This document shows positions 1 to 64,000 of a stretch of DNA of 64,000 nucleotides, in pieces; the first letter of the stretch is position 1; each line of letters opens with the position of its first letter. The position numbers and the translations under genes are program-made. The notes below the pieces were generated by a model. It was not told the DNA's origin, did no database searches, and worked only from the letters and a program-made list of their open reading frames with translations. This DNA is from Ceratodon purpureus (taxonomy: Eukaryota > Streptophyta > Bryopsida > Pseudoditrichales > Ditrichaceae): the NCBI GenBank assembly GCA_014871385.1, contig CM026422.1, forward strand, positions 22,189,014 to 22,253,013. Reading direction: 5' to 3'.

Positions 1-1548
1 ATATGAATTTTACAGCATATACTGTGGTTTAGGAGGAGAAATGGTGAAGGAAAAATGGGTGACGGAGCTATTTGAAAGTTTTTATAAAACTTGGAACTTT
101 GACTGAATATATCTCAAGATCTGTACGGTTAAACTTTATAAACCTTGCTTCGTAGACTAAATGGATGGCTACAAATAAGATCCTACGGTTGGATTTTTCA
201 AAATCAAGTTTCAAAAAAAATTGTGAAACAATTTCAGAAAGGATCATTTGGAAGTCACTATAGAGTGTCACCGATTTGGTACACCACTCCAAACCTGCCC
301 AAGCTGCCCTGAATTGAATTTTGATCTTTAAACACAAATTATTTCTTAACTACGGGCCCGATGAAAGTAAAATTTGGTCTTGTTAGAAAGATATGACAAT
401 TTGCCACATTGTGCCAAAGTTACAACCACAACCGGTAAAATTGGACTTGTAGGGAGCCTGACCGGACCTAAAATCATACCAAAACTGTTGAGTTGATGCT
501 TTAGGGATTAAAGTACCTTAAAGTAGCATGAATGAGATTTTTGTTTCAACATTAATGCAATTGCAATAAATTGGAGTTATAACCCTTTCTCATCTATAAT
601 AATCATTGCATATTCATTCATCCAAGTGACATACAAAACAATCCAAGTGTTTGCTAATATACACAGTTTTACATTATAGATTCCTAGATTCTTACATTAA
701 GCTTAATTTAAGCAATGAGACCATGCCTTAAATTTTTATTTAAAGGAAAAAAAAACTTCAAAAAATGTGAAATCTCGATTTTCAATGAATCTTTGAAGTT
801 TTTGTGATCTAATTAATCTTGAGCTGATTTTAAAGATAAATGAGCATATATTGTAGTTTTGGGAAGATTTAAGCATGCCCTACTGGTGTTTTCAATCTTT
901 GAGAGTGAATATTTCTTAAAGTACGAGGAAATTTGAAGCATGAATGGTCTTGTTGGAAAGGTATGGAAAAACTTTACAATTTGCCAAAATGATAACTTCA
1001 CACAGTCTAAATTTAGTGATTTAGAGCTTGTTCAAAGTCAAATCAACCACAATTTACTTGATTTCGACTTTAGAGGTTTTATAGGTTGTATGAGGGTAAA
1101 AAGTGCATGGACATATTCCTAATCCACCTAGGAATAAGAATTTGAAGAGCCTCAAGTCAAATTTACTTTTGAAATTGATTTTTTCGGCTCAAGAAACACT
1201 TCAAACTCATTCTGCATGAAAGAAAAAAATACATTTTTTTCAACTTTGAACATTATGATCTCACAAATGATAATCATTTGAATCTAAGATTTGAGGTACA
1301 TATTCACGTGAAAGTAAGGTACTAGATCTTGCAGTTATTTTTTGCCAAAATACATCAAAACTTGAAAACTTACACCTTGTATTGAAAAGGGTGAGTTTTG
1401 AAGGTTTTTGGTAGTTTTGAGGCCTTTCGACTTTGCGGGTTAAATCAATCAAGTCTATGCATTCATGGATTCATGGATTTATGCATGTGAGACCATGAAT
1501 CATTCTTGACTTGTCATGAAAAGCGGCCATAAGTTACAAGGTCACAAT

Positions 1549-1640
1549 TCAGATTTTGCAAAGTGTCGAACAATTAGGATGTTGCAAAGTGATTTTGCAA
1601 AGTGTTGAACAATTAATGTGTTGCAAAGTGATTTTTACAA
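1549..1640. repeat. Short tandem repeat, TTGCAAAGTG type
   Basis: Two adjacent copies of a roughly 45-bp unit built on 'ttgcaaagtg' and 'gaacaatta' are visible. Further 'ttgcaaagtgattttgc' phrases recur near 1764. Confidence 0.6.
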
Positions 1641-1754
1641 AAAGTGGAGTAGATCTTTATTTCCATACTTTTGTCATGTGGGCATTAAATTGTGGGTAGA
1701 TCAAACAAACACTTAATTCATGTTAGTCTCCTCCGGAGACCAAAGTTTCTCTCT
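1641..1754 (+). repeat. Dispersed repeat copy 1
   Basis: About 110 bp matches 53801-53914 in the same orientation. Shared landmarks are 'ggagtaga', 'gtcatgtgggcatt', a palindromic 'gtctcctccggagac' and 'caaagtttctctctc'. It looks like the end of a transposable element family. Neither copy has an assignable coding region beside it. Confidence 0.7.
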
Positions 1755-2349
1755 TTTTATCTCTTGCAAAGTGATTTTGCTAAGTGTTCAGCTGCAACAC
1801 TTCAATTCACTCAAATATGTGCAAGTGGAACACTTGACCATGAGATAATGTATGGTATGAACACCTATTTTTGTACACTTAAGGAATTCACTATACTTGG
1901 AGTGTTGGAATGAGTGCTTCACTATTTTTCAGTGATTGCTAATAAGAGCATCTGCACCGCAAGCTCTTTTTGCCCCGCCAACCTCAAATCCGAGGGGTCG
2001 TTGGCGTTCAAGCTCCCCACCCGGCCACAAATGGACCCCGCCAACGCATAAATTCAGGGCGTCACACCCCTCTAAAGCCAACTTCCCTGGATAGTTGAGG
2101 GACCCCGCGGCCCGCCTTCCCTCCCCTCCAAAGCAGCATCTTTGTAGTTCATTATGGCCGGAGGGTCAGCTTTTGAGTTAGAGATTATTTTTTAGCACAA
2201 ATGTCAAGGCGGCCGGGGTTTAAATAATCACAAACAAGGGATTTGGTCGTGAGGAATTACCAAAAGCATAGTTAAACTGTAATTTCAGTAATGAAAATTC
2301 CAAGGTTTTGAGCAAAATATTTGAAGCACCTCAAAATCATTGAAAGTTT

Positions 2350-2645
2350 GAAAATTATAATTGGAAGATCAAAAATCATAAATGGAAGATCAAAAATCAT
2401 AAATGGAAGATTAAAAATCATAAATGAAAGATTAAAAATCATAAATGGAAGATTGAAAATCATAAATGGAAAGTCAAAGATCATATATAGAGATGAGGTA
2501 TATAGACCAAAATCTCTTCTTTGAAAACCCAAAAATGAAAATTAAAGATCCAAAAATGAAAATTGAAGATCCAAAAATGAAAATTAAAGATTCAAAAATG
2601 AAAATTGAAGATTCAAAAATGAAAATTGAAGATCCACAAATGAAT
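2350..2645. repeat. Two adjoining 21-bp tandem arrays
   Basis: Array 1 (about 2350-2490) repeats a 21-bp unit around 'gaagatcaaaaatcataaatg' about six times. Array 2 (about 2528-2645) repeats a related unit around 'ccaaaaatgaaaattgaagat' about six times. Because 21 is a multiple of three, both give open frames of repeated heptapeptides. These are treated as repeat artefacts, not genes. Both arrays lie inside the Harbinger-like element. Confidence 0.85.
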
Positions 2646-2685
2646 TTATAAAATATATCTTCATGAAATATATATAAGTAAAATT

Positions 2686-2858
2686 AAGTCTTCAAATATA
2701 TTCATAAAAAAACATATCAATCTTCAAATATGTTTAAGTCTTCAAATATATTCATAAAAAAACATATCAATCTTCAAATATGTTTAAGTCTTCAAATATA
2801 TTCATAAAAAAACATATCAATCTTCAAATATGTTTAAGTCTTCAAATATATTCATAAA
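2686..2858. repeat. 50-bp tandem repeat, 3.5 copies
   Basis: Three essentially identical 50-bp units start at 2686, 2736 and 2786, followed by a partial fourth unit. Each contains two 'cttcaaatat' phrases and a run of A. The array lies inside the Harbinger-like element. Confidence 0.9.
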
Positions 2859-3924
2859 TAAGCCTCCTATCATCAAATATATTTCAAAGGTTTGATAAAA
2901 ACACAAGTTATCAAACCTTTGAAATATATTTGTAAAATATATTCATAAGGGGGAGAAATATATCATCAGAGATATATTTCTCTGAAATATAATAGAAGAC
3001 AAGTGAGATAATATAATTTCAACAAGTCATGTGTCTTTATATACGATACTCAAGCGATAAAAATGTAAAAGATTTTTTTGAAAGTATAGTACACCTCATA
3101 TTTAGAATTATCTTTTTTCATGTAAACACAAATTCTTTCAAAAAGAAATAAAAAATGAAGATTTGACTTCCAAAATAAAAACAAAAGATAGTGAATACTA
3201 CAGTCAAGCGATAAAAAATAGAAAAGATGTTTTTAAAAGTAAAACACACCTTATATTTATAATTATCTTAAGTTCATGTGGACATAAATTGTTTAAAAAT
3301 AAAGATAAGTGAAGATTAACTCTCAAAGCAAAATAAAAAGTAAAACAAATATCATAGTTTGAAGCTTAAATTTAGATTGTACTATGGATTATGTGATAAA
3401 CTATCAATTATCTAAATTTAAAAAAGAACAAGATAAAATTTATTTCAAATTTAGATTGTAGTGTACATATATATTTTTTAAATATACTATTGAAGAACAA
3501 AAATATAAAAGTATTCATAAATTTAGATTGTAGTATAGATTTTTAAAAATATACTATTAAATTTCTAAATTAAAATAGAAAGATGATTTTTAAAATGCTA
3601 ATTTAAGACGGTAATATAGTTGTTTTTATATATACTATTGAACCAAAGCCTCATGGTTCTACAAAGGAGTACCCTGAAAAAATGAATTAAGCTAAAAAAT
3701 TTCACCAAAGGTAGTCCGGGAAGAAAACTAGAAGAATGGTTCAAGTTTAATCAATGCCTTGTGATTTGTACCAAGGGAATAGACTTGGGCAGTGTGCAAC
3801 AAACTGGATTTTAGAGTTTTGGGGTGGGGCACTCAACTCCCTCCCCTCCATCTACCCCTCCAACAGTCCCTCCATTATCCAGATCAAGGGGCTGTTTGGA
3901 GGGGATGCGGTGCAGATGCTCTAA

Positions 3925-6840
3925 GAAAAGACATAGTTTCCCCATTTTTGGGATATTTATAAGCACTTACAATAATAGCTGCAAATTTTAGAAGGTACTG
4001 CAATATTCTGCTCTCAACATATGGAATCCCAAATAGGGACTGGAGGACCCTGAATTTATGGAATAAGGATCAGTGGAATAATCTGACAAAGACACTGCAC
4101 CCCTGTATACAGGTCCTTGTTTTCGACATTCCTGCGGTGCTGTACAGTAGTAGTAAGCTAATGGGTAAAAAAGATTAGTTACGACTCCATAACCGAGCTG
4201 GGGAACTACGTCATGAATGTCACAGATGTGCGGAGGATGGGTTCTGAGTCATCACAGGCAAGTGCAATTGTTGAAGAAATGGCAGTGGACTGGGTATAGC
4301 TCTAGAACTTGCGCTAGGTGAAATTCATATATTCTGCAAGAATGGGCCATGGCTGTCAACCATTTAGGGAGCACGTAGACAGGCAAAGCAGGGGATTGAC
4401 ACTTACAAAGGAGCATTGCCTGACAAGTATTCTCTTGGTCTCGGAACAATGCCTCATAAAGCTACCATTGCTCTGAAGGGCCCCTCATGTAATGTACAGT
4501 ACAAATTCCTTGCCCCCACCCACTCTTGAGCCTTTATATCTCATCTAAAAGTACTCACTGTTTGTGAATACATATATCCTTGGAGGCACCCAATATGTAT
4601 GCATTGTGTGTGAGAGGGTTATGCATTCATTGCAGTCACGGTCGTGGTTGTAGTGAGGTCATTTTTGAAGCAGACAAAGAGTTGTACTGAGGGTAGTCTT
4701 TAGTTGGGAGGCTTGACAGCACACTGACCCAATTGTTGATCCCTGGAGGCTTGTTCTGAGGAGTTCAACACCTTACCATTGTAGACTAAGGTAAATCGTG
4801 CAAATTTTAGGCGCAGAAAATTGTGCAAATTTCAAGCTTGCATACTTAGGACATAGGTGGAAAAGGTTAAGAATTTTTGGATGCTTTGCAAAGCTAGTGC
4901 GAAGCCATCTTAAAAAAAAACATTTTTTGAACATTTCTACAATTTTCTATGAATTTTTATGTTAAAAAACATAAAGTGGCTATTAACTGTTCATAGTGTC
5001 TTGGTTTTCATGAGAGGTTGAATTTTGGAAATGGAACGTTTGTGCACCAATCATAAGCACTCAATTTTTCCATGCATGGGTGAAGTTAGAACATCTTGGA
5101 CACTTTATGAAACCAAGTTGGGTTAGTTTCTCAGACCTGGCCCTCAATGCTATTGCTCGGTTTAAGAACTGCTCGGTTTTCTGCACCTCTATCTTATACA
5201 TACAAAGGTTGTTGACATGCCTTGCCTTGTATGAATGAGTAGAGGCCATTATTTTATGTAGTCAGGTAGTCACCTGGTCCCTCCTTGCACCAACCAAATA
5301 AGTTTGTGGAATTGCTGCTTCTGGTATGAACTTTGAAGCAATTGGCAAAAACTTCCAAACATACAAAAGTGGACTGGTAAGAGATGGTTTAAAAGTATCA
5401 GAGGAATCTTATGTTCTTGTCTTGAAATATGTGCCTCAAGCAAGAAAGTAAAACATTCGTGTGTTGAAGCACATACCTTAAGCAATAAAATATAACACTC
5501 CTATTGAGATACGTGCTTTAATAGTATATACCTATCAACTTTACAAATAAGAGGTGAAATCATAGGCAAGTATTTGGTTGGAAAAAAAAAAGAAATCAAC
5601 TTTATAGATGGGTTTGCTCTGTGAATGAGAAGTGATGTCACTTGAGATGATTATGCTATAATTATTGTTTGTGCTATAAGAAAAAATGATTTTAAATGAT
5701 TTAAATACATTTGATTGATTAACCAAATGAAAAGTAGAAAATCAAGGAAATAAATGTTGAGTGTTTATTAGTTGGTGATAGGATAGGAAAATGGCATGAT
5801 GCATGATCTTAGTCCATTTAGAGTGGAAATTCAAAGTCTACAAAGTACAAAATAGAATTCCAACTTTTCATTTATATATTGTCATCCTACTTTTGGATTA
5901 GCTAATTGTAGGAGAAGTATCAACTTCCTTGTACTCTATTTTTGATTTTTTTAACTATATATATTTTTTCTGCTCCAAGAATTGAATCCCTTGAAAAGAG
6001 GTTGGATTGAATGAGAATATAAACCCCAACTCTTGCCGGGAGGCGAAACTCCCCATCATAAAATATTCAAAAAATTGCCAATTAAATATTTTAGTGTTTT
6101 CCTACAACTTCAAAACTTGGCTCCTCGGCATAGTTTGGTCTTCAACAAATTTGGCCCTTGGGTTGTTGGCTATGTGTGAAACGTCCCTGAAACCTAACAG
6201 AGAGTGGAGCTCTTTCATCTAACGATAATGATAATCCAACCCAAGTAAAAGGGTTGCCTAGTGAATGAATCGTTAATTTCAACACTAGCTAAGCTACTGC
6301 AGTTAAAAAGTCTGAAGATGGTAATGAGTCACTGGGATGAGTTATATTTAGTCAATGAAGTTGTTGCTGCTGCCTTTTGCATTGGATTGGACCGTGCTCC
6401 CTTGGCAAGTTTTCCAATTTTATGAACCGTCAAGCTTATATTATTTAATGATGCAGAGGCATGCCTTCTTGATGAGGGAGAGTGATCTGGAGTGAATGTG
6501 GAGATGAGATGATGCAGCAGACATGGTGCACTGGCTTTACCATTGATGTCCTTCATCTAATCTCTCACTTCTCTTTATGATGAAAATTTACTTATTTTGT
6601 AAGAATGTCACCAGTCCTTTCCATTCTACCATCAATATCAAATCTCCGGCGACCAGCCCCCGTATTGCAATTGGCCTTCAACCATGGTGGGCCACTGTTT
6701 CAATACACACCCCTATGCGCCCAAGTTTCCCAACCTATCCTAATTAGATCAGCACATGACCCTCACTTGTGTTTATCCTCGTTCACATTGCATACCAAAG
6801 CCTACAATCACCGGAGTCTGAATGGACACTAAAACAACAG
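3925..6840. other. Spacer, no gene recognised
   Basis: The base composition around 4000-4800 is more balanced than in the flanking DNA, but no frame there resembles a known family or has consistent splice signals. From 4800 to 6840 the sequence is AT-rich with nothing assignable. Confidence 0.4.
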
Positions 6841-7778
6841 TTAACCCCTAACTATCCTTAAAACCCAAAATGGGTTTTGGCTATTTCGGGCAGCCTGGAT
6901 GGGGAGGTTAAAATTAATATTTTTTTTCAAGATTTTTACTGGGAGCTCTCTTTACAGTAAGGTCTATGTAGTAAAAAATTTGAAGCCGAATTCCAATTCT
7001 AGAACCTTCATCTAGAAATTTTAGGTTTCAAGTCCAAAACGGGCAGTCTAAAATTAGGTCTTTTAAAAAAAATAAAAATTGAAATATTTTCACAACCAAA
7101 TCACTAATCAAGTTCCATAGTGACCCAAGTCAAAAAGTTTACCAATTTTACAAGGGCAGCCTCCAAAAATTACAAAGAGAAGCTTCAAAGTTTTTAGTAA
7201 TTTTTGAATTTTCTCTTTAGAAATTTGTCAAAATTCGAGATTTTTGAATTTCTTAAAAATAATTTTTCCTAAAAATCACAAATTTATAAAGGTACCTACT
7301 CACCGTTCAATTTTTCTTTAGCTCACAAATAGTTTTTGTAATGCATGTTTTACTATTTTATCAATTTTATACCTTCTTATAGAAAATAATTTTTATGAAG
7401 GTCTAAAAAGCGTTTTTTTTGGCCTAAAATTTTGCATGAGCATACCTAACTTAGTAAGCTACATGGAAAAAAATGTAACCAAAATTTTTGAAGTAATAAT
7501 CATCAAGTCTCCCTTTGGCCCATTTGCACTATGCCTCTCGGCCAAGGCCCAAAAAAATATTTGCTGAAACTTTGAACACTATGATCTCCCTAATGAAAAA
7601 CATCCAACGGTTGAAATTTGGATCAGTTCTTTCGAGTAGAGTTAGGTACAAGATCTTACGGTTGAAATTCCAAAAAAGGTTAAACATTTTGTTTCATATC
7701 CTCGGGAGGGCATAGTGGTAGAAAATCGCAGTTTTGAGGATTCAAGCTCTCAAAAACACAAGGAAATTTAGGGGTTAA
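6841..7778 (+). mobile_element. TTAA-flanked TIR element, copy 1
   Basis: This 938-bp unit begins TTAACCCCTAA and ends TTAGGGGTTAA. It aligns along its length, in inverted orientation, with 57687-58610. Shared internal landmarks are an 'aaatgggttt' phrase near the start, 'tttcaagtccaaaacgggcag', and 'acaagatctta(c/t)ggtt' near the end. TTAA at both ends with CCC/GGG termini resembles piggyBac-type ends, but plants rarely carry that superfamily, so the class is uncertain. There is no transposase frame. Confidence 0.7.
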
Positions 7779-10700
7779 TGCCGTGCTTGATTATATTTGA
7801 TGGACACTGGTGCCATATTTGATCATTTTATGGACAGATCATTCCTTTGAGCCTATGATGCACAAGCATTGCATGTTGTGTTAGCAATGGAAATAAAGGC
7901 CAAAAGATAATATTAAATTGGTGCATGGTTTAAAATAAATTGTAATCTCAAAATCATCACGATTTTTAACAGTACGTTGATATTGGCAAGAAAAACCAAA
8001 CACTACTTCTGGTAATGCTGTACCCGACAAGCCTGAGAGGTTGGAGTTGCAAGCAAACATCACACAAAAGAACCCAGAATACATGTCCGGGAATCAATCA
8101 TCATGGGCACGAGTGGCCTGGTAACTCCACAGCAACAAAAGCCAGTCACAGGTGGCAGGACAACAATCACAAACAATTCCCAACCAACTCATCATACTCA
8201 AAATCCTCACTCCATTCACTGCAACTCTTCACAGTAAAACCAAAAACAAAATCACATTCTCCCACCCCCTCCCAACGTAAGGAAAAAAAAAAACTAATCA
8301 AAAACCAATATTACTATTACCATGGGTTACTAGCAGCTTAGGCAGAAAATAATTATTAACAACTCCACCTAAATCTTCCAGAAATTCTCCGCTCTGTTTG
8401 CCCCAAAAAAACAAAATTAATTTACAGCACCGGTAGAGGAATGTGATGGTTTTGAAGAGTACACTCCAAAATGTAAGTTGAAATTGCTCAACTCTGAAAT
8501 ACTATTGATCGAATTACCTAACCACATTTCACACTTTAATTATTCATTACACAAAAGAGTGCCCAAGCTGCTAATAACCAACAATATCACCCCTCCCAAA
8601 AACCCCCATATTTGAAAAAATCTTCCATCTCATTTAAAGACCTTAAAAGCCCCCAAGCTGTACCAAAACTCCCCCAAACCCACATCAACTAAGGTAGAGA
8701 CACCTAAAACCACCAACTTAAGGATTTTGAGCCTTTTTGTTTAGGGTTATTTTTGGGGTGTAATTTTCACTTGTTGAAAAATAGGTTTCTCATAGAATGC
8801 AAATTTTTTCAAAATTTTCTTCCCGATATTGAAATAAATATAAATTTTTAAACTCAAAAGTACTTCATGACCCACAACTGATATGTAGACTTTTCCATTG
8901 TCACACCTAGCTTGTACTAATTTCCACTCATGATCCGACCCAAAACCACTAGGTTTTTGAGTGTTTTGATTGATCAGCTTGAATTGAGTGCTCTGACAAT
9001 GCTAGTTCAGCTTAGTGGCGGTTCTGGGGAGGCCTACAGGTTGGTCATGGGGGCGGTGGTGGTTTTCGGTACCTCTACCTTAATGTACTCATACCCCCCA
9101 TTTGCAGCTCAACAGCAGACAATACCAGACACAGAAATACAGTGTACAAATGTATGTACAAAACATCCAGTCTGGGCAATGTACCAATTCACCACCAACC
9201 TACACATGATGAAGGCAACCATTCCAGATCATCACAACTTCCTGTAGCAAGAGTAGCATTCCTGAATTCATACGCCATTCAACTGGTACAAGGCGGCTGT
9301 ACACATACATACACAGTATGAATACCCCCTGTCGCCCATGTTGCTTCGAAGTGGGTGGCGATGGCGATGATGGTCACTCAAGAACAAGAGGAAACACACT
9401 TGGTTTTTGCTTAGTTTCAATGAATGAGAGTTATTCTGGAGTTTTCTGAGATCGATCTTAGTGAAGGTGTGGGAAAACTGGCACCTTGGGGAGCTTAGGT
9501 AGGTGATGGAGTGATGGTTGGTTTTATGTTTGTGAGTTGTGTGTGTTGTGTTGTGTTGTGGTTTTGGAGATGGAGTGGATGGAGGTGATGGTGGGAGATG
9601 AGTTGAGTTGATGGGAGGAGTTGATGGTGTGGGATGTGGTGTTATGTGAAAGGAGGTGATCTTATGTGAGTGGGGTGGTGTTTAGGGACTGGTAGAGATG
9701 GAGGTGGCGGAGGAGGAGGCGATGGCGAGCGGCTTGGGGGAAGGATTTCTGAGTGGTGAGTGCAATTTTGGAGCTTTTGTTTGGGATGTTGGTGAGAGAT
9801 GGAGTTTCTGGAGGTGGTTGATATGGTGTGAGGATTAGTTGTCTTGAGGTTATGTGATTTTCGTCTCTGGTCTCCTTATCCGGGGGTGTTATGGGAGTTC
9901 GTAGTGGTTTGAGGTTAAGGTTGTGTTGTGTTGTCATAGAATTTTGAGCTTTTGTGTCGGTTTGAGAAAGTCGGTTAGTGAAGGTGAAGATTGAGGTGAA
10001 GCGAGGTTTGATCTCGTCTTTAGTGGGGGTGCTTGGACTTGGTCGCTTCTAGGGCTGCTTGTTGCTTCGGAGAGTAATCATTTGTGGAGAGATGAGTGAG
10101 CCGGCTTAGTGTGAGAAACCGTTATCTTAGGTTCACTTCTGATATGCGCAATCCTTTTTCTCTGCTCGGTATTTGAGCGTCTGGGGTGTCAGGAATGTCC
10201 CCAAGTGTGCGAGTTGGATCTTGTTATCAGGCTGTCAGTGATCTTAAAGGTTTGAGTTTCTTAGTTTCGCTTCTTCTTACGCCGTTATATTGGGCGGATC
10301 CCTCATCCTCGCACATTGCACTGAGCATCTGATTTAAAAGATTCGAAATTTGGGAAAAACAGGAAGGCATCGCTCTCTGGGTAACTTGAGGCTTTAGGCA
10401 GCCGTTAGTCCCTCTTCGTGCACGATACAACGAGCTCTAGCCGTGTGACAAGATTAGGAAGCAAGGGGACAGTAACTATTAGCTTTGCTAATCATTCAAT
10501 TCAAGTTCTAGGGTAATTACCACTTTCTTGCATCCGCTGCGGATTGTGTATCTACTTCTGGGACGTCTTCTTACGTTGCGTTAAGTAGGGATTGCTTACA
10601 CGTTAAGTGTCAGCTGACGTTTCACATTTCATCTCAGAGTGTCGGTTGCCAAAGACTTGCCTTCTTATGGTCAAGGGAGTACGTATGGTCAATTTATATT

Positions 10701-11530
10701 TTATCTATACATAACCAGCTTCGACGAGTAGAGGAATGATCCATCTTTCACATCAGCCGGCTGTCTCCGTCATAGGTCATTTGAGGTGTGATGCCAATTA
10801 CGTGCCTGGTCTATTCTGCAGGTCTCGTGAGTCATTACGTTCCATTATCAAGTTCAGACGGGTCCCAATCCCACGATAGGACAGTTGTGCCAGTCTCTGT
10901 TATTTCGTCGGTGCTTCAAGCTTGCATCGACATGAATAAACATGCATGAGATGGGAGGTCCAGCGCGTGAGTATACGGTTTGTCAGCTCAGGGTCACAGT
11001 CGTTGTAAGAATTGCACTTGTACGGTAGGTTGGTGCACAGGTTGATTTAAGCCCTTCATCTGACTCTTTTTTCATGGTGGAGCCTTTGGTGATCCACGTC
11101 CGTTGTGTATGCCCTCCATTCCTTCTTGATGGCCATTGCCATGAAAGTATTGGAATGAGCATGAAGTGTAGCTATGAAAAGATGAACACTAACGTACTAT
11201 GTGTAATGTGCGATATCCTTGTGTGAGGTAGGCTTAACTCGGAGCTTAAGGTTAATGGTGTGGGTGGTGTTGTGTTTGGTTGCAGCAAATAAGCAACGTG
11301 GGGATGATAGTGTTGCTGGAAGTGTAGGAACGTAGGTTATACAAGTTTGGAGCTGGAAAGGGTAGTCCTTTTCTTGCAGGTGTGGTAGTGAGGAAGTTTG
11401 AGCCTTGACCGTTTAGTCATTGTGGGAAGAAGTGAAGAGGTAGCACTTCTGCGGTTCGTGCTACAATCCGAGAGTACTCATGTATATGTGCAGCGAGAGG
11501 CCGCCGAATCTGGGGCCTGGTTTGAGTTCA
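7779..11530 (+). promoter_or_regulatory. Upstream and probable 5' leader region of the ARF gene
   Basis: No independent gene was recognised. From about 9300 the sequence becomes richer in G and T, with a purine-rich GGAGATGGAG-type stretch at 9560-9740. It stays more balanced in composition up to the ARF start codon. A plausible splice acceptor, 'ttggttgcag', ends near 11286, consistent with an intron in the 5' untranslated region. Many upstream ATGs are present. The transcription start cannot be placed from sequence alone. Confidence 0.4.
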
Positions 11531-14500
11531 ATGGCCCAGCCTATGGAGCAAGGTATGCTTTGCAGACGTTGCCCTTGTCTTAGTGAGTCTGCTATGTCAG
11601 CGAGGAATCCATGTATTACAGAACGGGTTATATAAATGATCCATGGTTACTGCATATGAGATGAGAATTCGCATTTTTGCATCCTCCTAGAAGATGAGCT
11701 AGCGACGATCTTCAAAGTGGATCAGTAATTTTATCACCGACAAATAGCTTAAAGCAATGAATGATTACACTCAGTAATGTGTATTGGGTTCCGTCTCACT
11801 TCGGTTTGTGTGTTTTGCAGTAGAAAGGAGGAGCCTTAACTCAGAGCTGTGGCATGCTTGTGCCGGGCCCTTGGTTTCGCTACCTCCTGTTGGTAGCCGG
11901 GTGGTTTATTTTCCCCAGGGTCACACGGAACAGGTAATGCTTCCTTTGTGGAGTCATGTTAGTAATTTATGTCGAGCTATTGAAGATAATGGATGCACAG
12001 CTAATGCTTGCTGGTGTATCTTATTCATGTAGTTCATCAATTAGCTAATTAGTTAATTATTTCTTTCCGTTTTGGCAGGTAGCAGCATCAACACAGAAGG
12101 AGGCTGATGCTCACATTCCTAACTACCCCAACCTTCCATCGCGGCTTGTCTGCCACCTTGAGAATGTTACCCTTCATGTATGTCCCCTCCCTCAGACCGG
12201 TTCCTCCATCGTTATGCTGCTGACATTTGCATATCTTAGACAGGCTTTGAAGGCATTTGGTGTTATCATCCTTGAACATTCTGTAGGTAAATAGTTTAGT
12301 TTTCCAAATAGATGTTAGATTATTCAATTTTTGCATGACCTTGCTTTGCTTTTTCCAAGGCCAAGTTGCTTTTACAGTTTTCTGATCTTGATTATGTGTT
12401 TCCTTTGCTGTAATGACAGGCTGATCTCGAGACAGATGAGGTTTATGCACAGATGACATTGATACCTGTTCCTCCTATTGTAAGTATTTAGCGCTTATTT
12501 CCACCATGTTAATTGTAAATAAAAGTTTTAGTAGTGGTGATTGCTACACGTAGAGATACGACAGTGGTTGTGAAGATTATGTGCCTGAATGTGGTTGAAC
12601 TTTTGTACTATGTTTATTGAGATGCTTGTGATTGATTTTTATCTAAGCAATGAATGAAAGAGCTAAATATTTGGTGCATGTGTTTTTCTTTCTACTCTTA
12701 CAGAATGAGAAGGAAGCTCTTATGTCTCCTGACATCGGAATGCGAAGCAGACAACCAACGGAGTACTTTTGCAAGACCTTGACGGCCAGTGACACAAGCA
12801 CTCATGGGGGCTTCTCTATTCCGCGGAGAGCTGCCGAGAAAGTTTTTCCTCCCTTGGTATCTTACGATTACCCCTTAGCTCTTCATCATTTAGTACTTGC
12901 TCACACTCCTGACCAATATTTTTGACTCTCAGTCACCTTCATTTCTCTGAGTCAGAACTTCTCACAAGACAAAAGTGTGTTCTCACAGGACTACACTCAA
13001 ACACCACCAGCTCAAGAACTAAAAGCCAGAGACTTGCATGATCAGGAGTGGCACTTTCGGCATATATATCGTGGTACGAAAGAGTGGTTGCGCTTACAGA
13101 TCAGTGCTGAGAATTACCATATGCAAACGCCTTCTTGTTCTACTGTATCTAGTTGCAGGAATCTAACCCAGGGTAGGAACAAGGGTCCAGGTTACTCTGT
13201 ACATCTAGGGCTACCTATATCCATTTAAGTGAGTGTTGGAACTTGTCTTATTCCTTTTGGGTGTCTGCTGCAGGTCAACCAAGAAGACACTTGCTAACTA
13301 CAGGATGGAGTGTCTTTGTCAGTGCAAAAAGGCTTCAAGCTGGTGATGCAGTCTTGTTCATCAGGTAATGAAACGATGAACTGTTATTCTGCGATTCATT
13401 TCAGGCGTATAGGTTAGATATTTATCAATCTTGAGAATCAGTTCGACTTGACATAGATTGTTCAGAACTATACTCATGTATCTGTTCTTTTGGAGATTCG
13501 AAGCTAATTCTTACATTCTCTTACAGGGATGATAAAGGCCAATTGCAGCTCGGAATTCGTCGACAAAATAGGCAACAAACGGTGATGCCCTCGTCAGTGT
13601 TGTCCAGTGATAGCATGCACATTGGAGTGCTAGCGGCTGCAAATCATGCAGCTGCTACAAGTAGCCGTTTCACCATCTTCTATAATCCGAGGTACTTCCT
13701 CCATAACCAAATGCTCTCTATCCACATGTGAGCGCTTTCTTATTACAGTCCAAACTTCATTAATTTTATTATGATTTTTTGTTCTTGTCCTGACCATTTC
13801 TGCTATCTATGTATGCAGGCAAAGCCCATCAGAGTTTGTCATTCCTGTTGCGAAATATCATAAGGCTATCTGTAATCTCCAGGTCTCAGTTGGGATGCGG
13901 TTTCGGATGGTATTCGAAACCGAGGAATCCAGTGTTCGAAGGTATGCCTTGTTTATGTTGGTAACCTTGCAATGATTTCTAGTATGTTCGTACCTGTGCA
14001 AGCTTATGTGATCATCCTTTTAGCTTGAGGTCAGTATCACTTCCTTTGCTGACGTTGGTGTTTATTGCAGATATATGGGCACAATCACTGGCATGGGAGA
14101 CTTGGATCCGGTTCGCTGGCCTAATTCGCACTGGCGCTCTTTGAAGGTATTATTGTTTCCAGTAATTTGAGTAGATTTTTTAACATAGTTTGTGAAGACA
14201 TGTCCCAATTGTCCGTAGTTTTTATAAAGGCATTTGTACCATCTCTTCTTATTGTTTGTGTCCGTATTTGTCGATGTTTATTAATGATTTTCCTCTGTGC
14301 AGGTGGGTTGGGATGAATCAACTGCAGGAGAGAGGCAAAGGCGAGTCTCATTGTGGGAGATAGAACCATTGACAACACCTTTCCTTCTGTGCCCCCCACC
14401 CCTCGCTTTTCGATCAAAGCGTCCTCGGGGAGGAAAAGGTAATCCTTATGGTTGTTTCAATCTATTTTTGATCCTCTGGACTATCCTGTCGTTAAACCAC

Positions 14501-16714
14501 AACCCGATCACTTTCCAACCTCTTTGTCTAGTTTGTTATTACTCTGGTGATATTGCAACCTCTTGACACATGAACTGGGATTGGGTTACAGCCGACGAGG
14601 AAATGGACGCTATGATGAAGAGGTCATCCTTCTGGTCAGGGGAGGATGCAAGTGGTGCACTGGGGGGGTTGAACTTCCGAAATCTTGGTATGGACTCGTG
14701 GATGCGGCCGCAACAAAGAATAGAGCCTAGTATTCCACCACAGCCGCAGCAAAATGAGTATTACCGAGCACTTGCAGCTGCAGCTCTTCAAGAGTTCCGG
14801 TCCACAGATACTCCGAAGCACTCAATGGCTCATGCCCAGCCTTCTGGATCCCCTTCCCAGATGCAGTTTCGTTCTCAGTCACCACAACTCTTGCACCAAT
14901 CAAGCCATCACGATGGTTCTGGGCCACTCCTCCAATTGTCATCAAGTCGTCCTCAGTCTCCACTTGAGGTAGGGGTCAACATGCCGCAATGTTCAGGGTA
15001 CAGTGAAGGGGACATTCACATGGCTTCATCTCCTTCTGCTTCAGGATCTTTTCCTCTTCACTCCATGTTAGGCCGAACTCATCTTGGGTGTGAAAGTGGT
15101 CAACTTACACACCTCATGCGCACACCCCAAGTTGCTCCACAAACCCAGTCTGTGCCCAACGTCCATGGAGCCAGTGTTGTACGCGAGCCTCAGGTAATCA
15201 CTTGCAATCTAAAGCTTTTTTGTTTGGCTATTTCGGAATTCCTAGTTCCAGAACGAAACCTACAATTGTCATTTGTTTAGTGCTATGTTTCTGGAGTTGA
15301 ATGCCTACATAGTAGGTTTACAGAATCTCAAATAGCTCATTGTAATTCAGGGTGCCTCTTTAGCCAGTACTGTTAACGGATACAATACCTTACGCTTCGA
15401 ATTATTTAGAACCAGCTGATTTTTGGCTTTACTAAATTTCCTCGTTTTTTTCAAAGGTTTCTTCATCTTGGTATACACACAACCGGGAATCAAATCAACA
15501 TGATGTATCGACTCGCATGAACCAGCTAGATACCTCACCAACCTCGAGGGTATCTGGCTCCTTCTCTTTCTCCCAACAGAGCGAGGGCAACGGCCAATCT
15601 GGCCTGACAGGGATGCCAGTGCCTGCTTCGCCTTTCATGTACAGAGACAACCAAGAGCAGGATTCAGTGCAGTCAGATCGTCATTTCCTGTTTGGAGTCT
15701 CAATCGATCAGCAGCCATTGGTGGGCACAAACTCTGTCGCATCCCTTCATCCTCACGCAGTTACAAAGAACAAAGATCCTCAGAGCCGGTTCCAAGGCAA
15801 CAATTTGTCCTATTGTCCTTCTGCTTCTCCAGATATCTCTACAATGAACGGCGTGGTTCTTGATGACAACGAAATGTTTAACAAGGGTGCCACATGGGCA
15901 GGCGTGTCACCTGCTCCTATGCGCACCTTCACCAAGGTACAGATTGCCTACAAGTGAACATCCAGTTGTGCTTTCTCTGCATGATACAAATTACACTAGT
16001 TAACTTCATTATTGTAGTTTTGACAAACTGATTATCACAATTTCGTTGATTTTTATTTTTTTTTGTTTCTGGGATTTTGATCTACTCGTGAACGGCATTC
16101 ACTTTCAACATCTTAAGCTGTGTATGAGTGATATATATTGAATGAAGCATTTGCGTGATTTGGTGCTCTACCCAGGTCCACAAGCTTGGAAGTGTAGGGA
16201 GATCAATAGATGTACAGAAGTTCCAAAACTACTCGGAGCTTCGAGGCGAGCTGGCTCGGCTGTTCAACCTGGAGGGTTTGTTGGATGATCCTCAAAGATC
16301 AGGCTGGCAGCTTGTGTTTGTGGATAACGAAAACGACACTCTCCTTGTCGGCGATGATCCATGGGAGTAAGCCTCAAAAAACACTTCTCCTAACTTGCGA
16401 TTCTTTTCTCAGTTTTCTGCCTAACATCATTCTTCTTTCACAGATTTCATTCCACTTCCAATCACAAATATTGAATTTCCTCATAAACACTGGCTCTGTG
16501 CAGGGAATTCGTGAACTGCGTCCGGTCCATCAAGATTCTATCACCCAACGAAATCCACCAAATGAGTCAGGAACAACTTGAGATTTTGAACAGCCCGATG
16601 ATGCAGCAGCAGCAGCGCCCCACATGCAGCAATTCAGAAGATGCCCGAACTCAAACCTCTCCTGCCAACACCTCCACTGTGTCTTTGGAACACGGGCACT
16701 CTGGTGCCGGATGA
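11531..16714 (+). CDS. ARF: Class A auxin response factor (15 coding exons)
   Basis: This is a transcription factor that binds auxin-response elements and is repressed by Aux/IAA proteins. Coding exons are 11531-11552, 11821-11933, 12079-12177, 12420-12479, 12704-12856, 12989-13073, 13274-13364, 13527-13691, 13819-13941, 14071-14146, 14303-14438, 14592-15193, 15457-15936, 16176-16366 and 16504-16714. They sum to 2607 nt (868 residues). Every intron has GT...AG ends and every join keeps frame. The start is the ATG at 11531: its splice gives [18 protein letters not shown], the usual ARF N-terminus. The B3 domain (about 120-222) carries [12 protein letters not shown] and [13 protein letters not shown]. 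The ARF domain follows (about 240-325). A Ser/Gln/Pro-rich middle region spans about 375-735. A C-terminal PB1 domain (about 735-815) has the basic patch [10 protein letters not shown] and the acidic [16 protein letters not shown] and the PB1 domain point to the activator class; the subclass is inferred. Confidence 0.95.
16295..16315 (+). promoter_or_regulatory. miR167-like complementary site in ARF mRNA
   Basis: This 21-nt stretch in exon 14 encodes the end of QRSGWQLV in the PB1 domain. It lies at the codons where flowering-plant ARF6/ARF8 transcripts are cut under miR167 guidance. Against the canonical miR167 as I recall it, there are four mismatches: three at the outer positions and one internal. 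The core AGATCA-GGCTGGCAGCTT is present. Protein conservation alone could keep much of this sequence, so it is a candidate site. Confidence 0.6.
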
Positions 16715-18280
16715 AGTGGAAGCCACGAACTACTATCACCGAGGAATAAAACCTGACAAAGATGCAACAGCTTCTCATTGACCCATGTGCCATAGGCCTC
16801 CAAAACTGCCAGTTTTGAGAGTATGCCACATCGGCACCCAAGACGATCCTGCTGCAGTCAAACCGAGCTTGCAAGAGCTCTGCTTTTGTTTGTTAGTTAT
16901 AATGTGGGACCGAAAATGTAAACTCAGAGAGTTACTAAAAAAGCAGAGATAAACTGTAAAGAGATTAATTTTTCATGTGACCTGCTGCAGCTCAAGTGCA
17001 GATTCAGCATCATCCCTTACAAACGAGACCAATGATTAATGGCTGCCATGCTTGAAGAGCAGAAATTTTGGGTGGTATCATCACTTCACTTCACTCCCTG
17101 GAAAGAGGGGTGTGTGGGAGACTTGAAGAGATCTTTGCATGAAAACTGGGCTATGCTCTCCTGTACTCAGTAGCCTGGAGTTCACATGGGCTCTCTTCCG
17201 AGGTATAGTCTTGGGCTCTCTAGTTTAGCATAATATTATTATTCAAGTGTAGAGTGTTTTTTTACATGATTGCACACTTCTGGTTCAGTCTCAGAAGGGT
17301 TGCTGAGCGAATTTTTAACACTTAGCATATTTCTATGCTGTATGCAACAGGTATGTGCAGTGACACACGGTTTTGGACATAAAAAGATGATCCTATTTAA
17401 TGTTTTGCTGGGAGACCCAGTTTGAGATGAGTTTGTAGAATAAAAGCGTATTTGATTTATCATCCTGTTTCCAAAATGATTGGACTTTCCTCCCTGTTGC
17501 TAAGGTAGAAAGCATCTATTACCACCAACTGAAGGTGATGTGTCTATTTCTCTGAATAGAAAATTATTTTTCATCTGTGGGTAGAATGATTTCATGAAGA
17601 ATGCAATTTTTTTCATGATTTAGTTTTAAGTGTGCAATCTTATGTGATATCACATGAATGCAAATTTTTTCATGAATGCAAATTGATAATAATTTGCATT
17701 TATGATGATACCTAAACCACCATCTATTAGTACTTCCAATGTTTGGTATGCTTTCTACATTAGCAACACAAGGAGCTTTTTTTCCAAAGATGTGTAGGAG
17801 CAATCTAGGAGGAATGTTGTACACCATGGCTTCTTTTCTCCATCCAAACACCTAACCTTCTTTGCACAATCTATTGTATGTCACAATGATTTTACAAAGA
17901 TTGCTCGTACAATTTAAAATTGTTGTTTAAGGAATAATATAAGTTACATTCTTGAAGATAAGTATAAACCTCTTCTTTGATTGTTCGTTTGTTGAACCAT
18001 GCCCTTTCAAGTGGGGCTCCTTTGCATTATAAAAAACTTAATATTACCATATATCTTATTTTGAAGTAAGATATACCATTTCATATTGAGTATTATTGAT
18101 AGCATTATGAGAGCTTTGGAGTCTTGACGAGGATAGAAGTTTGAGGTTAGAAATGTAGGCCTTCCTATCCATGCGATGTGGTCAAGTGTTGACTATGTTT
18201 GCCCTTTTATGTTCATCTAGATGAATAAACAAATGTAGAAATTACACCTCTTGTATGTTAAAAAAGAAGTTCACCTACCC
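16715..18280. other. ARF 3' flank and AT-rich spacer
   Basis: The sequence just after the stop codon keeps gene-like composition to about 17240 and probably includes the 3' untranslated region. An AATAAA at 16745 is only about 30 bp from the stop and may not be the signal used. The rest is AT-rich and shows no gene. Confidence 0.4.
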
Positions 18281-18412
18281 ATTCCAAAAGTGTATGCTTA
18301 TCATTTCAAAAGTGTATGCTTATCATTTCAAAAGTGCATGCTTATCATTTCAAAAGTGTATGCTTATCATTTCAAAAGTGTATACTTATCATTTCAAAAG
18401 TGTATGCTTATC
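18281..18412. repeat. 22-bp tandem repeat, six copies
   Basis: Six contiguous 22-bp units (atttcaaaagtgtatgcttatc with single changes) start at 18281, 18303, 18325, 18347, 18369 and 18391. There are no spacers between units. Confidence 0.95.
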
Positions 18413-20345
18413 ATTAGACTCTTTGCGTATGCCAATTAAAATTGGTAAATGTATCCATCTTTGGAAATTATTAAGTTAAGATTGCACATCAAGACAATCT
18501 TGTGTAAGTCTAAAACTCACCTAATGGTATTACATCTTTGAGATGCTTCAAGGCCTTTGTATGAAGACCTTGTTCCTTGTTCCTCATCAATGGCCAATTT
18601 CCTTTATCCACCAAATTTATTTGTGAATTCATCCACTTTTCTATTCAATAAGTAATTTTCCATCTTATTTTATTCTTTATCTCATTTAAAATTATTATTG
18701 TATTTAAATTTATGTTTTTATTTAAATTTATGATTATATTTAAATTTATAATTGAAGTATTTACTTCTATGTCATCATATTTGATTTGTTTAATAAAAAT
18801 ACATGTTTTTATGCAAGTATTTTGGGTTTCAATGTCAATATCTTTAATCAATGAGCTACTTCTTAACAAAGTATGATGCATTCAATAATACCTGTAAGAT
18901 TTAAATAACCTTTAAAAAAAAAATTAAAAAATTAAAAACTTTAGTTCAAATAGCTTTAATTTTTTTTTAAAGTCAAATTGTATGGAGTAAGTTATGTTCT
19001 ATTACTAACTTGAGCCTCATTTCCGTGTGGTTTATGAACCTTATGATTAATGTTGCCTATAGTCTGTTCCACATTTTGTATAATATATCTATATACTCAA
19101 GATTTAAATCTTATAACTATTGTTTTTTTCACAAATATTGATCTACATATGGTTATTAACAGTGGATGGTTAATAAACACAAATCTTTAAATTTTTTGGA
19201 AGATTGATGTTTATTTACTTCACTTTTAGAGGCCTACAATGGATATTGGACATGCACTTCATTAACTAAATTAGTTTGTGTTCTGCAAGTTTACACATTT
19301 GCGAGTGGCACCACTTGAAGTGATTGGATTGATTTTCAACATCATATATACTTGTGTAAGTGGCTAGCTAATTAAATTGCATTCGTGTAAATGATTGATT
19401 CATTAGCTTGCACTTGTGTGACTTGTTGGGCTACTAAATTGTACTTCTATGAGTGGCTAGTTAATTAAATTGCACTTGTGTGTGTGATTGACTCATTAGA
19501 TTGCACGTGTGTGAGTAGCTGGCTAATTCAATTGCACTTATGTGAGTAATTAGGTTATTATTTGCATTTGTGTAAGTGGTTGGCTAATGAAATTGCACTT
19601 GTATGAGAAACAGATTAATTAAATCAATTTAGTGCAGAATATCAAACTCTTTTACGTATGAAACAACATTTTTGTTGTTTCATAACAAAGGTTTTTTTTT
19701 TATATGAATTTGGTGAAGATTGAGCTCACTTGATTTCTCGGGTAGAAGAGAAACGCAATACACATGTCATGTAACTGCATCCAATTTCGGAGGAGTATCT
19801 TTGTATACCAAAGAGACAACTGCTGTTTTTTTTCAAATATCTTGGAAGGTATCTATGAAGGTGTATCAAATGCGAGACTTAAAAAAATTACTCTTTTTAT
19901 TGATACTCTTCTATAGTGTCTATTTGATTCAATTCTTTAGCGTACATGCATTTAAAATTTTAGCCCATCAATAAATAATCGCTTAAAGGTCATAATGTAT
20001 ACTCAGCTAATTACGCATTACAGATAAACCACTGTGCATTCATAATAATAATAATACTAAAAAAAATGTTGAAACAAGGCTTTTCTAGAAGTTTGAAATT
20101 CTTTTATATTTCTCAAAAAAACATTTTTTTACTATTTAGAATGATTAAAGAAGAAATGAAGATAAAATGTTATTTTCTTCTCATCAACTACATAATCTCA
20201 AATTAGACTATTTAAAATTTGTGTGAGTTTTTATTTTTAAGAAATACCAGAGCACCATAAACTATTTGTTCTTTTAAAAAATTAAAACAAAAAAAATTAA
20301 AAAATTGTACCAAAAATTTTAAAATAGAAAAAAATTGTTTATGAT
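18397..20345 (+). repeat. Diverged 1.9-kb direct repeat, copy 1
   Basis: Long blocks recur in the same order at 20427-22262. The matching blocks are 18397-18656 with 20427-20686, 19110-19260 with 20693-20853, 19340-19620 with the TTGCACTTGTGTGAGT minisatellite around 20930-21130 and 21610-21720, and 19640-20345 with 21720-22262. Within it, 19260-19630 is a degenerate 30-bp minisatellite built on 'attgcacttgtgtgagt' and 'taattaaa'. No gene is recognised. Confidence 0.75.
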
Positions 20346-20426
20346 GATTTTGATGTTTTAAACCATTTAACGTCATTTTTAAATTATTATTATTATTTAT
20401 TTTATTTTATTTTGTATGCTTAACAA

Positions 20427-22262
20427 AAGTGTATGCTTATCATTAGACTCGTAGTGTATGCCAATTAAAATTGGTAGATGTATCCATCTTTGGAAATTAT
20501 TAAGTTAAGATTGCACACCATAACCATCTTATGTAAGTCAAAAACTCAATTAATGATATTACATCTTTAAGATGCTTCAAGGCCCTTGTATGAAGACCTT
20601 GTTCCTTGTTCCTCATCAATGGCCAATTTCCTTTATCTACCAAATTTATTTGTGAATTCATCCACTTTTTTATTCAATAAGAAATTGCTATTATAACTAT
20701 TGCCTTTTTTCAAAAATGTTGAGCTACATATGAGTATTAACAATGGATGGTTAATAAACATAAATCTTTAAAAAAATTGGAAAATTGATGTTTATCTGCT
20801 TCACTTTTATGGGCCTACAATGGGTAGTGGACATGCACTTCATTAACTAAATTGGATTCTTTTTGAAAAAATAATACCAATCAATACATTTATTAGAAAG
20901 CAACCCACATGCCTTGTGTGACTGGCCACGTATATTTGTGTAAGTGGCTAGCTAATTAAACCGCATTCGTGTAAATGATTGATTCATTAAATTGCACTTA
21001 TGTGACTCCTTGGATTACTAAATTGCACTTGTGTAAGTAGCCAGTTAATTAAATTGCACTTGTGTGTGTGATTGAGTCATAAAATTGCACTTGTGTGTGT
21101 GATTGAGTCATAAAATTACACTTGTGTAAGTCGGAGGTCGCTCTCTGTGGGGAAAAGATGCGCGCTGGGCAGGTGGGGCGCCTCACCGCGGAGGCGATAC
21201 TTGAGGCCTGGCCCACTACGGGTTCTTCTCCGTTGTTTCTTGCGATTGCATGTTCTACTTTCCTTTTTCGCGATCTGCTTTCCTTTGTCTTGCAATCTTC
21301 TTTGTTGCGATCATGAGCTTCAACGTGACTAAGGTGGCGTGTGCAGTGGGGGGTGCCATCGTCGTGGGTTTCGCAAGGCTTGGTTTGGCGGTCTATCGCG
21401 GATTGAATAGGATGGGAGATAGATTTGAACTTGCCACTAAGAATTCTTTGTGGGGAGGAAACCTTGGCATTGAAGTCATAAAATTGCCATCAAAATCTCC
21501 TCCTCAAGAGGGTGAGAAGTGACCTTTCTTTTTTCTTAGTGTTTATGAACACTACTTATTTTTAGAGATTTATGTTTCTTGAGTAAGTATCTAGTCTTTC
21601 TTGTTTAATTGCTTGCACTTATGCAAGTAATTAGGTTATTATTTGCATTTGTGTAAACGGTTGACTAATTAAATTGGACTTGTACAAGAAGCAGACTAAT
21701 TAAATCAATTTAGTGCTAAATATCAACATATGAAAAAACATTTTTGTTGTTTAAGAACAAAAATATTTTTGAAGACTCTTCAAAAGACTTAATGATACCA
21801 ATCTGGTGAAGATTAAGCTCACTTGATTTCTTGGGTAGAGGAAATAGCGATACACATGTGAAGGTGTACCAAATGTCAGATTCAAGTTAATTACGCATTA
21901 CAGATAAACCACTATGCATTTATAATAATAATAATACAAAATAACAACATTAAAACAAGGCTTGTCTAGAAGCTTGAATTTTTTTAATTATATATCTCAA
22001 AAAACATTAATTTTTTAGAATGATTAAAGAAGAAATGAAAATAAGATGATATTTTCTTATCATCATCTACATAATCTCAAATTAGACTATTTAAAATTTA
22101 TGTGAGTTTTTTATTTTTTTATTTTTTTAAATACTGTAGTACCATAACCAATTTTTTTAAAAATAAAAAATAAAAAAAATAAAAATTTAGGAAAAATTTA
22201 AATAAGAATAGATTTTTTTTTTGTTTATGATGATTTTGATGTTTTTGAACCATTTAACGTCA
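20427..22262 (+). repeat. Diverged 1.9-kb direct repeat, copy 2
   Basis: This is the partner of 18397-20345, with the same order of blocks. It differs by a deletion near 20686 and by insertion of about 470 bp of GC-richer DNA at about 21137-21606, which interrupts the minisatellite. It may be an old tandem duplication of a transposable element; no terminal repeats were identified. Confidence 0.75.
21313..21522 (+). CDS. Small putative membrane ORF inside a repeat insertion
   Basis: The ATG at 21313 opens a 69-residue frame, MSFNVTKVACAVGG..., ending PPQEGEK. Residues about 8-30 (ACAVGGAIVVGFARLGLAVY) could form one membrane helix. Composition and codon use are clearly more gene-like than the AT-rich repeat on both sides. 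The insertion is absent from the other repeat copy, which suggests a captured gene fragment. The first ATG of the frame was chosen as start. I do not recognise the family. It may be a pseudogene or one exon of something larger. Confidence 0.3.
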   Translation: MSFNVTKVACAVGGAIVVGFARLGLAVYRGLNRMGDRFELATKNSLWGGNLGIEVIKLPSKSPPQEGEK

Positions 22263-24100
22263 TTTTTGAAGTTTTTTTTCCAAAAATCAAAAAACCAAAA
22301 AAATCATTTTTGAAGAAACAAACCTTATTTTTTCAAGAAAATAAATTATTGTTTGAGATGTGATGAACTTGCTATGGTGCTATTCAAGATTTATTCTTTT
22401 AGTGCATTAATAACGTTTATTCAATGTTTAGTGCAAAAAGAATTACACTCCATGAAGCTCTAGTAATTGTATATTAAAAAAGAATCTCAAAATTAAAACT
22501 TGAATGTAATTGACAATGTAGAGCCTATACAAAATAATTTAAAAAATTAAAATTAAGAAAATTCTCATGTATAGATTAAATGTTAAAAGTTATAGATATG
22601 TTTAATGATGCTTGAAAAGAAAAAATGTGATACTACCAAGATGAAACTAATCCACATAATAATTTTGTGTTTTGATCTTCAATTTGTTTACAAAATAATT
22701 TAAATTTTATTCTAGAATTGATTTTATTTAAAATTTCAAAACTTTATTGTTACTTAGAATGTGGTCAGCTTAGTAAAAATTCCGGTAGTTGATTTTATTT
22801 AAATACCCTAATACACAAGATGGTAAAAATAATTAAACTGAATATCTTTGGTATTATAAATATTTTTAATTAAAACTCAATAAGATGCAATACATGTTTG
22901 TATTACAACAAATGAATTGTCTACAATAATTAATAAATTTTGTGTCTTTTGTTTTCATTAAAAACTTTAGAGAAACAATAAACCAACAATATAAAATTTA
23001 AACGATAAAAAGATTAATACATTATGAGTCCCAACAAAGACACATTCTAACTACATTTAGAGCATTGAACAAAAAATGCATTGTAGAGAGTTTGAAGCAC
23101 TTTCAAATGCTATAAACATAACTTTATTAAAATTGAGAATTCCAGTCATCAAAAGGAGTAATAATAGTATTATGAATAAGAAGTGAATAATTAATTAGGA
23201 AGACTTAAAAATCCATAGCTTCAAGATGCTAACCAATTCTTAATAAAGATAGATTTGTTGCAGAAACAATATAAAAACCTTAGGAGCAAAGATATGAAGA
23301 GTGATTTAGATCCTACATAGTCGCCCAATGCTTAGCAAGGATTAAATAAGATTTTGAAGACCATAATACAATATAAAATGTCATGGATGAAAATTTCATA
23401 TCTTCACATAGATGAACATTCATCTCTTCATATGTACTGGATCCCACTGAAGATTTTTTCTAAATCCATAAAACTTAGACAATATGTTATCAAACCTTCA
23501 AATAATGTTTTTACTTATAAAATGTTCTCAGAAACAAAACCTTCTTTTGCATAATATAATATATAGCCCTACCTTAGAATTGATCCCAAAATTGAACACT
23601 AGTACGATATATTGCTTTGCACAATAAGAAGTATTCAATCATATACATAACAAAATATTCTCTAATCATTTAAACACAACATCACTCTTGGATGATAATT
23701 TGACAATATATGGGTGATACCCATGTTATATTCACGTCATACATGGATGATTTTTAGTTTTTTCAACCGAAAAATATCCTAAAACATTCAAGTTTTACCG
23801 ACTGAACATCAATTTCGGTCAACTGATCTGTAACTAGCTGCTGATTCTCCCCATGCATTGGTAACCAAATTCGAACAAGACCGGACGCTGTGAAAATAAA
23901 AAAATCAGCAGTGCTGCATGCGACGAAGGGTGCAATACAGTGTACACTGCTCCGAAAAGGAGTTTTGACTCTTGGCCAGAACACAAAACACTCGCTTATC
24001 CAACCCACCCAAAGACCGAGGTAAGAAAGCAGCAAACCGAAGTTGAAGAACGACTCCGCAAGTGACGAGAAGATCAGGGCCATCATCACACCAATCACGG
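22263..24100. other. AT-rich spacer, no gene seen
   Basis: This stretch is very AT-rich to about 23760. A minus-strand frame around 23763-24086 could encode hydrophobic sequence but has no recognisable relatives or splice context, so it is not called a gene. Confidence 0.4.
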
Positions 24101-24802
24101 ATACTTGGACCGAAGCCGCGCAAGTGGCATGGCAGCGCCGGTCTCCCCGGACGAAGCAGCACCAAGTATACTCTAACTCGGTGACGCAAGTATACTTCCC
24201 CACTTGCGCCCGAACGTCACAGCCCACGCTCCCTCACTCCCAGTCTCGCCCCCCGCGCCCACCCCCACGCTCCCCCGACCCCCGACCTCACGCCCCCCCT
24301 CCACATCCCCCGCCACCTCAGCTCCCCCCTCCGACATGTCACCCACGTCCCCCTCCACCTCAGCCACGTTCCCCTCCACCTCAGCAGCTCGCGCCGACGG
24401 GGCCGTCCACGTCGGAAAACCCCGCGTACGCGCATCCGACATGGCACCCTGGCTCCTGTCCACATCGGAATTTGGATGGGTTTGACGAATGGGAGCGCAG
24501 AGCGCCTCGCGCGCGACACACTTCGAACACACATACAAGTGTGTCGGGAGAGTCCGCGACGCGCAACAGGCTGCGCGAGCACACGCCGTCGCTGTGTCGA
24601 ATTCGGAGTCGTCTTCGCGTTTCTTCAAGTATCGAGCGATGGCGGGTCGATCGAAGCACTCGAGGAGCTCCTCTTTAAGAAGCGCTAGCGTGATCTCGAA
24701 CGTGATCAATCGGTGCTGTAGTGCGTTTGCTTGTGATCAGTCGAGAGTGGACGCTTTGGCATCGATTGATGCGTTTTTTGTAGTTGGAGAGATTTCGTCG
24801 CG
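24101..24802 (+). promoter_or_regulatory. GC-rich promoter and leader of the DGAT3-like gene
   Basis: Composition jumps from AT-rich to strongly GC- and CpG-rich here. About 24220-24390 is a near-pure pyrimidine tract on the plus strand, with repeated CCACCTCAGC / CCCCCTCC phrases. All six frames look open only because of base composition. The position directly upstream of the DGAT3-like start suggests a CpG-rich promoter and 5' untranslated region. Confidence 0.5.
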
Positions 24803-26092
24803 ATGGAGGCCGTTGCGATGGCGGGGACGCGGGGTGTGGTTGGGGTGCGGGGGTTGGAGAGCTTGCATTCGTTTTGCGGGGATGTGGAGGTGAGAGGGGG
24901 GAGTGTGAGGAGGGCGTTTGCGGATCGGAGCCATGAGAGTTTCTACGCGTTGCGGGTGCGGTGTGGGAAGAAGGAGAAGGGGATGAGGGTTCGCGTCGCG
25001 AAGGTTCAGGAGCTTGTGAAGGCGCAGCGGGAGCTTTTCGTGGCGTCGCGGGAGGAGGGATCCGTTCAGATTGCGATGAGTGATCCGGTGGTGGAGCGGA
25101 TGATGAAGAATTTGCTGGAGTTGCAGGTGGAGGTGGAGGCGTTGAATGTGAAGGGGAAGAAGGGGAAGAAGAGCGGCTCGTCGAGCTCTTCGAGCTCGTC
25201 GTCGAGTTCTTCTTCGGAGTCGAGTGAGAGTGATGATGTTGGGAAGGCTATGGTGGGCGTGAAGGCGATGAGGGTTAAGGGGGGGAAGAAGAAGAAGGGC
25301 GGGTCGTCTTCTTCGTCGAGCTCGTCTTCGTCGTCGTCGTCGGAGTCGAGTGATAGTGATATGGGGAAGGCTGTGGACATGAGAGGGTTACGGAAGAACA
25401 GGGGCCTGATGAAGGAGATGATGGTTCCCGCCGCGGTTGCTGCCCAGGCTGTTTCTTCGGTTAATTCAATTGCGACGGCGCCTGCGGATACCTCCGCGCC
25501 TGGAATGCCACCATCGGTTATCTCGGCAGAGCGAATCGCTGCAGGGATTTCAGCAGCGGTGAGTACCAGTGGTGATGACCTGGAGGAGGAGCCTGCGATC
25601 GTTTCGCAGATCAGAGCGATGTGCAGCACGGCGAGTGCTTCGACCTCAGCGAACACGAGAGAGATTTACACCAGGGGACCTATTGAGCTGAAGGAGACTC
25701 CCAGTGGGAGAGTCATTGTGGAGCCTGTCCTGCCGTCTGTTGTTGCCCCTGTTTCTGTGGATGCCAGCACCAGTGGTAAGATTGAAGTCTGCACGGTAGG
25801 CAAATGCAGGAGGGGAGGTTCGCAGCAGATCCTTGCCTCGTTGCAAGAGAGCATACCTGATTCGTCGAATATTTCGGTGACATCGTGCAAGTGTATGGGG
25901 AAGTGCAAGAGTGCCCCGAACGTCCGTGTGAAGAACAGCGAGGGCCAAACGCAATTACACAGCCATGTCTCCGTGGATGATGTGGATACTCTGCTTGAGT
26001 TTCACTTCGGTGTGCAGTCTTCTGGAAACCTAGGCAGTGCAATGCCTGTGTTGGTTGCAAGCATCGATTATGATACGGTTGCTGCTGCCTAG
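24803..26092 (+). CDS. DGAT3: DGAT3-like soluble acyltransferase with thioredoxin-like [2Fe-2S] domain
   Basis: This single-exon gene encodes 429 residues. The C-terminal domain (about 326-405) has the thioredoxin-fold [2Fe-2S] cysteine pattern: Cys330-x4-Cys335 and Cys362-x-Cys364-x3-Cys368 (CKCMGKC). An upstream Ser/Lys-rich region ends in SSESSDSDMGKAVDM, and residues 329-345 read EVCTVGKCRRGG. Both match my recollection of Arabidopsis DGAT3, a soluble Fe-S protein linked to acyl-CoA:diacylglycerol acyltransferase activity. The Lys-Ser block occurs twice (about 117-145 and 158-186), an apparent internal duplication. The N-terminus is Arg/Gly-rich and could be a plastid transit peptide, since several plant members are plastid-predicted. 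The start is the first ATG of the frame, just after the GC-rich leader. The acyltransferase role is inferred from the family. A plain ferredoxin-like protein is the alternative. Confidence 0.85.
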   Translation: MEAVAMAGTRGVVGVRGLESLHSFCGDVEVRGGSVRRAFADRSHESFYALRVRCGKKEKGMRVRVAKVQELVKAQRELFVASREEGSVQIAMSDPVVERMMKNLLELQVEVEALNVKGKKGKKSGSSSSSSSSSSSSSESSESDDVGKAMVGVKAMRVKGGKKKKGGSSSSSSSSSSSSSESSDSDMGKAVDMRGLRKNRGLMKEMMVPAAVAAQAVSSVNSIATAPADTSAPGMPPSVISAERIAAGISAAVSTSGDDLEEEPAIVSQIRAMCSTASASTSANTREIYTRGPIELKETPSGRVIVEPVLPSVVAPVSVDASTSGKIEVCTVGKCRRGGSQQILASLQESIPDSSNISVTSCKCMGKCKSAPNVRVKNSEGQTQLHSHVSVDDVDTLLEFHFGVQSSGNLGSAMPVLVASIDYDTVAAA

Positions 26093-27279
26093 ATTCCGAA
26101 GCTGGCCGATGACTACGGAGTTTTGATTTGATTTGACAGTCTCATCAGTTTGTCAATATAGTTGTGTAAATACTAGCTTGCGTTAGGAGCACGGATCTGG
26201 ATCTTCTTACTTGTCCCGCATCAAAAATAGGCTGCGAGACAAAGCCGGCCCGAGTGTAATCATAGCGGTCATACCGATTTTATATCTTCAACGCAATTGC
26301 TGAAGATTGTAACATTTTTGAGGACAATAATTCGAGAATATCTCCGAGCACATCATGGCTCAGTTTCCAAAGATAACTATCACTCAATTCTGATTGTCAT
26401 GGCTTCTGGTGTGTTATAGAGAAGGTCCTGATTCAAGTTTTTATTCTTAGTGCCCGAATCAGGCTTCTCGTTGTGCTGGACAAGCTCCGATCCAAAGAAC
26501 GAAGTTATAAACTCTTCGAAAAGCGCTCGGCAAAAAGAGATGGGAGAACAGGGTACCGGAGAAAGATGGAGTATTGCCCTTGATGACTAACATGTAATGT
26601 CATAGGTACATGTCTTTTGCGTGCTGTTATTCCTCGTCCATTTCAGAGCAAAACGACGCCTATGTAAAAGCAATGTGCTCATCTAAGAATTTGTTCGATT
26701 TATCCATCTGTTGTTTGAAAACAAAAATATTTTTCTATTTGTGATGTAGAAAAGCGACACAGAGGTCAGTGTCATAATCTACGAGAAGCCATGGGTGACT
26801 CCCAGTTAGTCGGGAAACGACCATGCCGATTGAACGATACACCTTCTGGTACTGCACCACTGACGGTGTTCAGTTTTACAGTTGGGAGAATGTTCCGTAG
26901 TTGGTGAGGTGAGCCTCAATCTCTTCCCATCTATTTTCAGCGACCATTTTTTTCACAAGCAATTTATAGTATTTTGGCGGACTCTGTCCACTTGACAGGA
27001 GCAGGTACCATATCCGAGTCGATCTTTTTACACTTCGGATTGAGTCCTGAAAAACCTGTTAACGTTTCTAAGACCGGTGGTGATGAATACATTAATCTGT
27101 CCGGCCCATAATTACGTGGGTTGACAAATCCTTGTGGTAGGGCGTGTCATGTGTGGCCACGATGAAATTTTGTTTTAATTAAGGGAAGTGTAACTAATAC
27201 TAAGGCAAATCATCTCCCAGTCTCTGGAACCTTTTGAAAACCAGGATGTCAATCTGATCGCTTGTAATATTATTGAATT
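26093..27279. other. DGAT3 3' flank and spacer
   Basis: This stretch holds the probable 3' untranslated region, then non-repetitive sequence of balanced composition. No coding region or RNA gene was recognised. Confidence 0.4.
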
Positions 27280-29673
27280 CCACAATCTTTTCATGTCCTT
27301 CCTGCACTGGCATGTGGAGTGGTGTAAACTAGTCAAATTCATCGGTATTTCCCCGGTCATGCCTTAGGCGAGCAGTTACAAGCACCTGGCCAGCCTTCAG
27401 AGTGGCTCATGCAAATGCAGACATAAGCATACAATGAGCACGTATATTGCCCTAGGCTGGCACTTGCGTCAAGCCAGATATTGAGCATTGAGAGATCTTT
27501 TCAACACTTCGCCTGGTGTAGGAGCTGATTACAGTAGATGGCAAAAACTTTGAATATTTGGCATTCATCATTTCATTAAAAATTGCCCTCGCGGGCATGG
27601 ACTATCCACTTTGTACATGAGCACGCTGAAGGTATGAAAGCTGGTTTTTAAAAAAAATCTGCAAATCACTACTAATTGGTATTATGAGACACTATGAACA
27701 CTACCTCTATAGCTCAACTGATTTTAGCTTGAATGATCTCATCTAGTGTACATGTATTGTGTTATTCCAGCAGATTCACTGATGTGAGCTGGGTTGTCTA
27801 ACACAAGTATAATACTCAAAAGACATTTTAAGTGACAGCAATATGTCATCGCTAGATGAATGCTGGCATGTTTAACCAAGGCCTGCTAGATCACCATTTA
27901 TAAGCTCGTAATTCAATTGATATCACGCGCCACTCTTGAGAAGGTTTCATCATCTACCAGCCCTGTGGCCACCGGCTGGGAGCCGAGGAGTGGGAAGAAA
28001 CGGCAACTGCACCTTGGGTGCTGTTGTGAGGCTGGCACCAGCCCTGCAGCGGCCACCTCGTCTCCTTGTCCACCGTGAAGGCCCTGCCGCTCTCCTCCGC
28101 CACGAACTGCTCGTCCAGCTCCAGGTGCGACTCGTCGCCGCTCGACCAGCCCTGCACGGGCCACCTGTTGGTGCGGTCTACCGTGAAGAGGTGGAGCTTG
28201 CCCAACTTCTCCTTCAGGCCAAATGACCTGGAGGGTGAGTCCGACCCGGCCACGGCTATGGTGGTGGCCGCCCCTGCTCCCGTCATCTTCATCTTGCAAT
28301 GATCCGGAGTGTGAGCTAGTGAGTGACAAATTAAATTGTAACAGTTCGTACGCACTAGGTAGCTGGAGGTTGTGCTAAGTACGTCTCAAATGGTAACACA
28401 AGCAAGTTATAATGAAAACTAGAATCTGAAGCCGCCGAGTTCAAGCTCGAGACCGGATGTGTGTAGCTCGTGGTGGTGATAAGTTTCTTCATGGAAGCTC
28501 AACCATGATTCCACATTCGGCAAGTCAATAGTAACAACACCTACTGTACCGACTCGGTAAGGCTATAGTTGGAAAAATGATTTAAGCACCTGCTGCAACT
28601 GTGCAGATTGGCCTAGTCCGTTACGGAGGTAACCCCGGGAAAGGGACGAAGGAAAGAATGTGACCCACAGTGTTGAGGTCTGTACTCTCGAAGGCTGCAC
28701 CTCCTCATGCATGGAGTGTTATCTGGATCATCATTGATGATGGTGCAGAATCAAAGCAGATGTGGAGAAGAGTCTCATGCCAAACTAAATGTTGATAGAA
28801 AAGCACCTCCCGTCGCCTGGGCGACCTCCTCTGATTCCGCCTCACCTGGTTCCATGATCCAACTTTCAGGTCGCACATGTTTTTTGTTTCCCTGATTTCG
28901 TGTTGACCCAGCTTAACACGCTGCACTTCCTGCTTAATGTTGGAGACAATTGATTCGAAGCATACCGTAGTTTACAGTCAGCTTTAAGTCCATAAATAGT
29001 TAAAAAATCGAAAAAACATTGTTTTGGGAAATAAACTTCAATGTTACAACTCAAAAAATTACAAAGTTTGGGTGAAGAAATGAAATTTTTAGATTTAAAA
29101 AGAAAAAATAGATGAAAATTTATAAAGTTAATAGTGATATAGGTTTTGGTTGGTTGATTGCAAACGTAATAAATGTTATTTTCATGGTAAAAATGAAGAT
29201 TGGGTGAAACAATCTTGAAAATTCAAAAAGCATCACTTCCTGAATTTTTATGTGACCGGCTGAAACTTTTTTGCTCTCTGCTCACTGTTCAATGCTGCCA
29301 CAGTAGCTCTGTTACATAAACAAGCATATTTTGCAAGAGCTCTTGGCACTGGAACCATGTATAATTTGGTTGCAGTTCATCACTTTACGTGCTCGGAGGC
29401 TGTGAAACAAATCCACTCTCCATTGCTCCAAGACAACACAACCCATCCATTTGCGTCACCTTCAACAGGCCATGCACTTGGCCGTGAACCCGGCGATGTG
29501 GAACTGCTCCCTGATAGTAAGCTCAAAACTGACAACTTCAACGCGTGATAATTTCTCGGAGAGGAGACGAGTTGACACTACAGTGGTCACGCACATGTCT
29601 ATCATAAGTTTTAATAATGATTTTAAAATCACTGTGATAGAACGAGTCCGCCTTTAGTTCCTCACGATATGAC
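27280..29673 (+). repeat. Segmental duplication, copy A
   Basis: This 2.4-kb block matches 31158-33713 directly, at roughly 90% or better by eye, and includes a complete small gene on its minus strand. Copy A lacks about 159 bp present in B (equivalent to 32323-32481; A junction near 28468) and about 20 bp near 28488. Offset between copies is 3854 bp at the gene. Confidence 0.9.
27954..28292 (-). CDS. Triple RWP-(x)-QGW small protein, copy A
   Basis: The frame encodes 112 residues from the ATG at 28292 (MKMTG...). I do not recognise the family. Two similar repeats of the form FTVD(R/K)xxRWPxQGW carry RWPVQGW and RWPLQGW at about residues 43-49 and 79-85. The protein ends exactly on a shortened third motif, RWPQGW. 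Between repeats 1 and 2 lies an acidic linker. There is no signal peptide and no membrane segment. It differs from copy B at five residues, all in the N-terminal or C-terminal variable parts, while residues 13-93 are identical. The sequence aligned with the TATA box of copy B is deleted here, so the gene may be silent or use another promoter. Confidence 0.7.
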   Translation of the reverse strand: MKMTGAGAATTIAVAGSDSPSRSFGLKEKLGKLHLFTVDRTNRWPVQGWSSGDESHLELDEQFVAEESGRAFTVDKETRWPLQGWCQPHNSTQGAVAVSSHSSAPSRWPQGW

Positions 29674-29683
29674 GACAACGTCT

Positions 29684-29830
29684 AACAGATCAGGAAATTC
29701 TTTCAGAGGTTATTGTGGGTATGGTTGGACTCAGTCTCATACTTCCGAGGAGGTGGGGACTTGCGTTTTCGACTCTTGGCATATTCTCTCCCACAACTTC
29801 GGCCACATGCGCAATTGCATGCCCGAAGGT
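29684..29830 (+). repeat. Segment inverted relative to 33746-33891
   Basis: About 147 bp directly after duplication copy A is present in inverted orientation just after copy B. Landmarks are 'aacagatcaggaaa' at one end and 'gcaattgcatgcc(c/g)gaaggt' at the other. It marks a rearranged duplication boundary. Confidence 0.85.
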
Positions 29831-30254
29831 CTACACAGCATGGGAAGTTGTCATATCTTTCTAACAATACCAAATTTTACTTTCATCGGACTCGTATTTC
29901 AGAAATAATTCATGTTGAAAGATCAAAATTCAATTCAATGCCGTTGGGTAGGTTTGTGGCTAATGGGAGTGGAGTACCAAATCTGCCCTTCTTGGAGGGA
30001 AAGAGGTTTGAATAAAGGGTTGGGCAGCATTTGGAGGGACTAAAAATGGTCTTGGGTGTCATGGGATACCAAACGGTTGACACTTCCCCACACCCACAAA
30101 GACCTTAGACATTCAAGTTTGAGGAACCCAAAAAAAATTCAGTTAAAGATTTTGGTGAAAAATTGGAATCCTTTCTTAGCTTGGACAAAATACACTCACT
30201 GAGTCCTATGCAAATAGACCTTGAAACGAATCCTATGCTTACAGATAATTTTCA

Positions 30255-31070
30255 ATGTCCAAGCAAATGTGCGGTATGCACATAGACACTGTCAAATCAG
30301 TGTACAGCGAACACCTCGTAGCACATCAAGGGGCTCCTCCCACGCATCACCTCATCGGAGTTCACAGCAAACACATCGCTGACAACACCGAGCACCTCAA
30401 CTACTGTATCACCTTGCACCTCGCAGGCAACATCACGTTCCACCTTCGACATCAGTTTCGGGGAGCTGCAGCTTCGGAGTCGCAGAAGACTTGAGCAGCG
30501 ACTTCGAATGCAACAGGAGGCTGCAGTTTTGACTTCATCATCATCACCGTCATCGACCGTCGTCGACCTGATTACCTTCAACAATAACCACCATCACCGT
30601 CATCGACCTGATTACCGTCATCACCATCATCGACCTCATCACCATCGTCGACCTGATCAACATCAACGACTTCAGCAAGGGGGAGGTCGGCAGCGACCAG
30701 CGGCATCGACGGTGATAAAGAAGACAACATCAGCGGCGGTCAACATCGCCGACTTGATCAGTGGGACGGCACCATCAGCCACCAGCCGTCACCACCATCA
30801 GCGGCAGCCTCGGCCCTCGACTTCGACCACCATCATCCAGCTTCGAGGGCACACAGTCAACGTCGACTGCGACGCCGTCAACTCATAGGTCGACACCGTC
30901 ATCTCCGACTTCGGCAGCGTCCTCTTCGACTTCGACATCGACCAGCTTCGGCGATCTGCATCGGATCAAATCAGGGAGGGCGACATCAACAACAACAGGG
31001 ACCTGCACCGACGGCAACATCAGCAACTTCGCGGACCTGCAGCTAGGAGCGCATTATCAAGGTTGAGGAC
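30255..31070. other. GC-rich low-complexity island between the duplicates
   Basis: About 0.8 kb is rich in C and A on the plus strand and repeats short phrases such as 'atcgacctgat', 'caccatca' and 'cttcgac'. Several overlapping frames stay open (for example a His/Arg-rich one at 30508-30888), but none has a family match. It is read as degenerate low-complexity or decayed coding DNA. Confidence 0.5.
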
Positions 31071-31807
31071 CTGGAGCGACAAAGCTAAGCTGCGGCGACA
31101 CCATCACATTCAGGGAAAGTGCTTTCAGGTGAGATGCAGCCTTAAACAAGGCGCTATCCACAATCTTTTCATGTTCTTGATGCACTGGTATGTGGAGTGG
31201 TTTATACTATGTCAAAGTCGATTCATTGCTCGCTATTTCCTTGACATGCCTAGGGCAAGCAACAAGCACCTGGCCAGCCTCCAGAGTGGATCATGCAAAT
31301 GCAGACAGAAAACATACAATGAGCACGTTCGTTGCCCTAGGCTGGCACTTGCGTCAAGCTCAGATATTGAGCATTCAGAGGTCTTTGCAACACTTCGTCT
31401 AGAGTAGGAGCTGATTACAGTCATGAGTGGCAAAAACTTTGAATATTTGGCATTCATCATTTCATAAAAAAATGCCCTCACGAGCAATATGGACTATCCA
31501 CTTTGTACATGAGCACGCTGAAGGTATGAAAGCTGGTCTCTTGCAAAAATCTGCATATCACTACTATTTGGTATTATGAGATTCTAATAATGTTAATATC
31601 ATCTAGTAATTGTATTGCATTATTCCAGCAGATTCATTGATGTGAGCTGGGTCGTCTGACACAAGTATAATATACTCAAAAGACATTTTAAGTCACAGCA
31701 ATATATCATCGCCAGATAAAAACTGGCCTGTTCCGCCTGCTCGATCACCATTTATAAGCTCGCAACTCGATTGATGTTATAAGCCACTCTTGAAAAGATT
31801 TCATCAT

Positions 31808-32146
31808 CTACCAGCCCTGTGGCCACCGGCTGGGAGCCGAGGGGTGGGAAGAAACGGAAGCTGCACCTTGGGTGCTGTTGTGAGGCTGGCACCAGCCCTG
31901 CAGCGGCCACCTCGTCTCCTTGTCCACCGTGAAGGCCCTGCCGCTCTCCTCCGCCACGAACTGCTCGTCCAGCTCCAGATGCGACTCGTCGCCGCTTGAC
32001 CAGCCCTGCACGGGCCATCTGTTGGTGCGGTCTACCGTGAAGAGGTGGAGCTTGCCCAACTTCTCCTTCAGGCCAAATGACCTGGAGGGCGAGTCCGACC
32101 CGGCAACGGCCATGGTGGTCGCCGCCTCTGCTCCCGTCATCTTCAT
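31808..32146 (-). CDS. Triple RWP-(x)-QGW small protein, copy B
   Basis: The 112-residue product starts at the ATG at 32146 and has the same plan as copy A: MKM start, basic segment SRSFGLKEKLGK, RWPVQGW, acidic linker SSGDESHLELDE, RWPLQGW, Ser-rich linker, terminal RWPQGW. The repeated Trp/Pro/Gln/Gly motif and absence of a targeting signal suggest a cytosolic or nuclear protein. The function is unknown and none is proposed. Upstream lie TATAAAA at 32441-32447 and a G-box CACGTG at 32480-32485, so the gene looks transcribable and perhaps light- or ABA-responsive. Nucleotide changes against copy A in the core are all synonymous, which suggests selection on the protein. Confidence 0.8.
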   Translation of the reverse strand: MKMTGAEAATTMAVAGSDSPSRSFGLKEKLGKLHLFTVDRTNRWPVQGWSSGDESHLELDEQFVAEESGRAFTVDKETRWPLQGWCQPHNSTQGAASVSSHPSAPSRWPQGW

Positions 32147-32440
32147 CTTGCAATGATCCGGAGTGTGAGCTAGTGAGTGACAAATTAAATTGTAACAGTT
32201 CGTACGCACTAGGTAGCTGGAGTTTGAGCTAAGTACGTCTCAAATGGTAACACAAGCAAGTTGTAATGAAAACTAGAATCTGAATCCGCCGAGTTCAAGC
32301 TCGAGACCGGACGTGTGTAGCTAGCTGTAAGTGATGACAATCAACTACTGCAAGTGTCCGACTTGTGCACGAGAGAGAGAGGATGAGATGTGATTCAAGA
32401 TGATGGGAATGCTTGAAGAGAAATATAGCATTCTCTGCAG

Positions 32441-32447
32441 TTTTATA
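32441..32447 (-). promoter_or_regulatory. TATA box of RWP-QGW gene B
   Basis: The minus strand reads GGCTATAAAAC, about 295 bp before the ATG at 32146. Gene C has TATAAAAG about the same distance (299 bp) from its ATG, which supports both. Copy A lacks this segment. Confidence 0.7.
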
Positions 32448-32479
32448 GCCTGACTTGTGAGGGAGATGGAGATAATTGG

Positions 32480-32485
32480 CACGTG
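32480..32485 (-). promoter_or_regulatory. G-box (CACGTG) upstream of gene B
   Basis: A palindromic CACGTG lies 32 bp upstream of the TATA box in the context CCACCACGTGCC. Gene C has the matching context CCACCATGTGCA at a similar place, with one base changed. bZIP or bHLH factors bind such boxes, often in light- or ABA-regulated plant genes. Confidence 0.5.
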
Positions 32486-33745
32486 GTGGTGATAAGTTTC
32501 TGAGTCACATTTTAAGCAAGCTCATGGAAGCTTAACTATGATTCCGCATTTGCCGAGTCAATAGTAACAACACCTACTGTTTCACTGTACCGACTCGGTT
32601 GGGCTATAGTTGGAAAAATGATTTAAGCACCGGCTGCAACTGTGCAGATTGGCCTAAGCCGTTACGGAAGTAACCCCGGGATAGGGACGAAGGAAAGAAT
32701 GTGACCCACAGTGTTGAGGTTTGTACTCTCGAAGGCTGCACCTCCTCATGCATGGAGTGTTATCTGGATCATCATTGATGATGGTGCAGAATCAAAGCAG
32801 GTGTGGAGAAGAGTCTCATGCCAAACTAAATGTTGATAGAAAAGCACCTCCTGTCGCCTGGGGCGACCTCCTCTGATTCCGCCTCACCTGGTTCCATGAT
32901 CCAACTTTCATGTCGCACATGTTTATTGTTTCCCTGATTTCGTGTTGAACCGGCTTAACACGTTTCACTTCTAGATAGTGTTGTTGTTATAATGTTGAGT
33001 CGAAGCATAGCGTAGTTTACAGACAGCTTTGAGTCCATAAATATTTTTAAAAAAAATTAAAAAATTTTGCTTTGGGAAATTAACTTCAATGTTACAACTC
33101 AAAAAATTATAAAATTTGGTTGAAGAATTAAAGTTATGAGATTGTTTTTAAAATAGTTCAGATGAAAATTCATAAAAATTAATACTGATGTTAGTTTTGG
33201 TTGAGTGCAAACGTAATAAATGACATTTTCATGGTAAAAATGAAGATCTGGTTAATCAATCTTACAAATTCAAAAAGCATCACTTCCTGAATTTTTATGT
33301 GACCGGCTAAAACTTTTTTGCTCTCTGCTCATTACTCACGGATCAATGCTGCCACAGTAGCTTTGTTACATAAACAAGCATATTTTGCAAGAGCTCTAGG
33401 CACTGGAACTATGTATAATTTGGTTGCAGTTCATCACTTACGTGGTCGGAGGCTGTGAAAATATCCACTTCCCAACACAACACAACACGTCCATTTGCGT
33501 TATCTTCAACAGGCCATGCACTTGGTGAACACGGTGATACGGAACCGCTCCCTGATAGTAAGCTCATAACTGACAACTTCAACGCTTGATTTCTCGGAGA
33601 GGAGACGAGTTGACACTACAGTGGTCACGCACATGTCTATCATGAGTTTGAATAATGATTTTAAAATCACTGTAATAAAGAACGAGTCCGCCTTTGGGTC
33701 CTCATGAGATGACTTTGGCCTAGTAGTAGGTAAATGAGATCACAC

Positions 33746-33891
33746 ACCTTCCGGCATGCAATTGCGCATGTGGCCGATGTTGTGGGATGAATATGCCAAG
33801 AGTCGACAACGCAAGTCTCCACCTCCTTGGAAGTATGAGACTGAGTCCAACCAAATCCACAATATCGGCTGAAAGAGTTTCCTGATCTGTT
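33746..33891 (-). repeat. Inverted copy of 29684-29830
   Basis: This is the reverse complement of the segment after duplication copy A, placed at the distal end of copy B. Confidence 0.85.
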
Positions 33892-34887
33892 AGTACATAA
33901 GCTGCGGGAGTTGGAGCAAGTTGTCAACTGGATCATTGTAAAGGGATGATGGAGCTACTGCAAGACGAGGATCTCACTCACAGTTGGCAAATTCTTTGGA
34001 GGTGATGCTCACTGTTTGAGGCGCGTCTGTTTGTTTCGTCCAGCTAAGAGTTTGGGGAATGCAGCCTGGTGGTTGAGTAAAAAGTAATTCTCTGTTCCGA
34101 TTGAGCATGAATGAAGCAGAAACTTTTGACACACTTTGACAATGACAATGGATCGATCTGCAATACTTAACGTCTCAGGCAATGATCGCATAGAAAATAT
34201 GAGCCTCTTTCAAGGCACAATGTTCCGTTTTCATGAGACAACCACACCTCATATTACATGGTCATAAATTGCAGGTGCCCATGTTCTTGATGATCAAGGG
34301 AATTGGGATTATTAATGCTTAACTGTCTTCAAATTCTGGATACTTGCCTTTGAAGAGCCGTTTCTTCTTCATCGGGACTCCAATAATAGTGAAAGTTGTT
34401 GGATTCAATTCTGGTTTTGTGATTAAAAACTCCAATGTAATTCAAAATGTTGTCAACATCTAGAAAGAGTTTTTGTATGGGGGGTCTAGTCTTTGCCTCT
34501 TTTTGCTTTGTGGGATTTGGGAATTTTTTTGACATTGGATAATTTGGATAGTCAATTTTGGATAAATTTATTATTATTACAAGTATAAATATGTATTTAA
34601 GATGATCGTAAATAACTTTAAGTTGAATCATTTATATTGTAAGAAACTTAGAAATATAAATTCAACTCCAAAGTGCTTACATCCAAATTTTAGATTTGTT
34701 TTCATTTTTTTCAATTAAAAATTATAATCTTCCAAATTATGAAGCTTCAAGAGCCCAAACTTGATTTACATCATCTTCAACAAGATTTCCATATCTCACT
34801 TCCATTTATACACATGGAACTTTTAAAAGCAACAGGAATCATAAATCAGTCTTGGCTTCAGTCAGATTGCTCAGTTTAGGTTCAGTA

Positions 34888-35276
34888 AGGTATACACACC
34901 CATGAGGGATCACTTACCCATGAGGGATCAGTAGGCTTCCCCATTCCAGAGCAATGGGAAACTAGTAAAGGATAATTGATGAACAGTAGATTTAGGGTAT
35001 TTCCTCCAATAGAATGCCTCTGTGAGTGTGACGGAATCTGTTTATTTACTCATCTGAGTATGGTCGGTCATTGGTACACCTATATGTCAATCATGGGTAA
35101 CACTAACTTTTGGACAAAAAAATTTGTAGTAATTTGAATTTTACTGAATTAATTTTGAAAAAATGCTCATTCTTCATGAACCTTATGATACTACGTGCAA
35201 AAAATAACTCCTTATTGAAAACCCAAGATTTACTATAGTGAAATGCTTAAGTGATCGGTCATAGGTGTGTATACCT
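34888..35276. mobile_element. Small TIR element with TA target duplication
   Basis: The termini form an inverted repeat of about 28 bp, starting AGGTATACACACC at the left and ending GGTGTGTATACCT at the right. TA flanks both sides (34886-34887, 35277-35278). The interior is 389 bp without a coding frame. TA duplication suggests a Tc1/mariner-type miniature element. Confidence 0.7.
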
Positions 35277-35652
35277 TAGTACCCCTTCACCAAGTTGGGC
35301 GCATTATCCCAATTCCAACACTAAAAGCACGGCCATGACAATTACATACATGAATATTATACAAAACAGTTCATTCACGACGTCAAGGGCTTCCAAATCG
35401 GCGTCCACAAGTGCTGACAACCATGAGTAAACAATAACATTAAACAAATCAAGTTCATATAAAACCACTGTTTACTTTACTGTTCTGCAACCTCCAAAGC
35501 ACAGTGGCAGCAGGTGCTCACAAATTGCGCTGCCGTGTTGTTACTGTTAACTACGTAATCCTCCATTGTGAGCATAGAAAGTCAAAAGAGAATTGAAACG
35601 CCCATGGATAATTAATGTCCACCACCATGTGCAAACCTCCAGATCTGAGTTC

Positions 35653-35660
35653 TATAAAAG
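35653..35660 (+). promoter_or_regulatory. TATA box of RWP-QGW gene C
   Basis: TATAAAAG lies 299 bp upstream of the ATG at 35952, in the same relative position as in gene B. A short upstream ORF (35856-35894, 12 codons) would fall in the leader. Confidence 0.65.
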
Positions 35661-35951
35661 CCTCCCTCTCCTCATCAAATTTCAAAGCATTCCAATCGTC
35701 TCAAGCTCTCATCTACCTTCGTACATCAGTGTTGCCGCATTCAGCATTCCATTAGCATTCAGCACACCAATTTGTTCAGCTCTTAGTCCATATTCATATC
35801 CATTGCCAGCATTATATTGTAGCGCTCATCATTTCAGCTTGTTCCGAGTCCCTTCATGGTTTCTTCATTGTTTCAAGAGTCGATTCGGATTTAGATCCTG
35901 TGAGTGATTCAACCAACTTGTTGTGCATTTGGTCACTCGCGGTCGGGAAAG

Positions 35952-36272
35952 ATGAAGATGGTGTCAGCAGCAAAGAAGGTAGCGCCAGCTGAGTCACCCT
36001 CCGGGTCATTCAGCCTGAGGGAGAAGTTTGGGAAGATCCACCTCATCTCGGTGGACCGCAACAACAGGTGGCCGGTTCAAGGTTGGTCGAGCGGAGATGA
36101 TTCACACTACGAGCTTGACGAGAAATTTGTTGCTGGAGAAACCGCAAGGCCATTCACCTTGGACAAGGAGACGAGGTGGCCCTTGCAAGGGTGGTGCAAG
36201 GGCTCACAAGCTGACTTGGAGACTGTTTCCGCAGAGCGCTCTGTTCCCAGCCGATGGCCCCAGGGCTGGTAG
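35952..36272 (+). CDS. Triple RWP-(x)-QGW small protein, diverged paralogue C
   Basis: The 106-residue product starts MKMVSAAKK at the ATG at 35952 and ends at a stop directly after RWPQGW. It shares the whole plan with A and B: basic FSLREKFGKIHL, RWPVQGW, acidic SSGDDSHYELDEKF, FTLDKETRWPLQGW, then the terminal RWPQGW. The N-terminus and the Ser-rich linker have diverged. Outside the coding region and core promoter there is no obvious similarity to the A/B duplication, so C is an older copy, in opposite orientation. Retention of the three motifs and intervening acidic segment is strong evidence that this is a real protein family. No function is known to me. Confidence 0.8.
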   Translation: MKMVSAAKKVAPAESPSGSFSLREKFGKIHLISVDRNNRWPVQGWSSGDDSHYELDEKFVAGETARPFTLDKETRWPLQGWCKGSQADLETVSAERSVPSRWPQGW

Positions 36273-38582
36273 AATGGAAGAACGGTTTTGACACGAGATA
36301 TGGAGTCCAGCTTTGATTTATTTCACACTTCAGATTTTTTTTTGTTTTTCCGTTGGAACTCTGCCTTGCTCACAGCTCCATTGCTTGACATGACCGTGAC
36401 ATGCCAAACGGTACCCCTTCTTAGTTTGTGATTACTCTGCAGTCTGCAGCAGAGTTGACAGAGAGCGTACATATTAGAAAATTTCTTCTTCGTTCAATCG
36501 CCATTGAGATGTATAAATTTTGTTCTCATGTTTTGATTTGTATTAGAGGGTTTCCGTGCATCATCTTCAAATAAATTGGTGATTACCATGATTTGACTTC
36601 ATAAATCTGTGACTCCCTCTCCAAACTTTAGACGGACAACAGGCTGTCTAGAGTGTCTATGTATATTTTGTGATTTTGATGTATGAGCGGTAAAACATTT
36701 CAAGGTAATAAGAATTTTTATCACTCTTTTTGAATCTTCAGCAACAATCAACATTCCAGTCTAGGGGATGATACTGTTAATATACGAGTGTTTTTGTCCC
36801 TCGCTCCTTGACCTTCGAAGATACGCACTGTCGCTACTAAAGACGTTGCCAAACGCTACGCTATACTCAGGTCGCATAAGCCCAGGTCATCAATTCTCTA
36901 CAGTAGTTAGGGCTCCAACTCTCTACTAACATTTCCGTTAACAATTCACCACAAAACACAGGTTATATTCACAACTTATTTTGCCAACCGATAATCTTAA
37001 TCAAAGTCGAGTAGTTTCCTTCAAGTACGCCACGTGGATTTTAACAACATCGCCAATTAAGCCAGAACAACTGTAGCAGTGGATAATTTAGAATGAACAT
37101 GCGACCCAAGCCATCTAGGGCCAAGGATAACGTTCGCACTACAGTGATCGGGGTCAAGCTCGCAGTCTAAAGATAGGCTGCGCTTCCAATCTACCCAATT
37201 ACCCATGAAGATTTGAACATGCTCATAACCAGCCCCTTCCCCCCTTCGAGACAGATAGGGATAACCTGCAGAATTGAATCAGGGGTTCCAGCAAGGGATC
37301 AACAAGAAGCAGGCATGTCCAGTGGGTGTCCAGGAGATGGAATAATACCTGTCAAACGATAACACAGAATGATCCCCACTGCATCATTCCTGCATTTACG
37401 TCGCACCCAATTTACTTCAGGCGTAGTTGCTTGTTTACATCTATCCGCAGCTGTGGCACTTCCTGTTGATAATCTTCTTTCACCCTGGAGGAGTTGAATC
37501 GGTTTAAAATTTGCAGAGGTTCACGTCTCTCACACATGATCTGCAATTCGCGAACAAGAAACCCGTGCTCACTGCTGGTCAGCCGAGAACGCTGGACGTA
37601 TGAACCATGCTTTCTCTGCTGTTCCTAATGATGTAATCCCTGGCTTCGGAGAAGTTCGATTGATAGCGATAAAAGAGTTGTAATGTGTTTCGCTTCTTCA
37701 GTCTCAGCGCAGGAGTCCCTTTCAAAATCGAGCGTTATAAGAGCATGCTTCAAGTATTTGATGGCGTTCCTAAATTCCTGCAATACCACCTTGTGAATTC
37801 CAGTACACCACCTGACATGGATAGCCATTCAGGAATCAGAAATTGCTACAAATGTGGTTCAAACCTAAATCTTTCAAAGCGACATCCAAACGTTGCTGCT
37901 GGAGAAAACAAGCCAACTAGATGTGTGATCAGCAGAGAAACGAAAATGTCCCAAAAATCACATATCACTCAACGGCTATATCAGATTCGTTCATCTGGAT
38001 TTCACCGCCACATGCATATGTTGAAAGAACAAAAAAATAGTGCGATTTATCTTCAAGCTGTAATCAGTATATATTATTCAACACTGGCTTTTGATCATTC
38101 GGACCTTCATCGAGGCAATTTCCTATAAAACCTAATCACCTATGATGTAGTTTATTCACAATAATTCTAGGTCTTCCTTGTCACTCCATCGCCATCGCCA
38201 TCATGTAGGACTATTAGGTCATACCACATGGAAAGAAACAAATACTCTCCCTCCCGCATGCAAAAGCTACACCGACGTACATCGCTATGAAATGGCAAGC
38301 AAGAACCTAGAGCTTCCTTCCGTCCACCAGCCTCATGAATTCTACTGCTTCCGTGACAAGACCCAGTCTCAAAATGGAAGGGTACATATGCAGAGAAACT
38401 CAACCAAAAAATCTACAAGTGCGCGCCTCCTCCTCTCACTCACAATAACAGACCTATCTTGCCATTACGTCATCATTCCACTACCCCTCAATCCTACAGA
38501 TATCATATTAAAGTTGATGCATCACATGGACATACAATGATCTACCTCAGAAAACACCACCTCCAAATGATTGAGGCAAGAT
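36273..38582. other. Spacer between gene C and NADP-MDH
   Basis: The sequence is mixed in composition. Apart from one possible minus-strand exon (37625-37777), nothing is recognised. The part nearest 38582 is probably the 3' untranslated region of the MDH gene. Confidence 0.4.
37625..37777 (-). CDS. Possible 3'-terminal exon of an unidentified gene
   Basis: After a possible acceptor (ggtggtattgcag) the minus strand reads EFRNAIKYLKHALITLDFER..., 50 residues ending in a stop at 37625. The helical, TPR-like character and gene-like codon use suggest coding sequence. I could not find upstream exons, and the plus-strand frame over the same bases is less protein-like. It may be a fragment. Confidence 0.25.
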   Translation of the reverse strand, partial: EFRNAIKYLKHALITLDFERDSCAETEEAKHITTLLSLSIELLRSQGLHH

Positions 38583-39956
38583 TTAGAGCTCCCCGGGCAA
38601 CATTGTGTCTCCCTCGGGAAGGTCACAGTAACCATTGTCCTGGCCGATGAGGTGCGCGACGCACTTCTTCTCCGCAACGAGCTCGTCCTCGCTCTTCTTA
38701 ATGCGCTCACGCAAGTAGTCATCCACCTCGCAATCAGTCACAAGCTCCCAGCTGCCATCGCCAGTGGAGCGACACGGCATGCTGAAGATGATATCCTCAG
38801 CAATCCCATATGGGTTTCCATTCGAGTACACCCCTGATGAGAACCAGTCACCTTCTGGGGTGGGAGTGATCAAAGACTTGATGGCGTCAGCGATCGACAC
38901 GGCGGTAGAAGCGGCAGACGATCGTCCCCACTTCTGGATAAGAGCCCCTCCTCGCTTCTGCACCCGCGGGGTGAACTCCTCCTTCAGCCACTTCTCGTCC
39001 TGGATCACGTCTACAACCCTAGCGCCATGAATCTTAGCGTTCAGGAAATCGGGCACCTGCGTGGTGGAGTGGTTACCCCAGATGGTGACATTGGAGACGT
39101 TGTCGTAGAAAACGCCGGCCTTGAGGGCTAACTGACACTTAGCCCGATTCTCATCCAACCTAGTAAGCGCGTGGAAATTAAGGGGGTTGAGAGAAGGCGC
39201 ATTCTTCAAAGCGATGAGAGCATTCGTGTTGCATGGGTTACCCACCACGAGCACCTTAACATCTTTGCTCGCAGCCTTATCCAAAGCTTTCCCCTGCTGC
39301 GCGAAGATCTGCCCATTAATATCAAGCAGATCGGCTCTCTCCATACCGGGACCACGAGGCTTCGCGCCGATGAGAAGCGCCCAGTCCGCATCCTGGAAGA
39401 CCTCCTCTGCGTCGATCCCGATATTCACCTCCCGCAACAGAGGAAAGAGCGAGTCCTCCAACTCCATAGCCACCCCCTCAAGCGCATCACGGCTCCTCTC
39501 CGACCCCAGCAAGTTGAGCGCAATGGGCTGGTCCTGGCCGAAAACCTCCCCAGAGGCCAGCTTGAACAGCAAGTGGTTCGCAATCATACCCGCAGCACCC
39601 GACACCGCGATGCGCACCGTCTTCTTCCATGTCTTCGGCCGCTCCCCCTCCTTCAAATCATAAGTCACACAAAACACACCAAAGCACTGCCCACCCTTCT
39701 GGCTCTCCGCAACCCCGTTCGCAGTCTTCTCCGGCTCACTCACAGTCGACTTCTCAGTCGTACTCGGCGCAACATACGCCACCACACCACGCCTCCTCTG
39801 CGACACCGCCTTCACCCCCGCCCCAACCACCACCTTCCTTCCCAAAAACGCACTGGAGATCACATTCCCACCCTCCACCTTCACAAACACACTCCCGTTC
39901 ACGCTCCCCGCCGCCACCGCAGCCGCGCTCCCCGCAACAGCAGCCATCGCAGCCAT
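38583..39956 (-). CDS. NADP-MDH: Chloroplast NADP-dependent malate dehydrogenase, intronless
   Basis: The enzyme reduces oxaloacetate to malate with NADPH in the plastid stroma and exports reducing power (malate valve). The 457-residue frame runs unbroken from an Ala/Val/Ser-rich transit peptide (about 1-75) to GDTMLPGEL. Seen in the sequence are the N-terminal regulatory cysteines Cys91 and Cys96 (CFGVFC), the nucleotide-binding loop [26 protein letters not shown], the catalytic-region IWGNHSTTQ, and the C-terminal cysteines Cys432 and Cys444, 12 apart as in sorghum. Both thioredoxin-controlled disulfides should therefore form, with the C-terminal tail blocking the active site when oxidised. 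Flowering-plant genes for this enzyme have many introns, so the single exon is notable. There is no A-tract downstream to prove retroposition. The start is the first [12 protein letters not shown]. Confidence 0.95.
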
Positions 39957-40785
39957 GTCTAGAATCTAGACAAGAAACAAGAAAACCAGTCTCACCACCT
40001 CCCAGACTCCGGCAACCTCCAAAGCTCCCACCTTTCTCCAGCAATTGGCCCCAAAGTTCAAGCGCGGCGATGATTTGACACAACAAAGGAGCCAAACAAC
40101 CACCCAACAGTGGGCACCCGATGATTGGCGCGCCGGTGCTAGCTCAATGGTGTGGTGCGAGGGAAGCCTTCGCCTAGTCGCTGATGATAAGATCCAATTG
40201 GTCGGGCACTCACAACCAATTGTACTGCCGGCTTTGATTATTGAACTCACAACAAAGCCACCAACCTGACAAAAAGCCTGGTAGTAGCTTCAAGCTCTAG
40301 CAGCCTTTCTGCATTCAACTCGAGGACAAAACGAGAAAAGTTTGATATGAATCTAGAACCTTGCAGCATCGCCGGTGGTTCAAACTAGCAAAATCCAGCG
40401 GCTGGATGTGAAGTTAGAGTAATTGGGATCATGATCAGGTCATGATAGTAGGTAGTGAATTGATGCGCAGTGTGCTATGTTAAGTCGGGTGGAAATTTAC
40501 GCAGCATGTGGGAGGATAGAGATGAGATGGAGAGCGGCCCACGTGGTGGATGGGGTGGCCTGAGTGGCTGTAGTTGGAAGCGTAAGTGGTGGTGGAATTG
40601 GCAAAAGCTGGGAGGAGCTGCGATGGAGCTGGTAATCGAAACTTCGGTCGGAAAGCGAGTCCAGAGTCCGTGGCGAAGAATTCTCATCGCGGTTAATCGA
40701 GGTCGGGATCGAAGGTGGCGATCGTTCGGCGACTGCGAGCGCTGGTGTCCTTGCGGGCGTGATGCGTCGCGTGGGTGCGCCGGGC
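39957..40785 (-). promoter_or_regulatory. Upstream region of NADP-MDH
   Basis: This GC-balanced stretch directly precedes the MDH start on the minus strand and probably contains its leader and promoter. No separate gene was recognised. Open frames here continue into the minisatellite. Confidence 0.4.
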
Positions 40786-40940
40786 GGGGCGGTGTGAAAC
40801 GGGTTTCTGGGTGGGGCGGTGTGAAACGGGTTTCTGGGTGGGGCGGTGTGAAACGGGTTTCTGGGTGGGGCGGTGTGAAACGGGTTTCTGGGTGGGGCGG
40901 TGTGAAACGGGTTTCTGGGTGGGGCGGTGTGAAACGGGTT
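40786..40940. repeat. 27-bp minisatellite upstream of NADP-MDH
   Basis: Five identical 27-bp units (starting ggggcggtgtgaaacggg) begin at 40786, 40813, 40840, 40867 and 40894, followed by a partial sixth. Identity between units suggests recent expansion. The array lies about 0.83 kb upstream of the MDH start codon. It gives repeated nonapeptides in open frames but no gene. Confidence 0.95.
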
Positions 40941-42728
40941 CTAGGATGGTATGTTTGCCGGTGTACGTTTTTTTCTTCTCTCATTATGTCTTTTCCATTT
41001 CGGCAAAAGGTAGTAACACTTAAAACCGCCACTTTAACTCTGTGCCTACTTCCTATTTTTAGAAATTTCAAATTTTTGAATTTTATTATGAGCAAGTTCA
41101 AGAGGATTAATGCATCAAAGAATGTATGATTTGAATATAGTATGCAAAAGTTGGAAAGGGTCAAAGTTTTACTGGTAAATAATCTGAAATTGTCATCTAG
41201 TTTATCAATTAATGATCAAAAAGTACAATTTAGACATGGGCAGGAAACCATTTTGTATTTGACTCAAAATTGGGTGTCACTACTTTAACCTTGTAGAATT
41301 GTCTATGGTCTTGATTCTTAACACAAATCATGCAAGTGGATGGATGAATATGGAGTGCTAAAGAATGCACGTCTTATTTAGGATAATGAACAATCCTATG
41401 AATAGGCTTTGTGATGAAATATTGGCCATTATAAAGAAATGGTAAGAAAAGAATTTATTTGATGGGAGCCTCAACCAATAGCTTACTGAATCATAGATTT
41501 TATTTCCAACGTATCATACCCAATTACAACACCAATACTTTAGTGATTCTATAAAAGCATACTACATGATGACAAAAATACTCGGTATAAAGCACTGATA
41601 AGGAGTGCTTGTACACATACACGTTCCTGATTTTCTTGAAGGGTGCCTTTAGGTTACAATCCTTGGATCATTTGAGTGTAGTATAGTTGTTCCTTTGTAT
41701 ATCAAAATAAGAGCCAATACTTTGTCAAAATATTCATTACAATGCTATATTGGTTATGGCAAACCGTACAACATATTTCTACAAGAATCGAATGAATTAG
41801 AACCACTTACACAATCTTTCAAAACTTAAATTCTATGGATAATATATCAAAAATATGAACATTGAATATCAAAAACAACTCACTAAAATTAGCACATTGC
41901 TCAAGAACAATTTTGATTTTAGATCAACTTTAAGTATTTTTGATATAATACATTGACATACTTCTCACCACCGACTACTTGCTCTACTAATTTTTACCAA
42001 CTTCCTCTCTTAGAAAAAAAGTCTTTGGCTCTTTAGATAAAGTCTTCACACAAAATGGGAAGGAATTGGATGCATCCATCCATACAATGAACAAATTGTA
42101 CATCAAGCCCTTCACTAGACTAGACTTTATGCACAACTTGACTTTAGATCCGTTACTATATTCACCGTTCTCGAAAGGAAACAGATCTATAATATTTTTG
42201 TTCTATATATTTTTCATTTTTTTAACACACAAGTCATTGCATACCTTCTATTAAACCTTTATACTAATAGAATCTATAATAGTAGATTTTATCAATTGTG
42301 AAGTATCCAATATGTCTTCAAAACTACCAATTGAATCACAAAAAAGCATATAATATCTATATTTATCATTTATACTATCAAAATGCAAACATATGCTCCC
42401 AATTACAAAAACAAAGACTTTTTACTCTATTAAACCTATTTAAGATCAATAGTATGTATGATGTCTCTCTCAAATGCTTTGCAAGTTTATAGTGTCTTAT
42501 AAAGCTAATACTAAGCCATAGTTGAATTTGTACTTTAAAGACATTCTTGAGCAAAAATTAAGGCTAACTTGATATATTCCATGCATCCATTCCTCACCAA
42601 AATAAGAATTAACAACTATTAAGTATTGGTTGAAATCAACTCTATTCAATGTCTTCCTTAACACAATCTCTAAGCAAAGTTTGGTTAACTCAAAAGAGCT
42701 CATTTGTTTGTTATCTTTAGACCCTACA
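40941..42728. other. AT-rich spacer, possibly decayed element
   Basis: No intact coding frame is present. The composition and flow continue on the far side of the hAT-like element (after 46853), consistent with the element having inserted into older repeat DNA. Confidence 0.4.
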
Positions 42729-43941
42729 ACAAGGCTCAGCGACGCTATCTTGTGAGCGGTGAGCGGTGAGCGGTAAGCGGTGAGCACAAAATTTCATTTT
42801 TTTTCAAAAAAAAGTTTGAATTTTATTTACAAAAATTAAATCTTTTCACCCATTTTTATCAAAAAACATAACTTTAAAACTCTTTCTTTGAAGACATGAT
42901 TAAATAATAAATGACACCTATTACCGTGGAAGGTTGATAAATTTGATTTTTTTTTATAAAAAAAACCAAAAAAAGATTATTTTTTTTGAAGAATTTAAAC
43001 AAATTCCAAAAAAGGAAAAAATGAAAAAAATTGCTAAATTTATTTTTAAAAAGAAATGGGATAAAAAACCATAATTAAGTGGAAAGAAAACTCCTACGCA
43101 AGGCCTTTTGGATTCACAAAGAGAGTATTCTTTCACGCCCACTTTTGAAAATAAAATTCCAAAAAGATATAACATTGAAAGGTGGATCCGACAATCGATT
43201 ACATGTGGTATTAAAATTACAATTTTTGTTTTTAAATATACCTTTTTATGATTTACTATAGAATACTGTATAATTGAAGGGGTTTAGTAGATATGGTCTT
43301 TATTTATAGAAGGTAAGTTTAAATACAAACTAAGCATAAATTTAAATTAAATCCATTTTTCTAAAAACATGAGTCACAAAGTAGAAACTTCTTTAGCAAT
43401 TGCAATTAGTTCCAAAGAAATTTCTAAAGGAATCTATCAAGTATAGTAAGTTCTAAAAAATGCATAACCTTGTTGAAACTAAGTCAATGAAAGTATATAT
43501 CCACATTGTAATCCATCTTTTAGAGATATCAAAAAATCTTCTAAACGTGTTTGCAGTACTTTTATTGTCCTATCTTTCCAAGGATCTATGATATCATCTT
43601 CATGAAATTTATGCGGATAATTGATGATAGTAATGGAGTACACCTTCCCTTTTCCACCATTTATAGAAGTAACATATCTATAACTACAACATGGTATGAA
43701 TTTAAGACTTATCATGCAACAATTGTTTATTAGTCCTCAACCACTTCACTAATTTAAAAAAACCATATGATCAAGCATGAAATCTCTAAAATTCCAAAAA
43801 AAGTACTGATATTTAGGCTATGGTATAAAGACTACACATGGAAATTCTCTTCAAATATTTATTAAGATATTTTGATAGTAAACCCCTGAAGAGAGATTTC
43901 CAAATACATGTGACAAGTATCATTCCCAAAACAAATGATCT

Positions 43942-44466
43942 TCTAATTTTCCATAGCGTTTATAAAATTAAACTCAAAATTAAAACACTTCATGGAACTC
44001 TTGAATCTCAAAGATCCATAAAAGTATGTGTCTTTCCTATGAAAAATACATTCAAAGCATACAAATTGACGTAGGAATCCAAAAGAGGTTTAACAAACAC
44101 ATGTTTATTGAATTTTGAGACAAGTAAAATTAGGCATCCAACTTGAAAGGGATTGAAACACATAAAAGTCTTGAAAGTTAGAAAAGATAAATGTGGCCTT
44201 CACACCTCAAAGGGATCCATAATGTATTAGCTTTTTAAAATTACTCAACAAAAAAGGTATCTCAACTATGCTGATATTCTGACAATATTGTTTAGAATTC
44301 TTCAAATTGGCACTACACATGGAGATTTTCTCCAAATCTTTGATGTGATACATTGTTGGAAAGCCCTCGACAAGAGCTTTCCAAAAAGATACAACAAGCC
44401 ATATTTCAAAAGAAAAAAAAAATCTTGTCATTTTTTATGCGACTTGTCAAAAAAAGTGAATGCAAG
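43942..44466 (+). repeat. Foldback arm, left
   Basis: This arm of about 525 bp is almost perfectly complementary to 44861-45386. For instance, the 74-codon frame on the minus strand at 44207-44431 reappears on the plus strand at 44896-45120 with one visible residue changed. Confidence 0.9.
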
Positions 44467-44470
44467 AATA

Positions 44471-44514
44471 TATGTGAGATTCTCCTCTTGGATCCGAGAG
44501 GAGAATCTCACATA
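44471..44514. repeat. 44-bp near-perfect palindrome in the foldback loop
   Basis: TATGTGAGATTCTCCTCT is followed by a central GGATCC and its mirrored complement, with a single mismatched pair. It is followed by direct 'atatgtgagatt' repeats to about 44585. Confidence 0.9.
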
Positions 44515-44588
44515 GAATATATGTGAGATTTAGAATATATGTGAGATTTTGAACATATGTGAGATTTAGAATATATGTGAGATTCTCC

Positions 44589-44842
44589 CCTCGGATCCGA
44601 GGCAACAAAATCAGACTAGCTAACTCCTCGTGACTGAGAATCGTAACTAGACACTCAAAAAAGCAAAAAAAAATACTCGGCCGAGGCATGTCTCGGATCC
44701 GAGGGATGGTCTGGAGATGCCACCAACCTTCACTTCAAACTGAGAAGCAGAGAAATTTGAGCCTCCAACATTGAGCTGGAGCTCACATGGAGCAAAAAAG
44801 CGAGTGAAGGTCAGAGCTTGGAGGCACCCCTCGGATCCGAGG
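44589..44842. repeat. Repeated CTCGGATCCGAG palindromes
   Basis: The 12-bp palindrome CTCGGATCCGAG occurs at about 44590-44601, 44692-44703 and 44830-44841, and again at 45529-45540 outside the foldback. A one-base variant sits at the centre of the 44471-44514 palindrome. Two copies are followed by the same 'ggatgg' and 'tgcc' context, so they are parts of a longer diverged unit. Confidence 0.85.
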
Positions 44843-44860
44843 GATGGATTGGGGGTGCCT

Positions 44861-45386
44861 CTTGCATTCACTTTTTTTCACAATTCGCATAAAAAATGAC
44901 AAGATTTTTTTTTTCTTTTGAAATATGGCTTGTTGTATCTTTTTGGAAAGCTCTTGTCGATGGCTTTCCAACAATGTATCACATCAAAGATTTGGAGAAA
45001 ATCTCCATGTGTAGTGCCAATTTGAAGAATTCTAAACAATATTGTCAGAATATCAGCATAGTTGAGATACCTTTTTTGTTGAGTAATTTTAAAAAGCTAA
45101 TACATTATGGATCCCTTTGAGGTGTGAAGGCCACATTTATCTTTTCTAACTTTCAAGACTTTTATGTGTTTCAATCCCTTTCAAGTTGGATGCCTAATTT
45201 TACTTGTCTCAAAATTCAATAAACATGTGTTTGTTAAACCTCTTTTGGATTCCTACGTCAATTTGTATGCTTTGAATGTATTTTTCATAGGAAAGACACA
45301 TACTTTTATGGATCTTTGAGATTCAAGAGTTCCATGAAGTGTTTTAATTTTGAGTTTAATTTTATAGTTTTTAATGGAAAATTAAG
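44861..45386 (-). repeat. Foldback arm, right
   Basis: This is the complement of 43942-44466. Arms of 525 and 526 bp are separated by a 394-bp loop, so a transcript across the region would fold into a very long hairpin. Confidence 0.9.
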
Positions 45387-46852
45387 CAAACTCATGTTTT
45401 ATTGTTAAAACTCAAGTGCTCGGGTTGAGCTGTGCGTTTGTTTGCTCAACTTTGCTATTTGCAACCAACAGGTAGTGCTTTCCGTTTTTTTGTTTTAAAA
45501 TGTTTTTGTGGAGTATCGAATTGGTCTCCTCGGATCCGAGTTGAGAATCTTCTCATGATTCTTGTTATGCCAAAGATGATGATTGTAAAGTAGCTGGGTT
45601 TGAGGTTGTTTGTGTTGGAGGGCCTTTCCGGAGTTCTCATGTCTTGAGTGATTATAAGTGACTCTTTACCGTTGGGCTTGTACGTTCTTTGGATAATCAA
45701 CTAAGAGCTTTGTGTGTTTTAGAGTATATTCTCTACCGTGTCTATGCATTTTCAATTTAAAATTTTTTTTGGTCTAATATTGTTTATATTGTTAATGCAT
45801 AGTTTTTTTTAATTGTACTTCAAATTTTACAAGATTATATGATATAATGTCAAGTTATTCTAAGGTGATCCTTGACTTGTTTGCATATCATCCGTCACTT
45901 TGACATTTTTCAATCGAAGCGTGAAATGACCCCTGAAAAATTGCAGCTCTTTGCAACTGCCAAGGTTTCTCCCAAGTAGAAAGAGAGATGGCTGAAGTGG
46001 TGGAACATGAGCAACGAGAGTCTCCTGGAGTATAACTTTCCTCCCACACTAGCTTCTGATTCTGTTCTCCGGGTTTGGATTGATCAAGCTGCCTTTTGGG
46101 TTGGGTATGTATTCAAATTTTTTGGCTGTAATTGTTGAATTCATTCCATCATCTTCTACCGGTTAGAGAAACAATATATTTGTTAAAAGGAAATTATGTA
46201 CTTATGAAAATTGTCATTGTTTGTTACCGCAGTTAGAGGAGGAGGCTCTCAATTGTTATGCCAAGATTGTAAAGGACAACATCATAGCGTTGAAGACACA
46301 AGATTTACCAAATCCTGTAGAGTGCATTGACTTGTGAATTGAGGCTCATTTCATCACTTTGTGGGGGAAAGCCTTTAGGAATTTTTTCCTAAGGCTAGCA
46401 CTTTTACGAAGAAGGAGCCATTTCTCAACCAAGGTGGTGTTGAGAATGCTATGAAGCGGGCTATTTTGAGGTATTTCTGGAGGGATTTGGTTGTCAAGGT
46501 TGCCTTTGACAAGAAGGATATTCCATAACGATTTAAGAAGTGATTGGATGTCTCTAGCAGTGAATGTATTTTTACAGATTATCAAAGCAAGCATTTTGGA
46601 GCTCCTCACCTCTATCGGATATGAATTGGGTGTAAATTTCTACATTGATCAATTTAGAAGCCATTATCTTTGGAAAAAACCCTTAACCACCTTCCACGGT
46701 CATAGGTCCCATATATGCCATGTCATGCAGAATCATCTCAAAATATTCAAATAAATAGTCAAAAATTAAAAAATTTAGTGCTCACTGCTCACTGCTCACT
46801 GCTCACTGCTCACCGCTCACCGCTCACAAGATAGCATTCCTGCGACAAGGCT

Positions 46853-47480
46853 ATACTCTACAACCGTCAAATCAAGAACTACTAATTTAGATGACCTACA
46901 ACTTTTCATGCTCAGCATGGACAATGAACACATTATCACTATGATGGTTTTATACTTGATGAAGATATTGCACAAAATAACTGAAGGTAACTACATTGCT
47001 CAAGCTATCATACTGTAACCACTTCAGCCCAACAATCTGCACAAAATAGCCTCGTAAATTTATTTTGTAAGGTATCATTAAATCTTGTAAATTTGTTTTT
47101 AAAAGTGAAAAATTAGTAACTTTCGTTGTGTTTTTTCTAAAAGCGATGACAATCACCTTCTTTAGCGGAAGGGAGGTTGAGGAACCTCTCAGATTTTTAG
47201 CCGTGATTCCCTCCATGACAAAAAATCCACGGAAAATTACATCAAGAGAGCCCCTTGTGGTAGGGCTCATGGTCTGGAGGAGCCCTTTGGCTCAAGCTGA
47301 TTTAGGCTCGGACCCCTTCCAACCGGTGAGCCCCCACCGCAATGGAATCTACCTTTACCTTATGGATTTTGAAAATTACTAGTCTATGGCGGAATAAGGT
47401 ACATGGGTAGGATAAGGTGCTCCAACCTTGTTCTATGCACTTGAGTTCCTGAATCTAAAACAACCATAGATAATCCCACT
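46853..47480. other. Spacer between elements, no gene called
   Basis: A plus-strand frame near 47128-47382 looks somewhat protein-like but has no recognised relative. It may be part of an old transposable element. Confidence 0.35.
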
Positions 47481-47489
47481 GTTGCGTGC

Positions 47490-47821
47490 CCCTCGCTCTA
47501 AACCTCGCCCTCGTCTTAATGACGAGGCGGGCCCTCCCCCTCCTCCTCCCCTTTCTCCTTTCCTCCCTGATCTATTTTTAGGGGCCCTGCGGCCCTTTTT
47601 TAGTAATTTTTTTATTTTTAATGAAACCGGGGACCCAGAATTAGCCTAAGGGGACCCACTAGATTAATTTTAGTTAGTTTATATATTTTTTAAATTTTTT
47701 TTAAATTTTAATTTTTTTTTTCATCAACATGCAAAATATAGGGGGCTTTTTGCCCCCTCCAATGACAGCCCTGGTTGGGGGGCCCTCGTCATTAAGACGA
47801 GGGCGAGGTTTATCGCAAGGG
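47490..47821. mobile_element. Miniature TIR element with 9-bp target duplication
   Basis: The sequence GTTGCGTGC flanks both sides (47481-47489 and 47822-47830). The 332-bp element has terminal inverted repeats of about 40 bp containing AACCTCGCCCTCGTCTTAAT and its complement, plus a short internal palindrome (ATGACGAGG). A 9-bp duplication fits Mutator-like elements, while 8 bp would fit hAT. No coding frame. Confidence 0.8.
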
Positions 47822-47830
47822 GTTGCGTGC

Positions 47831-48448
47831 AGTGTTGCCCAACTTGCTCATTCCCAGACCATCAACAATTAAAGCATATAGAAATTCAAAGGAAACCTCT
47901 TTTGATGGAGGGTCTGTATTGCCAGTAGGTGGCTGCTCTTTAGCTCTGTCAATTGGGTTTCAAGCAGAGTATTGGAGATTAGTCTTGAGATGATTAAAAC
48001 CTTTTGAAGAACCATTATTTAATTATTTATGTATTTATTTGTTCATTTATCTATTTATATGTCTATTTATCCTACAATATTCATTTCCAACACAATTTTA
48101 GTTTTTGGGATTAAATTCTCGCTAAAATTTAAAGAATTCACTTATATATCAAAGTGATAGGTTTGCTAAATCTCTTAATCCTATACTAAAAAATCAGATA
48201 ATCATATATAAATAAATAAATAAACTAGAGAAGTAATAGGTTGCTTGGAATCATTATAGACTCAAATGTGATGTAGTGGATTACACTAAAAATGATAATA
48301 ATTTTCATAGAACATTTAGTGTCACCAAAACTGACACTATTATTTATGCATTAATAACATTATTCAAATATTTGTCATAAACAAATTCCTTCTTGGACTC
48401 CATATATTGTTGATATTCACTACAATATATTGTTGAAGCTTTTTCTAG
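47831..48448. other. Spacer before terminal exons
   Basis: This is AT-rich sequence without a clear coding frame. Upstream exons of the gene ending at 48853 may lie here or beyond the transposon insertions but could not be identified. Confidence 0.35.
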
Positions 48449-48853
48449 TATGTGGGAAAATTTTGAAGTTTGCCTGCAAGTTGAAGAAGGTGCTTGTTTG
48501 AAGGATACTGTCCTCTTCGTTGGCAAGTATGTACATTTTAAAGCATGAAAATCACTGCCTTTCTTCTCCTGATGCTATGAAGATTTGTGCTCATTGTATA
48601 TGTCTTTTACGAGAATTGAGAAGAGGATCAGTGAAAGCATGGTTTAGAATATAGATGGGCCAGAGCAGTGATGCGAAAATGACAATGATCCAATTATACT
48701 AGGGAGTAAAAACAGGTTCTATTATCTGTAGTTTCGACAGAAAAGCATCAAACTGAGAAAGGGAAAATTTTAAGTGTATCTGGGTCTTCTGTTGTTCGCA
48801 GGTTGACATGGCGCCAATGGGCTTCAAAGCTGCTGCTGAAAGCAATCAATTAA
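48449..48853 (+). CDS. Last two exons of an unidentified plus-strand gene
   Basis: Exon 48449-48526 follows an acceptor (gaagctttttctag) and reads MWENFEVCLQVEEGACLK..., ending at a strong donor, gtatgt. Exon 48802-48853 follows an acceptor (cttctgttgttcgcag). Joining them keeps frame across a Lys codon and gives GKLTWRQWASKLLLKAIN before a stop. The quality of both splice sites and the frame continuity argue for a real gene end. I do not recognise the family. Upstream exons were not found; the miniature element at 47490-47821 and the hAT-like element lie upstream, so the gene may be disrupted or have long introns. Confidence 0.4.
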
Positions 48854-49259
48854 CCCAAGAGACACCTGGTCTGAGCTGCATATTGCGAGACCCAAAAACA
48901 CAAAGCACCCCGTAACAACACTAAATGGAGATAACAAAACTTGAATTCATGTTCATTTAGTTATTTCTGTGTGCAACAGAACAGCTTGTGAGCACTCTGT
49001 GTGGTTACCTAGCACTGAAAAAAAATACTGCTTGTTTCAATGACTTTTAGGAAATAAAAATCCATATTCTGCAATCAGCATGTTACATCCAGAGAAACTG
49101 GAACAAACATCTATTAAGTTGACAGATAATCCCATTAGTTCCCGTTAACTGGAATAAACATATAGTAGTATCTGATAGAAATTGACTCCAATCCTCTTTG
49201 TGGTCATGCTCACATGTATTCAAACCAACATAAAACTTTTTGGAAAAGATACTACGCAC

Positions 49260-49667
49260 CTTTTCAATCCAATTCTTATATTTTTTCAAACCGTCTTCTG
49301 TAGCTTTTTTAAACTCAGCTTCCAGCTCTTCTTTTTTGCTTCTAAAATCATTTGCGATGCCGGTTGCGATGTTGTCAAGATTTGGCACATTGTCCAGGCC
49401 TACCATTCACAAATCGACGCAATGTTATGTACAACTTAAAAAAGAGCAGGATTACAAATTATTCCTGATTTTCGCTCCGAGACTCTAATAGGGCGAGACC
49501 AATCTGCAGCTTACCAGAATCTTGGACTGAGTTATGTTCATCATAAATGTGGATTTTAATCAAAAGTGTTTAAAGCTGCAGTACTTCTGTATAGTTCGGC
49601 AAACCAGTGATGTCTATTGCGTCAATGATCTTCCCCACGAATGGTTGAAAACTGTTGTGAAGTGGAC
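49260..49667 (-). CDS. Possible extra exons, minus strand, unresolved
   Basis: Two stretches look coding. 49585-49667 reads PLHNSFQPFVGKIIDAIDITGLPNY. 49260-49399 reads LDNVPNLDNIATGIANDF, then a charged helical segment KKEELEAEFKKATEDGLKKY. Both have plausible acceptors and donors, but I could not join them in frame to each other or to the gene upstream at 49726-51887. They may be alternative 3' exons of that gene, or the end of a separate one. Confidence 0.3.
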
Positions 49668-49725
49668 CTAGCATATGTCTTCTAACTAGTACATGAGTTT
49701 CAGAATGCTTCCGAGAATGCATGTG

Positions 49726-51887
49726 TTATATATATGGCATGGTACCAGGAGAGGTCAAGAAAGTACTCAAGCCAAGTGCTGTTATACTCGATGATGAGGA
49801 GTAAACGACCCACCAGTCTCCCAGCACCCCGATCATGGTGGCATTTGATGTAAGATAGGTAACCTTTGCCAGGCAGAACAACATATAATCTTGAACTTCC
49901 ACATGCATAACAGTTGCTGTTGAATTTATCTGCAAAACAAATGGAACCCTAAAATTGAGATTTTGGATGCTTAACAGCGTTGTCCATGTAAGCATGTTGT
50001 GACTTGTCTATTTAGAGGTCACATCAATCCAAATATAAATTCTAAAAGATATGCACACAACCTCTCCAATAGACCAAGAAAATAATTCTTTAATGCTGGG
50101 TGATTAAACCAAATGTGCATACCTATCAACAAGTCTACTGCTTAAACCAAATAGAATTAAGACCACGAAAGTCCACATAGAGATTGACTATTTGAATCAT
50201 ACAACATGAGAATCATTTGACATAGGAATGTCTGAATTTCAAGAGATGGTACCTTCTCCTTCACTACATCCAGTGCACCTTGTTTGACTCGTGAAGTTTC
50301 ACTCCTCTAGCAAAGCCATAGTCGAGTTTCCCAGACGAAATTTGCCAAGCCTCCATGTTCAGGATTCCAACAAAGCAAAATTGACAGAGAGCAAACAATT
50401 GGAGCATCAACATTGCCTTCAATTATAATCTAACTGGATTCAATCAGCGGAGCCATACCTTTTTCAACCAAAGGTAGATCGATGCAGGATTAGGCTTTGT
50501 GCTCCAAATTAGTAACAGGGAGTTAGGAAGCAACGATTTAGGGTAAGGATACCCCAAAACCACAGTAAGTAGAAATATAGTAGGCCACCAATATCTCTTT
50601 ACAAAACTCAGTAATTTGTGTTCAGTTTCCATATCTGAGGAGTCGTCTGTGATCATTTCTGTAATTTCTTGGACTTGCTGATCTGCATGTAAAGTTCTAA
50701 ATGCTAAGAAACAAAAAGTTGTGATCAACATGGACTTGTAGTCTTGCACTCTGACGATAAACCCTCAAAAAACAAAGGATAAATTTGATGTCAAAATTGG
50801 ACATATGTTCGAGACTCCATAAAAATATCAGGGGACTGATCAATACTTTCGGAAGCTTTTAAGCAACACACATTCAATGAAAGCAAATTGTTTACATTAA
50901 CATGCATCATTATATGGGGACCTGGGGTTTAGTTGCTTCAAATTCAGTATCAACACATCATTGAAATTTAAACACTGCAAGATTATAACTCTCCGTTTGA
51001 TTGGTAGTAGAGAGGATATAAACTTACTTTCGCGAAACCCGTCATGAAATCCGTGGTGATTCTCACACCGGACGGCTTCTTGCTCTGCCGCCAAGAAGCT
51101 CGATGCAACTGCTAACCCTAAAAAGGTTCCGGTACAAGATTGGACTCCTGCTACAATCATAGTTTGCAAATCACAATGATATCCACCCACAACTACACAA
51201 TAATTGATACAGATACAAGACAATCATTAATCATCCATCATTTCCGTTGCTAAGTCCTCACCGAACAGCTTGGAGGATCGCTGCAAGTGCTTAAACGACT
51301 CTGAACGGCATTCCCAAAACACAGGGCGAGAACTAAGACTGCGATAAAGACATGAGGAGGGCCCAAGTGCTGTCTGAATCACATCATTCCCTGCAACCAA
51401 GGAGCACACTCGAACTCAGAATCCATTGCAATGGGTACCCAATATGGGACATGACAAAGCAGGAACAAAAGCAGACCAATGTACTCTAATCATGCCCATA
51501 CAAAATCATTCAAGCTTTTTGAATCCACATGCTCCACAACGTAACCCTAAAACCACAAGAACACAAAATCCTCCACAATCAATCACAAACCAGAAACATC
51601 TTTCACGTGATGCAAATGAGTCAACACTCGCACCATCTGAATTAGGTCACTATACTCGTCGACAGGAAAAATAAAAAGAGCCCAACAATCAAGATACTCT
51701 TCAGATAAAATAAAATCAACCAAAAATCCGAAAACCTTTTTTTTTAAAGAAAACCTCAAGAGACAAAAAAGAGACTCAAAAACATACCTCTGATGTGGAT
51801 CATGGACCGGATTGAATGGGCCTCATGACAAGCCGAAGCAACGGAAGCCCATGCTCGTGAGCACAAGAGAGTTCTCGCAACCCGCAT
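49726..51887 (-). CDS. Conserved plant membrane protein of unknown function (6 exons)
   Basis: Exons in coding order are 51788-51887, 51262-51390, 51028-51147, 50459-50682, 50279-50350 and 49726-49929, together 849 nt (282 residues). All joins keep frame with GT...AG introns. The N-terminus MRVARTLLCSRAW is Arg/Ser-rich, like an organelle targeting peptide. A hydrophobic segment (about WWPTIFLLTVVLGYPYP, residues 150-180) is followed by LLIWSTKPNP. The C-terminal domain carries EVQDYMLFCLAKV and MIGVLGDWWVV. The order 'STKPxP ... VEVQDY...LCLA(K/R)V ... GxLGxWW' recalls an uncharacterised plant family; that identification is from memory. An in-frame ATG six codons upstream (51905) is an alternative start. 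No function is proposed. Confidence 0.65.
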
Positions 51888-52196
51888 TGCCTGAAAGGAA
51901 TACATCACAACATGACCTTACAAAAACCCTGACCCTGGAGAAACTTGTGTAGTTCTCTCGACGTGGATCAATTGCTGCATGTGCATGTACATCTTCATCG
52001 CTGCAACCTGCATGATCTGGTCACACTGCAGCATCGGAATCATCCCAGTGCAGACCACTTTGAGGAATTCTCTGCAATTGTGGGCGAGCACAGAAGTTGA
52101 TCAGGACTGAAACATGAATGTCCAAAGTGCAACGTCATTTAAGGCTGAGGTTCTTCTTCCGCATCCATACGTTCAGTGTATGAATATTTTATTCAT

Positions 52197-52256
52197 ACTC
52201 AGACTTATATGATATACTCATACATTCAATATATGATTTATAATATAAGTCTGAGT
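52197..52256. repeat. Perfect 14-bp inverted repeat
   Basis: ACTCAGACTTATAT at 52197-52210 pairs with ATATAAGTCTGAGT at 52243-52256 across a 32-bp AT-rich loop. A related 'ttcttcttccgc' block occurs at 52151 and again near 52550, so the surrounding DNA is duplicated. Confidence 0.85.
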
Positions 52257-52787
52257 ATACATATAATATATGATAAATATATTTGGTATATGATTTATAT
52301 GATTTATTGCCGAGCCTTCATTCAGTGTGAGTGAAGAGTCAGGATTACCTAACAGTCTTAACAGGGAACTGTGATCCAGAGTTCATTGCAAATTTGGTTT
52401 GGTTAGTTAAGGCCGACGTGGCAATTAATTTGGAGAGGTCAATTGATTTGAGTAGAAAGCATTCATTTCTAATATCCAACTTTAAAAAAGTGATTTGGAA
52501 AAATAGTTGCAGTCCATAATATGCGTTGTTGTCAACAAGGTTTTGGAGGTTCTTCTTCCGCTCTCATACATTCAGTATATGAATATTTACTCATACACTC
52601 AGTGTATAATTTACTCATACATTCATACTCTAGTCTCTAAGGCTGGCCGAAGGATGGGCTGGATTCAACGTTTAAATTCTAGCCTCTAATCTAGCTCAGA
52701 GTTCAGGCCCAAGTTGGAAGTTCACGCCAAGAAAGACCTTGTCCTAAATGCATCACTAAGGCCTATATATTTTGGCGTCAAGACAAT

Positions 52788-53086
52788 GCCTTGTAGGATG
52801 CTACATAGGATAAATTAAAGCCCTTGGGTATGATTTGGAAGTATCAAGCAATTCTATTGGTTGAAATTCGAAGAGTTTGGGCCGGCCCTCAATCCGTCTC
52901 CAAGTATAAATTTGAATTAATATACCAAAGGCCAAGTATAATTCATATAGTAAAGGCCTTTAGTATATGAGTTGTTGCCAAGTCTTCATTTAGGAGTGAA
53001 GAGTCAAGATCACCAAATTAATAATGAAGAAACAGAGGGAAATTTAACAAGAGCTTTAATTTATACTATGTAGCATCCTACAAGGC
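52788..53086. mobile_element. Possible small foldback element
   Basis: About 34 bp at 52788-52821 (starting GCCTTGTAGGATGCTACATA) is the inverted complement of 53052-53086, with one or two changes. No target duplication could be assigned. It may be a miniature TIR element or a local inverted duplication. Confidence 0.5.
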
Positions 53087-53255
53087 ACTGCCACTCACTC
53101 ATTGTTAATAGTTAGGCTTCATTGTTAACAAGTTGCTTCTAGAATGAATAAAACGGACTCTTAAACTTTACCAATTGAGAAGTATGGGGAGCATTTCCTG
53201 CTCCTGAATTTAATTACTACAGTAGTTCCATAGCCAGTTTGTCCAATTAATTTTG

Positions 53256-53428
53256 AAATATTAGAAAATTATGAAGATAGAAAAATTAGTAATATTTAAT
53301 ATTGTCCAAATTAAAAATAAAATATGTAAATATTAGAAAATTATGAAGATAGAAAAATTAGTAATATTTAATATTGTCCAAATTAAAAATAAAATATGTA
53401 AATATTAGAAAATTATGAAGATAGAAAA
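53256..53428. repeat. 72-bp tandem repeat, about 2.3 copies
   Basis: The phrase 'aaatattagaaaattatgaagatag' recurs with an exact 72-bp period, together with the shared 'aatattgtccaaatt' in the first two units. Confidence 0.9.
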
Positions 53429-53800
53429 AAAATAGCATAAAATAGTGTTTATAATATTTAATCATTACTAACCCATTTAAGGTAATTTGTATTGGTTTTT
53501 TTGCCCAAAAATGAAAATTGAGGAATTTAGTTTTGACAAGCAAACCTTGTTACCTTATTAGTTCAAAAAAAATATGTATATTGGTATGGTATGTGGCAAA
53601 ACTGCTATGATGTTATGGTATATTTAAGATAATACTTCTTCCTCGGATTGAATTTTGACCCCTTCTGAAGAGAGTTTCAGGGGATTAGAATGATCTCATG
53701 GAATGGTGTCCAAACTCACATTTAAATAAATCTTAAAAAGCTAAACATTATTGTTTCTTGTTACAAGTTACTTGTGACTAAAGTGTCAACTCTCAAAAAG

Positions 53801-53914
53801 GGGGAGTAGATTTTTACTTCTACACCTTGGTCATGTGGGCATTGGATTGGGGGTGGATCAACCACACACCTAATTCACGTTGGTCTCCTCCGGAGACCAA
53901 AGTTTCTCTCTCTA
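53801..53914 (+). repeat. Dispersed repeat copy 2
   Basis: This is a direct match to 1641-1754 with about ten changes, ending with the palindromic 'gtctcctccggagac' and 'caaagtttctctctc'. Confidence 0.7.
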
Positions 53915-54587
53915 TTTGAGTTATTTGTAAAGTCTGAAAAACTCAGGTTAGCTGACCTCAGTTTTGATAAAGAGAGGGTCTGACAAGATTCCACTAAATA
54001 TTGAACCAATCAGCATTTAGAGACAATGTCAGACTTGCTAAATGAAGCCTACAAATGAGAGGATGGAGCCTGTGAAAACACTGGTTACCTTTACGAATAA
54101 CTCAATTGTGTCACAGTTTTTTGCAAATGAACGAGGAAAGTACAATCCACATCCCACCTCCATTGTCACCATTACATTCTCCATTATCATACAATAATTC
54201 TACCAAAGTTGAATCACTCTACAAAGACATCCAGAAACTCGAGTTCATGTACAAAACATCAGCAAATCCAATGCCATACAGGATTAATTCAACCTAACAC
54301 ATCAATATATGCCTCAGGATGTAACACCGAAGCCCACCCTTAGCTTGGACAAAAAACCAAGCGCCTCAAACTAACATGGCTTCAACAACTACCATTTTAC
54401 TGTCCATCCTGTGAGAATCACATGATCTCTGAAACATGACCGGATCATGGTGAAGTTGAATGGGAGTCCACATGAGACCAACAATCTAGGAGCTTCAAAA
54501 CATTCTGCCAGCCTGTGGATCGATCAAAATTTACAACCAGGGATGGCTCATCATCTGCAAACCGGAATCAATGTGAGTGCACCGGTC

Positions 54588-56894
54588 TCAGCGACCTGAG
54601 AAGATTTCAGATGAAGCCACAAAGGAAGACTGGATGTGAGCAGGCTGATGATCATCACCATTTAATGGCAATCCCTGCTCATCAACATCTTGGATGTGAT
54701 CGATGCCACTTGAGAAACCAGCGGAATCCGACGTAGGTGCAATGTTGAACTGGGAGTATCCTGGCCAGGAGTATTTCGCATGAGGCTTGCAGGTTGGCAG
54801 AGGAGGCATCCACATCTCCATATTCTCGGAAGACTGCAGCAGTTGTGACACTAGTTGTGTGGGTGGTCGGTCTTCGGGGTTGGGATTGCAGCACAGAAGG
54901 CCCAGTTGCAGCAAGTTTGTTATCAGCTTCTTGTCTTCCAGTATGGTCTCCGGGGTGTGGATTGGGATAAGGGGTATATCTTGCGGTGCGAGGTCATCGA
55001 AGGTGATTGAAGTTGACTCGGAACGAGTAAAAAATGTCCAAAGTTTTATGTCTGCGACTTGAAGTATGTTACCTGCTTCATGTGCTCGCCAGACCCTGTC
55101 TACTAGGATACCATGATCCCCTTGTTCAATGGCGGTCATGTCCAGCGGCCGCGCCCCGCATATTACTTCGAGCATTAGGACGCCGAAGCTGTAAACATCG
55201 CACTCCTTGGTTGCTTTCCCCGTGTGAAACATCTCCGGGGCCATGTAGCCTAATGTTCCGGCCATCATCGTCGTCTTCTCCATCTTCTGGTGGTCTATCA
55301 GACGGGCGAGACCGAAATCTCCTAGATAGGCGTTCAAGGTGGCATCGAGCAGGACGTTGCTGGACTTGATGTCCCGGTGCAGTACGCTGTGAACAGTACT
55401 ACATTCCTCGTGCAAGTATGAGAGCGCTGCGGCCACCCCACTCAGGACAGAGTGCCGCAGCCCTAAAGGAAGTGCCTCGACATGGTTCAAGCTTAATGTC
55501 GCCTTCTCGTTACCGCGGCGTTTGGAGTAGTGGTAGAGCCACTCGTCCAGGCCGCCGTTGCACATGTAGTCATACACAAGGAAGAGCTGCTCTTCCTCGT
55601 GGCACCATCCTCGTAGCTGCACAAGATTTCGGTGGCGAATCTGGCTGAGGCTGGCTGCTTCGGCTTGAAAACTCTCTTCTCCGTGCTTGGTCTTAAGTGT
55701 CATCTTTTTCACCGCCACAAGGGCACCAGAGGGAAGAGTGCCTTTGTACACGTATCCAAAACCACCGGTTCCAAGTAACTCGCTTTCGTTGAAGTTCTTG
55801 GTCGCCTTACTGAGCTCTTTGATGGTGAACATGCGCGGCACAAGGTTCTGGTCCACGAGATTGAACTTGTCTTGTTTCCTGTAAGATTTTCTTCCCCAAC
55901 ACCTTGTAATGAAATACCCAAGAACTACAAGTGCCGCAACGGCCCCAACGGAGACCCCGACGATGATACCGACTTTTCTCGTTCCGTTTGAGTTAGTCGG
56001 TAGATCTGTTCCGTTTGAGTTAGTCGGTATGCCGGTGGTCTCGAACGTCCAAGATTGGATCTCGTGAACCTCACTATATGCACCGGCACTTCCAGTAAAC
56101 CCAACATACATCTGGTCCTCTATAAGGCTGGTATATGTAGTTAAGGGCAGAGAAACATTGATCACTGGTTTCGTTGGTTTCGAGATGTTGTTAGACATGG
56201 AGCCTTTGGCAAAGAACACTTCAAGGATTTGCATCGCGCTATCATAATCGATCCAAGAGGTGAAGTAGCCTTCGTTAACAAGATACGAACAGTTCCGTAA
56301 GCCGACTCCACAGAGGTTGTGCGAGGAACTAGAGATCAAGCTGTTGATATTAACACCAATGTGGTTGTTACTGGGATCGTCGTACTTGGGATTTAGAAAA
56401 GTGTCAAACTCCACCGCAAAGAGACGATTGGAAGGTTTGCCATTGTCCTGGCTTCGAAGAAGGCACAAGGATCTCCCGGTTGCGGCGTGCCCCAGATTGA
56501 AAGTCTCTTTTCTGCCAAAGTGGAAAGTCATCCCATCTGCATGTAGCCAATTCCCGGTCTTCTCATTATACACAACGTTCAGGCCATAAATCTGGAAAGT
56601 GAAGACAGTGCGGAAAGAAGCAACTGTTTTAGTTTCGGAGTCTTTCAACCTCACTGGGTCTTTGTAGAACAGCTTCCCACAAGTATAGTTTCCCTTTGCT
56701 GATGCCCTTACGTTCAACAGAAAGGACCAATTCGTTTCATAATATGCGATATCGTCCAGTTGCAAGAAAGGGTCGGAGGAGTTGAAGTAGGAGAAGCTGA
56801 AGTTCTGAGCTTCAACAAGGACAAGAGACTCAAGAATAAGTAGAACCGATAGAATCAGAGGCGCCAGTATAACAAGGTGATAACTTGAAGCCAT
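54588..56894 (-). CDS. LecRK: L-type lectin receptor-like kinase, intronless
   Basis: This plasma-membrane receptor has an extracellular legume-lectin domain and a cytoplasmic Ser/Thr kinase. The 768 residues run from the ATG at 56894; an upstream non-ATG extension of the frame was ignored. A signal peptide spans about 1-29. The lectin domain (about 30-285) has HADGMTFHF and FAVEFDTFLNPKYDDPSNNH. A duplicated TNSNGT linker follows, then a membrane helix at about 308-330. The kinase has GTGGFG (375-380), Lys396, HRDIKSSN (Asp508), DFG (526-528) and APE (552-554), so it should be active. Oddities are an insertion of about 35 residues (about 617-655) before the conserved LLQLGLLCCNPNPEDRP and a C-terminal tail of about 80 residues. 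The single exon is normal for this family. The ligand cannot be predicted. Confidence 0.95.
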   Translation of the reverse strand: MASSYHLVILAPLILSVLLILESLVLVEAQNFSFSYFNSSDPFLQLDDIAYYETNWSFLLNVRASAKGNYTCGKLFYKDPVRLKDSETKTVASFRTVFTFQIYGLNVVYNEKTGNWLHADGMTFHFGRKETFNLGHAATGRSLCLLRSQDNGKPSNRLFAVEFDTFLNPKYDDPSNNHIGVNINSLISSSSHNLCGVGLRNCSYLVNEGYFTSWIDYDSAMQILEVFFAKGSMSNNISKPTKPVINVSLPLTTYTSLIEDQMYVGFTGSAGAYSEVHEIQSWTFETTGIPTNSNGTDLPTNSNGTRKVGIIVGVSVGAVAALVVLGYFITRCWGRKSYRKQDKFNLVDQNLVPRMFTIKELSKATKNFNESELLGTGGFGYVYKGTLPSGALVAVKKMTLKTKHGEESFQAEAASLSQIRHRNLVQLRGWCHEEEQLFLVYDYMCNGGLDEWLYHYSKRRGNEKATLSLNHVEALPLGLRHSVLSGVAAALSYLHEECSTVHSVLHRDIKSSNVLLDATLNAYLGDFGLARLIDHQKMEKTTMMAGTLGYMAPEMFHTGKATKECDVYSFGVLMLEVICGARPLDMTAIEQGDHGILVDRVWRAHEAGNILQVADIKLWTFFTRSESTSITFDDLAPQDIPLIPIHTPETILEDKKLITNLLQLGLLCCNPNPEDRPPTQLVSQLLQSSENMEMWMPPLPTCKPHAKYSWPGYSQFNIAPTSDSAGFSSGIDHIQDVDEQGLPLNGDDHQPAHIQSSFVASSEIFSGR

Positions 56895-57444
56895 CGTCCT
56901 GGAGTTGATGATCACTCGGTGCAGACTTTTAGTTCCAAGGCTACAGCTCTGTCAAAGCTCCTGCATAATATGAACTATCATGGTACAGAACTCCGAAGAC
57001 GGCGCTTACTTACAAACCCCATGCACAGTTTCTTCACTAACTTTCTACCGAACTGCAGTGCTCGGTACTACTGTGCTCCACCGTCATGGTCACAGGCCGT
57101 AGTGAACAAACCACTCGGTCGAGCTCCTAGAGTTCACCACTGATGTCGTAGACGATTCGGTAACCTTCACACCAACATCACGGACGAAAAACTCCGAAGC
57201 TGATTCACCTACACCACCATAACCTAAGCTCGTCGTGTCTTCGAATCTGGCGCACCCTGATGACAGAAACTAGCGAACCTGATGAAGCACCTCAAGCACG
57301 ATTATGTTGATTGATCTAGGATGCAACAACATGACGTGATTACTACTCGTACTACTCCAAGTCGCTCTCGGGAAATCGCTTACTCTCGCACTTACTAACA
57401 GTTATCCGGGATCAAATCTTTGTAGAGAATTTTTGGCTACATTA

Positions 57445-58782
57445 TGGTAGACGCACCTAAAATCACCACGGCCCCCAAAACCACCACCCCAGTATGATCT
57501 CACCAACCTCCAGAATATTCTAAAAGTCAATTGGCAGTCCTCATTTCGAGGACTAGTAGTCACCTTGCTAGTGGGTGAACTCTCACTGATCATAAAATAC
57601 AATTTTGGGTTCAATGATGAGCAAAATTGAGGACCACTATAATTGTTCATAGGAAATTCTAAGTTAGAAATGGGTCACTTAGTGCTTAACCCCTAAAAAT
57701 CCAGCCGTTTTTGGAAGCTCCAAGTTCCAAAACTGTCATTTTTGACCGCTTTGTGGGAATGACGGTTTGGACCAGGGTTTTTCTTTTTTTTAGACATCTA
57801 ACCATAAGATCTTGTACTTTACCCTCTTTGAAAATACTGATGAAATTTTCATCCGTTGGATGCTTACCATTTGTGAGATTATAACATTCAAAGTTGCAGC
57901 AAAAGTTTTTTTTGGTATAAACCGAACGACATAGGGTAAATGGTGAAAATGGGGACTTGATGTTCATTATCCCAAACATTTTGGTCATATTTTTTTCCAT
58001 GTATGTAATCAAGTTGGGTACCTCCATGCAAAATTTTAGAGACTTATTCCTTTTTTAGGACCTTCAAAAAAATAAGTTTCTAGAAGCGGGTCTAAAAACG
58101 TTGATATCGTAAAACATATATGACGTTACGTATACTTGGTTTTAGAAAAATCTAAACGGTGGTTAGGTGCCTTTATACATTTTTAATTTTTGGGCGAAAT
58201 TATTTTTGAAAAATTTCAAAATCTCAAATTTTGACGAATTTTGAAAGAAATAATTCAAAAATTTGAAGTTTGTCTTAGTAATTTTTGGAGGCTGCCCTTG
58301 TAAAATTGGTTTATTTTTTGACTTGAGTCTCTTTGGAATTTGAGTGGTGGTTTGGTTATGAAAATATTTCAAGGAAAAAAAATTAAAAAAACCCTAATTT
58401 TAAGCTGCCCGTTTTGGACTTGAAACCTAAAATTTCTAGATGAAGGTCTTAAAATTGGAATTTGGCTTTGAAAATTTTACCACACATACTTTGCAGTATA
58501 GGGAGCATCCAATAAAAATCTTAGGAAAAAATATGAATTTAAACCCCTTCATCTTGGCTGCCGAAAACAGCAAAAACCCATTTCGGCTTTCCTAGATTTT
58601 TAGGGGTTAAAAAATACACTTTGAGATTTTCTATAAATTTGAGAATTACAAATTTCATGATACAAATTTTTGCATCCCTCATGAAATCCTATTTTGATGA
58701 TTAGAATATTTTTTAAAGAAATTTTTGAATTGCTAAATAAAGGTCAGATTGCTTAAGTTTGTGGTTCTAGGTGCGTCTACCA
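57445..58782. mobile_element. Outer TIR element containing a nested TTAA element
   Basis: The termini TGGTAGACGCACCTA (left) and its complement (right) form inverted repeats of about 22 bp. TA flanks each end (57443-57444 and 58783-58784), pointing to a TA-inserting, Tc1/mariner-type element. A second unit (57687-58610) sits inside it. A partly similar 'ggtagagacacctaaaaccacc' occurs near 8694. Confidence 0.6.
57687..58610 (-). mobile_element. TTAA-flanked TIR element, copy 2
   Basis: This 924-bp element is the inverted relative of 6841-7778, with TTAACCCCTAA / TTAGGGGTTAA ends. Because copy 1 has no TGGTAGACG borders, this unit moved independently and was probably nested into the outer element. 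No transposase frame. Confidence 0.7.
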
Positions 58783-58784
58783 TA

Positions 58785-61518
58785 ATCGCAGACTCCATAC
58801 ATTGTGGGCATGCAGATCGTACAGCTGCAGTCTGAAAAATAGTTCCGGTGCGGACACTGTTGGCGGCAACCTCACTTCCATAAGTTCCATGTTGAAAATT
58901 TGGGTCCTGCCAGAATTGTCAAGGAGCAACGCACGAGGATGGCTTACCGCACGAATATTTATTTATTTTTTAAAAAATAAGTTCGTTTTCTAGAACTGGA
59001 TTTTTTTCATTATCAATTTTTAACAAAAGTTTTTTTGATTTTTTAAATTTTTTTTTAATTTAATTTAATTTTTTTTTTTTTTATTAATTAGAGTACTTAC
59101 ATACCGGATAATTTTTTTTAACAAAAGTTGACCTCAAATGACTTACAAACTGTTTTTGGTATTAATTATTTTCTAATGTTTACACTTTCTATTTTTAGGA
59201 TTGTTTTTTGGGTGAACGTGCTATGATGCTACATTAGCAATTAGAAATTTTTTGCGGTGCTCAGAGATCCATGTGTGCTTTCATCCTTTTAGCGGACATC
59301 CATCCTGCCTGGTGCCGCATTTCATGAGACTTTCTTCTTGGGCAAGCAATTGTAAGACCCAAATACACCGATTTATTATTCAAGCAAAGCAAATTATGGC
59401 ATGTGAAGCATTGGGAGGAGGTCTGTGGTATCGTTATGAATGGGTCTCTTTGTCTTGTGGAATGAGGTGATCCATAACATTGCTAATACGATTTTTTAAT
59501 ACTCCCAAAGTATTCAATTGGCTGAAGATGATTAAAATGGTGAAACGTATTCTTGTGCAAAAATCTGATCACTCGTACTTCACATTGCCCGGAAGTCATG
59601 TAGATCATAGACTTGGAGCGACAAATCTCTCCTCCCAAAGTTACTGTTCGAGGACGACTTCGGGGTCTGTAAGTCTGCAGAGCCCCCTTTCTCAGCACTA
59701 ATTTCCGCATTCATTTTCTACGCATGATAAGATTACATTCAAACGCATATAATTTAGCAGCACAGGTACTGGAAATCTGGAGCCCAGGGTGGTCGCAGAG
59801 AAAGGTAGTTTTCCAGGGTTACAACGGTTAAATTTGAGACAGATGGGAATAGGTTGGTTTGATTGTATAGAACGGAAGGCAATATATGTGGCATAGATTG
59901 GGGAAAATAATTAAGATAATTGGATGCTTTAGGATTAAAAGCATGAAAAATATTCGGAACGTATTTCATGGTGTGAAATATTAATAAGGTAATAAAAAAA
60001 TTCGTTTGTGTCCAAAAATTTAAAAAATAATAAAAAATTAAATTAAATGTCAGTAAGAGAGGGGTGTAGATTTAGGATGTAATGTGATGACATAAATTTA
60101 CTCCTACATTTGGATTAACTAAGTTCAACAAGCTAATATGTCGTGTAATATTCAAGATCATAGTTTAGAAAGATGAAAGTCACGATGAATCAGGTGAAAT
60201 TTTTGGAGTGAAGGAAAACTTTTCATGATTTTGATTTGTGCGCAAAGGCATGCACACAATTCTATCAATGCATCATTTATAATGAGGAAGTTCAAAACAG
60301 TGAGCAAGGTATAGGAGAATGAGGAATTTAAAAATTAAAAAAAAAATAAAAACAAAAGCAGAATCAAAATCAATATGAGGTGTCCCTACACAACATGCAG
60401 CCTGTCAAATAAATTATTGAATTCCGCATGAATGGACTTCAATGCATATAGGTATTGAGCACGTACCATTAGTTCACCGAGTTACTCCTCTCGCACACAA
60501 TAATGGTCCGACTACCCCATTGAAGAAGTCCAAATTGGATGTGCCCATATTGGTAACTATGATCGGAAGGCGACAACTTACAGTACATACGAACCTTATC
60601 TCAAAGGGGACTTACAGGCAACCTTCTGATTCACAGATGTGAGTTCATGGATCTAGGACTGCAAAACTCGGAACAGTAACGAACTATCAACAACGTTGAA
60701 TTGTGGACATGATACCGGTAGACACTACTGAAGAAAAAAGTGAAAACCTTCATTGAAATAGCAAGAGACTGTGACCAAGTTGTCGAGAGTTATCATATCG
60801 TGACCGAAGTATCACGCCTCGTAAAAATCATCAAAACAAACCATATGTGGCGACCATGTAGAGACACAAGTGGTTGGCTATTGACGTAATCAAGACGATG
60901 GAAATCTAATATATAGTTCGCTGTGGAATCTTTTTCTGAAGTGCCCAAATGTGAAGCATTGTTCGTCTAAAGAATATTATATTCGAACAGTCCATCACTT
61001 CGAAGAACACTAAACCTGAGAAGGAAATAGTCAAATGCTCCTTGTGCTACATCCTGATTTCTAGTCAAGCCAAAACAATCGAGCTGAAACCATAACTGTT
61101 ACTCACACAGTTGCTGCTTTGCAAAGAGACAACGATTGAGGTCAATACCTTGAAGCGCAAATGGTAATGGACATCACAATTACTGCATTTGTGAAATTCT
61201 GCTAAAAGTTTAATAACTGAAAAATGTACATGGACAACTTGGTCAGGAAACTGCTCGTAGATTCAGAGTTCAGAGGTAGACCCCAGACGCCTGATTTTCA
61301 GGGTGTGCACAGAACGCGTGCTTAAAACTCAGCAAAAATAAAATAAAGGTACACTGTCTACGAGAAAAACTGCCACCAAGTCTATCAAAATTTTAGAAGA
61401 AAAGGAGTTCAAAGCAACTCTGAGTACGATCACGTAATCTAAAGCTTCATAACTGCATAAGAAATGCCTCCAAGAACCTTACTTCTGCCCTACTATCCAG
61501 ACCAATAACGAACCACTC
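58785..61518. other. Spacer, no gene recognised
   Basis: This is AT-rich, with homopolymer runs near 59040-59090. Some frames near 59250-59710 look gene-like in composition but have no recognised relatives. The part next to 61518 is probably the TRM112 3' untranslated region. Confidence 0.4.
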
Positions 61519-62772
61519 TTACACCTCGTCTTCGTTTAGTAGCATGTTAGGAACACCCTTTGTAACAGGAAATCGTCGGTTTGTTTCTGGACATATCAGG
61601 GCACCCTCTTCCAAATGGACCTTCGCAAACACACACAAGCAAATTGAGTTCAGCAGATTCCGAAGATATTCGAGTGGTGATATAAGCTAGTACAATGTAT
61701 CTATAATAACCATGAACACGTCACTGCGTTCTAAAAGAAATTCAAAAACATAATTAAATTTAGATGTGGTCTATGGAAAAATGCAGAGTTCATGAAAGTC
61801 ATGAAAGGCACAGTTCAACCGAAACAAGATTGCACTCTCAATTGCAACAATATTTGTTACCACGGATTGAACAACAATAATATCCCAAAATTACCTCAAG
61901 CAACGCATGGTGAAACTTCTGGAGGAAATCCTCGTCTTCCAACATAGCAGGTTCGACCTGCTCGGGAATGTCATTAAGGCCCAACTGCAACGCATAAATC
62001 AAGAGTTAAAACCTCTGCACAGACTAAAACCCCTAAACTTTGACCATCACACGCACACAGTAAATGGATTCCCAAAACATGCAACAACTGAAATGCCGAA
62101 TCTCTAAAAAGAAATCACCCAAAGTCAAATTGTGCCTCGTCGCAGGCTCTCGATCAGCGTCATAGTCTTTTTCTACGTCGAACCGAACAAGTACAAACCG
62201 CATAAAATCTCTTTCGGAATCCCCGTACAGATCATAATTCTGACAGAAACCAGATGCAGAAAGAACAGAATCACTCCAACCTACTCCCCTGCAATCAAAA
62301 CCCTAAGTCACTGCAAACCGCATCAACTATCACCAAAAAAAAATCCCCATCGCCGCCAGTAACAATCATCATAGCGGAGTCCCGACCAGCATTCAACCTC
62401 ATCCTACTTCACATCATTGCCGCGACGGGGATAGAGAACACGTAACCATCGTCTTCAAAACCCTGAACAGAAAACCTGCGACATGAAACCCTAATGCACG
62501 CAGTGAAAGAAGAGAATCACTCGAACCCCACTCTCCTCCCAAAACCCTACGTGGCTGCAAACAACATCATCACAGGTCGTGAGAAGTGGCATTACTGTGT
62601 GCGCCGCGTCGTGGAGCGCCTTCCAGTCGAGCTTGGGGTAGATATGGCGCAGAAAATCGGGGTTCATCTCGGACTCCTTGGTCTCGAGCTTGGTGACCTC
62701 GATGGCCAGCGGGAACCCCTTGGTGACGCCCTTGATGTTGCACGCCAGCATGTTGTGCGTCAGGAGCCTCAT
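61519..62772 (-). CDS. TRM112: TRM112 methyltransferase activator (3 exons)
   Basis: This small zinc-binding partner stabilises and activates several methyltransferases acting on tRNA, rRNA and release factor eRF1. Exons in coding order are 62596-62772, 61895-61984 and 61519-61620. They give 122 residues, close to the usual 124 in plants. All joins are phase 0 with GT...AG introns. The start [16 protein letters not shown], the middle [17 protein letters not shown], and the end [12 protein letters not shown]...[12 protein letters not shown] are characteristic. Only Cys residues of the MLACN and LICPET segments are present for metal binding, as in other plant proteins. Exon 1 is much more GC-rich than exons 2-3. 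The ATG at 62772 matches the family N-terminus exactly. Confidence 0.95.
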
Positions 62773-63734
62773 CGTGATCGCTCTGTATGTGTGCGTGCGT
62801 GCTTGAGTCTCCGCTAATTGAAAAAAAAAAAGGGGGCTTCCACGCAAATGGCGATCAACTCAGACACATATTTTGCAGCAAAATTGAAGCCAAGGTTTTC
62901 CAGTCTTGTGGAGAAACCTGGAACCCTAATCGATGCTCCTCAACGTTTACTTTTTCGACAAATTTTACTTTTTTGAAAGTGTGTTCTTTTCTAGGAGTAA
63001 TGTACTTTTCCTGAAATCTACGTTATGACGGAATTAGTTCAAACATGTTCTGGAATGGACCTGAATGTAAGCACTGTGTACAGACTCCGTGATGATGTGG
63101 CTTGTTTGACACTGAAATTCACACAAGTTTTGTAGGACGTACTCATTTTAGAATAAAATGTTCTAAACTAATTAATAGAATTACAACAAAAAAAATTTGT
63201 TTTTACGAAGAATTTTGGTAACTTTTAAAAATTAAAGTCAACCAGCGCCAACACAGACAGTGCAGATTTGGACGATAACGAGAAAGCGTTGCTAATTGAG
63301 GTGGAGGGTGTGGTCGGAGGAGATCTGTATTGCGTTACATCAACATGGTGCTGATCTTCGTCAGGGTTTGGTTCCATGGATTGCAGTAGAGGTGGAGGTT
63401 TGGAATTCAAGGTGGAATTTGTGAATGAAAAAGAGACTGCGAAAGAGTTTGGTATTACACCAACAGACCTGCAAAGACAGCACGAAAATGGTTTCTGAAA
63501 TTTCAAGAAATTAATCTTGGGTCTTAGCTGTTTCAGGATTTCCATGCAGATGAAGAAACTTGGAACTGGAAGTTCAGGAGTTGGGCTTCTCTAGTTTTGA
63601 CACAAGTCCACACAGCATCAAGTTGTGGAATAGCAAGGGACAGGTAAAATAGCTCCAGTAGTTCGCGAGCAGCTTACAAGCAGACAGCTCCTTGTTGGGA
63701 AGTGAAGATGTTCAGCCCATCCTTGAGCATAGGG
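62773..63734. other. TRM112 upstream region and spacer
   Basis: The first part is the TRM112 leader and promoter on the minus strand. The remainder has short open frames (for example minus 63225-63545) with no recognised relatives. Confidence 0.35.
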
Positions 63735-63956
63735 TCAGAGGTCCTTGCACAAGCTCCGTAGGGTACATCTAATTGAACAAACTAAATGTCTCATGAAGCA
63801 ACACAGAACATGCTGCCTATTGAACGCAATGCACGGACAGAACCGAAGATCACCAACGTCGAAGCATTCAATTCCTTCCAAGTAAGACCAGTCTTGGTTT
63901 CCAAATGATTCACATGTTTCCAAGTCCTCCTGAGCAAGCCTGGAAGAGTAAAATTC
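63735..63956 (-). CDS. Possible last exon of a gene running off the window
   Basis: After a good acceptor (tagattttttcag) at the right edge, the minus strand reads EFYSSRLAQEDLETCESFG..., continuing to a stop at 63735 (73 codons). The first 30 residues look like ordinary coding sequence, and the later Cys-rich part less so, so an internal donor may end the exon earlier. The family is not recognised and upstream exons would lie beyond 64000. Confidence 0.3.
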   Translation of the reverse strand, partial: EFYSSRLAQEDLETCESFGNQDWSYLEGIECFDVGDLRFCPCIAFNRQHVLCCFMRHLVCSIRCTLRSLCKDL

Positions 63957-64000
63957 CTGAAAAAATCTACATTAAAAACACCTGATCCTATCTTGCAGCT

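Follow-up and report, generated by a model that had tools for sequence, protein, structure and literature searches.

Introduction

Short tryptophan motifs repeated along a protein are known from Argonaute hooks, which are described as disordered and as consisting mostly of GW and WG motifs, with two or three tryptophans being enough for one AGO and an annotation threshold of three motifs at a Wsearch score of at least 6 (PMC10991848). In the same account, typical hooks carry tens of motifs in variable repeats within larger proteins, and their tryptophans are conserved in specific contexts (PMC10991848). Small repeated units are also found in burpitide precursors, stand-alone split forms of which exist, with ArbA2 listed under PF10950 (PMC11253845). 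Finally, a study of the moss Physcomitrella describes its early cold response as enriched in genes without relatives in other plants (PMC4301180). These three subjects (hooks, burpitides and orphan genes of mosses) were the only leads that the wider literature offered for the locus presented here. The strings RWPQGW, RWPVQGW, RWPLQGW, RWPxQGW, QGWSSGD, ETRWP and DRxxRWP were absent from the main text (figures and supplements aside) of the papers searched. The locus consists of three neighbouring plant genes for small proteins, each of which carries a near-identical Trp-rich motif three times.

Results

Three genes share a threefold RWP(x)QGW motif

An earlier note on this DNA had proposed a family of three ORFs, A and B on the minus strand and C on the plus strand. 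All three were recovered at the positions and with the lengths it gave, and each probably has a single coding exon:

27954..28292, minus strand, coding sequence of copy A (112 aa), an uninterrupted open frame
31808..32146, minus strand, coding sequence of copy B (112 aa), an ORF
35952..36272, plus strand, coding sequence of copy C (106 aa), a diverged paralogue with 66% identity
27279..29673, no strand assigned, duplicated unit with A, limits taken from BLAST blocks
31157..33713, no strand assigned, duplicated unit with B, limits taken from BLAST blocks

The A and B proteins are 96% identical. A and B arose by tandem duplication; C, an older paralogue, lies in inverted orientation. Scanning all six frames of the window, by which we mean the whole 64,000-nucleotide stretch analysed, for the pattern RWP(x)QGW located it in these genes and nowhere else:

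28146..28166, minus strand, motif 1 of A, RWPVQGW
28038..28058, minus strand, motif 2 of A, RWPLQGW
27957..27974, minus strand, C-terminal motif 3 of A, RWPQGW
32000..32020, minus strand, motif 1 of B, RWPVQGW
31892..31912, minus strand, motif 2 of B, RWPLQGW
31811..31828, minus strand, C-terminal motif 3 of B, RWPQGW
36066..36086, plus strand, motif 1 of C, RWPVQGW
36174..36194, plus strand, motif 2 of C, RWPLQGW
36252..36269, plus strand, C-terminal motif 3 of C, RWPQGW

The exact terminal RWPQGW that had been described is present in A, B and C, and the stop codon follows it directly in all three genes. The FTxD lead-in attributed to the first two repeats holds for both repeats of A and B and for repeat 2 of C, but repeat 1 of C reads ISVDRNN. 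When protein C was shuffled 200,000 times, one shuffle contained one motif and none contained two or three.

Each protein has three GW pairs, the minimum of three GW/WG Trp motifs used to define Argonaute hooks, with their tryptophans spaced by 36 and 27 residues in A and B and by 36 and 25 in C. The proteins could thus be hooks whose three GW fill the Trp pockets of one Argonaute, recruiting it or competing for it in RNA silencing, and the account cited above, in which two or three Trp suffice per AGO and three motifs are the annotation number, agree with this (PMC10991848). Nevertheless, R, the first W, P and Q are as invariant as GW, which would be more than a hook needs; the whole RWP(x)QGW is identical between the paralogues (20/20 residues), which, as far as three sequences can show, argues against variable hook repeats, and typical hooks are described there as larger proteins with tens of motifs in such repeats (PMC10991848). 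We consider a hook function unlikely; if it applied, this would be an unusually small, trivalent hook.

The motifs are conserved under purifying selection

Since A and B are nearly identical, the three sequences amount in effect to a single comparison, A/B with C. In it all 20 motif residues are identical, while their codons carry 10 or 11 silent changes; for A and C this has a hypergeometric P of 8e-5 against a background of 70/106 identical residues, with motif limits picked after the alignment. By contrast, 12 of 22 residues are kept at the N-terminus and 7 of 19 in linker 2, so the claim that the motifs persist while the rest drifts stands. The acidic linker 1 between repeats 1 and 2, also said to persist, keeps 15 of its 21 residues in C.

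Over the whole coding sequence dN/dS was 0.237 for A–C (106 codons) and 0.182 for B–C. In an ungapped block of 70 codons it fell to 0.127 and 0.088, the lowest values of the six frames being those of the proposed reading frame (Fisher p 3e-9 for A–C and 3.8e-12 for B–C, both rough as counts were rounded); one antisense frame was also low, less strongly so (0.31 and 0.23). Between A and C, dN/dS was 0.084 in alignment columns 27–87 versus 0.62 elsewhere. Because dN/dS is low overall and the proposed frame is the lowest in the 70-codon block, we conclude from these substitution patterns that A, B and C are real genes under purifying selection. The divergence between A and B is weaker as proof of selection: their coding sequences are 96.8% identical (328/339) compared with 88.2% for all aligned flanks (1832/2077, p 2e-7). 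Identity also reaches 95.3% (381/400) in the first 400 nt upstream, however, and the excess is thus largely common to the adjoining DNA. For this reason our argument rests on the A–C and B–C comparisons.

Hydrophilic proteins and uninformative structure models

The three proteins are hydrophilic (GRAVY −0.62 to −0.76), and none of them contains a long hydrophobic stretch. The most hydrophobic N-terminal 9-mer has a mean hydropathy of 1.3 to 1.6, and the absence of a targeting signal reported previously is in line with this lack of strong N-terminal hydrophobicity, as judged by the hydropathy scale alone; an intracellular location is plausible. In the charge-hydropathy plot B and C lie near the Uversky boundary and A lies on the folded side.

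The conservation of linker 1 raises the possibility of a small folded domain, in which repeats 1 and 2 would each form one half of a compact, Trp-rich beta fold, with linker 1 and the C-terminal motif packing against it and the Trp residues being mainly structural. The FTVDxxxRWP lead-in may suit a beta strand. The earlier note had suggested predicting the structures of B and C, and AlphaFold2 was run with each of them first in a three-sequence alignment; one of the two models has short strands at residues 28–32 and 67–70, with pLDDT below 50. However, with those three sequences mean pLDDT was 35.8 (C first) and 35.2 (B first) and pTM 0.20 and 0.14, so neither run gave a confident fold, and we regard both predictions as uninformative. 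In addition, no PDB sequence matched below E 0.05, and the C-terminal motif sits on a variable linker of 19–21 residues. On balance a folded domain seems rather unlikely; it would be a fold that Pfam-A does not record.

Sequence searches return no convincing relative

Pfam-A returned no family for any of the three proteins among matches up to E 10, a range in which the HMMER filters drop most weak matches. As far as Pfam-A goes, this bears out the statement that no named domain is known with this pattern, and a convincing match to a characterised domain, which the earlier note held would speak against its reading, was found in none of Pfam, PDB, NCBIfam and PHROGs. The weak matches that did appear in the last three are probably due to chance. 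In NCBIfam, acylphosphatase (best E 0.0078) and 6-phosphogluconolactonase (0.073) each matched A and B but not C, and we take both for chance because C keeps the motif and yet does not match. In PHROGs only C matched, to one family of unknown function (E 0.15). Pattern matches in viral contigs (305, none confirmed at E 1e-3) and prokaryote contigs (22, none confirmed) came to nothing, and protein C had no match in phage records.

The PDB matches were to NDUFS4 (E 0.47 with a single sequence, 0.054 with a profile) and STIM1 (0.46, profile), none of them below 0.05. NDUFS4, the top profile match, aligns with the RW..P..GW.SSGD stretch of repeat 1 and might be taken to indicate a distant relative of this complex I subunit. 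But just three chains matched, presumably from Drosophila and nearly one sequence, although the library holds 26 distinct NDUFS4 sequences at E 0.001; 7ar7, 7a23 and 6x89, which we take to be plant complex I, were unmatched by the profile at E up to 10. There was no Pfam match either, PF04800 (the NDUFS4 family) included, for any of the three proteins up to E 10, where the HMMER filters discard most weak matches. With the match confined to three near-identical chains, kinship with NDUFS4 is nearly refuted and extremely improbable.

The earlier note also suggested precursors with cleavage at the motifs. Peptides containing Trp would then be set free, perhaps with crosslinks as in burpitides. 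Short repeated units that close with a Trp and alternate with spacers would suit a precursor, and stand-alone split burpitide precursors exist (PMC11253845). This suggestion has lost ground: without any Pfam match the proteins belong neither to BURP (PF03181) nor to PF10950, the residues separating repeats 1 and 2 are conserved, and a BURP-like CH pattern (three CH pairs), as a nearby BURP cyclase gene free of introns would show, is absent from all six unspliced frames of the window. Split burpitide precursors carry a secretory signal peptide, and the N-terminus here is not strongly hydrophobic. We therefore hold a precursor to be very unlikely.

B and C share upstream elements

The DNA around the coding sequences contains the following features:

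32441..32448, minus strand, TATA box of B (CTATAAAA), starting 302 nt upstream of the ATG, putative promoter element
35652..35659, plus strand, TATA box of C (CTATAAAA), starting 300 nt upstream of the ATG, putative promoter element
32406..32414, minus strand, AAGCATTCC block of B, ~33 nt past the TATA box by hand count, possible transcription start region
35685..35693, plus strand, AAGCATTCC block of C, ~32 nt past the TATA box by hand count, possible transcription start region
32323..32481, minus strand, 159 nt of B upstream DNA absent from A, holding the TATA box and start block, with the A junction near 28468–28469
32626..32645, minus strand, upstream block of B, 18/20 nt matching C, the best local match of the B–C upstream DNA
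35499..35518, plus strand, upstream block of C, 18/20 nt matching B and 19/20 matching A
36570..36575, plus strand, AATAAA of C, possible polyadenylation signal

The TATA box and the start-like block are common to B and C, and A has neither; as C has both, the 159 nt were probably lost from A. Upstream of C there are two TATAAAA sequences, at −299 and −494, and the positional agreement with B uses one of them. In local alignments of upstream DNA the observed score was reached by 2 of 500 shuffles for B–C and by 0 of 500 for A–C, and we regard the promoter similarity as modest.

A G-box (CACGTG) lies upstream of B, as does the TATA box. No G-box was seen in the upstream DNA of A or C; C has CATGTG. 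A G-box with a TATA box would fit a LEA-like protein, hydrophilic and protective under stress, whose Trp motifs would assist reversible self-association; the proteins are indeed small, hydrophilic and charged, and the early cold response of Physcomitrella is enriched in orphan genes (PMC4301180). Against this stand the restriction of the G-box to one gene, the lack of any Pfam match, LEA and dehydrin included, and the exact conservation of the motif, which suggests a specific partner and not a bulk property. Such a role has a low probability.

Discussion

We tentatively propose, as a plausible reading that falls a little short of probable, that these small plant proteins work as intracellular, trivalent linear-motif adaptors. 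A mostly flexible, hydrophilic chain would bear three near-identical RWP(x)QGW motifs: motifs 1 and 2, each preceded by an FTVDxxx-like lead-in and connected through the conserved acidic linker, and motif 3 at the extreme C-terminus. Each motif would dock on a folded partner, or on several copies of one partner, in a pocket that accepts its R-W-P and G-W side chains, and the three jointly could raise affinity or bridge partners. This reading is suggested by the retention of 20/20 motif residues despite 10–11 silent changes while linker 2 and the N-terminus drift, by the low A–C dN/dS of columns 27–87, by motif 3 lying next to the stop codon in every copy, and by the hydrophilic composition with no long hydrophobic stretch and no Pfam domain. 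Flexibility is also consistent with the lack of a confident fold in two models, weakly so given three-sequence alignments. Some observations speak against docking: linker 1 would be superfluous in a pure string of motifs and fits a folded unit of repeats 1 and 2, and the charge-hydropathy values place B and C near the boundary and A on the folded side.

It is also possible, though doubtful, that the family is perhaps limited to one land-plant lineage and is defined by an undescribed docking motif, RWP(x)QGW, in exactly three copies with the last at the C-terminal carboxylate, which would imply that a plant partner has a Trp-reading pocket not yet characterised. Should the motif prove to be a docking peptide, the partner could be sought by pull-down with a short peptide such as FTVDKETRWPLQGW, and finding it would give a function to a gene family unseen by the domain libraries searched.

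Among known systems, NDUFS4 (the complex I 18 kDa subunit) resembles the family in the short RW..P..GW.SSGD stretch at E 0.054; chains presumably of one species match, but those we take to be from plants do not, which favours chance. WW domains share spaced Trp and Pro and a strand-like segment such as FTVD, but this family has no Pfam match and its Asp-to-Trp spacing is shorter. Split ArbA2 (PF10950) and fused BURP precursors also contain small repeated units ending in an aromatic residue, whereas A–C match no Pfam family and have a conserved spacer and an N-terminus that is not strongly hydrophobic, and the unspliced frames of the window show no BURP-like pattern. Argonaute hooks such as those of NRPE1, SPT5L and SPT6L likewise carry short repeated Trp-Gly motifs, and the three GW found here equal the number of motifs used as an annotation threshold (PMC10991848). 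Hooks, however, are a tail of many variable repeats, whereas A–C are stand-alone proteins of 106–112 aa with an invariant two-Trp motif.

The Tryptophan Motif of Copies A, B and C Is Under Strong Selection

The three small-protein genes A, B and C are real genes, and the tryptophan motif RWP(x)QGW that each carries three times is under strong selection. Open reading frames (ORFs) were found at the positions from which the earlier note had described a three-member family:

27954-28292, minus strand: copy A, 112 residues
31808-32146, minus strand: copy B, 112 residues
35952-36272, plus strand: copy C, 106 residues

Every copy contains RWPVQGW, RWPLQGW and RWPQGW, the latter forming the last residues of the protein, and a six-frame pattern scan of the window found no RWP(x)QGW outside them. 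When protein C was shuffled 200,000 times, a single motif arose once and two or more never did. In A and B, FTVD leads into the first motif and again into the second; in C the corresponding residues are ISVD (repeat 1) and FTLD (repeat 2). Across the 20 motif codons we counted 10 (A-C) and 11 (B-C) silent differences and no replacements. The A-C comparison over 106 codons counts 40.5 synonymous against 52.5 non-synonymous changes (dN/dS 0.237, Nei-Gojobori), and the ratio for B and C is 0.182; for A-C it is 0.084 in alignment columns 27-87 (61 codons) versus 0.62 in the remaining 45 codons. In an ungapped block of 70 codons, the reading frame of the genes has the lowest dN/dS among the six (A-C 0.127, B-C 0.088; p values for this comparison are rough, as they were computed on rounded counts). 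One antisense frame is low too (0.31 and 0.23), but less strongly. Between A and B, 6 synonymous changes and 5 non-synonymous ones give a dN/dS of 0.24, but these counts are too small to carry weight.

Duplication History and Upstream DNA

A and B each lie inside a duplicated unit some 2.4-2.6 kb long; the two units share one orientation, and their starts are approximately 4 kb apart. C is an inverted, older copy, with a dS near saturation (1.06 for A-C, 1.35 for B-C). Its long BLAST match to A and B is the coding sequence, ending one base beyond the stop; the other matches span 18-22 nt, one being a 20-nt upstream block. The two arms of a 105-nt inverted pair (29682-29786 and 33789-33893, 91% complementary) sit just outside the two duplicated units and may mark how the duplication came about. 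Between the units, at 30545-30937, are imperfect tandem repeats with open frames rich in His and Arg.

Upstream of B and C, 18 positions of the common 20-nt block are identical, and a GTGTTGTTACT block and a CACCACCA(C/T)GTG block are also common. A TATA box, CTATAAAA, lies 302 nt (B) and 300 nt (C) before the ATG, and a possible start block, AAGCATTCC, 33 nt (B) and 32 nt (C) past the TATA box, these last two distances counted by hand. C has a further TATAAAA at -494. Dinucleotide shuffles equalled the best local upstream match in 2 of 500 cases for B-C and in 0 of 500 for A-C. A stretch of 159 nt upstream of B (32323-32481), which includes the TATA box and start block, is absent in A (junction near 28468). 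Because both elements are present in C, the simplest account would be that A lost this stretch by deletion, in which case its expression may be low or begin at a different site. Copy A may have a damaged promoter while its reading frame is intact.

Neighbouring Genes

Pfam matched three of the 10 window ORFs submitted to it, leaving seven without a family. The window is plant DNA, likely from a bryophyte and perhaps from a moss; it holds a lectin receptor kinase (Lectin_legB and Pkinase), a thioredoxin-like 2Fe-2S domain near the end of ORF 24770-26089, and a malate dehydrogenase ORF (38586-39965, 460 codons, an open stretch without intron) with cysteines in a C-terminal extension, which we take to be a trait of chloroplast NADP enzymes. 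In ORF 24770-26089, a 126-nt unit repeated twice in tandem (25126-25376) encodes two long serine runs. Exons at about 12.6-16 kb presumably belong to an auxin response factor; the two tried gave no Pfam match. At 40782-40940, a 27-nt unit is repeated 5.9 times (99% match) with several frames open; the one at 40464-41126, for instance, contains VKRVSGWGG repeats. No tRNA was detected by ARAGORN, and no Rfam family reached gathering score in the window.

Relatives and Possible Function

The family is without a convincing relative in the searched libraries. No Pfam family was found for A, B or C, searches of viral contigs, prokaryote genome contigs and phages confirmed no relative, and weak matches in NCBIfam, PHROGs and the PDB were judged to be chance. 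Kinship with NDUFS4 is very unlikely: the PDB library contains 26 distinct NDUFS4 sequences, found with a 56-residue stretch of the matched NDUFS4 as query, and the profile matches just three nearly identical chains, presumably from Drosophila. Among the 26 are 7ar7, 7a23 and 6x89, which we take to be plant complex I.

As for function, we can only infer that A, B and C would be multivalent docking proteins acting through a short tryptophan motif. Multivalent docking is expected to show such a pattern, with the motif identical letter for letter at three places, its last occurrence always at the C-terminus, and the N-terminus and linker 2 (between repeat 2 and the last motif) drifting. The acidic linker 1, between repeats 1 and 2, is also conserved (15 of 21 residues), a feature that could also suit a small fold made of these repeats; neither AlphaFold2 model was confident (pLDDT 35.8 and 35.2), a result that says little with three sequences only. 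A peptide precursor cut at the motifs, one of the roles raised in the earlier note, is disfavoured by an N-terminus without strong hydrophobicity and by the lack of a BURP or PF10950 match. Pending plant homologues and a partner, we rate the family's interest as moderate. An Argonaute hook would leave the invariant R, P and Q of the motif unexplained, but it deserves a test, as two or three tryptophans can suffice for such hooks according to PMC10991848.
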